Source: Bacteriovoracaceae bacterium
GTDB taxonomy: Bacteria > Bdellovibrionota > Bacteriovoracia > Bacteriovoracales > Bacteriovoracaceae
Reading direction: 5' to 3'
Assembly: GCA_028101965.1 (NCBI GenBank)
Contig: JAOHMI010000001.1
Span: 62,001-126,000, forward strand
DNA length: 64,000 bases
The position numbers and the translations under genes were made by a program. Of this stretch, positions 1-64,000 are shown in pieces (the first letter of the stretch is position 1; each line of letters opens with the position of its first letter). The notes beneath the pieces are model-generated. The model made no database searches. It had not been told where the DNA came from and saw nothing but the letters and a program-made list of their open reading frames with translations.

Positions 1-99
1 ATTTCAGAAAATAGTGAATATCTTTATGGGAGCACATTTGATTTCAGAGAATTTGATTAAATAATCTTTGCCTCGTCCCTGAAGCAAATAATTAATTTT

Positions 100-669
100 T
101 TATTGCTTAACTAAATCAAGAATTTTTTGATTTTGCGTTTTTTCACAACTAAAGCTGACTGCAGTAAAAGAATCAGTAACATTTAACTTGTTTTCTTCTG
201 CTTCAACTTTGTATAGCTCATATTTATCACCTTCTGCTGTATTACTGGCAATTGGTTTGTCTCCGCTGCAATCAACTTCGAGATTGGCCATATTAGCATC
301 AGTTTGCGCATCAACACCTTCTTGAACACCTAATATTTTTTGAAGTTTAATTGAGGCATTAGTCAATTCAGCAATATTGTGTGAAGAATTGTACTTGAAT
401 AGATTTTCTGATGTTACTTCGCCATTTTGATCCACATATTGAACGAAATAAGCTCTATCTCCTTGATTGATGGAGTAGCTTAGTCCATCGACTTTGAAGC
501 TAGTGATAACAGTTGATTTGATTCTTACTTCAGCAGGAATATCTTCTTGCGAATCATCAGTACGTGTACAGTTTGAATAAATTGTTGGCTCTAAATCACG
601 ACAAGTATTTGAATATACTGAGCTGAATGAGACTAGTGAGAGGAGGAGTGCTGTTCTTGTAATTTTCAT
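100..669 (-). CDS. Hypothetical secreted protein (signal peptide)
   Basis: ORF with N-terminal signal-like MKITRTALLLSLVSFSSVYS; no family recognised. Confidence 0.7.
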   Translation of the reverse strand: MKITRTALLLSLVSFSSVYSNTCRDLEPTIYSNCTRTDDSQEDIPAEVRIKSTVITSFKVDGLSYSINQGDRAYFVQYVDQNGEVTSENLFKYNSSHNIAELTNASIKLQKILGVQEGVDAQTDANMANLEVDCSGDKPIASNTAEGDKYELYKVEAEENKLNVTDSFTAVSFSCEKTQNQKILDLVKQ

Positions 670-1032
670 GTATTTAACCTTTGTTAAGTTCCTTGGCGTG
701 GTCTTATTTTTGAATTGATTTTTTTTAAACAGTGAAAGTAAAATTTATAGAAAACTAATGTTGACACAGTTTCGTTCGAAGACTTTGAAACAGTTTTGTT
801 TCATAGTTATAAGTTTGGTTATTAACCTCGATCATTAAGTAGACTTTTTGTCAGGATAAGTGGCTTTATGCAATCGATTTGTTTTTCATCTAAACTTTTT
901 GATATAGATTGAATTGTTTTAACTATTTCTATTTTTGCCAACTTTTATCAAAAAATATTACAAAAATTTAAGATTAAAAACACAAAGCTTATTTATTGAG
1001 TATGTTAGCTTTTTAACCAAAATATATAAATT

Positions 1033-1665
1033 ATGATTAAATTTAAAATTATTTTACTTTCATTATATCTTTTGTCTTTTAGCTTTAAACTATCAGCTAT
1101 GGATGAAGTTCAAATTGAGCAGATTCATGTTAATTCCCTTAAATTTACTTATAAACAGGCATCAAAAATTCTCTTAAGTTGTTATGGAGAATTGCCCGTT
1201 AAAAAATACTTTACCTCTTTGGATAAAGTTAAGTTATACAAAGAGCATAAAAATGAGCAAAAGAGCTATGAAGCCTATTTTTATTTAAGCAATATGAAAA
1301 AGAAGGGCCCATTTTTTATCAGTTTTAATTCTAAGGGTGATATTGTATGCGATCATGCCCAATCTATTTTTGCTCCAAAAGGGAAAGAGATTATAAATGT
1401 GAAATTTGAAAGTAGCGATTGGGTTGGCTCTTACTTAAAAGAACTTTTAGGCTGCTGGTGGCGAAAAAATAGAATTAAAGAAACTAGTGTAATTAGAAGA
1501 ATTGATCACTTTCGCTATGACCTAATACCCAATGCAGAGACTCTAGTAAAATTAAAATTCTTTTTTTATGATCCCAAAAACCTTAATGAGCTTGACGGGA
1601 CTGCAACTCTAAGCGCGAATCGTGATAGTAGTATTTCATGTGATATTTCTGATGGGGAAAATTAA
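1033..1665 (+). CDS. Hypothetical exported protein
   Basis: ORF with hydrophobic N-terminus (IILLSLYLLSFSFKLSA). Confidence 0.65.
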   Translation: MIKFKIILLSLYLLSFSFKLSAMDEVQIEQIHVNSLKFTYKQASKILLSCYGELPVKKYFTSLDKVKLYKEHKNEQKSYEAYFYLSNMKKKGPFFISFNSKGDIVCDHAQSIFAPKGKEIINVKFESSDWVGSYLKELLGCWWRKNRIKETSVIRRIDHFRYDLIPNAETLVKLKFFFYDPKNLNELDGTATLSANRDSSISCDISDGEN

Positions 1666-1843
1666 ACTTTCATTTATCCACTAAAATTGAATATTAAAAG
1701 TTTAAAATATTTATTTAATTAAATTTTTTTATCTATAAAACTAATTATCGATTCAAAGATTCAAATTGATATCCTTTTTAATAATGTTTTATAATAAGTT
1801 AAAATACAAATAATACAATACCGTATTAATCGGAGAAACTGAT

Positions 1844-3487
1844 ATGGACAAATCTATATTGAGCCACTTTTATCAATTTGAAAAAGCAAATTCGAATCGC
1901 CCCTTTTTAAAACAACCACTCAAAGGAAAGCCAAGCGTAATTTTAAGTTGGAGTGAAGCAGCCAAAGAGGCAAGGATTTTGGCGAATAAAATAAAATCTC
2001 TCGGGTTACCTGAAAAAAGTAATATTGGGATTCTGTCTAAAAACTGTGCTCATTGGATTATTACTGATTTGGCCATAATGATGAGTGGACACGTTAGTGT
2101 TCCTTTGTATCCAACTCTTCAAGCAGACACCATTAACTATATTCTTAAGCATAGTGAATGCAAATTATTATTTGTGGGGAAGCTAGATACATGGAATGAT
2201 CAAAAAACAGGAAATCTCGATCTTTGTCCTTTGGTTTCTTATCCCTATTGGGAAAATGAGGAGACTACTTCTTGGAATGAGTTTATTAAAGATGCCTCTC
2301 CCTTAGAAGGAGATCTAATTCCAGAAGAGGATGAAATTGCCTCGATTATATATACATCAGGAACCACAGGTAACCCAAAGGGAGTGGTCCATACTTTTAA
2401 AAGTTTATATATTCAAGTTCACGATGCGCTTCAGGAGTTTAAATTAGGAATTGATGATCGCTTTTTTTCTTACTTGCCTTTATCTCATGTTGCTGAAAGG
2501 GCCTTAGTTGAATTTGGAGCAATATATGCAGGAGGTTCAATATCTTTTGCAGAAAGTTTAGAGACTTTCAAGGATGATTTAGTTGAAGCAAAGCCAACTA
2601 TATTTATGGCCGTCCCACGAATTTGGACAAAATTTCAGCAAGGGATTCTGCAAAAGATCCCAGAGAAAAAATTATCTTTGTTTCTTAATATTCCACTTCT
2701 CAATAATATTATCCGCAACAAAGTTAAAGCGGGATTAGGTCTAGATGAAACAATATATTTCTTTACCGGAGCGGCCGCCATTTCAAAAGATTTGCTTCAA
2801 TGGTTTGATCAATTAGGAATTCGTATTTATGAATGCTATGGGATGACGGAAAATTTTTGTATCACTACGATTAATACACCCAGCAATATTAAACTAGGAA
2901 CAGTGGGGAAACAGTTAGGTGCAGGTGAAGCCAAGATTGCTGATAATGGTGAAATCCTCTATCGCGGTCCTGGTGTCATGCAAGGATATTATAAAGACTC
3001 AGAGAATACCACCGAGACAATCGATCAGGATGGATGGCTCCATACAGGGGATAAAGGACAATTTAATTCGGAAGGTTACTTAAATATTACTGGACGAGTA
3101 AAAGATTTATTTAAAACCAGTAAGGGAAAGTATGTGGCTCCAGCACCTATTGAAAATCTTTTTGCTAAAGCAACTATTATAGAGCAAGTTTGCGTAGTGG
3201 GCTCAGGCTTACCCAGCCCTATTGCTTTAGTTATTTTAAGTGAAGATGCAAAAAAACTTAATGAAACTGAAGTTCAAAAGACTCTTAATGATTTATTAAA
3301 ATTGATTAATAATGAAGTGGAAAACTTTGAACGATTAAAAAAGATTGTCATCCTAAAAGATGAATGGTCCGTTGAAACTGGATTGATGACTCCTACTTTA
3401 AAAATTAAGCGTAGTCTAATCGAGAAGAAATATGAACCATATATACACAAGTGGAATAATGAAAATTATACAATAAGTTTTAAATAG
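1844..3487 (+). CDS. AMP-binding acyl-CoA synthetase (long-chain fatty acid--CoA ligase-like)
   Basis: Motif IIYTSGTTGNPKGVVHT, YGMTEN, GWLHTGDKG, GRVKDLFKTSKGKYVAP; upstream ggaga. Confidence 0.9.
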   Translation: MDKSILSHFYQFEKANSNRPFLKQPLKGKPSVILSWSEAAKEARILANKIKSLGLPEKSNIGILSKNCAHWIITDLAIMMSGHVSVPLYPTLQADTINYILKHSECKLLFVGKLDTWNDQKTGNLDLCPLVSYPYWENEETTSWNEFIKDASPLEGDLIPEEDEIASIIYTSGTTGNPKGVVHTFKSLYIQVHDALQEFKLGIDDRFFSYLPLSHVAERALVEFGAIYAGGSISFAESLETFKDDLVEAKPTIFMAVPRIWTKFQQGILQKIPEKKLSLFLNIPLLNNIIRNKVKAGLGLDETIYFFTGAAAISKDLLQWFDQLGIRIYECYGMTENFCITTINTPSNIKLGTVGKQLGAGEAKIADNGEILYRGPGVMQGYYKDSENTTETIDQDGWLHTGDKGQFNSEGYLNITGRVKDLFKTSKGKYVAPAPIENLFAKATIIEQVCVVGSGLPSPIALVILSEDAKKLNETEVQKTLNDLLKLINNEVENFERLKKIVILKDEWSVETGLMTPTLKIKRSLIEKKYEPYIHKWNNENYTISFK

Positions 3488-3553
3488 TTTTTTTAATAGT
3501 TAATATTAGACTAAATTAACTCAATTTATTTATCTAGTTTGGTAGCAGAGTTA

Positions 3554-3871
3554 ATGAATATTGAGAAATCTTTAATTTTAATTGATGATGATATCTTAGT
3601 TCATAAAACTTGGAAAATGATGGCCGAAAAAAAAGGTCAAATACTTTTTTCATATTTTGATGTGGAATCGTTTATGAATGATCTTTATTGTTATGATAAA
3701 GATATAAGAATTTTTATTGACTCAAATTTAAAGAACGGTAAAAAGGGTGAAAGAGAAGCTGAAAGAATCACTAAAGTTGGGTTTTTTAATATACATTTAG
3801 CATCTGGGGAGATATTGGATAAACTTCCTCCTTGGATTTTATCGCAAAATGGTAAATGTTTTCCTGATTAA
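3554..3871 (+). CDS. Stand-alone response-regulator receiver-like domain
   Basis: LILIDDDILVHKTW acidic pocket, FIDSNLKNGKKG putative phospho-Asp, LASGE and GKCFP (K-P) at the end; ORF track start 3539 is GTG-like, ATG at 3554. Confidence 0.65.
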   Translation: MNIEKSLILIDDDILVHKTWKMMAEKKGQILFSYFDVESFMNDLYCYDKDIRIFIDSNLKNGKKGEREAERITKVGFFNIHLASGEILDKLPPWILSQNGKCFPD

Positions 3872-3892
3872 TATATCTGTATATTACACTTT

Positions 3893-6800
3893 CTACTGAC
3901 AAGACTCACCAAAAAAATCACCTGTTCCTGGATCTCCTCCTTGATCACAGAAGATGTTTATTTCTGAGTTCGTTCCAGTTAATACTTGAGTGCTTCCCGC
4001 AGCAAGAGATAAGTCCCAACCCATAGTATTTAATGTTTCTAGTGCACTAGTCGAATTAAACATATTATCCATATTTATAACGTTACTTGTGTCAAAGTGA
4101 GATAAATCTAAGGATGTAATCGAATTTGAATGTCTAAACATACTATACATAGACGTTACATTAGATGTATCAAAATTACTAATATTCAAAGAGGTGAGAG
4201 CATACATGGCTCCAAACATTGATGCCATTGTATCGACTTTTGAGGTATCAAAATGGGAAAGATCTAAACTAGGCAATGAAATAACGGCCATAAACATCCA
4301 ATCCATATGTGTCACATTTGATGTATTAAAACTTGATATATCCAAATAACTTAATTCGTGCATTGAGGAAAACATGCTCCCCATAGTAGTCACCTTACTG
4401 GTGTCGAAGTGTGATAAATCTAAACTAGTTAATGCTGTACTTGAAAACATTGAGCCCATTTTAGTAACTTTACTGGTATCAAAACTGGAAATATTTAAGC
4501 TGGTTAGTGCATCCATCCCTGAAAACATACCTTGCATGGAAGTTACTTGGGAAGTGTCAAAGTGTGATAAGTCTAAGGATGTGATTTTTTCTAATCTACT
4601 AAAAAGGCTGGACATTGTAGTAACATTACTCGTGTTAAAGCTGGATACATCTAAGTAAGTTAGATTTTCTAAATTATCTAACATGGCTATCATTGAAGTT
4701 ACATTGCTGGTATCAAAGTGAGATAAGTCTAAGGTTGTGAGTTTTTTTAGATTACCAAACATAATATCCATTTTGGTGACAGAACTTGTGTCGAATGAGG
4801 ATATATCAAGAAAAGTTATTTCTTCACAACCATAGAACATCCAACTCATATAAGTCACATTTGAAGTGTTAAAGCTTGAAAGATCCAGACTTGTTAGAGA
4901 GACAGCATTTTCAAACATGCCACCCATGGAGGTAACATTTGATGTGTCAAATGATGAAAGGTCAATATTTTCTAAGGATATTGCTAACTCAAACATTCTG
5001 CTCATAGACGTCACTTCGCTGGTATCAGTAATACCTGCAGTAAAGTCGGTTAAATTTTGCGCTCCTTTAAAAGAGTGTTTTAAATCAGTCCATCCAACTG
5101 TTCCTAGATTGACCACTTCTATTAGTTTGTTTCGATCATCATGGTTATATAAATAAATCGTTTGGAATAATCCGCTAATTGTAATTGTATATTGACCTGG
5201 GTTCGTAAAAGTATGAACCTTATCAGGGTCAGATGAACTTGTGACTGTTCCTACTGGCGATCCATCTCCCCAGTCAACTGTGAAATTATAACTGTATCCT
5301 GCTTTTAGAGGGAGTTCGATGTCTTCATTACTGGAAGTTGTTTGCCAGATTGATATAAAATCACTTGAATTTGCCTCAATGGTAAAACTGCTTGAGGCTG
5401 TGTTTGAGGTTTCACCATTTGCTGTAACAGTATAATTAAAACTCGCCGATCCTGAGTATCCAGGGCTTCCTGTTACTCCAGCGGTACAAACTCCTGAACC
5501 ATTGCAACTACAACTGGTTGTTTCACTTACGTTAATTAGTCCTGATAATGAACATGTCGTGGCCAAATCAATTTCCGGATCAGAGTAACTTAAGGTAATG
5601 ATACTTTCAGTATCTTGGTTAAAGCTCGATGGTGTTATATTGTTTGATACAGGTGGATCATCTACACTGCTAACTGTGATACTTGCACTGGCTGGCGGAG
5701 AAGTTTCTCCATTTGCCGTAACAGTATAATCAAAATCTGCATTTCCATTGTAATTAGAATTCCCTGTTACTCCAACTGTACAAACACCACTACTACAAGC
5801 ACAAGAAGTGGTTACACTGAGATTATTTTCATTACTTATATTACATGAACTAGCTGGATCATTTTCAGGATCACTATATGATAATGTGACTATGGTTTCT
5901 TCATCTTCATTTACTGCTGGCGGGCTAATTGGATCTGACATTGGTGGATCATCCACGCTGCTAACTGTGATACTTGCACTGGCAGCCGGAGATGTTTCAC
6001 CGTTTGCAGTCACTGTATAATCGAAATTGGCAACTCCATTATAATTTGAATCCCCGGTAACTCCAACTGTACAAATACCACTACTACAATCACATGCCGT
6101 ACTAACACTTAAGTTATTTTCTCCGCTAATGGTACAAGAGTTAGCGGGATCATTTTCTGGATCACTGTATGATAGTGTAACTATCGTTTCTTCATCTTCA
6201 TTGACAGCAGGAGGTGATATTGGATCCGACACTGGTGGATCGTCGACACTACTAACAGTGATACTTGCACTGGCAGAAGATGATGTTTCACCATTGCTGG
6301 TTACCGTATAATTAAAGGTTGCATTACCATTATAATTGTTATCGCCAGTAACACCAACTGTACAGATTCCACTGGCACAAGCGCAAGAGGTGGTTACACT
6401 AAGATTACTTTCTCCGCTAATAGCACATGATGTGGCAGGATCATTTTCTGGATCGCTGTATGAGAGAGTAACTATCGTTTCTTCATCTTCATTGACGGCC
6501 GGAGGTGCGATTGGGTCACTCACCGGAGGATCATCAACACTACTTATATTTAATGTTGCAGAACCAGTATTAGAATTTGATCCATTTGTATTAACTTGAT
6601 AGTCAAAACTTCCAACCCCATTATAGTTTGATATTCCAGTTACGCCCACCGTACAAACACCAGAACCATCACACGCACATGGTTGGCTAATCGAAATTTG
6701 ACTAAGGTTAGTGACAGAGCATGATGCTCCTAGGTCCCCATCGGGATCTGAATAATCGAGAGTAATAATACTTTGACTATCCTCCGCTAAATTTGGTGGA

Positions 6801-8098
6801 GTGAAGTCATTGGCAACAGGAGGATCAGGAGTGTTGGTTATATCAAGATTAATCGTACTTGGAGCAGAAGTTTCACCGCCAGCAGTAATGGTGTAGTTTA
6901 ATCCACCTGTCCCACTAAAATTTAATTGGCCAGTAACTCCTACGGTACAAACGCCAGCTCCATCACAACTACATGGAGTTGAAACAAATACTTGAACTAG
7001 GTTATCTACCTGACAGCTTGTAGCTAAGTCTCCCTCTGGATCATCATAGGCAAGGGTTAGAATATTTTCACTTTCCTCTGCAAATGAAGGGTTTGATGCT
7101 GGGGGAACTGGAGTTGGAGCATCATCAATCGAATTTATCGCTAAATTTACTGAACCGATGTCTGAGTCTTCTCCATTAGCATTTACAGTATAGTCAAAAG
7201 AACCATTTCCATTATAATTTGAATCCCCTGTTACTCCAACCGTACATAGACCACTGTTACAAGAACAGGCCGTCGAAACCATAAGGTTTGATAGATTTGA
7301 GATATTACAAGAAGTGGCTGGATTAGACTCATTATCTGTGTAGTTTAGAGTAATAATACTTTCAGAATCTTCGTTGACCGCACTTGGGTTTGTAGCAACA
7401 ACAACCGGTGGGTCATCAATTTGTTGAACATTAAGGCTTGCAGTTGCAGTATTTGTGACTGTGCCTTGATCGGTTTCAATGGAATAATCAAATGAGGCGG
7501 GGCCGGAGTAATTTCCAGGTGCAGTAACCCCAACTTGGCAATACCCAATACCACAAGAACATGGAGTCGTTATATTTAAATGATTGAGGTTTGATATAGA
7601 GCAATTTTCAGGAATCTCTTCTCCATTTCCTGCATAGCTAAGAGTAATTATATTTTCAGCTCCATCGTTAAGAGGCATTGCCGAGTTAATATCCATACTT
7701 GTGGGTTGTTCACTCTCTTCACTACCCAATTCTAATTCAATATTCGCATCAGGTGTGGCTACTTTTTTTTCAGATATTATTTTATAATCGAAATTACCTA
7801 GTCCTTCGTATCCAAAATCACCAGTGATTCCAACAACACAGACATTGATACTACAAGTGCAAGCTGTAGTTACTGATAAATTTACTTCATTCATTATTTC
7901 ACAAGACTTTGCAGGATCGTTCTGATCTCCATTATAATTTAATGTTACAAATCTTTCTTTTGGTATATGCTTTGTTTCTTGTTTTTGTGGTTTGTTAGAA
8001 TTTAACACATTCTGTGCAGAACCTTTGCGCTTCTTCTTCTTTTTAACAGTACTGACTCTAGGTCCACAAGCGCTTAACAATAGAAGGGACAATAGCAT
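3893..8098 (-). CDS. Large repeat lipoprotein: nine Cys-rich beta repeats, PKD-like segment, C-terminal DUF285/BspA-like repeats
   Basis: Lipobox LLLLSACG; nine units ending C.C....C.VGVTG...Y.G...F.YTV; FTVDWGDGSPVG..HTFTNPGQYTITISG PKD-like; about 12 copies of L(T/S)xLDLSxFDTSxVTxMxxMF. Confidence 0.9.
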   Translation of the reverse strand: MLLSLLLLSACGPRVSTVKKKKKRKGSAQNVLNSNKPQKQETKHIPKERFVTLNYNGDQNDPAKSCEIMNEVNLSVTTACTCSINVCVVGITGDFGYEGLGNFDYKIISEKKVATPDANIELELGSEESEQPTSMDINSAMPLNDGAENIITLSYAGNGEEIPENCSISNLNHLNITTPCSCGIGYCQVGVTAPGNYSGPASFDYSIETDQGTVTNTATASLNVQQIDDPPVVVATNPSAVNEDSESIITLNYTDNESNPATSCNISNLSNLMVSTACSCNSGLCTVGVTGDSNYNGNGSFDYTVNANGEDSDIGSVNLAINSIDDAPTPVPPASNPSFAEESENILTLAYDDPEGDLATSCQVDNLVQVFVSTPCSCDGAGVCTVGVTGQLNFSGTGGLNYTITAGGETSAPSTINLDITNTPDPPVANDFTPPNLAEDSQSIITLDYSDPDGDLGASCSVTNLSQISISQPCACDGSGVCTVGVTGISNYNGVGSFDYQVNTNGSNSNTGSATLNISSVDDPPVSDPIAPPAVNEDEETIVTLSYSDPENDPATSCAISGESNLSVTTSCACASGICTVGVTGDNNYNGNATFNYTVTSNGETSSSASASITVSSVDDPPVSDPISPPAVNEDEETIVTLSYSDPENDPANSCTISGENNLSVSTACDCSSGICTVGVTGDSNYNGVANFDYTVTANGETSPAASASITVSSVDDPPMSDPISPPAVNEDEETIVTLSYSDPENDPASSCNISNENNLSVTTSCACSSGVCTVGVTGNSNYNGNADFDYTVTANGETSPPASASITVSSVDDPPVSNNITPSSFNQDTESIITLSYSDPEIDLATTCSLSGLINVSETTSCSCNGSGVCTAGVTGSPGYSGSASFNYTVTANGETSNTASSSFTIEANSSDFISIWQTTSSNEDIELPLKAGYSYNFTVDWGDGSPVGTVTSSSDPDKVHTFTNPGQYTITISGLFQTIYLYNHDDRNKLIEVVNLGTVGWTDLKHSFKGAQNLTDFTAGITDTSEVTSMSRMFELAISLENIDLSSFDTSNVTSMGGMFENAVSLTSLDLSSFNTSNVTYMSWMFYGCEEITFLDISSFDTSSVTKMDIMFGNLKKLTTLDLSHFDTSNVTSMIAMLDNLENLTYLDVSSFNTSNVTTMSSLFSRLEKITSLDLSHFDTSQVTSMQGMFSGMDALTSLNISSFDTSKVTKMGSMFSSTALTSLDLSHFDTSKVTTMGSMFSSMHELSYLDISSFNTSNVTHMDWMFMAVISLPSLDLSHFDTSKVDTMASMFGAMYALTSLNISNFDTSNVTSMYSMFRHSNSITSLDLSHFDTSNVINMDNMFNSTSALETLNTMGWDLSLAAGSTQVLTGTNSEINIFCDQGGDPGTGDFFGESCQ

Positions 8099-8306
8099 AT
8101 AGCTTATTGTTTTTGAAAATGAAGTTTTGATACTTCTCTCCTCTGTCCCCTTACCTCTGACAGATAGATATAGTTTAATGTAAAAGATGAATGATTTTAG
8201 TTAATTTCAGTAACTCTAGCCGGTTATATCTCGGAAATTAAAGAATTTGTGCCAATAATAATTGCAAGAAAATGAATCATTCTGTGAGACGAAAGTAAGG
8301 AGCCTA

Positions 8307-9770
8307 TTATTTGAGGTTTAGAGTATCCTCGACCTTCTTTTGATATTGAAGAGTTAATTTTTTAATTTTTTTGTCTTTAACTAAGTTTGTTTCATTTGAT
8401 TGCATAATGGAGTTATATTTATTTTCATACCAATTAGATAATTCTTCTTCTTTTATTAAATAGTCTTCTTTCTTGCTCTCAATAGTTGGTTTTTTGAATT
8501 TATTTAGATTGTTATCTGAGTAATTATAATGATCTTTTCTTTCATTAATTTGAGGAAAAAAATGATTACTTATTTTTTTTATATTTTTTTCATATATTTT
8601 AACTAATTTTTGGATTGTTCGAGTTTTATATTTTACTTCAAGATTTAAATGCATAATTCTCTTGGCCTCGGCTTCATACCAGGTGGAGAGCTTACTAATT
8701 TCTTGTTCAAATGTTAGGTCGCTTCCCTCTGCTAGCTGAGGAGGGTTTTCAATATTATAAAAACTTGTATCTGCATTCTCACTTTCCTTAATTCTATTTT
8801 CTTGATTAGATTGTTTTTGATTATAGTTTGGATCTTTTTGAAAAGGTTCCTTTTCGCTTGGAAAAATATATTGATGATCAATTTGTGTTTTTTTTGTTTT
8901 CCCCCATTCCGCCATATAAGAAAAGCCGGGAAGGTCAAATACGACTCCTATGGCGAAGAGAATTGTAAATAAAAAATACACGCGTGGAATGATACAAAAA
9001 AAAGTAAAAGTGGAAGACTTTGCCATATAAAGTATAATTGAAGCAAAAATACTTCCGAGAGTTAAGTAGGGTAAAAAAATCAGAAGAAAATATAAGAAAC
9101 CATTATTCCAGTTAGGAATTAGATTTGCTTCATGCCCAATTAAAAATCCACTAAAAACTCCCAAAAAAGCCCAAATGACAATAAGAAAAATGTTTATGCC
9201 CACATGAACGGCCAAATTCATTATATGAAAAACTTCATCATCAACTTTGTTACCTTCAATGATTGGAGGAATTTCATTTTGATTGTACTGCTTAACTTGA
9301 AGATCAATTGTTTCTTTTTCGAGAGTATGAACGGCTTTTTGCAAATCATGATTAGAGTTGAATCGAATCACATAATAGTAAGGGTGATTATTGATTTTTA
9401 TACTTAATCGGGAAGGATCAATTTGTGATATTTGGTTTATTTCAGTATACGTTATTAATTCATTTTTAATGATATTTAATAATAATCCGTTTTCAAAAAT
9501 ATAAAATTTGGGATTCATACTGTTGTGGGTGGCGCCATGTACACTCCAGTCAGTATCCCGATTAATAAATGTATTAACTTTTAATTTTTGATGACACTTA
9601 TAAATAGACTTAGTTTCAATATGAAATAAAGAAGATGATAGATTTATATCTGATAGTTTAATGATGAATTTTTGCCCTGCCTTAAATATTGGATAAATTT
9701 TCTTGATGCTACTGGTCGCTAATAAAACCAGTGCAACTAAAAATATTATTAAAGGAAAGTATTCAACCAT
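8307..9770 (-). CDS. Hypothetical multi-TM protein with charged C-terminal coil
   Basis: ORF with several hydrophobic segments; C-terminal repeats of E(E/A)xxLSxWYExxxxxIM. Confidence 0.7.
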   Translation of the reverse strand: MVEYFPLIIFLVALVLLATSSIKKIYPIFKAGQKFIIKLSDINLSSSLFHIETKSIYKCHQKLKVNTFINRDTDWSVHGATHNSMNPKFYIFENGLLLNIIKNELITYTEINQISQIDPSRLSIKINNHPYYYVIRFNSNHDLQKAVHTLEKETIDLQVKQYNQNEIPPIIEGNKVDDEVFHIMNLAVHVGINIFLIVIWAFLGVFSGFLIGHEANLIPNWNNGFLYFLLIFLPYLTLGSIFASIILYMAKSSTFTFFCIIPRVYFLFTILFAIGVVFDLPGFSYMAEWGKTKKTQIDHQYIFPSEKEPFQKDPNYNQKQSNQENRIKESENADTSFYNIENPPQLAEGSDLTFEQEISKLSTWYEAEAKRIMHLNLEVKYKTRTIQKLVKIYEKNIKKISNHFFPQINERKDHYNYSDNNLNKFKKPTIESKKEDYLIKEEELSNWYENKYNSIMQSNETNLVKDKKIKKLTLQYQKKVEDTLNLK

Positions 9771-9774
9771 AAAG

Positions 9775-10101
9775 CTAGTTTTTGGAAAAAAACTTATCTC
9801 TTGAATCTTTAAGCTTTAGCTTTGGAGTTTCAACTTCAACCCGGCCTCTTTGAGTTGAAACCACATGACATGTGCTTCCTTTCGATCCGATCCAGGCCAT
9901 ATAATAAGCTTCAGACTTTCTATTTTTATCCACTGTAATATTGACAGGGATTGGGTTTTTAGGTGAGGGGGTTAGCTTGAAGCAAACTTCTGCTGTCATA
10001 TCCATATTATTTGAGCGGTCTAATCGGTACCAATTTAAAATTTTCATTTCATAGCTATAAGATAATTGGCTTAAAAGCATAAGTAGTGCGATATATTTCA
10101 T
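9775..10101 (-). CDS. Small secreted protein
   Basis: Signal peptide MKYIALLMLLSQLSYS; ORF track start 10119 has six extra residues. Confidence 0.65.
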   Translation of the reverse strand: MKYIALLMLLSQLSYSYEMKILNWYRLDRSNNMDMTAEVCFKLTPSPKNPIPVNITVDKNRKSEAYYMAWIGSKGSTCHVVSTQRGRVEVETPKLKLKDSRDKFFSKN

Positions 10102-10230
10102 TGTAAATCCTTTTATCAATTAATTTATTTAAGTTTAAACCAGTTGATAATCATTGTCGTTAATTAAATGCTCACAACCAAATACAGTTAAAGTTATTTA
10201 AATGAGTGGTGTTTTTAAATAGGATTGTCT

Positions 10231-12231
10231 TTAGTTTCTTCTAATGTAAATCTTAAATTGATGGAATTGATGTCTAAAGTTTTTCTGATCTTTGGAGTTG
10301 AAATCGAGTATCTTTCCAAATTCAATTTTAGTGTAAATATCTCCAAGGGAGAGAGAAATCTCACGTAAAACTTTGATGTCGATCGCACTATTTTTAGTGG
10401 GAAGAATTAAGGGGGGGGGAGCTAATTTATTTTCATAGTAAATTTTTTGAATGCTGGAAAAAAATACTTGGTATTTTTGTTTTGCTTCAGAAACAAATGA
10501 ATCAGTATTGGGGATTGCATTCAGGTCTTTTAAAATTTCTTTTTTTAGTTCGGGACTAATTTTAATTTTATCTTCATCTAGGTATTTTTTTTGTTTAAAT
10601 TTTTGAAAAAAGTAGAAAAAGGCAATTAGAGCAAAGATATAGGGAATCGAGTTAGCAATTTTTAGTAACATTTTTTTTATTTTTAATAGAATTCTGTCCA
10701 AAATGCTAATTTTTTGTTGTGAATTGATAGGCTTGGGAGGGTTATTTCTAGTATCTTCTCTAGCCCTCGTGTCGTTTCGGTCTTTTTCTTTTTCTGTGTT
10801 CCCTATGTCCTTCGTGCTACTTATCTTATTTGTATCCTTTATTTCTTTTTCTTTTTGGAGTTCTCGCACAATTTTGTTAAATTGTTTGTTAGTATTTTCA
10901 TGAATATCTTTAGAGTTTTTCATAAGTGAAGGATTTGAATTGTTTTTTTCATTTTTACTTTCAGATTTTAAAAATTTTTTTGCAAGAGATGCTTCTTGAA
11001 TTTGTTTAACTATGTTACGAAGGTTCCTTTGTTTTTTCTTTAGTTTACTTTGCATTGATTTAAGTTTTTCTTTTTGGACTTTATATTTCGTTACCGACTT
11101 GAAGTTTTTAAAAACCGTATCAGGTTTAATTTGCAAGTCATGACTCAATTGATTAATAGCATTACTAGATAAATCCATATCCATTTTTAAATTAGCCAAT
11201 TCTTGTTTTATTGAACCTGAATCTATGTTTTGATTTGATCTAATTTTTTTTTGCAATTCATTCATTCTATTTTGGTTTCGCTTTAAGGTACTATTTAAGC
11301 TACCAAGCTTGATATTGATATTTTTCATCCCTTTTAATTCCATAGATCTTAACAATTTAATGGATTCTTCACTTAGTAGATCTTTATTAATATCAGGGTC
11401 ATTACTTAAACTTATTTCAGATTTTTTATGTTCAGGAAAAGCTTTTATGAGGTAATCAAAAAAAGACTGATCTTTATTTTCTACAATTTTATCAATAAGT
11501 AGAAAAAGAGTTAGGAAGATGATGAAGCTAGGAAGAATTTTTTTGAATGAATGAACAATATTTAATTCAAAACTTAGGTTAAAGTTTTGAGAAAATTTTA
11601 ATTTTTGGATTAAGCTGAGGCCAATGAAAAAGAGGAGGATGATAGAAAAGACAATTAAATAAGAGAATAGGTTATTGCTACTGCTTAATATACAGGTGTA
11701 AATGAGTATATAATACAAATTAAAAATTAAAATATTCCAAACAGGGAATGCATAAAAAGTTACAATTAATGGTAGTACAACGGCGCTTGTTAAAATTACT
11801 GAATTAATATCATTTTGAGATATGAAATTAGAAATGAGAGGAAAAATCAAAATAATCAAAAAGATTGGTATAACCTTCCTTGCCAATCTTAACTCATGGA
11901 TTAAACCTTTAACATGCTCAATTTGATTTTCTTTATCTTTAGAGTTGTATTTAAAGCCTATTCCTGCGATATTTAAGTTGTTCTTGTCTTCTTCAAATAT
12001 ATCTTCATTTAACAAAAACTTTGGTTTCTCAATTGGGTTGGTTAGTTTTAGATCCTTCGTGATAATTCCGCTTGCTCTGATTACTAGAGGAATGAAGATC
12101 AAATTAAAAAGAGCCAATCGCGTATTACCATTCGGAAAAGATTTAAAGAAGAAATAGAAAAAGAGAAGATTGAAAATTATTAAAAAAAAGGCAATTTCTT
12201 CAATCTTAAATTTTTTATTTTCTACTTTCAA
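10231..12231 (-). CDS. Membrane protein, TgpA-like architecture (N-terminal TM bundle, coiled coil, single TM, cytoplasmic tail), third gene of moxR-DUF58 cluster
   Basis: Multiple N-terminal hydrophobic helices, long charged coil, TM SIPYIFALIAFFYFFQKF; overlaps the 3' end of the DUF58 gene by 17 nt. Confidence 0.65.
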   Translation of the reverse strand: MKVENKKFKIEEIAFFLIIFNLLFFYFFFKSFPNGNTRLALFNLIFIPLVIRASGIITKDLKLTNPIEKPKFLLNEDIFEEDKNNLNIAGIGFKYNSKDKENQIEHVKGLIHELRLARKVIPIFLIILIFPLISNFISQNDINSVILTSAVVLPLIVTFYAFPVWNILIFNLYYILIYTCILSSSNNLFSYLIVFSIILLFFIGLSLIQKLKFSQNFNLSFELNIVHSFKKILPSFIIFLTLFLLIDKIVENKDQSFFDYLIKAFPEHKKSEISLSNDPDINKDLLSEESIKLLRSMELKGMKNINIKLGSLNSTLKRNQNRMNELQKKIRSNQNIDSGSIKQELANLKMDMDLSSNAINQLSHDLQIKPDTVFKNFKSVTKYKVQKEKLKSMQSKLKKKQRNLRNIVKQIQEASLAKKFLKSESKNEKNNSNPSLMKNSKDIHENTNKQFNKIVRELQKEKEIKDTNKISSTKDIGNTEKEKDRNDTRAREDTRNNPPKPINSQQKISILDRILLKIKKMLLKIANSIPYIFALIAFFYFFQKFKQKKYLDEDKIKISPELKKEILKDLNAIPNTDSFVSEAKQKYQVFFSSIQKIYYENKLAPPPLILPTKNSAIDIKVLREISLSLGDIYTKIEFGKILDFNSKDQKNFRHQFHQFKIYIRRN

Positions 12232-13630
12232 CGGTAAACCCCTGGTTTATTGTTGTTTTATAATCGGTTCTTAAATCTAGTTTTATAAGAGATAGATCGA
12301 TCCCATTTGAATTACAAAACTTCTTTAGATGAGGGATATAGTTTTTAACATTTGTTGAGAGTTGAAGTAAGGCTACTCTCTCTTTTTCATCAGCAAAAAG
12401 AAATAAGTCTTTGAAACCATAAACACAAATTAAATGAATTCTTGCAACTCTCTTTTTTAATGAAACGAGAAGTTTTAAATAATTTTCAAAATTTTTACCA
12501 GGAACTAAACCTGTAAAAACAAAAAGGTTTGTACTTAAATCAACATAGTGAAAGATCTTTCTTTCTAGCTTCTTTAATTCATTAGGGAGTACTCTCTCCC
12601 TTCGTTTAGACACTATTTTGGGAAATACTAAAGGAGACATTTTTGTTATGAGGTACTCAAGATAAAAAAGATGGTTTAAAGAATTTTTCGCACCTATAAT
12701 CCTTTGATGAGATGTAAATCCAATATCATTGTTAGTTTTAATTTGTGTGTGAAAAAGTGATAAAATTAAATCTTTGCAATACTCAAATGAGCTAAATTCA
12801 CCAAAGCCAAAGTGCATTCGATCATCATCAACGAGCACTGCCATAGTTTTTGCATTTGTATTGTTCTCAAATACATTCACGATGGTTTTGTGTGTTTTAA
12901 GACTTAATTTCCAGTTTATAAATTTTACTGGGTCACCGACTTGATACTCTTTGGTTGAGTAGAAGTTTGAGGAGTATCCTTTTTGTATGCTATCAAAACT
13001 CCCATAGGACATACTTCGGTCATTGCGTATTAATTTAGGAGAGTGTGTGGGCATAACTTTTGGGAAAATTCTAATTATTTTTATCTCGGAGAAAATAAAC
13101 TCGTATTGAGATAAGCCAAGTGAATCAATAAAATATCCACAAATGGGGCCGATTTCTTTATCCCCCATACCGTTGTTAATGAGCATATTATAAGTCCGCT
13201 TATTTATTGAATGGGGCATAAATGAATCGATATAAAAGCTATGATCTATGTTCCAATCTTTATTTTTTGAGCATTCAAGTGTGTCAAAAATGACCATGGA
13301 GTCAACAACACTACCGGTTAAGTTTTTTATTTTATAGGTCAGCTCCTCTTTATTTCCTTCTTTACTTTTTTTTGTCAGTTCTCTTTTTATGAAAAAACTT
13401 TGTGCAAATTTTTGACTGGTTAATTTCGAATACCAATAGATGACAATGAAGGGAATAAAGAATTTTAAATAGTGATAATCAAGGAGACTCTTGAAAGCCA
13501 GAATTATGAGTATTGTTTTAAAGAATAGAGGCGAATCTAATAGTTTAAGGTTGTTGAAGAAAAAATGTTTTAAAGGAAAAAGTTTTAAATTTCGAAATAG
13601 ATAATTTTTAAGCTGAGTTTCTTTTGACAT
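12215..13630 (-). CDS. DUF58 domain protein
   Basis: Signature STKEYQVGDPVKFINWKLSLKTHKTIVNVFENN plus two N-terminal hydrophobic segments; adjacent to moxR. Confidence 0.85.
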   Translation of the reverse strand: MSKETQLKNYLFRNLKLFPLKHFFFNNLKLLDSPLFFKTILIILAFKSLLDYHYLKFFIPFIVIYWYSKLTSQKFAQSFFIKRELTKKSKEGNKEELTYKIKNLTGSVVDSMVIFDTLECSKNKDWNIDHSFYIDSFMPHSINKRTYNMLINNGMGDKEIGPICGYFIDSLGLSQYEFIFSEIKIIRIFPKVMPTHSPKLIRNDRSMSYGSFDSIQKGYSSNFYSTKEYQVGDPVKFINWKLSLKTHKTIVNVFENNTNAKTMAVLVDDDRMHFGFGEFSSFEYCKDLILSLFHTQIKTNNDIGFTSHQRIIGAKNSLNHLFYLEYLITKMSPLVFPKIVSKRRERVLPNELKKLERKIFHYVDLSTNLFVFTGLVPGKNFENYLKLLVSLKKRVARIHLICVYGFKDLFLFADEKERVALLQLSTNVKNYIPHLKKFCNSNGIDLSLIKLDLRTDYKTTINQGFTVESRK

Positions 13631-13632
13631 TA

Positions 13633-14583
13633 TTATTTGTAATCTAATTTTGGAGAGGGAACTGAATGAAGTATTTCTTCGATGATCTTATCTGGAGAGT
13701 GTCCATCAAAGAGTGCATCTTCTGTTAAGCTAATCCGGTGGCACATAACTGGTTTGGCTAATTTAAAAACATCAGATGGGATGACATAATTACGATTTTG
13801 AACTAATGAGTAACCTTGAGCCAATTTTGTAAAAGCAAGTGATGCCCTGGGAGAGATTCCATGTTTTAAGTTGGGGTGATTTCGAGAAGCTTCAGCGATA
13901 TTAACAATGTACTCCAAGACAGATGGATCTATGGCAATGGATTTAGCTTGATTCCTTAATTGAATTAAATCTCCACCTTCTACCACAGGAATAACTTTAG
14001 CTAATGGGTTATTATGTATCTGGTCTTTAATCATTTTAATCTCAAGTTCATTTGATAAGAAACCTAATGAAATTTTGATCATAAATCGATCCAGTTGAGC
14101 TTCGGGTAAAGGGAAAGTTCCCTGCTGTTCAATTGGGTTTTGAGTTGCCACGACAAAAAAGTTATCTGAAAGTTTTGTTGTGTGGTTTTCGATTGTAATT
14201 TGATTTTCGGCCATGGACTCTAAGAGTGCGGATTGAGTTCGAGGCGTGGCGCGATTTATCTCATCAGCTAAGAAGAAATCTGTGAATAGAGGGCCTCGGC
14301 GAAAGTAGAACTTCTTTTTTTCTTGATCGTAAATTGTATTTCCTAAAATATCACTTGGGAGGAGGTCTGGAGTAAACTGAGCTCTCGTAAATTTAACGTG
14401 ACAAGCTTGGGATAGAGCTTTAGCTAGCATCGTCTTTCCTGTTCCTGGAAGATCTTCTAGAAGAACGTGTCCTCCAACAATCCAAGTAGCTAGTATTATT
14501 TTAATTTCTTCATTTTTACCAAGAATAACTTTATTTGCTTCATTTAAAATAGATTCAATCTTTCCAGTTGCGGAGCTGTTCAT
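13633..14583 (-). CDS. moxR: MoxR family AAA+ ATPase
   Basis: GHVLLEDLPGTGKTMLAKAL, ADEINRATPRTQSALLESMAE, VVATQNPIEQQGTFPLPEAQLDRF. Confidence 0.95.
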   Translation of the reverse strand: MNSSATGKIESILNEANKVILGKNEEIKIILATWIVGGHVLLEDLPGTGKTMLAKALSQACHVKFTRAQFTPDLLPSDILGNTIYDQEKKKFYFRRGPLFTDFFLADEINRATPRTQSALLESMAENQITIENHTTKLSDNFFVVATQNPIEQQGTFPLPEAQLDRFMIKISLGFLSNELEIKMIKDQIHNNPLAKVIPVVEGGDLIQLRNQAKSIAIDPSVLEYIVNIAEASRNHPNLKHGISPRASLAFTKLAQGYSLVQNRNYVIPSDVFKLAKPVMCHRISLTEDALFDGHSPDKIIEEILHSVPSPKLDYK

Positions 14584-14670
14584 TTTTCGTCCTTGAATTC
14601 AAAAAACCCTAATCAGAAAATTTTAATTTATTTGGAATGCGATGGATATGAAAGTTTCTTAAAGTTTATT

Positions 14671-15645
14671 TTAGTCAGTTATGGCCAAAATATCACTGGA
14701 AGGACCACCATTAGAATAGGCTTGATTTATGTCATTGCATAATCTGGCCAAATGCTCACCATGACCTTTCATACTTTTGGAGTCAACAATAACTTTACCT
14801 TCATGAATGTATTTATCAATAGGAAAGTGATCGTCTGTTTCTTTGGACATTGAAAATAATTTTCTACATTCTTGTAACTCATCTTTACTTATACGAGGAT
14901 TAATAAATTCACCATTGGTAAAAAGAGCGGAACTAAAGTTTAAGTGAGCAACGGTTGAAATGAGTTTTTTTATATCATTAACATTACTGGAGTCGATTAA
15001 GTTATCTTTACAGTAATTTAGTGAAAGAAAAAAGCATGTTGGGGTATCTTTTTTCCCTGAATAGCAGGAGAAATATGCCATCGTCTGAGCATCATCTTTA
15101 ATATGATCAGCTTTGAAGTAGCCTTCACACCTATAAAGTGTTGTTTCATCAACTTTATTATTAATTTTAGCCGTAGTTATTTTCTTTGTTGTTTTAATGC
15201 CTATAGGGAACCCACCTACGATTTCTCCAATTCCTAAATTCTCAAAATTAGAAATGTCTTTATATTTATTCATTCCAAGAACAGAAAAGAAGTCGAATGC
15301 TTTAAAATCTTCCTTATTATAATGATAGTATGAAAATGATACTTTCTCTTTACCTTGGTTAGATTGATAGACATAGGTTTTTTTTCGGTCAAAGGCTCTA
15401 CCAAAGTGTTGAGCAGATTCTGATAAATTTATTGGAACTTGCCTCACTCTAGCTTCAGCATTCACTGCTTTTTCGATCGAGCCATATCCTGAAGGCAAGT
15501 GAGAGTATGAATATTGTTTATGATAGTTTTTCTCCGTCAGGCTATCACTTAAAGTTTTTGTGTACTCCTTAAAGTGTTTAAACTTATAGCTTTGGGAGAA
15601 AAGACCAGTATTGAGGATAAGTAATGATATTATTATTGTTTTCAT
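14671..15645 (-). CDS. Hypothetical secreted protein
   Basis: Signal-like N-terminus MKTIIISLLILNTGLFSQ. Confidence 0.65.
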   Translation of the reverse strand: MKTIIISLLILNTGLFSQSYKFKHFKEYTKTLSDSLTEKNYHKQYSYSHLPSGYGSIEKAVNAEARVRQVPINLSESAQHFGRAFDRKKTYVYQSNQGKEKVSFSYYHYNKEDFKAFDFFSVLGMNKYKDISNFENLGIGEIVGGFPIGIKTTKKITTAKINNKVDETTLYRCEGYFKADHIKDDAQTMAYFSCYSGKKDTPTCFFLSLNYCKDNLIDSSNVNDIKKLISTVAHLNFSSALFTNGEFINPRISKDELQECRKLFSMSKETDDHFPIDKYIHEGKVIVDSKSMKGHGEHLARLCNDINQAYSNGGPSSDILAITD

Positions 15646-15671
15646 AAAAAACTTATCGTGGAACCATGGGC

Positions 15672-15710
15672 ATTCTTTAATTGACCGAACATACTTTTCA
15701 ATTAAGGAAT
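15672..15710. promoter_or_regulatory. Operator-like inverted repeat in divergent intergenic region
   Basis: ATTCTTTAATTGA (15672-15684) N13 TCAATTAAGGAAT (15698-15710), 12/13 complementary plus one T-G. Confidence 0.45.
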
Positions 15711-15769
15711 ATTATTCTAGAGTATTTTCCTCGATTTATTTAGTTCTTCTGTATGTCCGACTATAAACT

Positions 15770-16996
15770 ATGAGAGTTTTTCTTCTCCTTATTTTTTCTT
15801 TTTCTTTTGCTTTTGGTCAAAATCAAGGAATGTTCCTTACTAAGGAATGGGTTCGAGCAACTGTGAATAAAGAGCTTTTGGAGAGCAGGGCTAAGTTAGT
15901 CAAGGTTGAAGCTATTCTTATGGAGAATGAGAAAAATGGGAAGACTGTCATCGACCCAAACCTTCTTGAAAGTGTAAGAAATGAAGTTAAGAGATGGGAG
16001 CGAGCTCTACTGAGGCTGGAAAAATTTAATGAATTTATAGTAAATACATATATTTTTAAGCATTATTCAAGCGAAGAAGCGATGAGTAACATGAAGAACT
16101 TTAGTTACCTTGATTCTAAGTGGGACTATTTTCAGATATGGTTGAGACTAGAAGATCAAAAAGAAGAAGAAAGTAAAATCAAGCTAAGTGGAGTTTTTGA
16201 TCAATACAAAGGGGTTTGTCTTGATCTTTCTGAAAAGTTTAACAAACCTGTTTACCAAAAAAATAGCTGGTCTTGTGTTCCTCAAGCGATAACAGCAGTA
16301 ACTGAATTTCATATAAATAACGACAAAGAAAATTCGAGTAAACCTATTCAGCTTTCACCTTATTACGCTTTTGCTCAAATTCAAGAAAAGCGAATGGGAG
16401 ATCTTGGAGGTTGCAGTGGTGAGTTTAAATTCACAGGTTTTCATATTACTGATTTTATTGAGCCTCTTACTACTTTGGAGGAGGAAGGGATTTGCTTAAA
16501 AAGTTATTTTAATCTCTATGATTCTGAAGAGAATCCAAGCTTAAAGGGCGGAGAAATTTCTTCAATCCCAAAATTTCCACCTTATTACAAATACAAGTTA
16601 GATTTATCAAAAAAGAAAGGCACATCGTACTTTTATCCTAAATATGAATCTGGGTATGAAGTTAAAAATAATAGTAATGAAAAAATATTAAAAGATTTAA
16701 TTGGCTATTTAATGGCCGGAAAGCCACCAGTACTTGGAATTAAAACTGAAAGTCGAGAAGTTCTCAATAATAATTTTGCTAATTATATTCCTGGAAGTAT
16801 GCGACATGCTGTAACTTTGATGGGGTTTTGTTATCCAGAAGGAAGTGATGAGCCTTATTTCACTATTTGGGATTCAAAAAGTAAAAGCTCAGACTTTATT
16901 AAAGTTAAAGCTAGTGATCTTATTTATAATCTTCTTCAAGTTCATATTATTTCAGGGGCGGAAGAAAAACTTTTTGATCCGTCGCGCGGAAATTGA
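15770..16996 (+). CDS. Exported papain-like (C1 family-like) cysteine peptidase
   Basis: Signal peptide; YQKNSWSCVPQAITA (Q-x5-C spacing as in papain), LSPYYAFAQ...GGCSG...GIC, RHAVTLMGFC, YFTIWDSKS. Confidence 0.6.
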   Translation: MRVFLLLIFSFSFAFGQNQGMFLTKEWVRATVNKELLESRAKLVKVEAILMENEKNGKTVIDPNLLESVRNEVKRWERALLRLEKFNEFIVNTYIFKHYSSEEAMSNMKNFSYLDSKWDYFQIWLRLEDQKEEESKIKLSGVFDQYKGVCLDLSEKFNKPVYQKNSWSCVPQAITAVTEFHINNDKENSSKPIQLSPYYAFAQIQEKRMGDLGGCSGEFKFTGFHITDFIEPLTTLEEEGICLKSYFNLYDSEENPSLKGGEISSIPKFPPYYKYKLDLSKKKGTSYFYPKYESGYEVKNNSNEKILKDLIGYLMAGKPPVLGIKTESREVLNNNFANYIPGSMRHAVTLMGFCYPEGSDEPYFTIWDSKSKSSDFIKVKASDLIYNLLQVHIISGAEEKLFDPSRGN

Positions 16997-17141
16997 AATA
17001 AATTTATTTTGTTTTGTAATTTTTTCAATGAAATTAGTCATTTAAATATTTTCTTGCCATGCTGCTCTGCTTGATATATTCTCGGGGTTTAAAATATTTC
17101 AATATTTTATTTACAATCATAGCTTTTTTCGGTTATGGAAA

Positions 17142-17155
17142 TTTGTTGCAACAAA
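17142..17155. promoter_or_regulatory. 14-bp perfect palindrome upstream of secE
   Basis: TTTGTTGCAACAAA. Confidence 0.35.
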
Positions 17156-17187
17156 ATATTTAATACTAGTAATAATTAAGGCGCTTT

Positions 17188-17574
17188 ATGTCAACTTCAG
17201 TCAATCGAGACGAAAAGAAATGGATCCAAACCTCCGTCGCAATCCTATGTATGATCGTAGGATACATTCTGATCTTGTTTTTTGATCAGATGGGTGAATG
17301 GTTCGAGCTAGAATCTAAGATTCCTTATTATGTTTTAGGTTCAAGAATTATTTCTGTTTTAGCGGGAATTGGTGTTTTTTCCACGATCATGATTCACCCA
17401 GAATCATCGAGCTATTTAAGAGAAGTTTTTCAAGAAGCTGTTAAAGTAGTTTACCCAGATAAGAACGAAACTGTTCGTCATACTTTTCAAATTATTATTT
17501 TGGTCACAATAATTGGTTTTCTGCTCTATTTATTTGATGTCATCGCCAATTATTTATTGAGCATGATTAGGTAA
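17188..17574 (+). CDS. secE: Preprotein translocase subunit SecE (three-TM form)
   Basis: Position before nusG; C-terminal SSYLREVFQEAVKVVYPDKNETVRHTFQIIILV typical of SecE. Confidence 0.9.
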   Translation: MSTSVNRDEKKWIQTSVAILCMIVGYILILFFDQMGEWFELESKIPYYVLGSRIISVLAGIGVFSTIMIHPESSSYLREVFQEAVKVVYPDKNETVRHTFQIIILVTIIGFLLYLFDVIANYLLSMIR

Positions 17575-17610
17575 ATGGATTTAACTAATATTACAGAGTG
17601 AGAATAGAAA

Positions 17611-18339
17611 ATGAGCGATGAAAACAATAATACTTCTGAAGAAACAGTAACTGAAGAAGCAGCAAACCAAACTCCTGCAGAGAGTGCAGAGTCTGAAAAA
17701 GAAGAAACCTCTTCTGTTGAAGCGGCGACTGAAGATACTCCTGTTGAAGAAGAAACCCCTGAAGAGCCAACAACTCCTGGATTAGTTAAAGTATCGAATA
17801 ATGATTCTCCTGATTTTAAATGGTTTGTTGTTCACGCACTTAGTGGGTTTGAGCATCGAGTATCTAAGACTCTTAAAGAAAACATTTTAAACCACAAGTT
17901 AACAGAGTATTTTTCGGACATATTGGTTCCTGAAGAAACAGTTGTAACCTCAGTTAATGGTAAGAAAAGAAATATTAAAAAGAAATTCTACCCGGGCTAT
18001 GTATTAGTAAAGATGATTTTAAATGATCAAACTTGGCATGTAGTGAAAAACACAGACAAAATTACTGGTTTTGTTGGTGGGAATAAAAATAGACCTTCTC
18101 CGATTTCTGATGAAGAAGCTAATTTCATGATTAATCAACAAGAAGGTGGATCTAAGAGTACTCGATCTGTTTCATCCTACAGCATGGGGGATTCGGTTAA
18201 AGTTATTGAAGGTCCATTTGCCTCTTTTGTTGGAACTGTTGAAAGTGTTAACGAGAAGGGTAAGTTAAAAGTAAACGTATCAATTTTTGGTCGACCGACT
18301 CCTGTAGAGTTGGAAGATACTCAAGTAGAAAAAGTTTAA
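17611..18339 (+). CDS. nusG: Transcription termination/antitermination protein NusG with acidic N-terminal extension
   Basis: FKWFVVHALSGFEHRV, KKFYPGYVLVKM, VKVIEGPFASFVGTVESVNEKGKLKV (KOW). Confidence 0.97.
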   Translation: MSDENNNTSEETVTEEAANQTPAESAESEKEETSSVEAATEDTPVEEETPEEPTTPGLVKVSNNDSPDFKWFVVHALSGFEHRVSKTLKENILNHKLTEYFSDILVPEETVVTSVNGKKRNIKKKFYPGYVLVKMILNDQTWHVVKNTDKITGFVGGNKNRPSPISDEEANFMINQQEGGSKSTRSVSSYSMGDSVKVIEGPFASFVGTVESVNEKGKLKVNVSIFGRPTPVELEDTQVEKV

Positions 18340-18365
18340 TTCTATTTGAAGAGACATTAATAACA

Positions 18366-18400
18366 CGGGAGGCATGATGATAAGCATGTCGTTTGAACCG
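18366..18400 (+). promoter_or_regulatory. Structured leader before rplK, candidate L1-type autoregulatory site
   Basis: CGG-GA-[GGCATG atgataag CATGTC]-GTTTGAA-CCG. Confidence 0.55.
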
Positions 18401-18411
18401 AGGAGCAAATT

Positions 18412-18849
18412 ATGGCTAAAAAAGTCACTGGATTTATCAAATTACAAATTGAAGCAGGTAAAGCCAACCCAGCACCACCAATCGGTCCAGCTCTTGGACA
18501 GAAAGGTGTTAACATTATGGAGTTTTGTAAGGCTTTTAATGCAAAAACCCAAAAAGAGTCTGGAACTATTCTTCCAACGATCATTACAGTTTATTCTGAC
18601 AGATCATTCAGCTTTGTTACTAAGACTCCCCCTGCAACTTATCTTCTTAAAAAAGAATTAAAGTTGAAGTCAGGATCTAATAAGCCTGGTCACGAAGTGG
18701 CTGGTACGGTTCCTGAAAAAGTAGTTGAAACCGTAGCAAAAGTTAAAATGCCTGATTTGACAGCGGCAGGTCTTGATGCAGCGAAGAGAACGATTGAAGG
18801 TTCTGTTCGTTCTGCAGGTTTAAACTTAGATTACAAAGAGTATAAATAA
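18412..18849 (+). CDS. rplK: Ribosomal protein uL11
   Basis: [43 protein letters not shown]. Confidence 0.99.
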
Positions 18850-18854
18850 AATCA

Positions 18855-18891
18855 GCGGGAGATAGTTTTAAGTAACTATTGTTATGACCGC
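18855..18891 (+). promoter_or_regulatory. Structured leader before rplA, same architecture as the rplK leader
   Basis: GCGG-GA-[GATAGTT ttaagt AACTATT]-GTTATGA-CCGC. Confidence 0.6.
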
Positions 18892-18904
18892 ATGTGAGGA
18901 AAAT

Positions 18905-19612
18905 ATGGCTAACAAAATTTCAAAAAGATTAGTGGAAGCAGCTAAAAAAGTCGAAAAAGACAAATTATACGCTGTAAAAGAAGGCGTAACTTTAGTTAAA
19001 GAAACTGCATGGGCTAAATTTAATGAGTCTATTGATGTTTCATTTAGACTGGGAGTTGATCCCCGTCACGCAGACCAAATGATCAGAGGCGCTTTAGTTC
19101 TTCCTGCCGGTACTGGAAAGTCATCTAAAGTTGTCGTTATAACTTCAGGTGAAAATATTTCTAAGGCTGAAGCTGCTGGTGCAGATGAAGTTGGTTCTGA
19201 TGAATTAATTGCAAAAATCCAAGGTGGATGGCTTGATTTTGATCGAGTTATCGCGACTCCAGATATGATGGGAAAAATTGGACGAATTGCTAGAATTCTT
19301 GGACCTAGAGGTCTTATGCCTAACCCTAAGCTTGGAACTGTTACAACAGATGTTACTAAGGCAGTTGAAGAGCAAAAGAAAGGTAAGGTTGAGTACAGAA
19401 CTGATAAAACAGGAATCATTCATATCTTAATCGGTAAAAAATCATTCTCGAATGAGCAATTAGAGGAAAACTTCAAAGCAGTTGCCAACGCGATTGTTAG
19501 AGCGAAGCCTTCTACAGCTAAGGGAATTTACCTTAAGTCGATCACTTTAGCTTCTACAATGGGGCCAGGGGTTAAACTTGATACAAATGATGTTGTTGCT
19601 TTAACAACTTAA
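18905..19612 (+). CDS. rplA: Ribosomal protein uL1
   Basis: L1 sequence (GPRGLMPNPKLGTVT); ATG at 18905 with tgagga SD, so the track's start at 18884 is likely too early. Confidence 0.98.
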   Translation: MANKISKRLVEAAKKVEKDKLYAVKEGVTLVKETAWAKFNESIDVSFRLGVDPRHADQMIRGALVLPAGTGKSSKVVVITSGENISKAEAAGADEVGSDELIAKIQGGWLDFDRVIATPDMMGKIGRIARILGPRGLMPNPKLGTVTTDVTKAVEEQKKGKVEYRTDKTGIIHILIGKKSFSNEQLEENFKAVANAIVRAKPSTAKGIYLKSITLASTMGPGVKLDTNDVVALTT

Positions 19613-19704
19613 TTAACTGATGGGGTTGATGAAAGCAGGTACTCAAAAATTTGAGGTAAAGCCAGCCGAAATCCACCTCCAACAATAACTAATTTTAGGA
19701 GGTC
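19613..19704 (+). promoter_or_regulatory. Candidate L10 leader before rplJ
   Basis: 92-nt gap with CTCAAA-AA-TTTGAG stem and gatgaaagc segment, at the position of the known L10 leader; not folded computationally. Confidence 0.4.
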
Positions 19705-20214
19705 ATGATTATGCTAACTAGATCGGAAAAAGATCAAATCATTAATGATCTTCGCGACAAAATTGACAAGTCAGAAGGAATTTTTCTGACTAATGTTGTG
19801 GGGATCTCTGCAAACGAGTCGGTTGAACTTCGTAAACAAATCCGTGAGAAAAACGGTGCCTTAGTCGTTACCAAAAATAAACTTTTTGGTGTTGCTGCTA
19901 AAGGGACTAAAGCGGAAGAAGTATTATCAAATCTGAAAGGAACTAACGCAGTTGCTTTCGCTTATGATGATGCTCCTGGTGTTGCGAAAGCTATCAACGA
20001 TTCTGCAAAAGAATTAGAAGCTGTTGAATTAAAAGCTGGTTTACTAGAGGATAGAGTTCTCGATGCTGCTGAGTTAGTCTCATTAGCGAACTTACCATCC
20101 AAAGAGCAAATGCTTGCAACTTTACTTGCTACATTCAACGCACCTGTATCTGCTTTTGTTCGTACAGTCGAAGCAATTCGAGCGAAAAAAGAAGAAGAAG
20201 AGGGCGCAGCTTAA
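19705..20214 (+). CDS. rplJ: Ribosomal protein uL10
   Basis: L10 homology and synteny; alternative ATG at 19711. Confidence 0.97.
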   Translation: MIMLTRSEKDQIINDLRDKIDKSEGIFLTNVVGISANESVELRKQIREKNGALVVTKNKLFGVAAKGTKAEEVLSNLKGTNAVAFAYDDAPGVAKAINDSAKELEAVELKAGLLEDRVLDAAELVSLANLPSKEQMLATLLATFNAPVSAFVRTVEAIRAKKEEEEGAA

Positions 20215-20255
20215 ACTTAAAACAAAAATTATTTAAAATTTTAGGAGAATAAATT

Positions 20256-20627
20256 ATGAGTATTACAAATGAACAATTAGTAGAGCACGTATCAAGCATG
20301 TCAGTTTTAGACTTAGCTAACTTGGTAAAAGAGTTAGAGGAAAAATTTGGTGTTTCTGCTGCTCCTGTTGCAGTTGCTGGTGGAGCTGCTGCCGGTGGAG
20401 CTGCTGCTGAAGAGAAAACAGAATTTACTGTTGTTCTTGCTGAAGCAGGTGCTAAGAAAATTAATGTTATTAAAGAAATTAGAGCTATAACTGGTAAAGG
20501 TCTTAAAGAAGCTAAAGATCTAGTTGAAGGCGCACCTCAAACTGTTAAAGAGGGTGTTGAAAAAGCTGAAGCTGAGGAGCTCAAGAAGAAACTTGAAGCT
20601 GCAGGCGCTAAAGTAGAGCTTAAATAG
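20256..20627 (+). CDS. rplL: Ribosomal protein bL12
   Basis: [43 protein letters not shown]. Confidence 0.99.
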
Positions 20628-20646
20628 TATTAATTTACATTTTATG

Positions 20647-20678
20647 CTAAGCCTAGTTACATTAGTGTCTAGGCTTAG
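20647..20678 (+). other. Hairpin in rplL-rpoB gap (attenuator/processing candidate)
   Basis: CTAAGCCTAG (20647-20656) / CTAGGCTTAG (20669-20678), perfect 10 bp, 12-nt loop. Confidence 0.55.
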
Positions 20679-20891
20679 ATTTGTTTAGTGATGTAGAATG
20701 TCGTACATTGATATGATGAAAATCATTTAGACGTTGGAATCGAACTTGAGGTGGGAGAGAAAGCTGGAATTAGAGCCTAAGTTTGGATGTTTTGAAACTT
20801 TACGAAGATTAAAAATAAGTTAAATAAAAATATATATTTATAGAATTTTATATAAATTACTGATCAAAATCTAATTTTGAGGAGACACCAA

Positions 20892-23800
20892 ATGGCCCAA
20901 GCATTTGTCCCTAATCAATGGCTAAGAAAGAGCTTTGGAAAGACTCAAGAAATAATGAGTCCACCAAGTTTAATGAACCTTCAAATTCAATCTTTTGAAG
21001 ACTTTTTGCAGAACAAAATTGCTCCTGCACAAAGAGAACTTAAAGGATTGCAAGGTGTATTTAACAGTATCTTTCCTATTTTCGACTTTCACAAAACGAT
21101 TTCTCTTGAGTTTGTTAATTACTCTTTAGAGAAACCGAAGTACTCAGTTCGCGAGTGCCGAAGAAGAGGTTTGAGTTATGAATCTCCCTTAAAGGTTACC
21201 GTTCGCTTAGTGTTTTATGATGTGGATGAAGAGGATGAGGAAAACCGAACTGTTTCTTCCATAAAAGAACAAGAAATTTATTTAGGGAACATCCCCTTGA
21301 TGGCCGAAACAGGTTCTTTCATCTTTAACGGGACTGAAAGAGTTATCGTTTCCCAGCTACACCGATCTCCAGGGATTATTTTTGAGCATGATGGTGGTAA
21401 GAAGCATAGCTCAGGTAAGCTTCTTTATTCGGCTCGAATAATACCTCATCGAGGTTCGTGGTTGGATTTTGAATTTGATCATAAGAACGTTTTATATGCT
21501 CGAATAGATAGAAAAAGAAAGCTTCATGCAACAGTCATTCTTAAGGCACTTGGTTACTCTGAAGCTCAAATTTTAGAGTTATTCTACAAGCCAGAGATAC
21601 TTCACTTTGGAAAAGATAATACCTTTGAAAGAGAGTTAGATTTCTCTTTACTTCAAGGTGCTCGAGCTGAAGAAGATATTGTTAACCCGAAATCGGGAGA
21701 AACTCTTCTACGTAATGGTAAGAAAATTACCAAGATGAGTGTTAAAAAACTTATTAATTCAAAGCTTAAGAGCATTCCAATTTCTCTTGATTTTGTTGTT
21801 GGTAAAATTATTATGGATGATATCTATAATGAAGAAACTGGAGAGGTTCTTTATCCAGCAAACACAGCATTAACGGAAGAGATTATTTATGATCTTCAGA
21901 ATGCAGGGTTTAAGTCTATTAAATGTTGTTACATTGATATGGTTAACTACTCTGATCAAATTAGAAATACTATTCTTTTAGATAAAACAGATACATCTGA
22001 AGAGGCTTTAGTCAAAATTTTTGAAAGACTAAGACCTGGAGAGCCGCCAACAATTGAGGCAGCACAAACTCTATTTAATAGTCTATTTTTTGATTCTTCA
22101 CGATATGACTTATCTCGTGTTGGTCGAATGAAAATTAATTATAAATTTGGATTAGACGTCCCTGTTGAAAATACAACTCTTACTAAAGATGATATTTGCC
22201 GAACTGTTAGTTATCTTCTTGATCTAAACAACGGTAAAGGTAAAGTTGATGATATTGATCACTTGGGGAACCGACGAGTTAGAGCTGTTGGTGAACTACT
22301 CGAGAATCAATTTAGAGTTGGTTTAGTGCGAATGGAACGAGCTGTAAAAGAAAGAATGGCCATTCAAGAAATCGAAACGATGATGCCACATGATCTCATT
22401 AATCAAAAGCCAGTGGCCGCAGCAATAAAAGAATTCTTTGGTTCATCTCAACTTTCTCAGTTTATGGATCAAACGAACCCACTTTCTGAAGTTACTCATA
22501 AAAGAAGATTATCTGCGCTCGGGCCAGGTGGTTTGACTAGAGAAAGAGCTGGTTTTGAGGTTCGAGATGTTCACGCAACTCATTATGGACGTATGTGTCC
22601 GGTTGAGACTCCTGAAGGACCAAACATTGGTCTCATTACTTCACTCGCAACATTTGCTCGTGTTTCTGAATATGGATTTATTGAAACTCCTTTTAGAGAT
22701 ATCGGTGAAGATGGAACAATCGGAAAAGATATAAAATATTACACCGCCTTCGAAGAAGAAGGTAAGATTATCGCTCAAGCGGATAATCTTGTTTTTAATA
22801 CGACTGATGGGAAACTATCAGGAAGTCTTATTCCTGTGCGGAAACAAGGTGAACTTGCACTTGTTGCTGAAACAGACATTGACCTAATGGACGTTTCTCC
22901 GCAACAAATGATTTCCATTGCAACTTCATTAATTCCTTTCCTTGAGCATGATGATGCTAACCGTGCCCTAATGGGATCAAACATGATGAGACAAGCTGTT
23001 CCAGTTATTAGAACTGATGCTCCTTATGTTGGAACTGGAATCGAGTCAATCGTGGCCAGAGATTCTGGTGCGATTCTTTTCGCAAAATATGATGGGAAAG
23101 TTATTTTTGTTGATTCAACTCGAATAGTTATTCAGAGAGATAAATTCTCTGATGAAGATTCTGGAGTTGATATCTACAGACTAGTTAAATATCAAAGAAC
23201 TAACCAAAATACATGTGCAAACCAAAGAGCTCTTGTTCGAGAAGGTGATCGAGTTAAGTCTGGTGATGTTATCGCAGATGGACCTGGTACTCAATTGGGT
23301 GACTTGGCACTTGGACAAAATGTGCTTGTAGCATTCATGCCTTGGGGTGGTTATAACTATGAAGATTCAATTCTTCTTAGTGAATCAATGCTCCATCGAG
23401 ACATCTTTACTTCGGTTCATATTGAAAGCTACGAAATAGAAGCTCGAGATACTAAACTTGGGAAAGAAGAAATTACTCGTGATATTCCAAATGTTTCAGA
23501 AGAAGCCTTAAAAGATCTTGATGAGGCCGGTTGTATTAGAGTTGGAGCTGTTATTAAGCCAGGCGATATTTTAGTCGGTAAAATAACTCCAAAGTCTGAA
23601 ACTCAGTTATCACCAGAAGAGAAACTTTTAAAAGCAATCTTTGGTGATAAAGCTGGAGATGTTAAGGATACTTCATTAAGAGTTCCTTCCTCGGTTAGAG
23701 GAACTGTCATTGATGCTCACGTTTTCACTCGAGAAGGTGTTGAGCTGGATGCACGATCAAAAGATATTATTGAAAGAGAAACATCAATTGTTCGTCGTGA

Positions 23801-25016
23801 TGAAGCGATTGAGATCAAAGCGCTTCAAAGCTCAGCTATTAAATCAATAGCCAAAATGCTTAAAGGTGAGAGCTTATCAGACTCACTTGTTTCTGAAGAT
23901 GGTTCTGAAGAACTATTAAAGAAAGGTGATGCGATTACAGAAGACTCTCTTAAGGATATTCCTTTTGAACTTCTTGGTTTCTTACCATTAAGAGCTGAAC
24001 TTGAAGAAACTCTTGCAGATTTCTTTGCTGAAGTCCGAAACAAAATCAACTTTGTTCGAACGAACGCAAATGAAGAGATTGCCAGACTTCATAGAGGGGA
24101 TGATTTACCTCCAGGTGTTATTAAGAAAGTTGTTGTTTACATAGCTATTAAGCGGAAACTTCAAGCTGGTGATAAAATGGCCGGTCGACATGGAAACAAA
24201 GGGGTTATCTCCCGAGTTCTTCCAAAAGAAGATATGCCATACTTAGCTGATGGTGATCCTGTCGAAATCGTATTAAACCCACTTGGGGTTCCTTCGCGGA
24301 TGAACATTGGACAACTGTTAGAACTTCACCTTGGTTGGGCAGCACGTGGTCTTGGTGACAAGATTGGTGAAATGATGGCCCAAAGAAGAGAAATCGATTC
24401 AATTAAGGATCTTATTTCTAAAATATATAAAAAACCAGAAGTTGATGAGTGGTTGAAAAAAGCAAGCGATGCTCAAGTTAAAAAGTTATGTGATGATTTA
24501 AAAACTGGTATCCGTTTCGCAACCCCAGCTTTCGATGGTTGTTCTGAGAAGAATATTGAAGAAATGCTTGATCTTGCTGATCTTGATAAGTCTGGTAAAA
24601 CCACACTATTTGATGGAATTAGCGGTGAAGCATTTGCTGAAGAAGTTACTGTTGGATCCATGTATATGTTGAAACTTCACCATTTAGTTGATGAGAAAAT
24701 TCATGCTAGATCCACGGGACCATATTCACTTGTTACTCAGCAACCTCTAGGTGGTAAGGCTCAGTTCGGTGGACAGAGACTTGGAGAGATGGAAGTTTGG
24801 GCACTTGAAGCTTATGGTGCTGCTTATTCTCTACAAGAGTTCTTAACAGTAAAATCTGATGATGTTGTGGGTAGAACAAGAATGTATGAATCCATTGTTA
24901 AGGGTGAAAAAGTTCTTGAGCCAGGTCTTCCTGAATCTTTCAACGTTCTAATTAAAGAGCTTCAAGCGCTTGCATTAGACGTAAGATTAGAAGAGCCAAA
25001 AATAGAAACATTTTAG
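20892..25016 (+). CDS. rpoB: RNA polymerase beta subunit
   Basis: RpoB motifs ([43 protein letters not shown]); ATG at 20892 with gaggag SD. Confidence 0.99.
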
Positions 25017-25056
25017 GAATATAGATTTAAATATTAAAATATAAAGGAACAGGTTA

Positions 25057-28000
25057 ATGAAAGATTTATTAAACTTTTTTGATAAACCAAAAGATCCAGT
25101 TAGCATTGAAGCTGTTAGCATTCAAATGGCTGCTCCAGACACGATTCGTGAATGGTCTTTTGGCGAAGTTAAAAAGCCTGAAACAATTAATTACCGAACA
25201 TTCAAGCCGGAAAGAGATGGTCTTTTCTGTGCCAAGATTTTTGGCCCGATCAAAGATTACGAATGTATCTGTGGTAAATATAAAAGAATGAAACACAGAG
25301 GTGTTGTTTGTGAAAAATGTGGAGTCGAAGTAACTCTCTCTAAAGTTAGAAGAGAACGTTGTGGGCACATTGAACTTGCTTCCCCTGTTGCTCATATTTG
25401 GTTTTTACGGTCATTGCCTTCAAGAATTGGTGCACTATTAGATCTTTCTTTAAAGGATTTAGAGCGAGTTCTTTATAATGAAGCCTATATCGTTATTGAG
25501 TCTGCATCTGATGGACAAGAAGGTGGTATTCAAGTTGGGTCAATTATTTCAGAAGCAAAAGCATATGAATTAAAAGATGCTGGTGTTGATTTTAAATGTG
25601 GAATGGGTGGGGAGGTTGTTCAAAATCTTCTTTCAAAATTAAATATTGATCAAATCAATAAAGATCTTCGAATTGGTTTAAGAGAAGCGACGACAGATCT
25701 TAGCCGAGTTAAAATTATTAAAAGACTTAAAGTTGTTGAGTCAATTTTAAAGTCTCAAAATAAGCCTGAGTGGTTTATGATGGAAGTAATTCCAGTACTA
25801 CCACCAGATCTTCGTCCCCTCGTGCCTCTAGAGGCGGGACGATTTGCAACATCCGATCTTAACGATCTTTATCGACGGGTTATTAACCGAAATAACCGAT
25901 TAAAAAGACTTAAAGAATTAAATGCTCCTGAGATTATCATTAGAAATGAAAAGAGAATGTTACAAGAAGCTGTTGATGCTCTTTTTGATAATGGAAGAAG
26001 AGGAAAAGTTTTTACTGGTGCAAACAAGCGACCATTAAGATCTCTTTCCGATATGCTCAAAGGGAAGCAAGGTCGATTTAGACAAAACCTTCTTGGTAAG
26101 CGGGTTGATTATTCTGGTCGATCGGTTATTGTTGTTGGTCCTAGTTTAAGATTACATCAATGTGGTCTACCTAAATTAATGGCGCTCGAACTTTTCAAGC
26201 CTTTTATTTATAATAAACTTATTGAGAAAGGTCATTGTACGACAATTAAAGTTGCCAAAAGAATGGTTGATCTTCAAAAGCAAGAAGTTTGGGATATCTT
26301 AGACGAAGTTGTTCAAGAGCATCCTGTGCTTCTTAACCGTGCACCTACTCTTCACCGTTTAGGGATTCAAGCATTTGAGCCAGTCCTAATTGAAGGTAAA
26401 GCTATTCAACTTCACCCTCTTGTTTGTACAGCTTTTAATGCTGATTTTGATGGTGACCAGATGGCGGTTCATGTACCTTTGTCTGTTGAAGCTCAAATTG
26501 AGGCTCGTTGTTTAGCCATGTCTACTAACAATATTTTATCTCCGAAAGATGGTTCGCCAATTATTGTTCCATCTCAAGATATCGTTCTTGGTATGTATTA
26601 CATGACAAGAATTCGTCCATACGCTCGTGGTTATGCGAAAACATTTTCCTCGAAAGCGGAAGCACAATTTGCTTATCATACTGGAAATCTTCACTTACAA
26701 GCTCCAGTAAAAATTCGAATTGATGGTGAAATGTGGGAAACAACTGTTGGACGTTCATTCGTTAGCGATATTATTCCTAGTTGCTTAGGTTACGAAGATA
26801 TCAATAAAGTTTTAGATAAAAAGCAATTAGCAAAAGTTCTTGATTTGGCTTACCGAAAAGGTACTGAAAAAGATGTTGTTCTGTTTGCAGATGCAATCAT
26901 GAGAACTGGTTACTCTTATGCGACCAAAGCTGGGATTTCTATTAACGTTAAAGACATGGTTATTCCGAAAGCTAAAGATTCAATTATCCAAGAATCTCAA
27001 GATGAAGTTGAGAAAATTACAGAAGAATATAATGAAGGTTCGATTACTAATGGTGAAAGATACAATAAGATCGTTGATGTTTGGGCTCAGACTAACGAGA
27101 AGCTTTCCAAAGTTATGATCGAGGGCCTTTCTAAAGAAGAATTTGTTTCAAATGATGGAGAGACTGCTATCGCTCCTTCTTTTAATGCTGTTTTTATGAT
27201 GGCAGATTCAGGTGCTCGGGGTTCTAATGCTCAGATTCGGCAGTTAGCTGGTATGCGTGGTCTTATGGCCAAACCATCTGGTGAGATTATCGAAACACCA
27301 ATTACTTCAAACTTTAGAGAGGGACTATCAGTTCTTCAGTATTTCGCATCTACTCACGGTGCTCGTAAAGGTCTCGCCGATACGGCCCTAAAAACTGCAA
27401 ACTCTGGTTATTTAACTAGAAGGCTTGTTGATGTTGCTCAAGACGCGATTATTCGCCAGCAAGATTGTGAAACTGAAGATGGAATCATCATGACCTCAAT
27501 TATTGAGTCAGGAGAGATTACAGAGCATATTTCTCGAAGAGTCTTAGGGCGAGTTACGGCAGTACCTGTTGTAACTGATGAAGGAAAAGAGTTATTTCCT
27601 GGAAGTCATTTACTAACAGAATCAGATGCTGAGTTAATTGAATCAGAAGATATCGATCAAATTAAAGTTCGATCAGTTTTAACTTGTGAAACTCGTTATG
27701 GTTTCTGTGCAAAATGTTTTGGACGAGATCTTGCTCGAGGAACTCTCGTTTCGGTTGGTGAGGCTGTTGGAATCATCGCTGCTCAGTCCATTGGTGAACC
27801 AGGTACACAGCTAACGATGAGAACATTCCACGTTGGTGGAACAGCAACTGCCGGTGCTCAAGTAAATAAAACTGAAGCAAAGACTGCCGGTAATATAAAA
27901 TATGAAAATGTAAAAACTGTAATAAATGAGCAAGGAACCAGGATTATCATGAATAAGACTGGTGAGATTGTTATTGTAACTGATCAAGGTGTTGAAAAAG

Positions 28001-29172
28001 AACGTTATCCTGCTCAGTACGGTGCGACTATTTTCTTTGAAGATGGTGGGAAAATTTCAGTTGGGGATAAAATCCTCGAGTGGGATCCCTTTGCGATGCC
28101 AATCCTATCTGAAGTTTCCGGAACGGTTAAATTTGAAGATCTTATTGTTGGTTCAACGATTCGTGAAGAAGTTGATGTCGTTACAGGGCTTGCAGCAAAG
28201 ATTGTCACTGATACGAAGTTAAAAGGTGATTTAAATAAACAACCTCGAATTGCCATTGTCGATGATGAAGGTAACCCGATTATGGTTCCTGGAACTCAAA
28301 GACATGCTATTTATCGCTTGCCTGTTGGCTCAATTGTTATGGTTAACGAAGGCGATAAGCTTGATTCAGGTGCTCCTGTTTCGAAAGTTCAACGTGAATC
28401 AACGAGAACTAAAGATATTACTGGGGGTCTACCGCGAGTTGCTGAATTGTTTGAAGCGAGAAAGCCTTCGGCTTCTGCTCAAATTGCTGATGTTGCTGGG
28501 ACAATTGAGTACGGCGCTGAAGTTCGTGGAAATAGAAAAATTTTGGTTAAGCCTGATGATGGATCTGAAGCAGTTTCATACACGATTCCTAAGGGAAGAT
28601 ATGTAATTGTTAACGAAGGCGATTATGTTCGACCTGGTGATCAGATTATGGATGGTTCTACTAACCCTCATGATATTCTTCGTGTTCTTGGTGATAAAGA
28701 ACTTGCTGCTTACATCACAAATGAAATCCAAGAAGTTTATCGACTTCAAGGAGTTAAGATTGATGATAAGCACATTGAGGTTATCGCTAGCCAGATGCTC
28801 AAAAAGGTAGAAATTACAGACCCAGGAGATTCGTTATACGTAACTGGTGATTCTATTCTTAAGGGTAATTTAAAAGAAATTAATGAAGAATTAATAGAGC
28901 AAGGATTTAAGCCTGCTCAAGCACAGCCGTTACTTCTCGGAATTACAAAGGCTTCATTGACCACTGAAAGTTTTATTTCTGCTGCATCCTTTCAAGAAAC
29001 CACAAAGGTTTTAACCCAGGCTACTTTAGAAGGGAAAAAGGATCATTTACGCGGACTTAAAGAAAACGTGATCATGGGTCGTTTGATTCCAGCTGGAACA
29101 GGTATTCCAAGATATCGAGATTTCGAAGCTCAAGTTGAGAATGACGATATCGATATGAGTATGTCTTTATAG
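25057..29172 (+). CDS. rpoC: RNA polymerase beta' subunit
   Basis: [12 protein letters not shown] catalytic motif, zinc fingers, C-terminal Y-R-D. Confidence 0.99.
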
Positions 29173-29191
29173 GAAGAAGATAGTGAATAAA

Positions 29192-29224
29192 TTTGGACAG
29201 GGTAAATGATTTATCTTGTCCAAA
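29192..29224 (+). other. Strong hairpin just after rpoC stop (terminator/processing candidate)
   Basis: 15-bp stem tttggacagggtaaa / tttatcttgtccaaa with two G-U, TGA loop; 20 nt after rpoC stop. Confidence 0.6.
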
Positions 29225-29290
29225 GTAGTTTCTCGTGTTATTAGGCTAAGCTTACCAAAAGTTTTTGCTTAAAAAAGTGCACGATTTTGG

Positions 29291-29323
29291 GTCTAGGCAG
29301 TAACAATGTCGATAAGCCTAGAT
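29291..29323 (+). other. Second hairpin in rpoC-rpsL gap
   Basis: (G)TCTAGGC (29292-29298) / GCCTAGA(T) (29316-29322). Confidence 0.4.
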
Positions 29324-29342
29324 AGATTTTAAGGAGTTTTTA

Positions 29343-29717
29343 ATGCCTACTATTAACCAATTAGTTCGAAAAGGACGCGAAGATAAGTTTTCTAAAACTA
29401 AATCACCAGCTTTAGTTTCATGTCCTCAACGTCGTGGAGTTTGTACAAGAGTTTATACAACGACTCCAAAAAAACCAAACTCGGCTATGAGAAAGGTTTG
29501 TAGGGTTAAATTAACATCTGGATTTGAAGTAACATCTTATATTGGTGGTGAAGGTCATAACTTGCAAGAACACTCTATTGTGCTGATTAGAGGCGGAAGA
29601 GTAAAAGATCTTCCTGGTGTTCGTTACCATACTGTACGTGGAGCTTTAGATGCTTCTGGAGTTGAGAAGAGACGTCAAAGACGATCTAAGTACGGTGCCA
29701 AGAGACCAAAAAAATAA
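29343..29717 (+). CDS. rpsL: Ribosomal protein uS12
   Basis: [12 protein letters not shown]...[18 protein letters not shown]. Confidence 0.99.
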
Positions 29718-29745
29718 ATTAAATAAATTAATAAGGAATTAATAG

Positions 29746-30216
<471 letters not shown>

Positions 30217-30300
30217 TCTTTTAATAAGTCAATTTAATCATTAATATGTTTTTAAGAATCTTGATATCTTAAATGATTTATCCCCGACTAATTCTATTGA

Positions 30301-30441
30301 GAATTCATTTTATTACTTACTGCAATTCTATTTAGTTTATCGCTTTTTGCTCGTGAAATTAAGATTGTAGTTCCAAATGACGATTTTGATGAAATAACCG
30401 AAACCTTTAAAGTAAAACTAGTTAACAAAGAACACTACTAA
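30301..30441 (+). pseudogene. Start-less ORF remnant encoding a signal-peptide-like segment
   Basis: Frame after a TGA reads EFILLLTAILFSLSLFAREIKIVVPNDDFDEITETFKVKLVNKEHY*, hydrophobic then mature-like, with no start codon. Confidence 0.35.
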
Positions 30442-30703
30442 ATATTTAAGCCATTGAAGAAAGAGTATTTATGTGAATAAGTTTAAGTGATTATCTGGAA
30501 TGCATGCTTAGCTTACCTTTAAAAAGAAAGTACATTGTAAAAAGCATATGAGGATAGATAGATAAGGAAAGCTTCATTCCTAGAATTGACATTCAGATTC
30601 CTCTTTTCAAGGTATATATAATGAAAATGTTCCATATACCAATATGAATTTTTATTAATTCTAATAAGATGCAATTCACCAAAGTATTTTCAAAGGATTT
30701 ATT

Positions 30704-31372
30704 ATGAATAAAGTCTTATTCAGCGTCTTATTAAGCACATTACTTTTAAATAGCAGTTCGAATGCGGGTATCTTAAGTCTATTTGAACTAACTAAAAGAA
30801 GCGTAGAAGTTTTAATCAAAATATCAAAAGACACCAGCAATTTAAATAGTAAGGAAGTAAGTGGAATAAAAATTAGAGAGTCCAAGAAAAATGATTTCTC
30901 CAAACTGGAGATCGATCCTAAAAAAGAAGAAATCTATAGTGGTGACCCAAAAGTTACTGTATTGCAAAATGATAATATTCATACATTCTTAGCTACAAGA
31001 ATATATACTGAGTATACGAGCTGTGGCTTACCTGGAATACATTCATTGTATTATTCAAATAATGAACGGAGTAAGTCAGAAAATACTCGAAAAGATTTTC
31101 TCTTTATTGTGACAAGTGTTTTAATGGATTTTTATAATAGTTCTTGGGATGTTGATAAGGTTGAGAAAGGAACGAAGAAAGAATTTATTCAAACCATATC
31201 AGATCTTGAAGAAACATCGAGATATGTTAAAGCAAGTCACATCGGAAACAATTCTATTGAATTAGGAATTGCAGGAGAGGATACTGAATGTAAGTTGGAA
31301 GTATCTTACGATGATGTTGTAAAAGGTGAAGCTCTAAGTGGCATCTCATATGACTCATATTCTTGTGATTGA
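30704..31372 (+). CDS. Hypothetical secreted protein
   Basis: Signal peptide MNKVLFSVLLSTLLLNSSSNA; SD caaaggattt; ATG start. Confidence 0.65.
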   Translation: MNKVLFSVLLSTLLLNSSSNAGILSLFELTKRSVEVLIKISKDTSNLNSKEVSGIKIRESKKNDFSKLEIDPKKEEIYSGDPKVTVLQNDNIHTFLATRIYTEYTSCGLPGIHSLYYSNNERSKSENTRKDFLFIVTSVLMDFYNSSWDVDKVEKGTKKEFIQTISDLEETSRYVKASHIGNNSIELGIAGEDTECKLEVSYDDVVKGEALSGISYDSYSCD

Positions 31373-31381
31373 TACAAAACT

Positions 31382-32599
31382 TTGAACTTAAATATACTGT
31401 CAATTATTTTAATAATATTTTTCTCATCGAAGCTGTATTCAGCTGAGGGCCTTTATCTTCGCGACTTTTCAAATATTTTGCCTATACCAAAATATAAAAG
31501 TCAGTTAAATGAAATAGTAGAATCCAATTATTTTAACTTTAGTAATTTTCGAGAAATTCCTTCAGTCCTAAGAGGGGAAATTTTAGAAATAATGAGCGAA
31601 GAACATAAAAGGTCGGAGCTAAAAGACTTCAAATTAGTGAGTTATCGTTTAGTTCCATGCAGAGAAATTAAGCAAGCAATTGATTGTGGCTATCCTGAAT
31701 TAAGATTAATTTTTCAGCCTATCGTTCCTGATCCTAGATCTGGAATGGTAAAGACTAGAGATGAGGCGATTCATTTATTCTATGGTTTAACAAAAAAACG
31801 GTTCAAGAAGCTAGTTTATAGGTTTAAGAATTTAAGACTTACTCAAAATGTAAACAGTTTAGATGAAAAAGAAAAACTATTGCTGGATCCTTTTTATTTA
31901 TTTGAATTAAAAAAAGATAGGTTTAAATTTAACTTGGAATATGGAAAAAAGCTTAATGCAATAATTCAAAAAGGAACCTCCTGGGGGAAAATTTATAAAC
32001 TGACTTTTTTTAAAACTTTGGAAGAAAATTTTTTAAATCAAAAAACATTTCAAAATGAGCAGAAGTTGACATGGATGTTTGGTGGGTTTGATATCGATAA
32101 GGGAAACTTTGAGAATTTTGATTTGATTGGTGGTGGTATTGAGAAAGAATTTGGTAAATCAAAAATAAAGATACAGGTAGCTAAGTCTCTTAATGGCGCA
32201 ATTACAGAAACTAATGGATTGGAAGATATATACCGTATTATGCAGGACTCTAGAAATCTAGCAGTGGAATTAAGGCGTAATCCGTTAAGGGTATATAAAG
32301 AGCTTTTACCCTTAGAAGATTCAAATATTCATCATTCTGGGACTACAAGTTGCTTGAGTTGTCATATGGCATCGGGAACAATTTTATCTGCGGAAAAAAA
32401 ATTATTAGACCGAGGGCAAGATTATGATTATCTCCCTAGCTTTCAAGGTAGTAAAAAACTCTTTACAGACTTTAATAATATTGAAAAAGAGATTACGACT
32501 TTCCATATGTTTAGTTATCTATTTCTTAAGCCTGTCATTTCTCAGCGTGTGATTAACGATACAATATTGAGCAGAGAATATTTTATTAATAATTACTAA
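31382..32599 (+). CDS. Exported protein with single c-type heme motif (CLSCH)
   Basis: TTG start, signal-like ILSIILIIFFSSKLYSAE; motif HHSGTTSCLSCHMASG at about 32351-32365. Confidence 0.6.
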   Translation: MNLNILSIILIIFFSSKLYSAEGLYLRDFSNILPIPKYKSQLNEIVESNYFNFSNFREIPSVLRGEILEIMSEEHKRSELKDFKLVSYRLVPCREIKQAIDCGYPELRLIFQPIVPDPRSGMVKTRDEAIHLFYGLTKKRFKKLVYRFKNLRLTQNVNSLDEKEKLLLDPFYLFELKKDRFKFNLEYGKKLNAIIQKGTSWGKIYKLTFFKTLEENFLNQKTFQNEQKLTWMFGGFDIDKGNFENFDLIGGGIEKEFGKSKIKIQVAKSLNGAITETNGLEDIYRIMQDSRNLAVELRRNPLRVYKELLPLEDSNIHHSGTTSCLSCHMASGTILSAEKKLLDRGQDYDYLPSFQGSKKLFTDFNNIEKEITTFHMFSYLFLKPVISQRVINDTILSREYFINNY

Positions 32600-32656
32600 T
32601 TCACTATTATATTTTCCACATATTTTTAGTGGTTAGCTCTAGGAAAATATAAGCTA

Positions 32657-32797
32657 ATGATTATTGCAGATACGAGGGATAAAAAAGAGCATCCTTTTGA
32701 ATGCAATATTGTTGTCGCAGGAACCTCAATGACTAAGAAGTTTATTCTATTACCATCAAATGAGGGCTATGTTTTCATTAATATAAAAGATAAATAA
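32657..32797 (+). CDS. Small ORF (46 aa), unknown; possibly remnant
   Basis: Manual translation MIIADTRDKKEHPFECNIVVAGTSMTKKFILLPSNEGYVFINIKDK*; not in ORF track. Confidence 0.3.
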   Translation: MIIADTRDKKEHPFECNIVVAGTSMTKKFILLPSNEGYVFINIKDK

Positions 32798-32958
32798 GTC
32801 GAATGAGTTAATGTAACGACCATTTTTCCTCAATATCTCCCTTAATTTCTTTATTTTAGTTTAATAATTTATACATGAAAGCTGATTTAATTGGATAAAT
32901 AGCTGAAGATGTAGGATTATTCGTTTGGTTAATAAAATAAAAATTCAGGTAATTTTAG

Positions 32959-35034
32959 ATGAAAGAAGTTAAAACAGAAGCAATTCGAAATATTGGAATT
33001 ATGGCTCACATTGATGCTGGTAAAACGACCACCACCGAGAGAATTCTCTATTATACCGGGAAAAATTATAAAATAGGTGAAGTTCATGATGGAACGGCCA
33101 CAATGGACTGGATGGTTCAAGAGCAGGAGCGTGGTATCACTATTACCGCAGCAGCAACTACTTGTTTTTGGGACAATCATCGTATTAACATTATAGACAC
33201 TCCGGGTCATGTTGATTTTACTATCGAAGTGGAAAGATCACTTCGAGTTCTCGACGGAGCAGTCGGGGTTTTTTGCGGAGTTGGTGGGGTTCAACCGCAA
33301 TCTGAAACGGTTTGGCGCCAAGCAGAAAGATATAATGTTCCTCGAATAGCGTATGTAAACAAGCTTGATCGTGTTGGCGCTAATTTTCTTAACGTTGTAA
33401 ATGAAATCGAATCAAAACTAAAAAAGAAACCACTTATTCTTCAACTTCCTATTGGTGAAGAAGAAAATTTCGTGGGTTTAACCAATCTCATCACAAAAGA
33501 AAAACTTATTTGGAAGGGAGAGGATCTCGGCGAAGATTTTGAGCTTTCTGCTTGGGATGAAACTGATGAAAACAAGGTCGCTCGAGAGTCACTATTGGAA
33601 ACGTTATCTGAATATGATGATGACTTACTTGAAAAACTTCTGGAGGGGGAAGAACCAACAGTTGAAGAAATTGAATCCTATATAAGAAAATTTACCATTG
33701 AAAATAAGATCATTCCTTGTCTTTGTGGAAGTTCGTTTAAAAATAAAGGTGTTCAGCCATTGATGGATGCTATCGTAAAGTTCCTCCCTTCCCCAATTGA
33801 TATAGGAGATACGGTAGGATTTGATATTAAAGACCATGATAAAGAGGTAAAAAGAAAACCAACAGATCAGGAACCTTTTTCTGGACTGGCTTTTAAAATC
33901 GCCACTGATCCTTTTGTTGGTTCTCTAACATTTGTGAGAATTTATTCAGGGGAGCTGAAGACTGGTGGGATGGTCTATAATCCGATTGAAAAGAAAAAAG
34001 AAAGAGTAGCTAAAATACTACTAATGCATGCAAATAAAAGAGAAGAAAGAGCCGTTGCGAAAGTTGGAGATATAGTAGCTTTTGTCGGGATGAAAAATAC
34101 AGTAACTGGACAAACTCTTTGCCAAGAAAATAAACCAATAATATATGACTTAATGGAATTTCCTGAGTCTGTTATATCTATAGCGATTGAACCAAAAACA
34201 AGTGCTGATGAAGGCAAGCTTGATTCTGTACTTAAGCAACTGTCTTTTGAAGACCCAACTTTTAGGTTTCAACAAAATAAAGAAACTGGACAGCTACTTA
34301 TTTTTGGTATGGGAGAGTTGCATTTGGAAATATTGGTTGATCGTATGCAGCGGGAACATAATGTTAAAATTAATGTGGGTCAGCCGCAAGTAAGTTTTAG
34401 AGAAGGTGTTTTATCGGAGGCCGTAGGTGAAAATAACTATGAAAGAGAAGTCGGCGGTAAAACACAAACAGGTCATTGTAAATTAATAGTAAAACCAAAT
34501 AATACTGAGAAGAATAATTTAAAAATAACGGTTACAGAAAGAGAATACCCAAAGGAAGTTCTTCAAGCGATAAAAGATGGTATTGAGGACTCCTACCTTT
34601 CTGGCATTAAGGCAGGTTATTCAATTATTGGTGTGGATATTGAAGTAACACATGTAAAATTTATAGAGGAATCTGCAAATGAAGTAGCTTACAAGATCGC
34701 TGCTTCTATGGCTTTTAAAGATGCCTGTATGAATTCTACATACACTTTAAAAGAGCCTGTCATGACTCTAGAAGTAATGACGCCTTCAGATTTTTCAGGT
34801 GACATAATTTCGGATATTTCAGCCAAAAGAGGGAAGATACAGAATATAAGTTCAAAAGAAGCAGAAGAAGTAATTAAAGCTGAAGTTCCGCTTATTGAAT
34901 TATTTGGTTACAGCACTACAGTGAGAAGCAAGAGCCAAGGAAGAGCTTCTTTTACAATGATTTTTGATCACTATGAAGATATGGATATAAAAATTTATAA
35001 ACCTTTGCTTGAAAAGAAAGGAATTTATATATAA
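32959..35034 (+). CDS. fusA: Translation elongation factor G
   Basis: [71 protein letters not shown]. Confidence 0.95.
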
Positions 35035-35057
35035 TTGAATCTTTTTTTAAATATGAA

Positions 35058-35086
35058 TTGACTTTTATTTGAATAGGGCATATTCA
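35058..35086 (+). promoter_or_regulatory. Candidate sigma70-type promoter before rpsJ
   Basis: TTGACT (35058-35063), 17-nt spacer, TATTCA (35081-35086). Confidence 0.4.
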
Positions 35087-35110
35087 GGATAGAATTTCGG
35101 AGTTATATTA

Positions 35111-35419
35111 ATGAAAAACAATAGACTGAGAATCAAGCTACGCGCTTATGATTTTAAATTATTAGATCATTCGGTACAAGAAATTGTGCTTACCGCCAAG
35201 AATACTGGGGCGAGAGTAGCTGGACCTATTCCTCTGCCGACAGAGATTAATAGATACACAGTCTTACGATCTCCGCATATCGATAAGAAATCTCGAGAAC
35301 AGTTCGAAATGAGAACTCACAAGAGATTAATTGATATAGTTGACCCTACTCAACAAACCGTTGATAGTCTTATGAAATTAGACTTATCTGCCGGTGTTGA
35401 TGTAGAAATAAAATACTAA
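35111..35419 (+). CDS. rpsJ: Ribosomal protein uS10
   Basis: S10 signature [41 protein letters not shown]. Confidence 0.99.
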
Positions 35420-35474
35420 AGAATAAATATAAAAATATTTATTTATATATATTAATAATTTAATAACCATGTAT

Positions 35475-35524
35475 GCATCCCTTTGGCATATTCTCATTTG
35501 AGAAATTAATAAAAAGGGTGATGC
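35475..35524 (+). promoter_or_regulatory. Candidate structured leader between rpsJ and rplC
   Basis: gcatcccttt (35475-35484) pairs with aaagg-g-t-gatgc (to 35524) with one bulge; inner TCTCATTTGAGA; 4 nt upstream of GGAGG SD. Confidence 0.4.
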
Positions 35525-35536
35525 TATGGAGGTAAA

Positions 35537-36199
35537 ATGTCTGAAGCTAAGTCAATAGCGCTAAAGAGCTTTTTTGGTGTTAAAGCAGGAATGACCCGAA
35601 TCTTTGATTATGACAAAGGTATTCAGGTTCCCGTAACAGTTATCAAGTTAATCCCAAATATTGTCACTAGAGTAAAAACCAATGAAAAAGATGGTTATGC
35701 TGCTTACCAAATTGGTTATGGTGAAAAAAGAGAAAAGCTCGTTAAAAAACCAGTCTTAGGCTCTTTAAAGAAAAACAATATTAATGAAAAAGTCACTCGA
35801 TTCTTCGAAATTAAAGATTCTGAAGCTAATACTGATAGTGTTGGCGCAAAGGTTAATTACGAAGATTTCGCGGTCAATTCAATTGTAGACGTAACTTCTG
35901 TATCTAAAGGTAAGGGATTTGCCGGTGTTATGAAGCGTTACGGATTCCAAGGTGGACCAGCTACACACGGCTCACACTTTCATAGAACTCCTGGATCTAT
36001 CGGTAACAGAGCAACTCCTGGGCGAGTTTTTGCTCAAAAGAAAATGCCTGGTCACATGGGTGCAGTCAAGAAAACTCAACAAAATCTACCAATCGTCGAA
36101 GTTAATCTTGAGGAAGGTTATTTATTAGTAAAAGGATCTGTACCTGGAGCTAAAAATAGTTTTGTTAAAGTTTCTAGAGCAGTGAAAACTAAAAGATAA
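35537..36199 (+). CDS. rplC: Ribosomal protein uL3
   Basis: GVKAGMTRIF; GFAGVMKRYGFQGGPATHGSHFHRTPGSIG. Confidence 0.99.
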   Translation: MSEAKSIALKSFFGVKAGMTRIFDYDKGIQVPVTVIKLIPNIVTRVKTNEKDGYAAYQIGYGEKREKLVKKPVLGSLKKNNINEKVTRFFEIKDSEANTDSVGAKVNYEDFAVNSIVDVTSVSKGKGFAGVMKRYGFQGGPATHGSHFHRTPGSIGNRATPGRVFAQKKMPGHMGAVKKTQQNLPIVEVNLEEGYLLVKGSVPGAKNSFVKVSRAVKTKR

Positions 36200-36214
36200 T
36201 AAAGGTAAAAGATA

Positions 36215-36832
36215 ATGAAACAAGTAACACTCTTTAATAAAGATTTTACCAAGAAAGAAGACTTGGCTATACCTTTTGAGTTGAATAATGACTCAATTAG
36301 TACACCAGCTGTTCACCAAGTTGTGGTTAGCTTACTAGCTCGGCGACGACAGGGTAATGCATGTACTAAAAATAAAGCCTTGGTTCAAGGTGGAGGCGCA
36401 AAGCCATTTAAGCAAAAAGGAACTGGACGAGCTCGTCAAGGATCTACTCGATCTCCTTTAATGCCAGGTGGTGGAACAGTTTTTGGGCCCACTCCACGGT
36501 CTTACTATAAAAAAGTTAATAAGAAAGTTATGAATTTGGCCGTTAAGTCAATTCTTGCAGATAAATTAAACGCAGGTAAACTTTTTGTTTTTGAATCATT
36601 TGATTTTACAGGAAAAACTAAAGACATGGCAGCATTCCTTGGTGAAAGAAACTTAGAGTCAACTCTTTTGGTTTGCGAGTCTAAAGATAACCCAGGAATC
36701 AGAGGAATAAAAAATCTTCGAAAATGCCGAGGTCTTGGTGTTGAAGGTTTCAGTGTTTACGAAGCTGTGAAATATGAAAATTTATTAATCGACCAGAAAT
36801 CGTTCAACAAGTTAATTGAGAGATTGGGGTAA
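36215..36832 (+). CDS. rplD: Ribosomal protein uL4
   Basis: KPFKQKGTGRARQGSTRSPLMPGGGTVFGP. Confidence 0.99.
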   Translation: MKQVTLFNKDFTKKEDLAIPFELNNDSISTPAVHQVVVSLLARRRQGNACTKNKALVQGGGAKPFKQKGTGRARQGSTRSPLMPGGGTVFGPTPRSYYKKVNKKVMNLAVKSILADKLNAGKLFVFESFDFTGKTKDMAAFLGERNLESTLLVCESKDNPGIRGIKNLRKCRGLGVEGFSVYEAVKYENLLIDQKSFNKLIERLG

Positions 36833-36835
36833 GAT

Positions 36836-37123
36836 ATGCAAACAAATAATGTAATTTTAAAACCATTGTTAACGGAAAAAACTTCTGTGCAAACAGAGTT
36901 AAGAAATAGATATGCTTTCAAAGTTAATCCGAAAGCAAATAAGTATCAAATTAAAGATGCAGTCGAAGCTATGTTTAATGTGAAAGTTGTAAATGTAAAA
37001 ACTTTGAATAATCCAGGGAAGATGAAGAGAATTGGAAGATTCATTTCGAAGACAAATGGAACAAAAAAAGCTTATGTCCAAATTCAAGAAGGGCAAAAAA
37101 TTGAGTTGTTTAAAGGTATTTAA
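36836..37123 (+). CDS. rplW: Ribosomal protein uL23
   Basis: VILKPLLTEKT...YAFKVNPKANKYQIKDAVE. Confidence 0.97.
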   Translation: MQTNNVILKPLLTEKTSVQTELRNRYAFKVNPKANKYQIKDAVEAMFNVKVVNVKTLNNPGKMKRIGRFISKTNGTKKAYVQIQEGQKIELFKGI

Positions 37124-37151
37124 GTAGAAAAATAATAATTAGGACAAGATT

Positions 37152-37982
37152 ATGTTAATTAAAAAGTTTAAAGCAACATCTCCTGTAAGAAGAAAGATGT
37201 CTGTACTTAGTGGTAAAGGGACTTTGACTGATAAAAAACCCGTCAAGCGACTAACTACTAAATTAAAGTACCATGCTGGCCGGAACTCAAATGGTCGAAT
37301 TACAACTCGTCATAAGGGTGGTCGTTTAAAAAGAAGATATAGAATAATTGATTTTAAGAGAAATAAATTCAATATTCCTGCAATCGTTGATTCTCTTCAA
37401 TATGATCCAAACAGAAACTGTAATATCGCTTTATTGAATTACGTTGATGGTGAAAAAAGATATATTTTAGCACCTCTTGGCTTAAAAGTTGGAGATAGTA
37501 TCGTTAGTAGTGACGATGCAGATATTAAATCAGGTAACTCAAAACTTTTAAAAGATATTCCAGTTGGTACACTGGTTCATAATGTAGAGCTTTATCCTGG
37601 AAGTGGCGGGCAAATGGCTCGTTCTGCAGGATCTTATGCTCAACTAATGGCTAAAGAAACCAAAGAAGCTCTTCTACGTTTGCCTTCGGGAGAACTTAGA
37701 AAAGTGAAAATCAACTGCCGAGCGACTATAGGTCAAGTTGGGAATCTTGAGTTTGAGCAAGTCGTGGTTGGTAAAGCTGGTAAGAGTCGTTGGCTTGGTA
37801 AACGACCTAGTGTTCGTGGTGTTGCAATGAACCCAATCGATCACCCTCATGGTGGTGGTGAAGGTAGAACATCTGGTGGACGTCACCCTGTGACTCCTTG
37901 GGGAACACCTACTAAAGGTTATAAAACTAGAAAAAATAAGCGTACGAATAAATTTATCGTAAAGCGCAGAAGTAGAAAATAA
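37152..37982 (+). CDS. rplB: Ribosomal protein uL2
   Basis: [48 protein letters not shown]. Confidence 0.99.
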
Positions 37983-37997
37983 TATTGGAGAATATTG

Positions 37998-38273
37998 ATG
38001 GCTAGATCAATTAAAAAAGGACCATTCGTAGATAACTCATTGTATAAAAAAGCAGATGAGGCTAAAGCGGATAAGAAAGGCAATAAAGTTATCAAGACTT
38101 GGTCGAGACGAAGTACGATAACCCCAGATTTTATTGGGCTTACGTTTGCTGTCCATAACGGTAAAAAGTTTATTCCAGTTTTTGTTACTGACAATATGGT
38201 TGGTCACAAGTTTGGAGAGTTTGCTCTCACTCGTACTTTTACGAAGCATTCTGGAGATAAAAAAGGTAAATAA
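37998..38273 (+). CDS. rpsS: Ribosomal protein uS19
   Basis: [21 protein letters not shown] at 37998. Confidence 0.99.
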
Positions 38274-38275
38274 TT

Positions 38276-38611
38276 ATGTCAGTCGTAGTTAAGTTAAATG
38301 GTGTAAACAAATCTGCCTTTAAGGTTAGAGAAGTTTGTAATCTTATAAGAAATAAAACAGCTGAAGAAGCGTTACGAATTTTACGTTTTAATCAGAAAAA
38401 AGAAATAGCGATTATGTTAACTAAGCTTATTAACTCAGGTTTAACAATCGCATCTGACTCCGAAAAGGTTGATTTAGACAACTTAAAGATCGGAGAGTTA
38501 CTTGTTGACGAAGGGCCTACTGTAAAGCGGATTCAGCCTCGAGCTCAAGGACGTGCGTTTAGAATAAGAAAAAGAACAAGTAAAATTAAATTAGAATTAA
38601 AAGAAGGATAA
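38276..38611 (+). CDS. rplV: Ribosomal protein uL22
   Basis: L22 homology (VDEGPTVKRIQPRAQGRAFRIRKRTSKI). Confidence 0.98.
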   Translation: MSVVVKLNGVNKSAFKVREVCNLIRNKTAEEALRILRFNQKKEIAIMLTKLINSGLTIASDSEKVDLDNLKIGELLVDEGPTVKRIQPRAQGRAFRIRKRTSKIKLELKEG

Positions 38612-38614
38612 AAA

Positions 38615-39244
38615 ATGGGTCAAAAAGTACACCCCTACGGATTTAGACTTGGTTATATTAAAGACTGGCATTCAATATGGTTCGCTAATAAGAGTGACTA
38701 CGCTAAGACTTTAAAAGAAGATACTAATATTCGTAAGTATATTGCTAAAGAGTTAAAAAACGCCTCTATCGCAAAAACAGAAATCACTAGAACATCTGAT
38801 CAAGTGAAAGTTACTGTTTATTCAGCTAAGCCAGGTGTTGCAATTGGTAAAAAAGGTGCTGGAATTGATAAAGTTCGGGCAGACTTAAAGAGATTAACTT
38901 CAAGCAATTTGATCTTCAACATCGCTGAGGTTAAGAGACCAGAAGCTGATGCAAAGTTGATTGCTGAAAATATAGCAAGTCAACTTGAAAAAAGGGTTGC
39001 CTTTAGAAGAGCGATGAAAAAAGTGATGACTTCTGCTTTTCGTTCTGGAGTTAAAGGGATCAAAGTTAAGTGTTCAGGAAGACTTGGTGGAGCTGAGATG
39101 GCTCGTGCTGAAGGGTATGCTGAAAAGAAAGTACCTCTTCATACACTAAGAGCTGATATTGACTACGCTACGGCTGAAGCTAAGACAACTTACGGTATTA
39201 TCGGGGTTAAAGTCTGGGTTTACCGTGGTGAAATTTACAAATAG
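38615..39244 (+). CDS. rpsC: Ribosomal protein uS3
   Basis: MGQKVHPYGFRLGYIKDWHSIWFA. Confidence 0.99.
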   Translation: MGQKVHPYGFRLGYIKDWHSIWFANKSDYAKTLKEDTNIRKYIAKELKNASIAKTEITRTSDQVKVTVYSAKPGVAIGKKGAGIDKVRADLKRLTSSNLIFNIAEVKRPEADAKLIAENIASQLEKRVAFRRAMKKVMTSAFRSGVKGIKVKCSGRLGGAEMARAEGYAEKKVPLHTLRADIDYATAEAKTTYGIIGVKVWVYRGEIYK

Positions 39245-39275
39245 GAAAGAATAAAAATTAAGAAAGGTTTATACT

Positions 39276-39752
39276 ATGTTGAGTCCAAAAAAAGTTAAGT
39301 GGAGAAAGCAGCAAAAAGGTCGAATGAAAGGTAAAGCCAACCGTGGTAATACCATGACTTTCGGTGACTTTGGTATAATTGCAACATCCGCTGGTTATAT
39401 AACTAATCGTCAAATTGAGGCTGCTCGTATCGCGATCTCAAGAAAGACTAAAAGAGGTGGAGACGTTTGGATCAAAATCTTCCCTCATAAATCTTTAACT
39501 AAAAAACCTGCAGAGGTTCGAATGGGTAAAGGTAAAGGTAGTCACGAGAGTTGGGTTGCAGTTGTTAAGCCTGGAAGGGTTTTATTTGAGGTTGGTGGTC
39601 TTGATAAAGACATAAGCTTTGAAGCTCTTCGTCTAGCTCAATATAAGTTACCAGTTAAGACTAAATTAGTAACGAGAGAGCAGATTAATAAAAATGATGA
39701 AAAAAGAGCTATTACAAAAACTAATACTAAAGAAGAACAAAAAGAAAAATAA
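39276..39752 (+). CDS. rplP: Ribosomal protein uL16 with charged C-terminal tail
   Basis: [25 protein letters not shown]-terminal [24 protein letters not shown]. Confidence 0.99.
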
Positions 39753-39770
39753 GGTTTCAGTAGGTTTATT

Positions 39771-39962
39771 ATGTTGAAAATGACAGAACTAACAAAATTA
39801 TCTAAAGAAGAGTTAGGAAAGAAAGAGTCTGATCTTCGAAAAGATCTTTTTGATTTAAAAATTCAAAAGACTTTAGGGACGTTAGAGAAAAGTGCGACCT
39901 TAAAAAAACTGAGAAGAGATATCGCTAGAGTAAAAACAGCTCAAAATGCGGCTAAGGCATAA
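39771..39962 (+). CDS. rpmC: Ribosomal protein uL29
   Basis: L29 homology; synteny. Confidence 0.96.
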   Translation: MLKMTELTKLSKEELGKKESDLRKDLFDLKIQKTLGTLEKSATLKKLRRDIARVKTAQNAAKA

Positions 39963-39974
39963 GGTATAAAGGCT

Positions 39975-40232
39975 ATGGAAAAACAAGCAGAGAAAAAATT
40001 TAGAAGAAAATTATCTGGGATAGTTACCAGTGATAAAGGTGATAAAACGATTGTAGTAAAAGTTGAAACTCGTTTTAAGCATCCTAAATATAGTAAGTAT
40101 GTAACTAAATCAAAGAAATACCATGCTCATGATGAAAAGAATGAAGCAGCTTCAGGATCAGCGGTAACGATTATTGAATCTAAACCATATTCTAAGCTTA
40201 AAAAATGGGAATTACTTTCGGTAAGAAATTAA
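39975..40232 (+). CDS. rpsQ: Ribosomal protein uS17
   Basis: [29 protein letters not shown]. Confidence 0.98.
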
Positions 40233-40242
40233 GGAATAAGCA

Positions 40243-40614
40243 ATGATACAAATGCAATCAAGATTAATTGTAGCGGATAACTCAGGAGCAAAAGTTGTTC
40301 AGTGTTTTAAAGTTCTGGGTGGCTCCAAGAGAATGTCTGCAGGTTTGGGAGATGTGATTGTCGTTTCCGTAAAGCAAGCTCTACCTGGTGGTAAAGTTAA
40401 AAAAGGCGATGTTAAAAAAGCAGTTATCGTTCGAACTAAATACCCAATTAAAAGAGCCGATGGTTCAACCATTCAATTTGATGAAAATTCAGTGGTTATT
40501 CTAGGTGCGCAAGGGCAAGAGCCTATTGGTACTCGGATCTTTGGACCAGTTGCAAGAGAATTAAGAAATAAAAACTTCACTAAAATTTGCTCTTTGGCAC
40601 CAGAGGTTTTGTAA
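40243..40614 (+). CDS. rplN: Ribosomal protein uL14
   Basis: [27 protein letters not shown]. Confidence 0.99.
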
Positions 40615-40626
40615 ACAGGATATATT

Positions 40627-40935
40627 ATGAATAAACTAAAATTAAATGACGAAGTTATTGTTACGGCTGGCTCTGAGAAAGGAAAAAAAGGCAAGCTCCT
40701 AAAGATTAATGCTAAAACAAATAGAGTAATGATCGAAGGTGTAAAGATGCTGAAAAAATCAGTAAAGCCCACTCAAGAAAATCCAAGTGGTGGTTTTGCT
40801 GAAGTTAATGGATATATACATATAAGTAACATCTCTCTTGTAAGTCCTAAAACAGGCGCTGCTTCGAGAGTCAGAATTGAAACAAAAGATGGAAAGAAAG
40901 TTAGAGTTTTAACTAAATGTAATACAGAACTTTAA
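40627..40935 (+). CDS. rplX: Ribosomal protein uL24
   Basis: L24 KOW; VIVTAGSEKGKKGKLLKI. Confidence 0.98.
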   Translation: MNKLKLNDEVIVTAGSEKGKKGKLLKINAKTNRVMIEGVKMLKKSVKPTQENPSGGFAEVNGYIHISNISLVSPKTGAASRVRIETKDGKKVRVLTKCNTEL

Positions 40936-40953
40936 AAATTAAAGAGAAAATAT

Positions 40954-41493
40954 ATGAGTAGATTAAAAGAAAAATACAACAAAGAAATCAAGAAAGCTCT
41001 TCTGGATCAATTTAAATATAAAAATCCAATGCAAGTGCCAAAGCTTGAAAGAATCACATTAAACTGTGTTACTAGAGATTGCGTATCGAATGGTAAACTA
41101 GCTGATAATATTATGGGTGATTTAGCTCAGATTACTGGCCAAAAAGCTGTTATCGCTAGAGCAAAAAATTCGATTGCAACTTTTAAAGTGAGAGAAGGAC
41201 AGGCTCTTGGGGCATATGTTACTTTACGCGGTAAGAATATGTATGAGTTTCTTGATAGATTAATTAATCTTTCACTTCCAAGGGTAAAAGACTTTAGAGG
41301 ACTTTCCCCTAAGGCTTTTGACGGAAGAGGAAATTATAACTTAGGAGTTAAAGAGCAGATTATGTTTCCAGAAATCAATTATGACAAAATTGATAGAGTT
41401 AGGGGTCTAGGTATTACAATTACCACAACTGCAAATACTAACGAAGAAGGAAGAGCTCTTTTAAAAGAATTTGGAATGCCTTTTAAAAATTAG
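40954..41493 (+). CDS. rplE: Ribosomal protein uL5
   Basis: L5 homology ([41 protein letters not shown]). Confidence 0.99.
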
Positions 41494-41507
41494 TTAAGGA
41501 AATAAAC

Positions 41508-41813
41508 ATGGCAAAAATTAGTACGATTGTTAAAGATCAAAGAAAAAGAAAACTCGAGTTACGCTATAGAACTAAAAGAGCAGAGCTTAAAAAAATCATT
41601 ATTGATGAAAATAAGAGTGATGATGAGCGCTTTGAAGCTTCGGTAAAGTTAAACAAGCTACCTCGAAATAGTTCAAGAGTTAGAGTTCGTAATAGATGTA
41701 TCCTAACTGGGCGTGGCCGTGCTGTTTATCGCCAGTTTGGTCTTTCACGGATCAAGTTTAGAGAATTAGCTCATCAGGGATTAATCCCAGGTGTTACTAA
41801 GGCAAGTTGGTAG
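41508..41813 (+). CDS. rpsN: Ribosomal protein uS14 (long, non-zinc form)
   Basis: [39 protein letters not shown]; no CxxC pair. Confidence 0.98.
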
Positions 41814-41844
41814 AAAAATAAATAAATCACAAGGAATATAGATT

Positions 41845-42228
41845 ATGATGACAGATCCAATTTCAGATATGCTTACAAGAATTCGTAATGCAAACATGGT
41901 AAATCACCCTAAGGTTGATATACCAGCATCTCGAATGAAAGCTAATATTTGTAAGGTTTTAAAAGAAGAAGGATATATTAAGTCCTTTAAATTGATTGCG
42001 AAGTCTACAACAGATTTTAAAATTAGAGTTTCATTGAAAGATGGTGCTTTAAGAGGTCTTAAGAGAGTTAGTCGTCCTGGTCTAAGACAATATAGTAAAT
42101 ATGATAATTTTCCTCGTGTTATTTCAGGACTTGGTATTTCAGTTGTTTCAACTTCACAAGGTATCATGTCTAGCCGTAAAGCAAAGAATATGAAAGTGGG
42201 CGGAGAAGTTCTCTGTAATATTTGGTAG
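41845..42228 (+). CDS. rpsH: Ribosomal protein uS8
   Basis: DPISDMLTRIRNAN; VSTSQGIMSSRKAKNMKVGGEVLCNIW. Confidence 0.99.
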   Translation: MMTDPISDMLTRIRNANMVNHPKVDIPASRMKANICKVLKEEGYIKSFKLIAKSTTDFKIRVSLKDGALRGLKRVSRPGLRQYSKYDNFPRVISGLGISVVSTSQGIMSSRKAKNMKVGGEVLCNIW

Positions 42229-42237
42229 GAGCAAGTA

Positions 42238-42780
42238 ATGTCAAGAATTGGTAAACAAGAAATTAGTGTTCCAAAAGGTGTCGATTTAAAACTTGATGGT
42301 TCAACACTAACAGTTAAAGGACCGAAAGGAACTTTAACCAGAACTTTTGAAACAAAATATGTATCAATAAATATTGATGGTGGAATAGTTAAGGTTGCGA
42401 ATACTAGTAATGATGCAAAGTCTAGATCCTTTTGGGGGTTAACTCGTACATTAGTAAATAATATGGTTGTTGGTGTGAGTGATGGATTTAAAAAATCACT
42501 TGAATTTAACGGCGTTGGTTATAGAGCAGCTGTAAGTGGAAGTACTTTAACTTTAAACTTAGGTTACTCTCATCCAATCGATTATAAAATTCCAGAGGGA
42601 ATCAAAGCTGCGGTTACTAAAAACGTAATTGACTTTGAAGGTTGTGACAAAGAGTTAGTAGGTTTTGTTGCTGCAAAAGTTAGATCATTTAGAAAACCTG
42701 AGCCATACAAAGGTAAGGGGATTAAATACACTACAGAAACGATTATCAGAAAAGCTGGTAAGACTGGTGGTAAAAAATAA
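42238..42780 (+). CDS. rplF: Ribosomal protein uL6
   Basis: MSRIGKQEISVPKGVDLKLDGSTLTVKGPKG. Confidence 0.99.
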   Translation: MSRIGKQEISVPKGVDLKLDGSTLTVKGPKGTLTRTFETKYVSINIDGGIVKVANTSNDAKSRSFWGLTRTLVNNMVVGVSDGFKKSLEFNGVGYRAAVSGSTLTLNLGYSHPIDYKIPEGIKAAVTKNVIDFEGCDKELVGFVAAKVRSFRKPEPYKGKGIKYTTETIIRKAGKTGGKK

Positions 42781-42796
42781 GATTTAGGTTAAAACT

Positions 42797-43171
42797 ATGA
42801 GAAAAAAATTAGGCAAAATTAAAAACGCTTCTAAAGCGAAACAATACAGAAGAAAACTTTCAATTCGTAATAAAGTTGAAGGGTCAACAGAGCGACCTCG
42901 ATTGTGTGCAACTAAAACAAATAAAAACTTATTTGTTCAAGTAGTTGATGATTCAGTCTCTAAGACACTATTCTCTGTTAGTACTTTTGGGAAAAATAAA
43001 GTTGGAAAAGGTGCTACCATAGAGAGTGCAAAGGTTGTTGGTCAGAAAGTTTCCGAGCTTTGCAAAAATGCAAAGATTGAATCAGTTGTCTTTGATCGAA
43101 ATGGAAACGTTTATACAGGTGTTTTAAAGTCCTTAGCTGATTCAATTCGAGAAAATGGAATAACTATCTAA
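42797..43171 (+). CDS. rplR: Ribosomal protein uL18
   Basis: L18 homology, synteny. Confidence 0.98.
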   Translation: MRKKLGKIKNASKAKQYRRKLSIRNKVEGSTERPRLCATKTNKNLFVQVVDDSVSKTLFSVSTFGKNKVGKGATIESAKVVGQKVSELCKNAKIESVVFDRNGNVYTGVLKSLADSIRENGITI

Positions 43172-43204
43172 AGATTAAACTTGGTTTAATAAGGAAATAA
43201 TTAA

Positions 43205-43741
43205 ATGAAAGATGAAAAAAAATCTAATAACAATGTAAAGAAAGAAAGCGATTTCGTACCTGAAACTGAAGAAAGAGTGGTTGCTGTTAATCGAGTTGCT
43301 AAAGTTGTTAAAGGTGGTCGACGGTTTTCATTTTCTGCGATTATGGTCGTTGGAGATAAAAATGGGAAAGTTGGATTTGGTTTAGGTAAGGCTAAAGAAG
43401 TTCCAGATGCTATTAGAAAAGCTTCACAAGAAGCTCAAAGAAAAATGATAACTGTCCCTGTTGATAATGGAACTATTCCTCACGAAATCTTAGGTGAATT
43501 TGATGCTGGAAAGATACTTTTTAAACCGGCGTCCGAGGGTACTGGGATTAAAGCAGCGGGTGCATGTCGTACTATTTTAGAATTGGCTGGTGTTCGAAAC
43601 GTCTTAACAAAATCATTAAGAGGTTCAAACCCACACAATATTGTGAAAGCAACATTTAAAGCTTTAGAAAAGTTAAGATCAGCAAGTGAAATTGCTAATG
43701 CTCGAGGAAAAGACATTAAATCAATAAGATTAAAACAATAA
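43205..43741 (+). CDS. rpsE: Ribosomal protein uS5
   Basis: [40 protein letters not shown]. Confidence 0.99.
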
Positions 43742-43759
43742 TAGGCAAAGAGTAATATT

Positions 43760-43948
43760 ATGAGTGCAGGAACGATTACAATTAAATTAAAGAAAAGCTT
43801 AGTCTCCACTACTGTCAAGCAAAAGGCTAATGCCGCGGGACTTGGTGTAAAGAAGATTGGTGATTTAAGAACTTTAGAAAATACTCCTTCTGTTAGAGGG
43901 ATGATCAAAAAAATGATCAATTTTATAGATATAATTGAAGAAAAATAA
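43760..43948 (+). CDS. rpmD: Ribosomal protein uL30
   Basis: L30 homology, synteny. Confidence 0.96.
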   Translation: MSAGTITIKLKKSLVSTTVKQKANAAGLGVKKIGDLRTLENTPSVRGMIKKMINFIDIIEEK

Positions 43949-43963
43949 AAATATAGGTGAGTT

Positions 43964-44413
43964 ATGTTAAAACTAAATAATCTAAGTAGTCCTAAGGGTG
44001 CCAATCGTAAAAGAAAGAGGATTGGCCGTGGTGAAGGTTCCGGACAAGGAACTCAAGCTGGTAAAGGTCATAAAGGGCAAAAAGCTCGAAGCGGTGGTGG
44101 AACTCGTATCGGTTTTGAAGGTGGACAAACTCCACTTTACCGAAGACTTCCAAAACGTGGATTTAACAATACAGCGTTTGCGACAGAAGTTGTTTCACTT
44201 AGCTTGAAAGCTGTGGCTAATAAGTTTGAAGGAGATGAGGTAACGAGAGAGACTCTTATTTCTAAAGGACTTCTAAATGGACGAAAGAAAACTTTTGAAA
44301 TTAAAATCCTTAATGATGACACTGTGTCTAAAGCAGTTAATTTTAAAGGAATTGAGAAGTTTTCAAAGACGGCGAGAGAGAATATAATCAAGAACGGTGG
44401 TTCGATTAACTAA
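43964..44413 (+). CDS. rplO: Ribosomal protein uL15
   Basis: KRIGRGEGSGQGTQAGKGHKGQKARSGG. Confidence 0.98.
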   Translation: MLKLNNLSSPKGANRKRKRIGRGEGSGQGTQAGKGHKGQKARSGGGTRIGFEGGQTPLYRRLPKRGFNNTAFATEVVSLSLKAVANKFEGDEVTRETLISKGLLNGRKKTFEIKILNDDTVSKAVNFKGIEKFSKTARENIIKNGGSIN

Positions 44414-44437
44414 TCATTATCAAGGAAGGTATTCTCA

Positions 44438-45763
44438 ATGACAAATCAACAACCAAAGGGAAAGTTAGAAGAACTTTTTCGAAGGATTGCTTTTACGTTG
44501 ATTCTTTTAGCTGTCTATCGAATTGCAACTCAGGTTCCAATGCCTGGAGTTGATCCAGATGCTCTTTCATCTTATTTTAATAATTTAAGTGGAAATATTT
44601 TTGGAATATTTAATACCTTTTCTGGTGGTGCTCTCGAGCGTTTCTCAGTCTTGGCTCTTGGGATTATGCCTTATATTACGGCATCAATTATCTTTTCTCT
44701 TTTAACAGTTTCATTTCCAGCTTTAGAAGAAATTAAAAAAGAAGCTGATGGATACAAAAAAATTAATCAATGGACTAGATATTTAACCGTAGGTCTTTGC
44801 TTATTTCAAGGTTATATGCTTGCCATCGGTCTTGAAACTGCCAAAAGCGCAGAAGGAGCTTCTGTTGTACTCGATCCAGGAATGGGATTTAGATTGCTGA
44901 CTATTGTTTCTTTGTGTGCAGGTACAATGTTCGTTATGTGGCTAGGTGAGCAAATCACTGAGCGAGGGATTGGAAACGGAATCTCGCTTATTATTTTTGC
45001 GGGTATCGCGGCTAGTATTCCTAATGGTATTGCTAATACAATTAATCTATTTAGAAATGGTGAATTATCTGGACTTAGCCTCCTCATTATTATGTTGGTG
45101 ATGTTTGCTGCGTTTTGGATAATCATATATATTGAGAAAGCTTTTAGGAAAGTACCAGTTCAGTACGCAAAAAGAGTTGTTAATAATCGTGTATTCGGAG
45201 GTCAATCTTCACACCTTCCGGTAAAGGTTAATATCTCTGGGGTTATGCCTCCAATCTTTGCATCTGCAATTCTTGGTTTCCCCGCCACAGTGTCAAACTT
45301 TGTACCAGAAAGCTCGCCTATCAAGATTTATGTTGATGATATTACCCAGGCACTTTACCCTGGCGAAATGCTTTACAATGTAGTTTTTGTTGGATTCATT
45401 GTGTTCTTCTGTTATTTTTACGCTCAAATTCAATTTAAAACTGAAGATATTGCAGAATCATTAAGAAAGAATGGCGGATTTATTCCTGGGATTCGTCCAG
45501 GAGCAAAAACGGCAGAGTTTCTTGATAATGTTGTAAATAAACTTACACTCGTTGGGGCCATATATATTTCTATACTTTGTATTATGCCGACTATCTTACT
45601 CAATACAGCAAAAGTACCTTTTTATTTCGGTGGTACATCCCTGCTTATTCTCGTGGGTGTGGCAATTGATACTATGGCGCAAGCTGAAACTTTTTTGATT
45701 TCTCAGCGGTACGATAAGACTTATAAAGCCCGCGGCAAGCACAGTGGAGTAAAAAGGTTTTAA
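44438..45763 (+). CDS. secY: Preprotein translocase subunit SecY
   Basis: SecY TM sequence; LGIMPYITASIIFSLL, GIGNGISLIIFAGI. Confidence 0.99.
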   Translation: MTNQQPKGKLEELFRRIAFTLILLAVYRIATQVPMPGVDPDALSSYFNNLSGNIFGIFNTFSGGALERFSVLALGIMPYITASIIFSLLTVSFPALEEIKKEADGYKKINQWTRYLTVGLCLFQGYMLAIGLETAKSAEGASVVLDPGMGFRLLTIVSLCAGTMFVMWLGEQITERGIGNGISLIIFAGIAASIPNGIANTINLFRNGELSGLSLLIIMLVMFAAFWIIIYIEKAFRKVPVQYAKRVVNNRVFGGQSSHLPVKVNISGVMPPIFASAILGFPATVSNFVPESSPIKIYVDDITQALYPGEMLYNVVFVGFIVFFCYFYAQIQFKTEDIAESLRKNGGFIPGIRPGAKTAEFLDNVVNKLTLVGAIYISILCIMPTILLNTAKVPFYFGGTSLLILVGVAIDTMAQAETFLISQRYDKTYKARGKHSGVKRF

Positions 45764-45764
45764 T

Positions 45765-46394
45765 ATGATTCACCTTGTACTCATAGGCTTACCAGGCTCT
45801 GGTAAAGGTTCACAAGCAACGAAGCTTATTGATGAGTATGGGTTTAATCATGTTTCAACAGGGAACTTATTAAGAGAAGAGGTCGCTAAAGCAAGCGAGC
45901 TTGGAAATGAAATAAAGTCTGTAATGGATTCCGGTAACCTAGTATCAGATGATTTGGTTATTAAGTTACTAAAGGCAAATATTAACGTTGATAGTTCATC
46001 TTACATTTTTGATGGTTTTCCACGAACTGGCTTGCAAGCCCAGACATTAGATGAGCAAATTTTAGTCGATCAAAAATATTATGCGGTCTATTTTGAGTTG
46101 GATCCTGAAATTGTAATTTCTAGGCTTTCTTCTCGCAGAATGACCAAAGATGGTAAATATATTTATAATCTTCAGACAAATCCACCTAAGAAAGATGGGA
46201 TTTGTGATGTTACTGGTGAAGAGTTGATTCAGCGGAAAGATGACCAGGAAGATGTAATTAAGAATAGGATTAGCGTGTTCTTTGAAACCGTTGATCCAAT
46301 ATTAGAATTTTATAGAACAAAAAATAATTTAATAACTTTAGACGCCTCCAAGAACTTGGAGGATGTTTACGCCGAAATAAGAAAATTATTGTAA
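45765..46394 (+). CDS. adk: Adenylate kinase
   Basis: LIGLPGSGKGSQATKL; FDGFPRTGLQAQTLD. Confidence 0.97.
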   Translation: MIHLVLIGLPGSGKGSQATKLIDEYGFNHVSTGNLLREEVAKASELGNEIKSVMDSGNLVSDDLVIKLLKANINVDSSSYIFDGFPRTGLQAQTLDEQILVDQKYYAVYFELDPEIVISRLSSRRMTKDGKYIYNLQTNPPKKDGICDVTGEELIQRKDDQEDVIKNRISVFFETVDPILEFYRTKNNLITLDASKNLEDVYAEIRKLL

Positions 46395-46466
46395 ATAGAA
46401 TCATTTTATATTGATTTTTTATTGATTTTCGACTATATAACGAACTTTCGGCATTTATTGAGGCTT

Positions 46467-46700
46467 ATGAGCAGTACAGAAGATATTATTGAAGTTGAAG
46501 GCGAGGTCCTTGAGTTATTACCTAATACTAAGTTTAGAGTAAAGCTACCAAACGACCATGTAATTCTTGCTCATATAAGCGGAAAAATGAGAATGAATTT
46601 TATTAAAATACTTCCTGGGGATAAGGTAATGGTTGAAATATCACGTTACGACTTATCGAAAGGAAGAATTGTATTTAGAGGAAAGTCTAATAAGCAATAG
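46467..46700 (+). CDS. infA: Translation initiation factor IF-1
   Basis: [59 protein letters not shown]; internal ATG 46467 preferred over track start 46422. Confidence 0.97.
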
Positions 46701-46709
46701 GAAAGAATT

Positions 46710-46826
46710 ATGAAAGTTAGATCATCTGTAAAAAAGATTTGTGGGAATTGTAAAATTATTAAAAGAAAAGGCATTCTTAGAGTAATTTGCAAATCAAACC
46801 CGAAGCACAAGCAAAAGCAAGGTTAA
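46710..46826 (+). CDS. rpmJ: Ribosomal protein bL36 (zinc-binding form)
   Basis: Manual translation [39 protein letters not shown]-x2-C...C...H; not in ORF track because it is short. Confidence 0.97.
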
Positions 46827-46847
46827 AAGAATTATTAGGAGAATATA

Positions 46848-47228
46848 ATGGCTCGTATATTAGGTGTCGATTTACCAAGAAATAAAGCTATGAGAATAGC
46901 GTTGAGAAGTTTATATGGAGTTGGTCCAAAAGTGGCTGTCGACGTGTTAACTAAAGTTGGTATCGACCTCAAAATGAACTCAAATGAATTGACCGAGGAA
47001 AACGTTAATCAAATCCGTTCTGAACTGGATAACTATACAGTTGAAGGGGATTTAAGAAGAGAGATCGGTTTAAATATTAAACGTTTAAAAGATTTAGGTT
47101 GCTATCGAGGCATCCGACATAAAAGAGGACTACCAGTAAGAGGTCAAAGAACCTCCACTAATGCTCGAACTCGTAAAGGTAAAGCAGTAGCAATTGCTGG
47201 TAAGAAATCTATTAAATCAATGAAGTAA
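46848..47228 (+). CDS. rpsM: Ribosomal protein uS13
   Basis: [28 protein letters not shown]. Confidence 0.99.
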
Positions 47229-47244
47229 TTAAGGATATAATAAA

Positions 47245-47628
47245 ATGGCTAAAGCACCAACTAAGAAAAAAGTTAAAAAGAATATCACTCACGGAGTTTG
47301 TAGCGTATTGGCGTCATTTAACAATACAATCGTTACCTTCTCTGATCCTTCAGGAAATGTTGTTTCTTGGGCAAGTGCTGGTGGCCTAGGATTTAGAGGA
47401 TCCAAAAAATCAACTCCTTTCGCTGCGCAAATGGCTTCTCAGGAAGCTGCTAAAAAAGCAATGGAACACGGTATGAGTAGTGTTGATGTAAAGGTTAAAG
47501 GGCCTGGTGCTGGTCGAGAGAATGCAATTCGTGCTTTGATAGCTGCAGGTTTAAAGGTTACTTCAGTTGCCGATAAGAGTCCAATACCACATAATGGTTG
47601 TAGGGCACCGAAAAGACGTCGGGTTTAA
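47245..47628 (+). CDS. rpsK: Ribosomal protein uS11
   Basis: [39 protein letters not shown]. Confidence 0.99.
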
Positions 47629-47661
47629 TTAAGAAACTAAATAGATGGAGTAATTTATATT

Positions 47662-48708
47662 ATGGATACTTATAAAGTAAAAAATTGGAATAATTTAATA
47701 CGGCCAGAGGCAATTGAAGTTGATAACGACGCCCTAAAGCCTAGTTACGGTAAATTCGTAGCAAAGCCACTTGAGAGAGGGTATGGTTTGACTCTTGGGA
47801 ACTCTTTAAGAAGAGTTCTTTTATCTTCACTTCAAGGTGCTGGTATCGTGGCTATCAAAATTGATGGTGTTGAGCATGAATTTGGTACAGTTGAAAATGT
47901 AAAAGAAGAAGTTCAGGAAATAATCCTTAATTTAAAAGAAATTCGTTTTAAAGTTCAAAACGTGGATGAAGTAAATTTGAGTATTATTAAGAACTCTGAA
48001 GGTGTTGTTTCAGCTGCAGATATTAGCGAAAATCCAAATGTTGTCGTTTTAAATAAAGAAGCAGTAATTGCTAATATTTCTTCCGGTGGAAAAATCTCAA
48101 TGGAGTTGAAGATTGTTCGTGGGAGAGGGTATGTTTCTGCTGCTGAAAATAAAGAACTTTACGATCTTCCCCTAGGCTATATTTACTTAGATACTCTATT
48201 CTCGCCTATCCACAGAGTTAATTATTCTGTAACGAATGCAAGAGTTGGGAAGAGAACCGATTTTGATAAATTAACTCTCGAGGTTTGGTCTGATGCAGGT
48301 GTTGATCCTGTTGATGCTGTAGCTTATTCAGCAAAAATTCTAAGAGATCAATTAAAAGTATTTTTAAACTTTGAAGATGAAGATACTCCAGTAGAAGTTA
48401 AATCTCAAAAAGTACAAACAAATAACACAACCAACGAAGCATTACTTAAGCCTGTTTCTGAGCTTGAGCTAAGTGTTCGTTCGGCAAATTGTTTACAAAA
48501 CGCAAACATCAAATATATTTACGAGCTTGTTTCGAAGACAGAAGGTGAAATGCTTAGAACTAAAAACTTTGGGCGTAAATCTCTTAATGAAATTAAAGAG
48601 ATTTTATCTCAAATGGGCTTAGGTCTAGGGATGAAAGTTGATAGCATCATGAAAGATGTGCAAAATCAAGCTAACCAAAATATGAGTGATTCAGTAATTA
48701 AGGAGTAA
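47662..48708 (+). CDS. rpoA: RNA polymerase alpha subunit
   Basis: EPLERGYGLTLGNSLRRVLLSSLQGA-like N-terminus; alpha-CTD ELELSVRSANCLQNANIKYIYELV. Confidence 0.99.
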   Translation: MDTYKVKNWNNLIRPEAIEVDNDALKPSYGKFVAKPLERGYGLTLGNSLRRVLLSSLQGAGIVAIKIDGVEHEFGTVENVKEEVQEIILNLKEIRFKVQNVDEVNLSIIKNSEGVVSAADISENPNVVVLNKEAVIANISSGGKISMELKIVRGRGYVSAAENKELYDLPLGYIYLDTLFSPIHRVNYSVTNARVGKRTDFDKLTLEVWSDAGVDPVDAVAYSAKILRDQLKVFLNFEDEDTPVEVKSQKVQTNNTTNEALLKPVSELELSVRSANCLQNANIKYIYELVSKTEGEMLRTKNFGRKSLNEIKEILSQMGLGLGMKVDSIMKDVQNQANQNMSDSVIKE

Positions 48709-48711
48709 GCC

Positions 48712-49065
48712 ATGAGACATGGTAAGCATAAGTATAAATTAAGTGTAAAACCATCACACCGTAAGAGTATGATCAGAAACTTAGCAAGTGATATAATTGC
48801 CCATGGGCAAATAAAAACTACAGTTGCTAAGTGTAAAGCTGTTAAGCCTTTTATTGAAAGACTTGTGACAATTGCTCGAACCGATACTGTTGCTAACCGA
48901 AGATTGGCTTTTAAAAAATTAGATAGTGCAAAAGCAGTTAAAAAACTTTTTGCTGATGTTGCTCCAAAATATACTGAGAGACCAGGCGGATATACTCGAA
49001 TAACCAAGCTAGCTGATAGAAGAGTTGGCGATGGTTCAGAGATGAGTTATATTTCATTCGTTTAA
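48712..49065 (+). CDS. rplQ: Ribosomal protein bL17
   Basis: MRHGKHKYKLSVKPSHRKSMIRNLASDIIAHGQIKTT. Confidence 0.99.
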   Translation: MRHGKHKYKLSVKPSHRKSMIRNLASDIIAHGQIKTTVAKCKAVKPFIERLVTIARTDTVANRRLAFKKLDSAKAVKKLFADVAPKYTERPGGYTRITKLADRRVGDGSEMSYISFV

Positions 49066-49138
49066 TTATTTAATTAACTTTTAATTCAAATTCCTATATC
49101 GTATCAGCTTATTACTAGATAAATTCAGGAAGGTCGAG

Positions 49139-49693
49139 ATGGCTTTAAAGTCTCTCATATTCTCAGCTTTAGTGTTGTTCACTTTTGCTTATATTAAATA
49201 TAATAAAAATAAGCTTGATGGTTTAATTGCGAAGCCTGATCAAATCGAATCGCTTAAAACGATGCCGCTTAATTATCCTTTAAAGTCCTTAGTTCGAGAT
49301 ACTAAGTCTAATTTAGGTACGACTAAATCTAAAAAGCTAAAAATAGTTCATTTTTGGGCAACTTGGTGTGCTCCATGTGAAAAAGAGTTTCCTTTGTTTA
49401 AGGATCTCTTTGAGTTATTAATAAAAAGTAAATGGGATATTTATTTTGTAGCAATCAACGATGATACAAAAAAAATTTATCGATTTCTGGATAAAATGTC
49501 GTTTCCTTTAAATTATATTTTCACAAATAATACAAATGAACATCAGACTATGTTTAATGTTTATAAAGTTCCTGAAACACTCCTTTTTGATGCTAATAAT
49601 AATCTAATAAAAAGGATTGTTGGCCCTCAATCATGGAATGATCCAAGAATGGTGAACTTTTTTAAGCAGATAGAAAAGAGAAGTCTAAAGTAA
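49139..49693 (+). CDS. TlpA/ResA-like membrane-anchored thioredoxin
   Basis: N-terminal TM; VHFWATWCAPCEKEFPLF (CxxC); VPETLLFDANN. Confidence 0.88.
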   Translation: MALKSLIFSALVLFTFAYIKYNKNKLDGLIAKPDQIESLKTMPLNYPLKSLVRDTKSNLGTTKSKKLKIVHFWATWCAPCEKEFPLFKDLFELLIKSKWDIYFVAINDDTKKIYRFLDKMSFPLNYIFTNNTNEHQTMFNVYKVPETLLFDANNNLIKRIVGPQSWNDPRMVNFFKQIEKRSLK

Positions 49694-49718
49694 TTTTAGC
49701 TAACTAAAGGGGAGAATT

Positions 49719-50048
49719 TTGGTAAATACTTTTTTACTATTGGTAACTTTTTTATCATTTTCACTTTATTCATTTGATAACAAATGCACTTTTTCCAGTG
49801 GTTTTCATTGGGTAAAATTAAGTAAGGGAAAATTTGATGTCGAAGTAAAATCAACAATGTCTCCTTGGGTTAAATACTGTGCAAAAGACATTTTAGTAAT
49901 AGATAAGAAAAACAAAGACCAGGAACAAGTTTATGGCTTGATTAGAATTGGTAAATTTAATTTTATGGACATGGAAAGAAAACCTCAATATATATATGGT
50001 TGTGTCTATGCATCAGCAAGCAATCATATAATTTATTGCAGAAAGTAA
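49719..50048 (+). CDS. Small secreted protein
   Basis: TTG start after gggga; signal-like VNTFLLLVTFLSFSLYSFD. Confidence 0.55.
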   Translation: MVNTFLLLVTFLSFSLYSFDNKCTFSSGFHWVKLSKGKFDVEVKSTMSPWVKYCAKDILVIDKKNKDQEQVYGLIRIGKFNFMDMERKPQYIYGCVYASASNHIIYCRK

Positions 50049-50057
50049 TTTTGATAT

Positions 50058-50744
50058 CTAAAAATTATAAGTGAGGGCCGGGTAAAAGTTTATTTGTCCA
50101 TTTGGAGAAAAATTTTGGTTGAGACCAAAAATCAGCTTTTCTTCTTCACTTTCAAAATAGTAATTATAAGAAAATATAACCACATTCGTTCCGGCTAAAA
50201 AGTAAAAAATATTCTTTAGACTTTCCTCGGGTTTGCCGACATAAATATTTGTTAAGTATTGAAGTGTAAGGATTGAAGTAGTGGCAAGAATAGAGTTTCT
50301 TTTAGCTCTCTTCTTTATAGCTTTGGCTTTCAAATTATGAATGTAGAAATCATTTGCACTTAATAGTTTATTTTTTTTTGAAGTTTTTTTAGTTTTAATT
50401 TTCTTAGCAAATGATTTATTTAACTTATTCAGGTCTTTTTCGTAATATTCTTTTATTCCAGATCCAATATTAAAAACACCAATTGCTTGAACACCTGAAT
50501 AAGCAAGCTTTAACGTATAGGCATCAGAATTAAAATAGCCTAAATTTCCAATAATAGTTGCAGCTGATCCAGAAATTATTTTTTGTAGATAGCGGGGTTT
50601 ATCTTTATTCTCATATTCTTGAAAATAAATCCTCTCAGCAGCTTCTTCTAGGTTTTCTTTTTCAATTTTTTTCTCTTTGGCATTGATTTTTAGACTAATC
50701 GAAAGCCAGAGAAAAATAAATATAGGTAGATTGTTGATCCTCAA
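50058..50744 (-). CDS. Hypothetical envelope protein (cassette gene 4)
   Basis: Signal-like N-terminus, two or more hydrophobic segments, C-terminal Phe; start overlaps the upstream gene by 50 nt. Confidence 0.65.
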   Translation of the reverse strand: MRINNLPIFIFLWLSISLKINAKEKKIEKENLEEAAERIYFQEYENKDKPRYLQKIISGSAATIIGNLGYFNSDAYTLKLAYSGVQAIGVFNIGSGIKEYYEKDLNKLNKSFAKKIKTKKTSKKNKLLSANDFYIHNLKAKAIKKRAKRNSILATTSILTLQYLTNIYVGKPEESLKNIFYFLAGTNVVIFSYNYYFESEEEKLIFGLNQNFSPNGQINFYPALTYNF

Positions 50745-51783
50745 TATTAAATCCTATTATTTCTCGTTCATTACTGAATACGAGACCAATTTTTGAAAAT
50801 TCATTTCCAAAATTAATTGCCATCGTTTGAATATAGTCATTATAACTGGCCATTAGAGTTAGATATTCGATATTGTAAAAAACACTATAAACAATATAAT
50901 CTTCAAATATGAAATCCATATGATCTTTATGGGGTAAAGGAGAGCTTACTTCGACTCCAATATCACCATAGTTAATGTTATAGCTTTTCCCAAATCCTAG
51001 TTTTAGATAACTTGAATAATGATAGAGGCTTTCCAAAGATTCATCATCATTTATGAGATCTGATTTTTGTTGATAGTTACTTCCAAAGTTTTTAGCAACG
51101 ATAGACCAATTTGGTATAAAAGGTGAGGAAAATTCTCCAAGTAAACCAATATCACTCTGAAGATTATTAAATGATTCCTGTTCAAATAATTTTTGAGCAG
51201 AGTCGTTATCGTTGAAATCGAGAGAGTCAAATGATTGAATCAGTCTATTTCCAGAAATATACCTTACGCTTGCCCCGAGAGTGAAAGAGAAGTTTGGGTT
51301 AGTGAAAACTTCCTTTGAACTAGTTAAACTAAGTGTACTAAAATTTGAGTAATTAACATTTGCTTTTAAAATTGCAGGGTTAAATACAAGAAGATTCGAC
51401 ATTATATAGTTTGGTGAATAATTTAATGCAAAATATTTGTTTATAAGAGAAATTTCAGTATACGAACTAAAAGAATTAAAATTCTCTTGTTCAAGTATTT
51501 CTCGTAATTTATTCTCTTCAATTTTTTCAAAGAAAATGTTCTGAGTATTATCAATTGCATCTCCCTCAGCTTTTCCGAGGGCTAGAAAATTTAATACCCC
51601 TTTTTCTTTATACTTGTGTTGTAGGGCAGGATTACACTGGTAGGATGTTTGACCAATGTAGTTTACGGTACAAGCACTATTAAGACTAAGTGACTCAAAC
51701 GAAGAATTAGGCTTTATTAGATGTATCGTTTCGTATCCGAACGCATTATCGAACGAGAGCAATAAGAGTAGGACTAGTAGCAT
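50695..51783 (-). CDS. Predicted outer-membrane beta-barrel-like protein (cassette gene 3)
   Basis: Signal MLLVLLLLLSFDNAFG; alternating aromatic/polar strand-like segments; overlaps gene 2 by 10 nt. Confidence 0.65.
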   Translation of the reverse strand: MLLVLLLLLSFDNAFGYETIHLIKPNSSFESLSLNSACTVNYIGQTSYQCNPALQHKYKEKGVLNFLALGKAEGDAIDNTQNIFFEKIEENKLREILEQENFNSFSSYTEISLINKYFALNYSPNYIMSNLLVFNPAILKANVNYSNFSTLSLTSSKEVFTNPNFSFTLGASVRYISGNRLIQSFDSLDFNDNDSAQKLFEQESFNNLQSDIGLLGEFSSPFIPNWSIVAKNFGSNYQQKSDLINDDESLESLYHYSSYLKLGFGKSYNINYGDIGVEVSSPLPHKDHMDFIFEDYIVYSVFYNIEYLTLMASYNDYIQTMAINFGNEFSKIGLVFSNEREIIGFNIEDQQSTYIYFSLAFD

Positions 51784-52676
51784 AAGGCATTAACTGCTTT
51801 TTTCTTGGCAATTTGAAAGGAATAGCTATTTATTTGGCCAAGTTTTTCATCGAGTTCTTTATGGCTAATATAGTTATTGGTAAAAAGTTTAGATTTACTC
51901 TTTGAAAGCTTTGGATTCGAGGCTAGTATTTCGTAGACTCTAGATATTTTTGCATTAGCAAATTGAAGTTGATCATACTTTAAATTACAAACTATTATGG
52001 AAAAAACATCATTTGCTTTTTGTGGAAAGGCATCTTTTAAATAATTAATTATTAATACATGGGCGAGGACTTCTTTATAAAAAATAAACTTTTTGATTAG
52101 TTTGTTGTCATCTCGTGCAAGTTTAGATGATTCTTCATCGCATAAATTCATTGCTTGGAGGAGATCAAATCGTTGATCCGTTGACAGGTTTGGTATTTTA
52201 ACAAAAATTGGTAAGTGATTGTTTATAAATCTAGAATAGATATAAATTCTCTTAAATAACTCTCTAGTCGTTGGAGCCATTTTTTCATCCAAAAGATTTT
52301 GCATTAAGTTGTCTTCATAAAATGAATCAGGCTTCTCTTTTTCTTTTTCTTCGTCTTCACTAAAATTTAGTGAGATGAATGGTTTTTTAAAAATATAGTC
52401 TTTTAATATTGGGTATAAGGAGAAGACATCAATCCCTGCTCTTGAAGCGTAAGCGCTAGTTAATTCAAGCTTTACGTTAGGGTCGTCATTCTCAGTTAAG
52501 CTTTTTTCATAATAGTAGATAGACTTAGAATGTTTTCCTTCATTTTGAAATCTTCTGGCTAAAGTTAAGTCAGATATGTCTTCAGATCGAGATTTTCTTT
52601 CTCCGCATGAGAAAATGAAGATTGAAAGTAGGCAGACATTGATAAATGATTGACGATAATTATTTTTTAAATTCAT
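51774..52676 (-). CDS. Lipoprotein with TPR-like N-terminus (cassette gene 2)
   Basis: Refined ATG at 52676 (MNLKNNYRQ); lipobox-like IFIFSCGE; ARRFQNEGKHSKSIYYYEKSLTEND. Confidence 0.65.
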   Translation of the reverse strand: MNLKNNYRQSFINVCLLSIFIFSCGERKSRSEDISDLTLARRFQNEGKHSKSIYYYEKSLTENDDPNVKLELTSAYASRAGIDVFSLYPILKDYIFKKPFISLNFSEDEEKEKEKPDSFYEDNLMQNLLDEKMAPTTRELFKRIYIYSRFINNHLPIFVKIPNLSTDQRFDLLQAMNLCDEESSKLARDDNKLIKKFIFYKEVLAHVLIINYLKDAFPQKANDVFSIIVCNLKYDQLQFANAKISRVYEILASNPKLSKSKSKLFTNNYISHKELDEKLGQINSYSFQIAKKKAVNALCY

Positions 52677-53574
52677 TTTTAAACATAACTTCTCCGTCAA
52701 CAGAAGGAACCCATTTGTCACCTCTAAAGGTAGATCGATGGAGAGTTATTTTCTCAGGAGAAATATTTATAATGTTATGAAACATAAAATCTTCGAAAGA
52801 AACATATGTCATTATATAATCTTTATTAAATTTTAACCCTGTTTTTTCATTGTAAGTTAAGTCTAATGTATCGATTTTAATTTCATCATAATAGATACCT
52901 TCGTCAGATCTAAGAAGGGTAACGTTTGGTTTCGTTGATTTAATTTGAATAGACTTTGCAGTTTCATTTACCTCTGCAGATATATCCTCGCTAATAGTAA
53001 AGTTATAATTGCTTCGGTCTTTAATACTTAGAAGATATTTTATAATATTAAATATTTCGATTTTCGACTTCTGATTTTTAATTGTTAATACTCGGTAAGT
53101 ATCTTGTTTGTTTTGAATGTCGTAAGTTAGTGTTTCAATTTGGTTGAGATTATTAATATTCCCTTTAATCAGGCTACTCTCATATTCTTGATTATCCTCG
53201 ATACTGAAATTTCCCTCTGGGCTTAGCTGAAGTTTATAGTAAAGTTTTTCAATTAAGGCTTGAGTCTTAATCTTCTTTCCTTTCTTCACAGTTCGAAAAC
53301 TAGTGTTTTCGTCAAAGGAAATTTTAATGGCATAGTCAATTTGGTCAAAAATCTGATTTAAAGCATTTGAAACTTGTTCTATTGGGATAATTTGATCTCG
53401 AATATTTCTTTTGGCTGAATCTTTTTTTCCGATTTTCTCTTTATCTTTTTTGTCTACATAATCTTGATTGGGATTTTGTTCGACTTTTGAGCACGAAAGT
53501 AATCCAAGTGAGATTATTGTAAAGAAAAAGGTAGTAAAAAGGTTTTTATAATAGTTGTTTATTAAGAAAGACAT
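52660..53574 (-). CDS. Lipoprotein (cassette gene 1)
   Basis: Refined ATG at 53574 (MSFLINNYY); lipobox ISLGLLSCSK. Confidence 0.7.
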   Translation of the reverse strand: MSFLINNYYKNLFTTFFFTIISLGLLSCSKVEQNPNQDYVDKKDKEKIGKKDSAKRNIRDQIIPIEQVSNALNQIFDQIDYAIKISFDENTSFRTVKKGKKIKTQALIEKLYYKLQLSPEGNFSIEDNQEYESSLIKGNINNLNQIETLTYDIQNKQDTYRVLTIKNQKSKIEIFNIIKYLLSIKDRSNYNFTISEDISAEVNETAKSIQIKSTKPNVTLLRSDEGIYYDEIKIDTLDLTYNEKTGLKFNKDYIMTYVSFEDFMFHNIINISPEKITLHRSTFRGDKWVPSVDGEVMFKNEFKK

Positions 53575-53756
53575 GTTTCTGTTTCCCCTAGATAGGTATT
53601 TTCTTATGGTTAGCATAGACGATTAGAGGAAATCTTTAATAAGTTTTTGGTTTGAAATTTTTACTTATTACAAGGGTGTATCAGTGGATTGTTTCATTTT
53701 CTTTCGATGGTAATACAAATAGAATTAGACATTTAGTCGTAAGCTGGGAAAGATGT

Positions 53757-55412
53757 TTAATTAATATCGTTTAGGTATATTTTGGTTATTGGCTTTATGC
53801 CTGTTCCAGAAAAATATAACTTTCTAGTGGTTATTCGCAATTCTTCTTTGAACTTCTCACTATTATCAGTGGGTGAAAAACGAGCTCTAACTGTTTTAAT
53901 TATGGTTTTGATTCTTTTGGGAGTGAAGTCATCTGGGATTACTAGGCCAATTGTATCAATATGATGAAAGTTAAAACTTCGGTCTAAAAATAGTAAGATT
54001 ATTCCATTTTGGGCAACTTTTCTTCTCTCTCTAAGGGTTTCTCTCGAGATTTCAACTTGTTTACCATGCACTAGAATGGGTTCCATCGGTTCTGTTTTTT
54101 CGACTATAATCTTATTTTTTTGATTAAAGCGTATAATGTCGAAGTTGGTGATGAAGTCAGCTTTAATTTTATGGTAATTTTTGTTGATGAAATTTTTGTG
54201 ACGGCTGAGGAAATAAGTTTCTCCATGAATTGGATAGTAGTAATTTGGCTGAAATTCTGAAAGCAGTAGTTTTATATCACCTTGAGATGCATGACCAGAG
54301 GCGTGGATGTTATAATCTCTGGAGTCTATAACTTCTGCTCCAAGTTTTGTGAATGTGTTATAAAGGTGGTAAATGTTTTTTTCATTTCCTGGAATCACCT
54401 TTGAACTAAAGACGACGAGATCATTTGGTTCGACCTTAACTTCTTTAACCATTTCATTGGACAGTCTTGTTAAAGCAGAGAAAAAATCCCCTTGGCACCC
54501 AGATACCAAGAAGACACAGTTGGTTGGGTCATATTCTCCTGCTGGATACTCATCAAAGCGATGAATAGTTTTATTGCTTACAATATTTCCAGTATCTTTT
54601 GCGACTTGTATATAATCTTCAAGTGACCTACCTAAAACGAATAAATTTTTTTTAAGTTTTTCGCATAGGTCGATAATATTTCCAATCCTCTCTACGTTAG
54701 AGGCAAATAGAGTAATAAAAATTTTTCTTTTTTCGATTAATATTTTTTTTAAATCTGGTAGAAGCTCGACTTCTTCAGCTGTTTTATTTGGGTTTAGTGC
54801 ATTAGTACTATCTAAAAAATAAAATGAAGGTATTTTCGGGCTAAATAACTTTTTTATTTTATCAAATTGAAAATTATCTTTTCCAATAGGGTTTTGATTA
54901 ACTTTAAAATCGGATATAAACAAAATATCAAAATAGTCTTTCCTGCTTTTGATGATTAAGCCAAAAGTGTCAGGAATTGAGTGGTTGACATAGATGGGAT
55001 GAATATCAACATCTTTAAAATTAATGACATCATCTTTTTTAAATATTTCAATTGGGAAATTGCTATTCTTTAGTTTCTTCTTTCTAATTAACTCAGCTGC
55101 AAATTTTGGAGCATATATTTTGTCAATTTTTAAGTTTGTTATTAAGTGAAATATGCCACCAATATGATCTTCATGCCCATGAGTAATTATAAGGTTAATA
55201 GGCTTAGAGGTTTTGATGTAATTATAATTTGGAATTAAATAATTGATATTTAGAAATCCATCATTTGGAAAAAGTATTCCATAATCAATGATAAAGAAAT
55301 CATCCTTAGTTTCAAATAAAGTACAATTAGACCCAATTTGATTTACGCCGCCAACAGGAGTTAATTGGAAATGACATCTTTGAAAATTATATTCCGAAAG
55401 GGCTTGGCTCAA
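53757..55412 (-). CDS. rnj: Ribonuclease J-type metallo-beta-lactamase/beta-CASP RNase
   Basis: LTPVGGVNQIGSN, LIITHGHEDHIGG, ASGHASQGDIKLLL, PIHGETYFLSRH. Confidence 0.92.
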   Translation of the reverse strand: MSQALSEYNFQRCHFQLTPVGGVNQIGSNCTLFETKDDFFIIDYGILFPNDGFLNINYLIPNYNYIKTSKPINLIITHGHEDHIGGIFHLITNLKIDKIYAPKFAAELIRKKKLKNSNFPIEIFKKDDVINFKDVDIHPIYVNHSIPDTFGLIIKSRKDYFDILFISDFKVNQNPIGKDNFQFDKIKKLFSPKIPSFYFLDSTNALNPNKTAEEVELLPDLKKILIEKRKIFITLFASNVERIGNIIDLCEKLKKNLFVLGRSLEDYIQVAKDTGNIVSNKTIHRFDEYPAGEYDPTNCVFLVSGCQGDFFSALTRLSNEMVKEVKVEPNDLVVFSSKVIPGNEKNIYHLYNTFTKLGAEVIDSRDYNIHASGHASQGDIKLLLSEFQPNYYYPIHGETYFLSRHKNFINKNYHKIKADFITNFDIIRFNQKNKIIVEKTEPMEPILVHGKQVEISRETLRERRKVAQNGIILLFLDRSFNFHHIDTIGLVIPDDFTPKRIKTIIKTVRARFSPTDNSEKFKEELRITTRKLYFSGTGIKPITKIYLNDIN

Positions 55413-56049
55413 TATTTTCTTCTTTTCTAATTGGTTCTGATTTCTCTTGTATGAAATTTCGAATTTTAGCTGCGATTACATCCGCTGCCATATCTGTTTC
55501 CTCTCCTACTATTAAATCAGAGTATTGTTGCTGAGGCTCAAGGAATTCTTTATACATAGGACGTACAGTAGCATAGTATTGGTTTACCACTGAGTCTAGT
55601 GATCGATTTCTATCATTAAGGTCTCGTGAAAGTCTACGGGCAAAGCGAATATCAGCTTCGACATTTAGAAAAATTTTTAAGTCTAGCATCTCTCTAATCA
55701 TAGAATTGTAAAGTGTAAAAATACCTTCAAATAAGATCACATCCCCGGAGACGATCTCTGTGGTTGAATTAAGTCTTTTCGAACTTTTGAAATCATAGTT
55801 TGGACACTCTATTGAATGTCCCTCTCTAAGAGAGTAGAGATGATTCAAAAGCAGCTCCCAGTCAAAAGCCTCGGGGTGGTCAAAATTTAGTTTGGTTCCA
55901 CAAGGAGAAAGATTGGTCGGAATCTCATTTAGGTAATACGAATCTTGATGAATAATATGAATATTATTTTCGTTTGATCGTTGAATAATTTTTTGAGCGA
56001 AGGTGGTCTTTCCAGAGCCAGACCCTCCTGCTATTCCGATTAGATACAA
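55387..56049 (-). CDS. udk: Uridine kinase
   Basis: IGIAGGSGSGKTTFAQKI; YDFKSSKR; VILFEGIFTLY. Confidence 0.93.
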   Translation of the reverse strand: MYLIGIAGGSGSGKTTFAQKIIQRSNENNIHIIHQDSYYLNEIPTNLSPCGTKLNFDHPEAFDWELLLNHLYSLREGHSIECPNYDFKSSKRLNSTTEIVSGDVILFEGIFTLYNSMIREMLDLKIFLNVEADIRFARRLSRDLNDRNRSLDSVVNQYYATVRPMYKEFLEPQQQYSDLIVGEETDMAADVIAAKIRNFIQEKSEPIRKEENIEPSPFGI

Positions 56050-56148
56050 ATTGATTCTCCTGTCTCGAAAATAACATAATTGCAGTAAGAAAGGTAGCCA
56101 AAGTGTATAATATTTACTTGGTTTTACGATTCGATCTGTCTCGTTTGA

Positions 56149-56176
56149 TTGACTCGTTTCTGAGAAATAATATGAT
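56149..56176 (+). promoter_or_regulatory. Candidate promoter for prmA-rsmE
   Basis: TTGACT (56149-56154), 16-nt spacer, TATGAT (56171-56176). Confidence 0.4.
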
Positions 56177-56208
56177 ATATCTATTATAAATATTTAAAAA
56201 AAGAACAA

Positions 56209-57213
56209 ATGATGGACAATTCAAGTTATAGCTTTCATGTCAAAAAACTTCCAAAAATAATCGTTGATGACTTGACCTTAGAGAAACTAAATAAACTTAA
56301 CTGTATTGGCGTCAAGGAATTAGATATAGAAGAAGATGTCGTAGATGAAATCTTAGGTGATAAAAGTTATTGCGGTGGAGAAATAAGTGATGAGATTCTT
56401 AATTTAGTTGATGCTTATATCGAATCAAACTTAGAGTATGAGTTTTTTCTCAAAGAAAAAGTAGAGGATGAAGTAACATTTATCAATAATTTGTTTTCGG
56501 GGTATGAACATCTATTAAAGGATTTTAGAGAAGCTGGCTCGATTTCTCTTTGTGAATTAGAAGATAATGATTGGAATGAAGAGTGGAAAAAAAATTATCA
56601 TCCCTTATCAGTAACGGAACACTTATCAGTTATTCCTTCTTTTTATAAAGGAAGCGTTGAAGATGATAATCTAAAGAAGAGAAAGATATATATTAATCCA
56701 GGTCTTGGCTTCGGAACGGGTACACATCCTACCACAAATTTATGTTTAGAATATATCGACAATACATTTTCACTTATTGAAGGGATGAGAATAATTGATT
56801 ATGGATGTGGTTCAGGAATTTTAGGTTTATATTTTCTTAAATACGCAAAAGACGTACAAGTAGATCTATTCGATATTGATAAAGATGCTTTAGAGAATGC
56901 AAGAGACAACTTATCTTTAAATGAATTAAATTCAACAAATGTTTTTGATATTTATTTTGAAGTAAACAAGTTTCTTAATAACAAGTACGATTTAATTTTA
57001 GCTAATATTCTTTTACCAGTATTAAAAGATGAGCTATCTACTTTTATGCAAATACTAAAACCTAATGGAGTTATCGTTCTTTCGGGAATTTTGGAAGAGC
57101 AAGTTGAAGAATTACTTTCTTTCTACCAAGAATTTATTGAAAAGAAAAAATTTAAAATACATCGAAGTTCAAAAGAGGGTTGGGTTTGTCTTGTCTTAGG
57201 AAATGAACTTTGA
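56209..57213 (+). CDS. prmA: Ribosomal protein L11 methyltransferase
   Basis: PGLGFGTGTHPTTNLCLEYID; IIDYGCGSGILGLYFLK; LILANILLPVL. Confidence 0.95.
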   Translation: MMDNSSYSFHVKKLPKIIVDDLTLEKLNKLNCIGVKELDIEEDVVDEILGDKSYCGGEISDEILNLVDAYIESNLEYEFFLKEKVEDEVTFINNLFSGYEHLLKDFREAGSISLCELEDNDWNEEWKKNYHPLSVTEHLSVIPSFYKGSVEDDNLKKRKIYINPGLGFGTGTHPTTNLCLEYIDNTFSLIEGMRIIDYGCGSGILGLYFLKYAKDVQVDLFDIDKDALENARDNLSLNELNSTNVFDIYFEVNKFLNNKYDLILANILLPVLKDELSTFMQILKPNGVIVLSGILEEQVEELLSFYQEFIEKKKFKIHRSSKEGWVCLVLGNEL

Positions 57214-57920
57214 GATCCCTCTATATTCCTGAATTAAGTACACTTAATTTAAATGATAATTTTGAAATTAGAGATTTAGATTTTCATCATCTTGCCAGAG
57301 TTGCTCGTGTGAAAACAGGAGATCAGATTAAAATAATCTTAGGGCAAGGTCGTAGCTTTCTAGCGCAAATTGAAAAAATTTCTAAAAAAGAAATCTGTTG
57401 TCAAAAAATTGGATTAATTACTATTGAGGAAAGACTCCACCACATATCTCTAGCCGTTGGAATTAATCGTCCAGATACATTTAAATCATTGATTCAAATG
57501 TCATGTGAGTTAGGAATACAAAATATTTATGTTGTCCATACTGATCATAGCTCGAATAAATTAATTTCCATGTCAAAAATTGAGAATCTTCTCAAGATGG
57601 GAGTCGAGCAGTCAAATGCTGTTTTTGTGCCCCAACTTCATATTTTAGAAAATATTGAAAAGTTAATAGAAATTTCGTCGTCAATGGTTTGCTTCATTAA
57701 TGGTTTATCGAGCGACACTGAATCACAACTTAATGATATTAAAAATGATGGTCATATTATTATGTTAGTTGGGCCTGAAGGTGGTTTCTCTGAAAAAGAA
57801 AAAAGTATTTTATGGGAAAGCGGCTCTGTGCGTAAAGTATCCCTCAAAACTCCGATTATGAGAACAGAAACAGCAGTTGCCACATGTTTTGGCTTTTTAT
57901 TACAATTAAATAAGGATTGA
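57210..57920 (+). CDS. rsmE: 16S rRNA m3U1498 methyltransferase
   Basis: LVGPEGGFSEKEKSIL; LKTPIMRTETAVAT; 4-nt overlap with prmA, TTG start. Confidence 0.93.
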   Translation: MRSLYIPELSTLNLNDNFEIRDLDFHHLARVARVKTGDQIKIILGQGRSFLAQIEKISKKEICCQKIGLITIEERLHHISLAVGINRPDTFKSLIQMSCELGIQNIYVVHTDHSSNKLISMSKIENLLKMGVEQSNAVFVPQLHILENIEKLIEISSSMVCFINGLSSDTESQLNDIKNDGHIIMLVGPEGGFSEKEKSILWESGSVRKVSLKTPIMRTETAVATCFGFLLQLNKD

Positions 57921-57938
57921 ATAATTATAGTCAATTTT

Positions 57939-57967
57939 ACTGAGTTTTCCTTTATGGATAACTCAGT
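57939..57967. terminator. Hairpin downstream of rsmE, possible weak terminator
   Basis: ACTGAGTT (57939-57946) / AACTCAGT (57960-57967), 13-nt loop; no strong T tract. Confidence 0.3.
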
Positions 57968-58044
57968 CATCAGCTTGTATGCTTAGTCTAAGAATTCTGT
58001 ACTTTTGAGTTTTTAAAAGGCTAAAGTATACTTAGGAGTGAGCT

Positions 58045-58854
58045 ATGGATCAAGAAACACCAGATTATAAAGAAGAATTGGAAAATTTATCTGAGGAAGG
58101 TCTTGATGATTTTGAATCAATGTTAAAGCCATTAAGTAAGGGTTTGGGGTTTCATCACGCAGAGAAAACTTCTAATTTTAAAAAAGATGCCTCCGCAACA
58201 GTTTCTTTATCGCAGAAAGGAAAGATGCTAAAGCGAGATTTTGAGGAAGCTAGAAAAGAACAACCTGAGATTAAAACTTCAAATTTAAAGAACAATGAAA
58301 AGGAAAGCTTAAACATGGGTGAACTTTCTCCATTTTATCATAAAAAGAAAAATGAGAGTTCTATCAATAGAGTAGAGAATAAACTTAAGCCTAAATCTGA
58401 AAAAAGATTTATAGAAGATGAAGTTAAACAAGACATTAAGCAAGAAGTTATTGGGCAAGAAGCAAATATATTTTTAAGGTTTGTTGCTTATATTATTGAT
58501 TTGGTAGCGATTGCTTTTTTAGTCGGTTCATCGATCGCTCTAATAACTCTTTCTGCTCAAATCCCATTTAGTGAAATTAGATTATTTTTAGGGCGAGAAT
58601 TTGCTATATCTTTTGCCCCCATATTTTTTCTATTTTATATTTTCTACTTTATGTTGTTAGAAAAAACGTCTTTTTCTACTTTAGGGAAGCGTGTATTTAG
58701 TTTACAGGTCGTAGGTGAGAAAAATACGATACTAACACTTGGAACAACTTTTTTAAGATGCTTCATTTCTTTATCATCAATTATTACTTTAGGCTTACCG
58801 GTTTTTCTGAGCTGGCAAGATAAATTAACTTCTACTAGAGTTATAAAAAAATGA
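58045..58854 (+). CDS. RDD-family membrane protein with long hydrophilic N-terminus
   Basis: FLRFVAYIIDLVAIAFLVG (RDD-like helix), LEKTSFSTLGKRVFSLQVV. Confidence 0.8.
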   Translation: MDQETPDYKEELENLSEEGLDDFESMLKPLSKGLGFHHAEKTSNFKKDASATVSLSQKGKMLKRDFEEARKEQPEIKTSNLKNNEKESLNMGELSPFYHKKKNESSINRVENKLKPKSEKRFIEDEVKQDIKQEVIGQEANIFLRFVAYIIDLVAIAFLVGSSIALITLSAQIPFSEIRLFLGREFAISFAPIFFLFYIFYFMLLEKTSFSTLGKRVFSLQVVGEKNTILTLGTTFLRCFISLSSIITLGLPVFLSWQDKLTSTRVIKK

Positions 58855-59300
58855 GAGACAATATTTCTGAAATTTCAAAATTAAAACTAGAAGATAAAAA
58901 AATTGTTTTTACTAATGGATGTTTTGATATTCTCCATCGGGGGCATGTATCTTATTTAAATGAAGCTAAGAGGCTAGGTGATATTCTTGTTGTTGGTTTA
59001 AATAGTGATAGTTCTGTTAAGCGACTGAAGGGTGAATCTAGACCGATTAATCAAGAGAATGATCGAATGTTTGTCTTGGAAAATCTAAAATCAGTAGATT
59101 ATGTGGTGCTATTTCAAGAAGATACACCATTAGAAATAATTAAGACCATTAAGCCTAATATATTGGTTAAAGGTGGTGATTGGCCTATCGAGAAGATTGT
59201 TGGCCATGAAATTGTTATGCAAAATGGAGGCAAAGTTCTATCTCTCAACTTTGTAGACGGCTATTCAACGACAAAAATTATCGAAAAATCACAGAATTAA
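58851..59300 (+). CDS. rfaE2: ADP-heptose synthase-type cytidylyltransferase domain, stand-alone
   Basis: KIVFTNGCFDILHRGHVSYLNEAKRLGDILVVGLNSDSSVKRLKG; VKGGDW; GYSTTKIIEK. Confidence 0.88.
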   Translation: MRDNISEISKLKLEDKKIVFTNGCFDILHRGHVSYLNEAKRLGDILVVGLNSDSSVKRLKGESRPINQENDRMFVLENLKSVDYVVLFQEDTPLEIIKTIKPNILVKGGDWPIEKIVGHEIVMQNGGKVLSLNFVDGYSTTKIIEKSQN

Positions 59301-59441
59301 ACCCACTCAAGTTCTTAAAATTATAACTTTTTACTCTTTTTTTATTTAATTCCAGATCAATAAGCTCAAGTTTTCCTGGGAGGTTACGATACCAGAGTAC
59401 CCGATATTTTTTGTCGGATAACATCCATAAGGAGAAAGCAA

Positions 59442-60278
59442 ATGGGCTTAAGAATTAGATCAAACGTAGCTTCTCTTGCGGTTCAAAGAAACTTGCGAGG
59501 GGCAGATGAGGCTCAACAGCATGAATTTGCCAAATTATCATCTGGAAAGAGGATTATTAAATCGGCAGATGACGCTGCTGGTCTTGGTATTGCCAAGAAG
59601 ATGGAAGCAGAAGTTCGCGGTTTAAAGATGGCGCAACGAAATGCAAACAATGGTATTGCCATGATTCAAGTGGCAGAAGGTGGATTACAGGAGTCGTCAA
59701 ATATTTTGACCAGGCTTCGAGAATTATCCATTCAATCATCTTCAGATACCGTCGGACAAAGAGAAAAAGGTTATTTGGATTTAGAATTCCAACAGTTAAC
59801 ACAAGAACTGGACCGTATTTCTAAATCAACAACATTTTCCGGCCAGGCCATGTTAACTGGTGAGAATGAAAATGGTGTAATGGAGATTCAAGTTGGTGCA
59901 AGTGCAGGTGATATGAACCGAATATCATTTGACACTAGTTCAACAAATGCCACCTTAGAAGGTCTAGGACTAGAGGGAACAAATATTCTGGATAAAGAAT
60001 CATCTCTTGAAAACTTGGCCATAGTGGACGAGGCAATCGACCGAGTCGCTGGTTTTCGAGCGAACTTTGGTGCGATTCAAGCAAGATTACAAACAGCTGT
60101 TAATAACTTAGATGTTCAAGCTCTCAATCAAGAGAATGCTCGATCAGTTATTGAAGATGTCGATATTGCTGAATCAACTTCACGAGTAGCATCACAAGGT
60201 ATTATTAAGCAAGCCGGTATTCAAACATTGAGTCAGGCTAACAATATACCAAGAAGTGCTCTCCAGTTGATCGGGTAG
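59442..60278 (+). CDS. Flagellin
   Basis: MGLRIRSNVASLAVQRNLR...LSSGKRIIKSADDAAGLGIAKKM...; C-terminal NARSVIEDVDIAESTSRVASQGIIKQAGIQTLSQAN. Confidence 0.97.
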   Translation: MGLRIRSNVASLAVQRNLRGADEAQQHEFAKLSSGKRIIKSADDAAGLGIAKKMEAEVRGLKMAQRNANNGIAMIQVAEGGLQESSNILTRLRELSIQSSSDTVGQREKGYLDLEFQQLTQELDRISKSTTFSGQAMLTGENENGVMEIQVGASAGDMNRISFDTSSTNATLEGLGLEGTNILDKESSLENLAIVDEAIDRVAGFRANFGAIQARLQTAVNNLDVQALNQENARSVIEDVDIAESTSRVASQGIIKQAGIQTLSQANNIPRSALQLIG

Positions 60279-60350
60279 TATCTGGTATAACGAGAAATGA
60301 TAAACAAGTAGAAAGTAAATAGCTTACTGCTTTAATTTTTAACTTTAGCA

Positions 60351-60441
60351 AATGGGGTAACCCATTCATTTTAAGCCCAGCCTCTTCTTTTTGTGTATAG
60401 ACAAACGAAGAGTCTCAAAGGGAAGAGGCATTTTGGGCTTA
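60351..60441 (+). other. Structured intergenic RNA candidate between flagellin and PilZ-like gene
   Basis: AATGGG-GTAA-CCCATT hairpin (60351-60366), then TAAGCCCA.GCCTCTTC (60372-60387) pairing GAAGAGGC-attt-TGGGCTTA (60422-60441). Confidence 0.5.
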
Positions 60442-60463
60442 ATTAAAAGAAGAGTGAAACGTA

Positions 60464-61204
60464 ATGGATCAAGCAGGTAACAAACTGATTCCAAATTCAG
60501 AGCAATGGGTGATATTTAATATCATCAATTCAGCCAAACTGAACGGAAGAGTTTTTATTGCATGGAAATTTATCGGTAAGGTTAAACTTACCGTTGAAAT
60601 CGAAGTGCTATCGATCCGAAAATTTCGTGACGAATTTAAAATTAAAGCTGTAGGAGCGAATAAGAAAAATCTCAAAGAGATTTTCTCTGGAGCAGAGGCA
60701 GTCAATATTTATGGGCCAGATGATTTAGTCTTATTTCAGTCGAAAATAAAGTTTTCAGATACTGATGGTGGCTATTATTTATCTTTTCCAAAAATGATTG
60801 CTCAAGTTGAGAGAAGAAAGTTCCTGCGATTGTTTATTCATGATAATCTTCAATGTTATGTAAACTTCCTAAAGAAAGGCCATGGAGTTAGGAGGGGTAT
60901 TCAAAGCTTTGAGAAAAAATGCTTTGATGTCTCAGCTGGAGGTGCTTCTTTTGTTGTTTCTAAAATCGAGTCACGATTTTTTGCAGTCGGGGACGACTTG
61001 TATGGTATGGAGCTGATTATTGATGATCAATCATTTCTGATAAATGGTAAAATTGTTAATATTATTGAACTCAAGCCAAATGAACGCAATCAGCTAGCTT
61101 ATCGAGGCTGGAAAATCTGTGTGAAATATACAGAAATAGAGAGAAGGGCGATGAAGGTTATTAACGAGTATGTTTTTAGGCATTCAGATATTCAAGCCGC
61201 TTAG
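60464..61204 (+). CDS. PilZ-domain-like (YcgR-like) protein
   Basis: VERRKFLRLFIHDNL (RxxxR) and FDVSAGGASFVV ((D/N)xSxxG). Confidence 0.75.
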   Translation: MDQAGNKLIPNSEQWVIFNIINSAKLNGRVFIAWKFIGKVKLTVEIEVLSIRKFRDEFKIKAVGANKKNLKEIFSGAEAVNIYGPDDLVLFQSKIKFSDTDGGYYLSFPKMIAQVERRKFLRLFIHDNLQCYVNFLKKGHGVRRGIQSFEKKCFDVSAGGASFVVSKIESRFFAVGDDLYGMELIIDDQSFLINGKIVNIIELKPNERNQLAYRGWKICVKYTEIERRAMKVINEYVFRHSDIQAA

Positions 61205-61270
61205 ATTTAGGTAGTATATAAAATAAGAGATGATTGTGACAATACCAATTGCAGATTGTATTATGTGCTT

Positions 61271-62008
61271 ATGAAAACAGCTGTGATTTCCGATGTGCAC
61301 ATAAAAGACAACTCTTGCGAAAGAAATGATTTCTTTAAATCATTTTTGACTAAATGTATTGAGTTTGAAGTAAAGAATATAATTTTGTTGGGTGATATTC
61401 TTGATGTTTATCACGGAAATTATTCTCAATTTAATGATTTTTATAGTAACTACTTTAAGGCTCTTGAAAAATTTTCTCTAAACAATCCAAATATAACTAT
61501 ATATCTTGTGGATGGTAATCACGATATTCACTACTCTAAGAGTACAGTTTTAAGTGATAAAATTATTTCGAAGGGTATGGGGTTTGATTTAGAGCTGTTT
61601 GGAAAAAAAATAAATTTTTATCACGGTGATTATCTTGATTATCAAAACTCTTTTTATCGCCGATATCGAAAATTTATTAATAGTTCATTCTTTAAAAATG
61701 TTTTTCCTAGAGTTGTCCCATTTGGTTTCGTACAAAAGACGGCACAAAAAGCTTCTACTTCATCTAAAGACTCCAGCAAAAAATATTTTGACCGACAAAA
61801 ATATAAAGAAAAATATCGAAAGGCAGCTGAGACACTTTGTTACAACATGGTTACTGATTACTTAGTGACAGGTCATACTCATATTAAAGATAATTATGAA
61901 TTTGAAATTGATGGGAAACCGCAGATTTACATTAATAATGGTGATTCTTTTTATGAGAAAACTTTTTTAAGCATTAGTGATGAAGGAATAAAATTCGTTC
62001 AAATTTAA
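61271..62008 (+). CDS. Metallophosphoesterase, LpxH-like
   Basis: AVISDVHIKD, LLGDILDVYHGNYS, VDGNHDIHY, FYHGDYLDYQN, VTGHTHI; ATG at 61271. Confidence 0.85.
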   Translation: MKTAVISDVHIKDNSCERNDFFKSFLTKCIEFEVKNIILLGDILDVYHGNYSQFNDFYSNYFKALEKFSLNNPNITIYLVDGNHDIHYSKSTVLSDKIISKGMGFDLELFGKKINFYHGDYLDYQNSFYRRYRKFINSSFFKNVFPRVVPFGFVQKTAQKASTSSKDSSKKYFDRQKYKEKYRKAAETLCYNMVTDYLVTGHTHIKDNYEFEIDGKPQIYINNGDSFYEKTFLSISDEGIKFVQI

Positions 62009-62030
62009 GTAATCAATATATGTTCTAACT

Positions 62031-62927
62031 TTATTTTCCATAATTCATTTTATCTTTCAAAGTTTTAAAATAAGATTTTTCAGGGTTTAAGATTAAGCTA
62101 GAAGATTTATTTCGATATTTCTTGATCGTAAGTTTCTGAGAGTAATCGAAACCAAACTGCTCTTGTCCATCAAGAGTCACACTGGCTTTTTCATCTTTTC
62201 CATCCAATTTTATTTCGATAGTGCTATTGTCTGGGATAACGATAGGTCGTATTCCAATAATGTGAGGGCAGATGGGAGTGATAATAATTGCATTAACATT
62301 GTGATGAACAATAGGGCCACCTGCAGATAAACTATAGGCAGTTGAACCAATGGTCGATGATATAATTAGTCCATCTGAAGCAAGACTATAAATCTTTTCT
62401 TTATCGCATGTAACAGTTAGCCTAAGTAGTCTCGAAATGTTGCTTTTGTGAACAACAGCATCATTGAAAAATGGTTTTGAATAAAGTTTATTTTGATTAT
62501 TTTGAGTGTTTTCAATTTTAAATAATGATCTTTTTTGAAGCTGAAAACTTCCTTTAAGGATGTCTTCCATGTGGTCAAAATATTCATGCATGCTAAATTC
62601 GGTAATAAAGCCTAAGTTTCCTAGGTTGATCCCCATTATTGGGTTGGATTGATGGGAATTCCTGCAAGCACTTAAGAGAGTACCATCTCCCCCAAGGGAA
62701 ATAATCATGTCTACATTTTTATGATAGTTTATACTATCCGTTATTAGAATATTCTTTTTATTACTTATGATTTTATTTACCATCTCTTGATGTTGGTACT
62801 TGAAGACTAATTTTACATTTCTTTTTATTAGCCATTGAAATAAATTAGTGATCTGATTGATATTATCATCAGATAAAGTAGGGCGCAGGTGAAAGCCAAT
62901 AGATTTTATTTTTTGTGTCTTAGTCAT
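62031..62927 (-). CDS. nadK: NAD kinase
   Basis: ISLGGDGTLLSACR; GINLGNLGFITEF; STIGSTAYSLSAGGPIVH. Confidence 0.94.
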   Translation of the reverse strand: MTKTQKIKSIGFHLRPTLSDDNINQITNLFQWLIKRNVKLVFKYQHQEMVNKIISNKKNILITDSINYHKNVDMIISLGGDGTLLSACRNSHQSNPIMGINLGNLGFITEFSMHEYFDHMEDILKGSFQLQKRSLFKIENTQNNQNKLYSKPFFNDAVVHKSNISRLLRLTVTCDKEKIYSLASDGLIISSTIGSTAYSLSAGGPIVHHNVNAIIITPICPHIIGIRPIVIPDNSTIEIKLDGKDEKASVTLDGQEQFGFDYSQKLTIKKYRNKSSSLILNPEKSYFKTLKDKMNYGK

Positions 62928-63291
62928 TCGTTACAACCCGTTCTAAAAAGCTATTCATATCTTTAATTGGTTTATTGTAAATATCTATCCCATACTGGCT
63001 TGCTTTTTGTAATACTTTATCGGAAACATAAGCGGTTATAAAGACAAATTTACTTTTAATTTTTTCAAGATCGTACTTAATCTTAATGGATTCTATCACC
63101 TCAAAGCCAGTGATATCACTCAGCATTATATCACAAATTACAGAGTCAAAGTTTTGGGATAATAGGATCTCAATTGCCTCTTTCCCGTTATCCACCAGAA
63201 CAACTTCTGCGGAATATTTTATTTCTAAAAGTTTTTTGAGACTTCTTCTAATAAGGGGTTCATCTTCAATGATGAGTATTTTCTTTTTCAT
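62920..63291 (-). CDS. Single-domain response regulator
   Basis: KILIIEDEPLIRRSLKKLL; VICDIMLSDITGFEVI; FITAYVSD; NKPI. Confidence 0.92.
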   Translation of the reverse strand: MKKKILIIEDEPLIRRSLKKLLEIKYSAEVVLVDNGKEAIEILLSQNFDSVICDIMLSDITGFEVIESIKIKYDLEKIKSKFVFITAYVSDKVLQKASQYGIDIYNKPIKDMNSFLERVVTND

Positions 63292-64000
63292 TATGTTGTC
63301 TTATCGTTTGTCCATGTAGAGGAAGAGTTAAAATAAATCGAGTTTTGTTATTTGTTTCTGGGCAATACTCCAAGCTACCAGATAATTTTTGTGCTAAAAA
63401 TCTAGAAATAGATAAGCCTAATCCGTTTCCATTTTCTTTGTTTGTGTAAAAAGGTTCAAATAATTTATCTAATTGAGTTACTTTAATTCCTGGCCCGTTA
63501 TCATCAATAATTACTTCAATACTCTTTTCATTACGATTTATAGATAATGATACTTTTGGCTCTTTGATATTTTCATTTAGTACAGCGTGTATACTATTGA
63601 TAACTAAATTAAAGATTATTTGAGAGATAAAGTTTGGAACAGTTTTGTAAATAAAGAAAACTTCATTTTTTAAATAATTAAATTCAAACTTTAGTTTCTT
63701 CAGTTCGCTCTTTAGGAGCATCAAGGTTTTTTCAATTACTTCAATTAAATTTGCATCCTCTGTTGTTATTGATTGAGTGTATATGCTGCTAAATGAATCA
63801 ATTAAGTCGGAGCATTTAATTGTATTCTGATCCATGATGTCTAGTTCATTTAATGTTTGAGGGTCTTCCCACTTTGAATTTTTAAGAATATTTATACCCA
63901 AACTAATACCAAATAAGGGATTACTTAGTTCATGTTTTAGTGTGTTGAGAAGCTCGCCAAGTAGCTGTATACGCTGCTGGTGAAAAAAAGACTTTGGAAT
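63266..64000 (-). CDS. Sensor histidine kinase, C-terminal part (gene continues past window end)
   Basis: Same frame reads upstream of the track start as LLGELLNTLKHELSNPLFGISLGINILKNS (H-box); N-box NLVINSIHAVLNE, DDNGPGI, GNGLGLSIS. Confidence 0.9.
   Translation of the reverse strand: MPKSFFHQQRIQLLGELLNTLKHELSNPLFGISLGINILKNSKWEDPQTLNELDIMDQNTIKCSDLIDSFSSIYTQSITTEDANLIEVIEKTLMLLKSELKKLKFEFNYLKNEVFFIYKTVPNFISQIIFNLVINSIHAVLNENIKEPKVSLSINRNEKSIEVIIDDNGPGIKVTQLDKLFEPFYTNKENGNGLGLSISRFLAQKLSGSLEYCPETNNKTRFILTLPLHGQTIRQHNEKENTHH

Follow-up and report, generated by a model that had tools for sequence, protein, structure and literature searches.

A predicted lipoprotein from a Bacteriovorax relative combining a four-cysteine tandem-95 stalk with an LRR-type tip

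Cell recognition by predators of the Bacteriovorax type is poorly understood, and in a related predatory lineage the mosaic adhesive trimers known as MAT fibres have been described for Bdellovibrio bacteriovorus, where trimeric fibre proteins at the cell surface carry modular, exchangeable tips (PMC10769870). Repeats of the LRR type occur on exported lipoproteins of other bacteria: reported ligands are beta-actin for the DUF285 lipoprotein MbovP0145 from Mycoplasma bovis, and fibronectin and fibrinogen for BspA (PMC8707762). Proteins of the DUF285/TIGR02167 families, such as LppQ and LppC of mycoplasmas, combine a repeat of 25-26 aa with a lipoprotein context and variable hydrophilic positions, and the name PARCEL was given to this repeat for its palindromic coding DNA (Roske et al. 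2010, PMC2996958). Tandem-95 proteins (NF012211; Pfam Cadherin_5 PF17892 and Big_9 PF17963) are built from domains with a DDPP...NED linker and an NYNG..FDYTV core.

Here we report the analysis of a gene that brings these modules together in a relative of predatory Bacteriovorax, whose available genome sequence is 2.78 Mb long and 67% complete. The gene lies in a window of 64,000 nucleotides, the whole stretch of DNA analysed, and its product of 1401 aa is encoded by the ORF 3893-8098 on the minus strand, with coordinates and strand exactly as a preliminary description had given them. The encoded domains follow one another in the order lipobox, lysine-rich linker, nine four-cysteine repeats, PKD-like segment, twelve LRR-type units and a tail with two cysteines (Table 1). 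With a probability of roughly 0.6, we propose that the product is an outer-membrane lipoprotein in which a rigid, disulfide-stapled rod presents an LRR binding tip. Lipid on Cys11 would anchor the protein, nine tandem-95 (cadherin/Ig-like) domains, each stapled by two intradomain disulfides, would form the rod, and the PKD-like domain would connect this rod to an LRR-type solenoid of 12 units (DUF285/PARCEL), the presumed site of ligand binding outside the cell. From the general dimensions of cadherin repeats, nine such domains would extend over roughly 35-40 nm.

Table 1. Features of the gene and its product, with positions in the window
Feature	Position	Strand	Basis
Shine-Dalgarno-like GAGGAG	8138..8143	-	sequence
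Probable ATC start codon; yields lipoprotein signal peptide IKTSFSKTISYMLLSLLLLSAC	8129..8131	-	inference from sequence and paralogue
Hydrophobic signal segment ending in the LSA-C lipobox (Cys11, then Gly)	8066..8098	-	sequence; most relatives likewise begin with a lipobox
Linker and four-Cys repeat 1 (aa 34-133)	7700..7999	-	sequence
Four-Cys repeat 2 (aa 134-231)	7406..7699	-	sequence
Four-Cys repeat 3 (aa 232-329)	7112..7405	-	sequence
Four-Cys repeat 4 (aa 330-427)	6818..7111	-	sequence
Four-Cys repeat 5 (aa 428-525)	6524..6817	-	sequence
Four-Cys repeat 6 (aa 526-622)	6233..6523	-	sequence; folded by AlphaFold
Four-Cys repeat 7 (aa 623-719)	5942..6232	-	sequence; folded by AlphaFold
Four-Cys repeat 8 (aa 720-816)	5651..5941	-	sequence
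Four-Cys repeat 9 (aa 817-911)	5366..5650	-	sequence
PKD-like beta domain and cap preceding the solenoid (aa 912-1003; FTVDWGDGS...HTFTNPGQYTI)	5090..5365	-	sub-cut-off PKD_4; model beta strands; WGDG kept in relatives
DUF285/TIGR02167 LRR-type solenoid, 12 units of ~26 aa (aa 1004-1357)	4028..5089	-	family matches; model
C-terminal segment containing the two cysteines Cys1384 and Cys1400 (FCDQGGDPGTGDFFGESCQ)	3896..4027	-	low model confidence

The described systems each resemble a part of this protein. BspA-like LRR proteins and MbovP0145 share with it the LRR-type repeats on an exported lipoprotein, whereas no stalk of cadherin-like domains is described there (PMC8707762). The PARCEL proteins are likewise similar in repeat length, lipoprotein context and variable hydrophilic positions, but the tail here stands on a long Ig-like stalk and comes from a Gram-negative-type lineage absent from that paper (PMC2996958). 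The likeness to MAT fibres, which takes in a putative surface location, modular exchangeable tips and a related predatory lineage, is one of architecture, and we claim no homology; MAT proteins form trimeric fibres, whereas the protein predicted here is an Ig-like rod anchored by lipid and ending in an LRR tip, and the lipobox and the monomer-like modules would speak against a trimeric architecture of the MAT type.

The lipobox noted in the preliminary description reads LSAC in the context LLLLSAC and places its cysteine at residue 11; a signal peptide followed by a lipobox cysteine is the arrangement of bacterial lipoproteins, and lipidation is thus predicted. When ATG 8098 is taken as the start, the signal segment has ten residues only, and no ATG, GTG, TTG or CTG codon lies between this ATG and the in-frame upstream stop. 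The same interval holds GAGGAG (8143-8138), a 6-nt spacer and ATC AAA (the whole element spanning 8143-8129). The real gene start is therefore probably upstream, at ATC 8131-8129, which would probably supply the n-region of the lipoprotein signal. The genome also contains, at another locus (L066), a truncated paralogue with the identical GAGGAG-6 nt-ATC-AAA layout, in which a start at the sole downstream ATG would leave too little sequence for a signal peptide; this suggests that an ATC start is common to both genes. The lipobox alone is also compatible with a periplasm-facing protein. LolA is encoded in 10 of 12 relatives and was not found in the incomplete host genome.

The tail belongs to known families. 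Pfam DUF285 (PF03382) matches it in 6 stretches with 359.9 bits (E 2.8e-109; cut-off 25) and NCBIfam TIGR02167, the "PARCEL" repeat, in 12 stretches with 325.9 bits (E 6.1e-100; cut-off 30), so that the earlier count of about 12 DUF285 units stands; these are 12 units of 25-26 aa, 11 regular and a divergent first one. An AlphaFold model of the tail (pLDDT 88, pTM 0.84) is an LRR-like solenoid with a PKD-like beta cap, and its best matches in the PDB are LRR receptors and bacterial LRR proteins, including Leptospira LIC10831 and Listeria InlJ; the TM-scores are low (0.15-0.26 over the query), so that the resemblance is to LRR proteins as a class rather than to a single structure. The PKD-like segment had been recognised by its FTVDWGDGS...HTFTNPGQYTI stretch, which is present, but a PKD assignment is not borne out, since PKD_4 (PF18911) scores 15.5 bits against a cut-off of 27 and aa 912-1003 have in common with PKD only the WGDG and G.YT motifs. 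Ligand binding by the tip is proposed by analogy only, after DUF285/BspA proteins elsewhere.

The stalk repeat is widespread in the class and is combined there with various tips. Its profile had matches in 86 of the 129 genomes of the class, which here amounts to one family; elsewhere in the phylum, 15 of 240 genomes matched, a figure obtained by subtracting the class scan from the phylum scan. A scan of named genomes used a profile of five close repeats, the broader alignment being too divergent, and gave matches in Halobacteriovoraceae, Bacteriovoracaceae and one genome of Bdellovibrionaceae; phyla beyond that of the host were covered by the scan for close relatives only. In most relatives the four-cysteine repeat comes soon after a lipobox and is followed, towards the C-terminus, by DUF285 LRR arrays, laminin-G/lectin domains or RCC1 propellers. 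DUF285 itself is present in 40 of the 129 genomes. Fusion of the same stalk module to other tips suggests a shared rod with exchangeable ligand-binding ends. The converse arrangement appears in one relative (L115) that has a lipobox, one four-cysteine repeat, other domains and a homologous tail (51% identity over 490 aa), by sequence the same tip on a different stalk; the final residues of the C-terminal segment are also retained there (SCDQGGTPGTGSLFGEVCN). The genome of MAG SAT180 (G009; locus L098) encodes at least 14 proteins with a lipobox, one four-cysteine repeat, WGDG and DUF285, several of them in tandem, and among these paralogues the core residues of the LRR units are kept while the non-core positions vary. 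Family matches, confident fold predictions and relatives that swap tips on the same stalk thus uphold the stalk-and-tip anatomy proposed earlier. Tentatively, and with the odds rather against it, the Bacteriovoracia may possess, as a counterpart of the MAT fibres in Bdellovibrio, a modular contact-fibre system of their own, in which lipid-anchored, disulfide-stapled tandem-95 rods, encoded by tandem gene families in some species, would carry exchangeable LRR, lectin or propeller tips recognising prey or surfaces. For the study of cell recognition, a class-wide stalk module with exchangeable tips provides a defined gene set for knockout and expression. The gene stands alone behind a MoxR/DUF58 cluster, where nothing ties it to predation, and no neighbouring genes were found in common with the loci of the compared relatives. 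Our literature search found no work linking Bacteriovorax with LRR and lipoprotein.

Two other functions can be considered for such an architecture. The protein could be purely structural, a periplasmic spacer or a component of the surface coat with no specific ligand; some relatives (L110) lack an obvious tip and consist only of four-cysteine and cadherin-like domains, and the lipobox by itself leaves the side of the outer membrane undecided. We consider this rather unlikely, since many relatives place known ligand-binding folds (LRR, laminin-G/lectin, RCC1) on the stalk and the non-core positions of the tip units are variable. Cadherin-like stalks and LRR tips are also capable of homotypic binding, and cadherins are among the fold matches, so that a self-adhesin or biofilm protein, in which the tips or stalks of sister cells bind each other and not prey or host, is conceivable. 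This seems improbable: no feature points specifically to homotypic binding, and a family of paralogues with variable tips in one genome fits varied ligands better. For the proposed rod with its LRR binding tip, we infer a surface-exposed and adhesive protein whose target may be prey, a particle or a sister cell; surface exposure is suggested by the lipobox and by the analogy with DUF285/BspA proteins.

The nine repeats are consecutive, span aa 34-911 and measure 97-100 aa each, so that the number and the four cysteines reported previously hold for all nine; the repeats are slightly longer than the about 70-100 aa given with them. The pattern C-x13-C-x-C-x4/5-C occurs in 9/9 repeats, and its cysteines are kept at 36/36 positions in four invariant columns; with only 4 further cysteines outside these columns in 1401 aa (40 in total), chance is ruled out. 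The whole protein scores 138.7 bits against the tandem-95 model NF012211 in 8 stretches (curated cut-off, 90 bits), and the stalk repeats score as tandem-95, Cadherin_5 or Big_9. A single repeat reaches 31 bits with NF012211 and repeat 1 does not score, which indicates a diverged tandem-95 variant without a model of its own; no dedicated model for a four-cysteine variant was present in the family libraries searched. Domain length, linker and core are those of tandem-95 proteins, to which the stalk adds four invariant cysteines per repeat. On these family matches, the repeat is of the tandem-95 type and carries a set of cysteines specific to the clade, and the earlier impression that it was unusual holds. 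All modules of the protein thus belong to known families, and what is new here is the four-cysteine tandem-95 variant, its spread across the class and the interchange of its tips. No work joining a tandem-95 repeat with a disulfide was found in the literature. At the DNA level, repeats 6-8 share only 75-80% identity; of 97 codons, 34-39 differ synonymously and 12-15 change the amino acid. Recent repeat expansion and a phase-variable tract were rejected on this divergence and excess of synonymous changes, which point to an old array held under purifying selection.

The fold of the stalk was modelled with AlphaFold on repeats 6-7 as a beta-sandwich of the cadherin/Ig-like type (pLDDT 96), and its structure matches are cadherin, titin-Ig and bacterial adhesin domains. 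Among them is a tandem Ig-like bacterial contact protein, the grappling hook protein GhpA of Aureispira (PDB 9g8b); with 21% identity and a TM-score of no more than 0.36, the likeness is that of Ig-like folds in general. The model has strands at 30-39 (with Cys33), 41-50 (Cys47 and Cys49) and 53-60 (Cys54), and its hairpin turns near 40 and 51-52 would bring 33 opposite 47 and 49 opposite 54. Two cross-strand intradomain disulfides between neighbouring antiparallel strands, Cys1-Cys2 and Cys3-Cys4, are therefore the most likely arrangement. Of the disulfide-bonded beta-sandwich with a solenoid tip expected beforehand, both folds were obtained, with a strand layout that fits the proposed disulfides.

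The pattern of cysteine loss among relatives is consistent with pairing. A first test with a cysteine-containing profile was uninformative, nearly all matches having four cysteines, and it was therefore rerun with the cysteines masked, on all fetched loci, which had originally been found with the cysteine-containing profile. Of the 142 unique domains of nearly full length, four cysteines are present in 129 and two in 13, and odd counts are absent (0/142). One two-cysteine class retains the Cys3 and Cys4 positions only, which supports a Cys3-Cys4 pair acting as a unit. In a second two-cysteine class the loops differ in length and the cysteines lie close to where Cys1 and Cys4 would be, an arrangement at odds with simple pairing of neighbouring strands. 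The host genome has two DSBA-family genes, consistent with an oxidised exported protein; no DsbB was detected in the 67% complete sequence, and DsbB is patchy among relatives, so DSBA was taken as the sign of oxidative folding. We infer that disulfides form in the stalk in vivo. That the four conserved cysteines, two of them within C-x-C, instead make a Zn or Fe site in each repeat is very unlikely in view of the export of the protein, the variants with Cys3 and Cys4 only, the always even counts, the position of the cysteines on adjacent beta strands of the model and the DSBA genes. By its even cysteine counts, a presumably disulfide-stapled subfamily can be set apart within a bacterial repeat that is very common and that present family libraries treat as one.

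Mobility was considered for both the stalk and the tail. A mobile origin of the stalk was rejected, as the repeat had no match in the plasmid or viral collections searched. Palindromic PARCEL DNA was also rejected: for k = 7 to 12, inverted k-mer counts in the tail DNA equal those of 500 synonymous shuffles, so that, in contrast to the PARCEL proteins (PMC2996958), excess dyad symmetry is absent. That the tail is mainly a mobile PARCEL element, recently inserted into a stalk gene, with the combination a by-product of mobility, is hardly credible despite the TIGR02167/PARCEL match, the punctate occurrence of DUF285 in the class and its presence behind differing N-terminal parts, since the inverted-repeat content does not exceed that of the shuffles and the tail alignment with the L115 relative is near-gapless over its 490 aa, which favours an old, maintained module. 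The neighbouring genes with a Pfam match, encoding a MoxR ATPase and a DUF58 protein, are chromosomal.

The arrangement GAGGAG-6 nt-ATC-AAA is common to two paralogous lipoprotein genes, that of the four-Cys repeat lipoprotein in the window (8129-8143) and that of a truncated paralogue in locus L066 of the same genome, and neither gene has a canonical start codon that would yield a signal peptide. Together, the same layout and the lack of a usable canonical start in both genes suggest that an ATC start is conserved between them. The truncated paralogue retains the window protein's N-terminal sequence (ACGPNVSTVKK...RFVTLNYNG...) through the fourth cysteine of repeat 1, beyond which its sequence departs; it may be a pseudogene, a recombination remnant or an assembly artefact. 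Also in L066, a 331-aa frame on the minus strand carries about six copies of the tripeptide FAG (FAGFAGFAGFAGFAGFA), implying that the coding DNA contains a short tandem repeat with the potential for slippage.

Features of the source genome discussed in the text
Feature	Locus	Coordinates	Strand	Length
Truncated paralogue of the window protein	L066	4620-5000	-	127 aa
Second DUF285 lipoprotein	L010	2592-4199	-	
Cluster of MoxR ATPase, DUF58 protein and membrane proteins	window	8307-14583	-	

The second DUF285 lipoprotein combines a lipobox, a WGDG segment and a DUF285 array without the four-Cys stalk. In the relative G009 (MAG SAT180), at least 14 paralogues, several of them in tandem clusters, consist of a lipobox, one four-Cys repeat, WGDG and DUF285 (L067, L068, L152, L153, L154, L155), a large surface-type gene family that deserves separate study. 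Long ORFs of 1143 to 3740 aa in loci L046, L048 and L045 contain tandem-95 domains with only two cysteines (LSCTGG..S.xCT), so that this domain occurs in a second cysteine variant besides the four-Cys form. The window lipoprotein gene comes after the tabulated MoxR ATPase cluster on the same strand.
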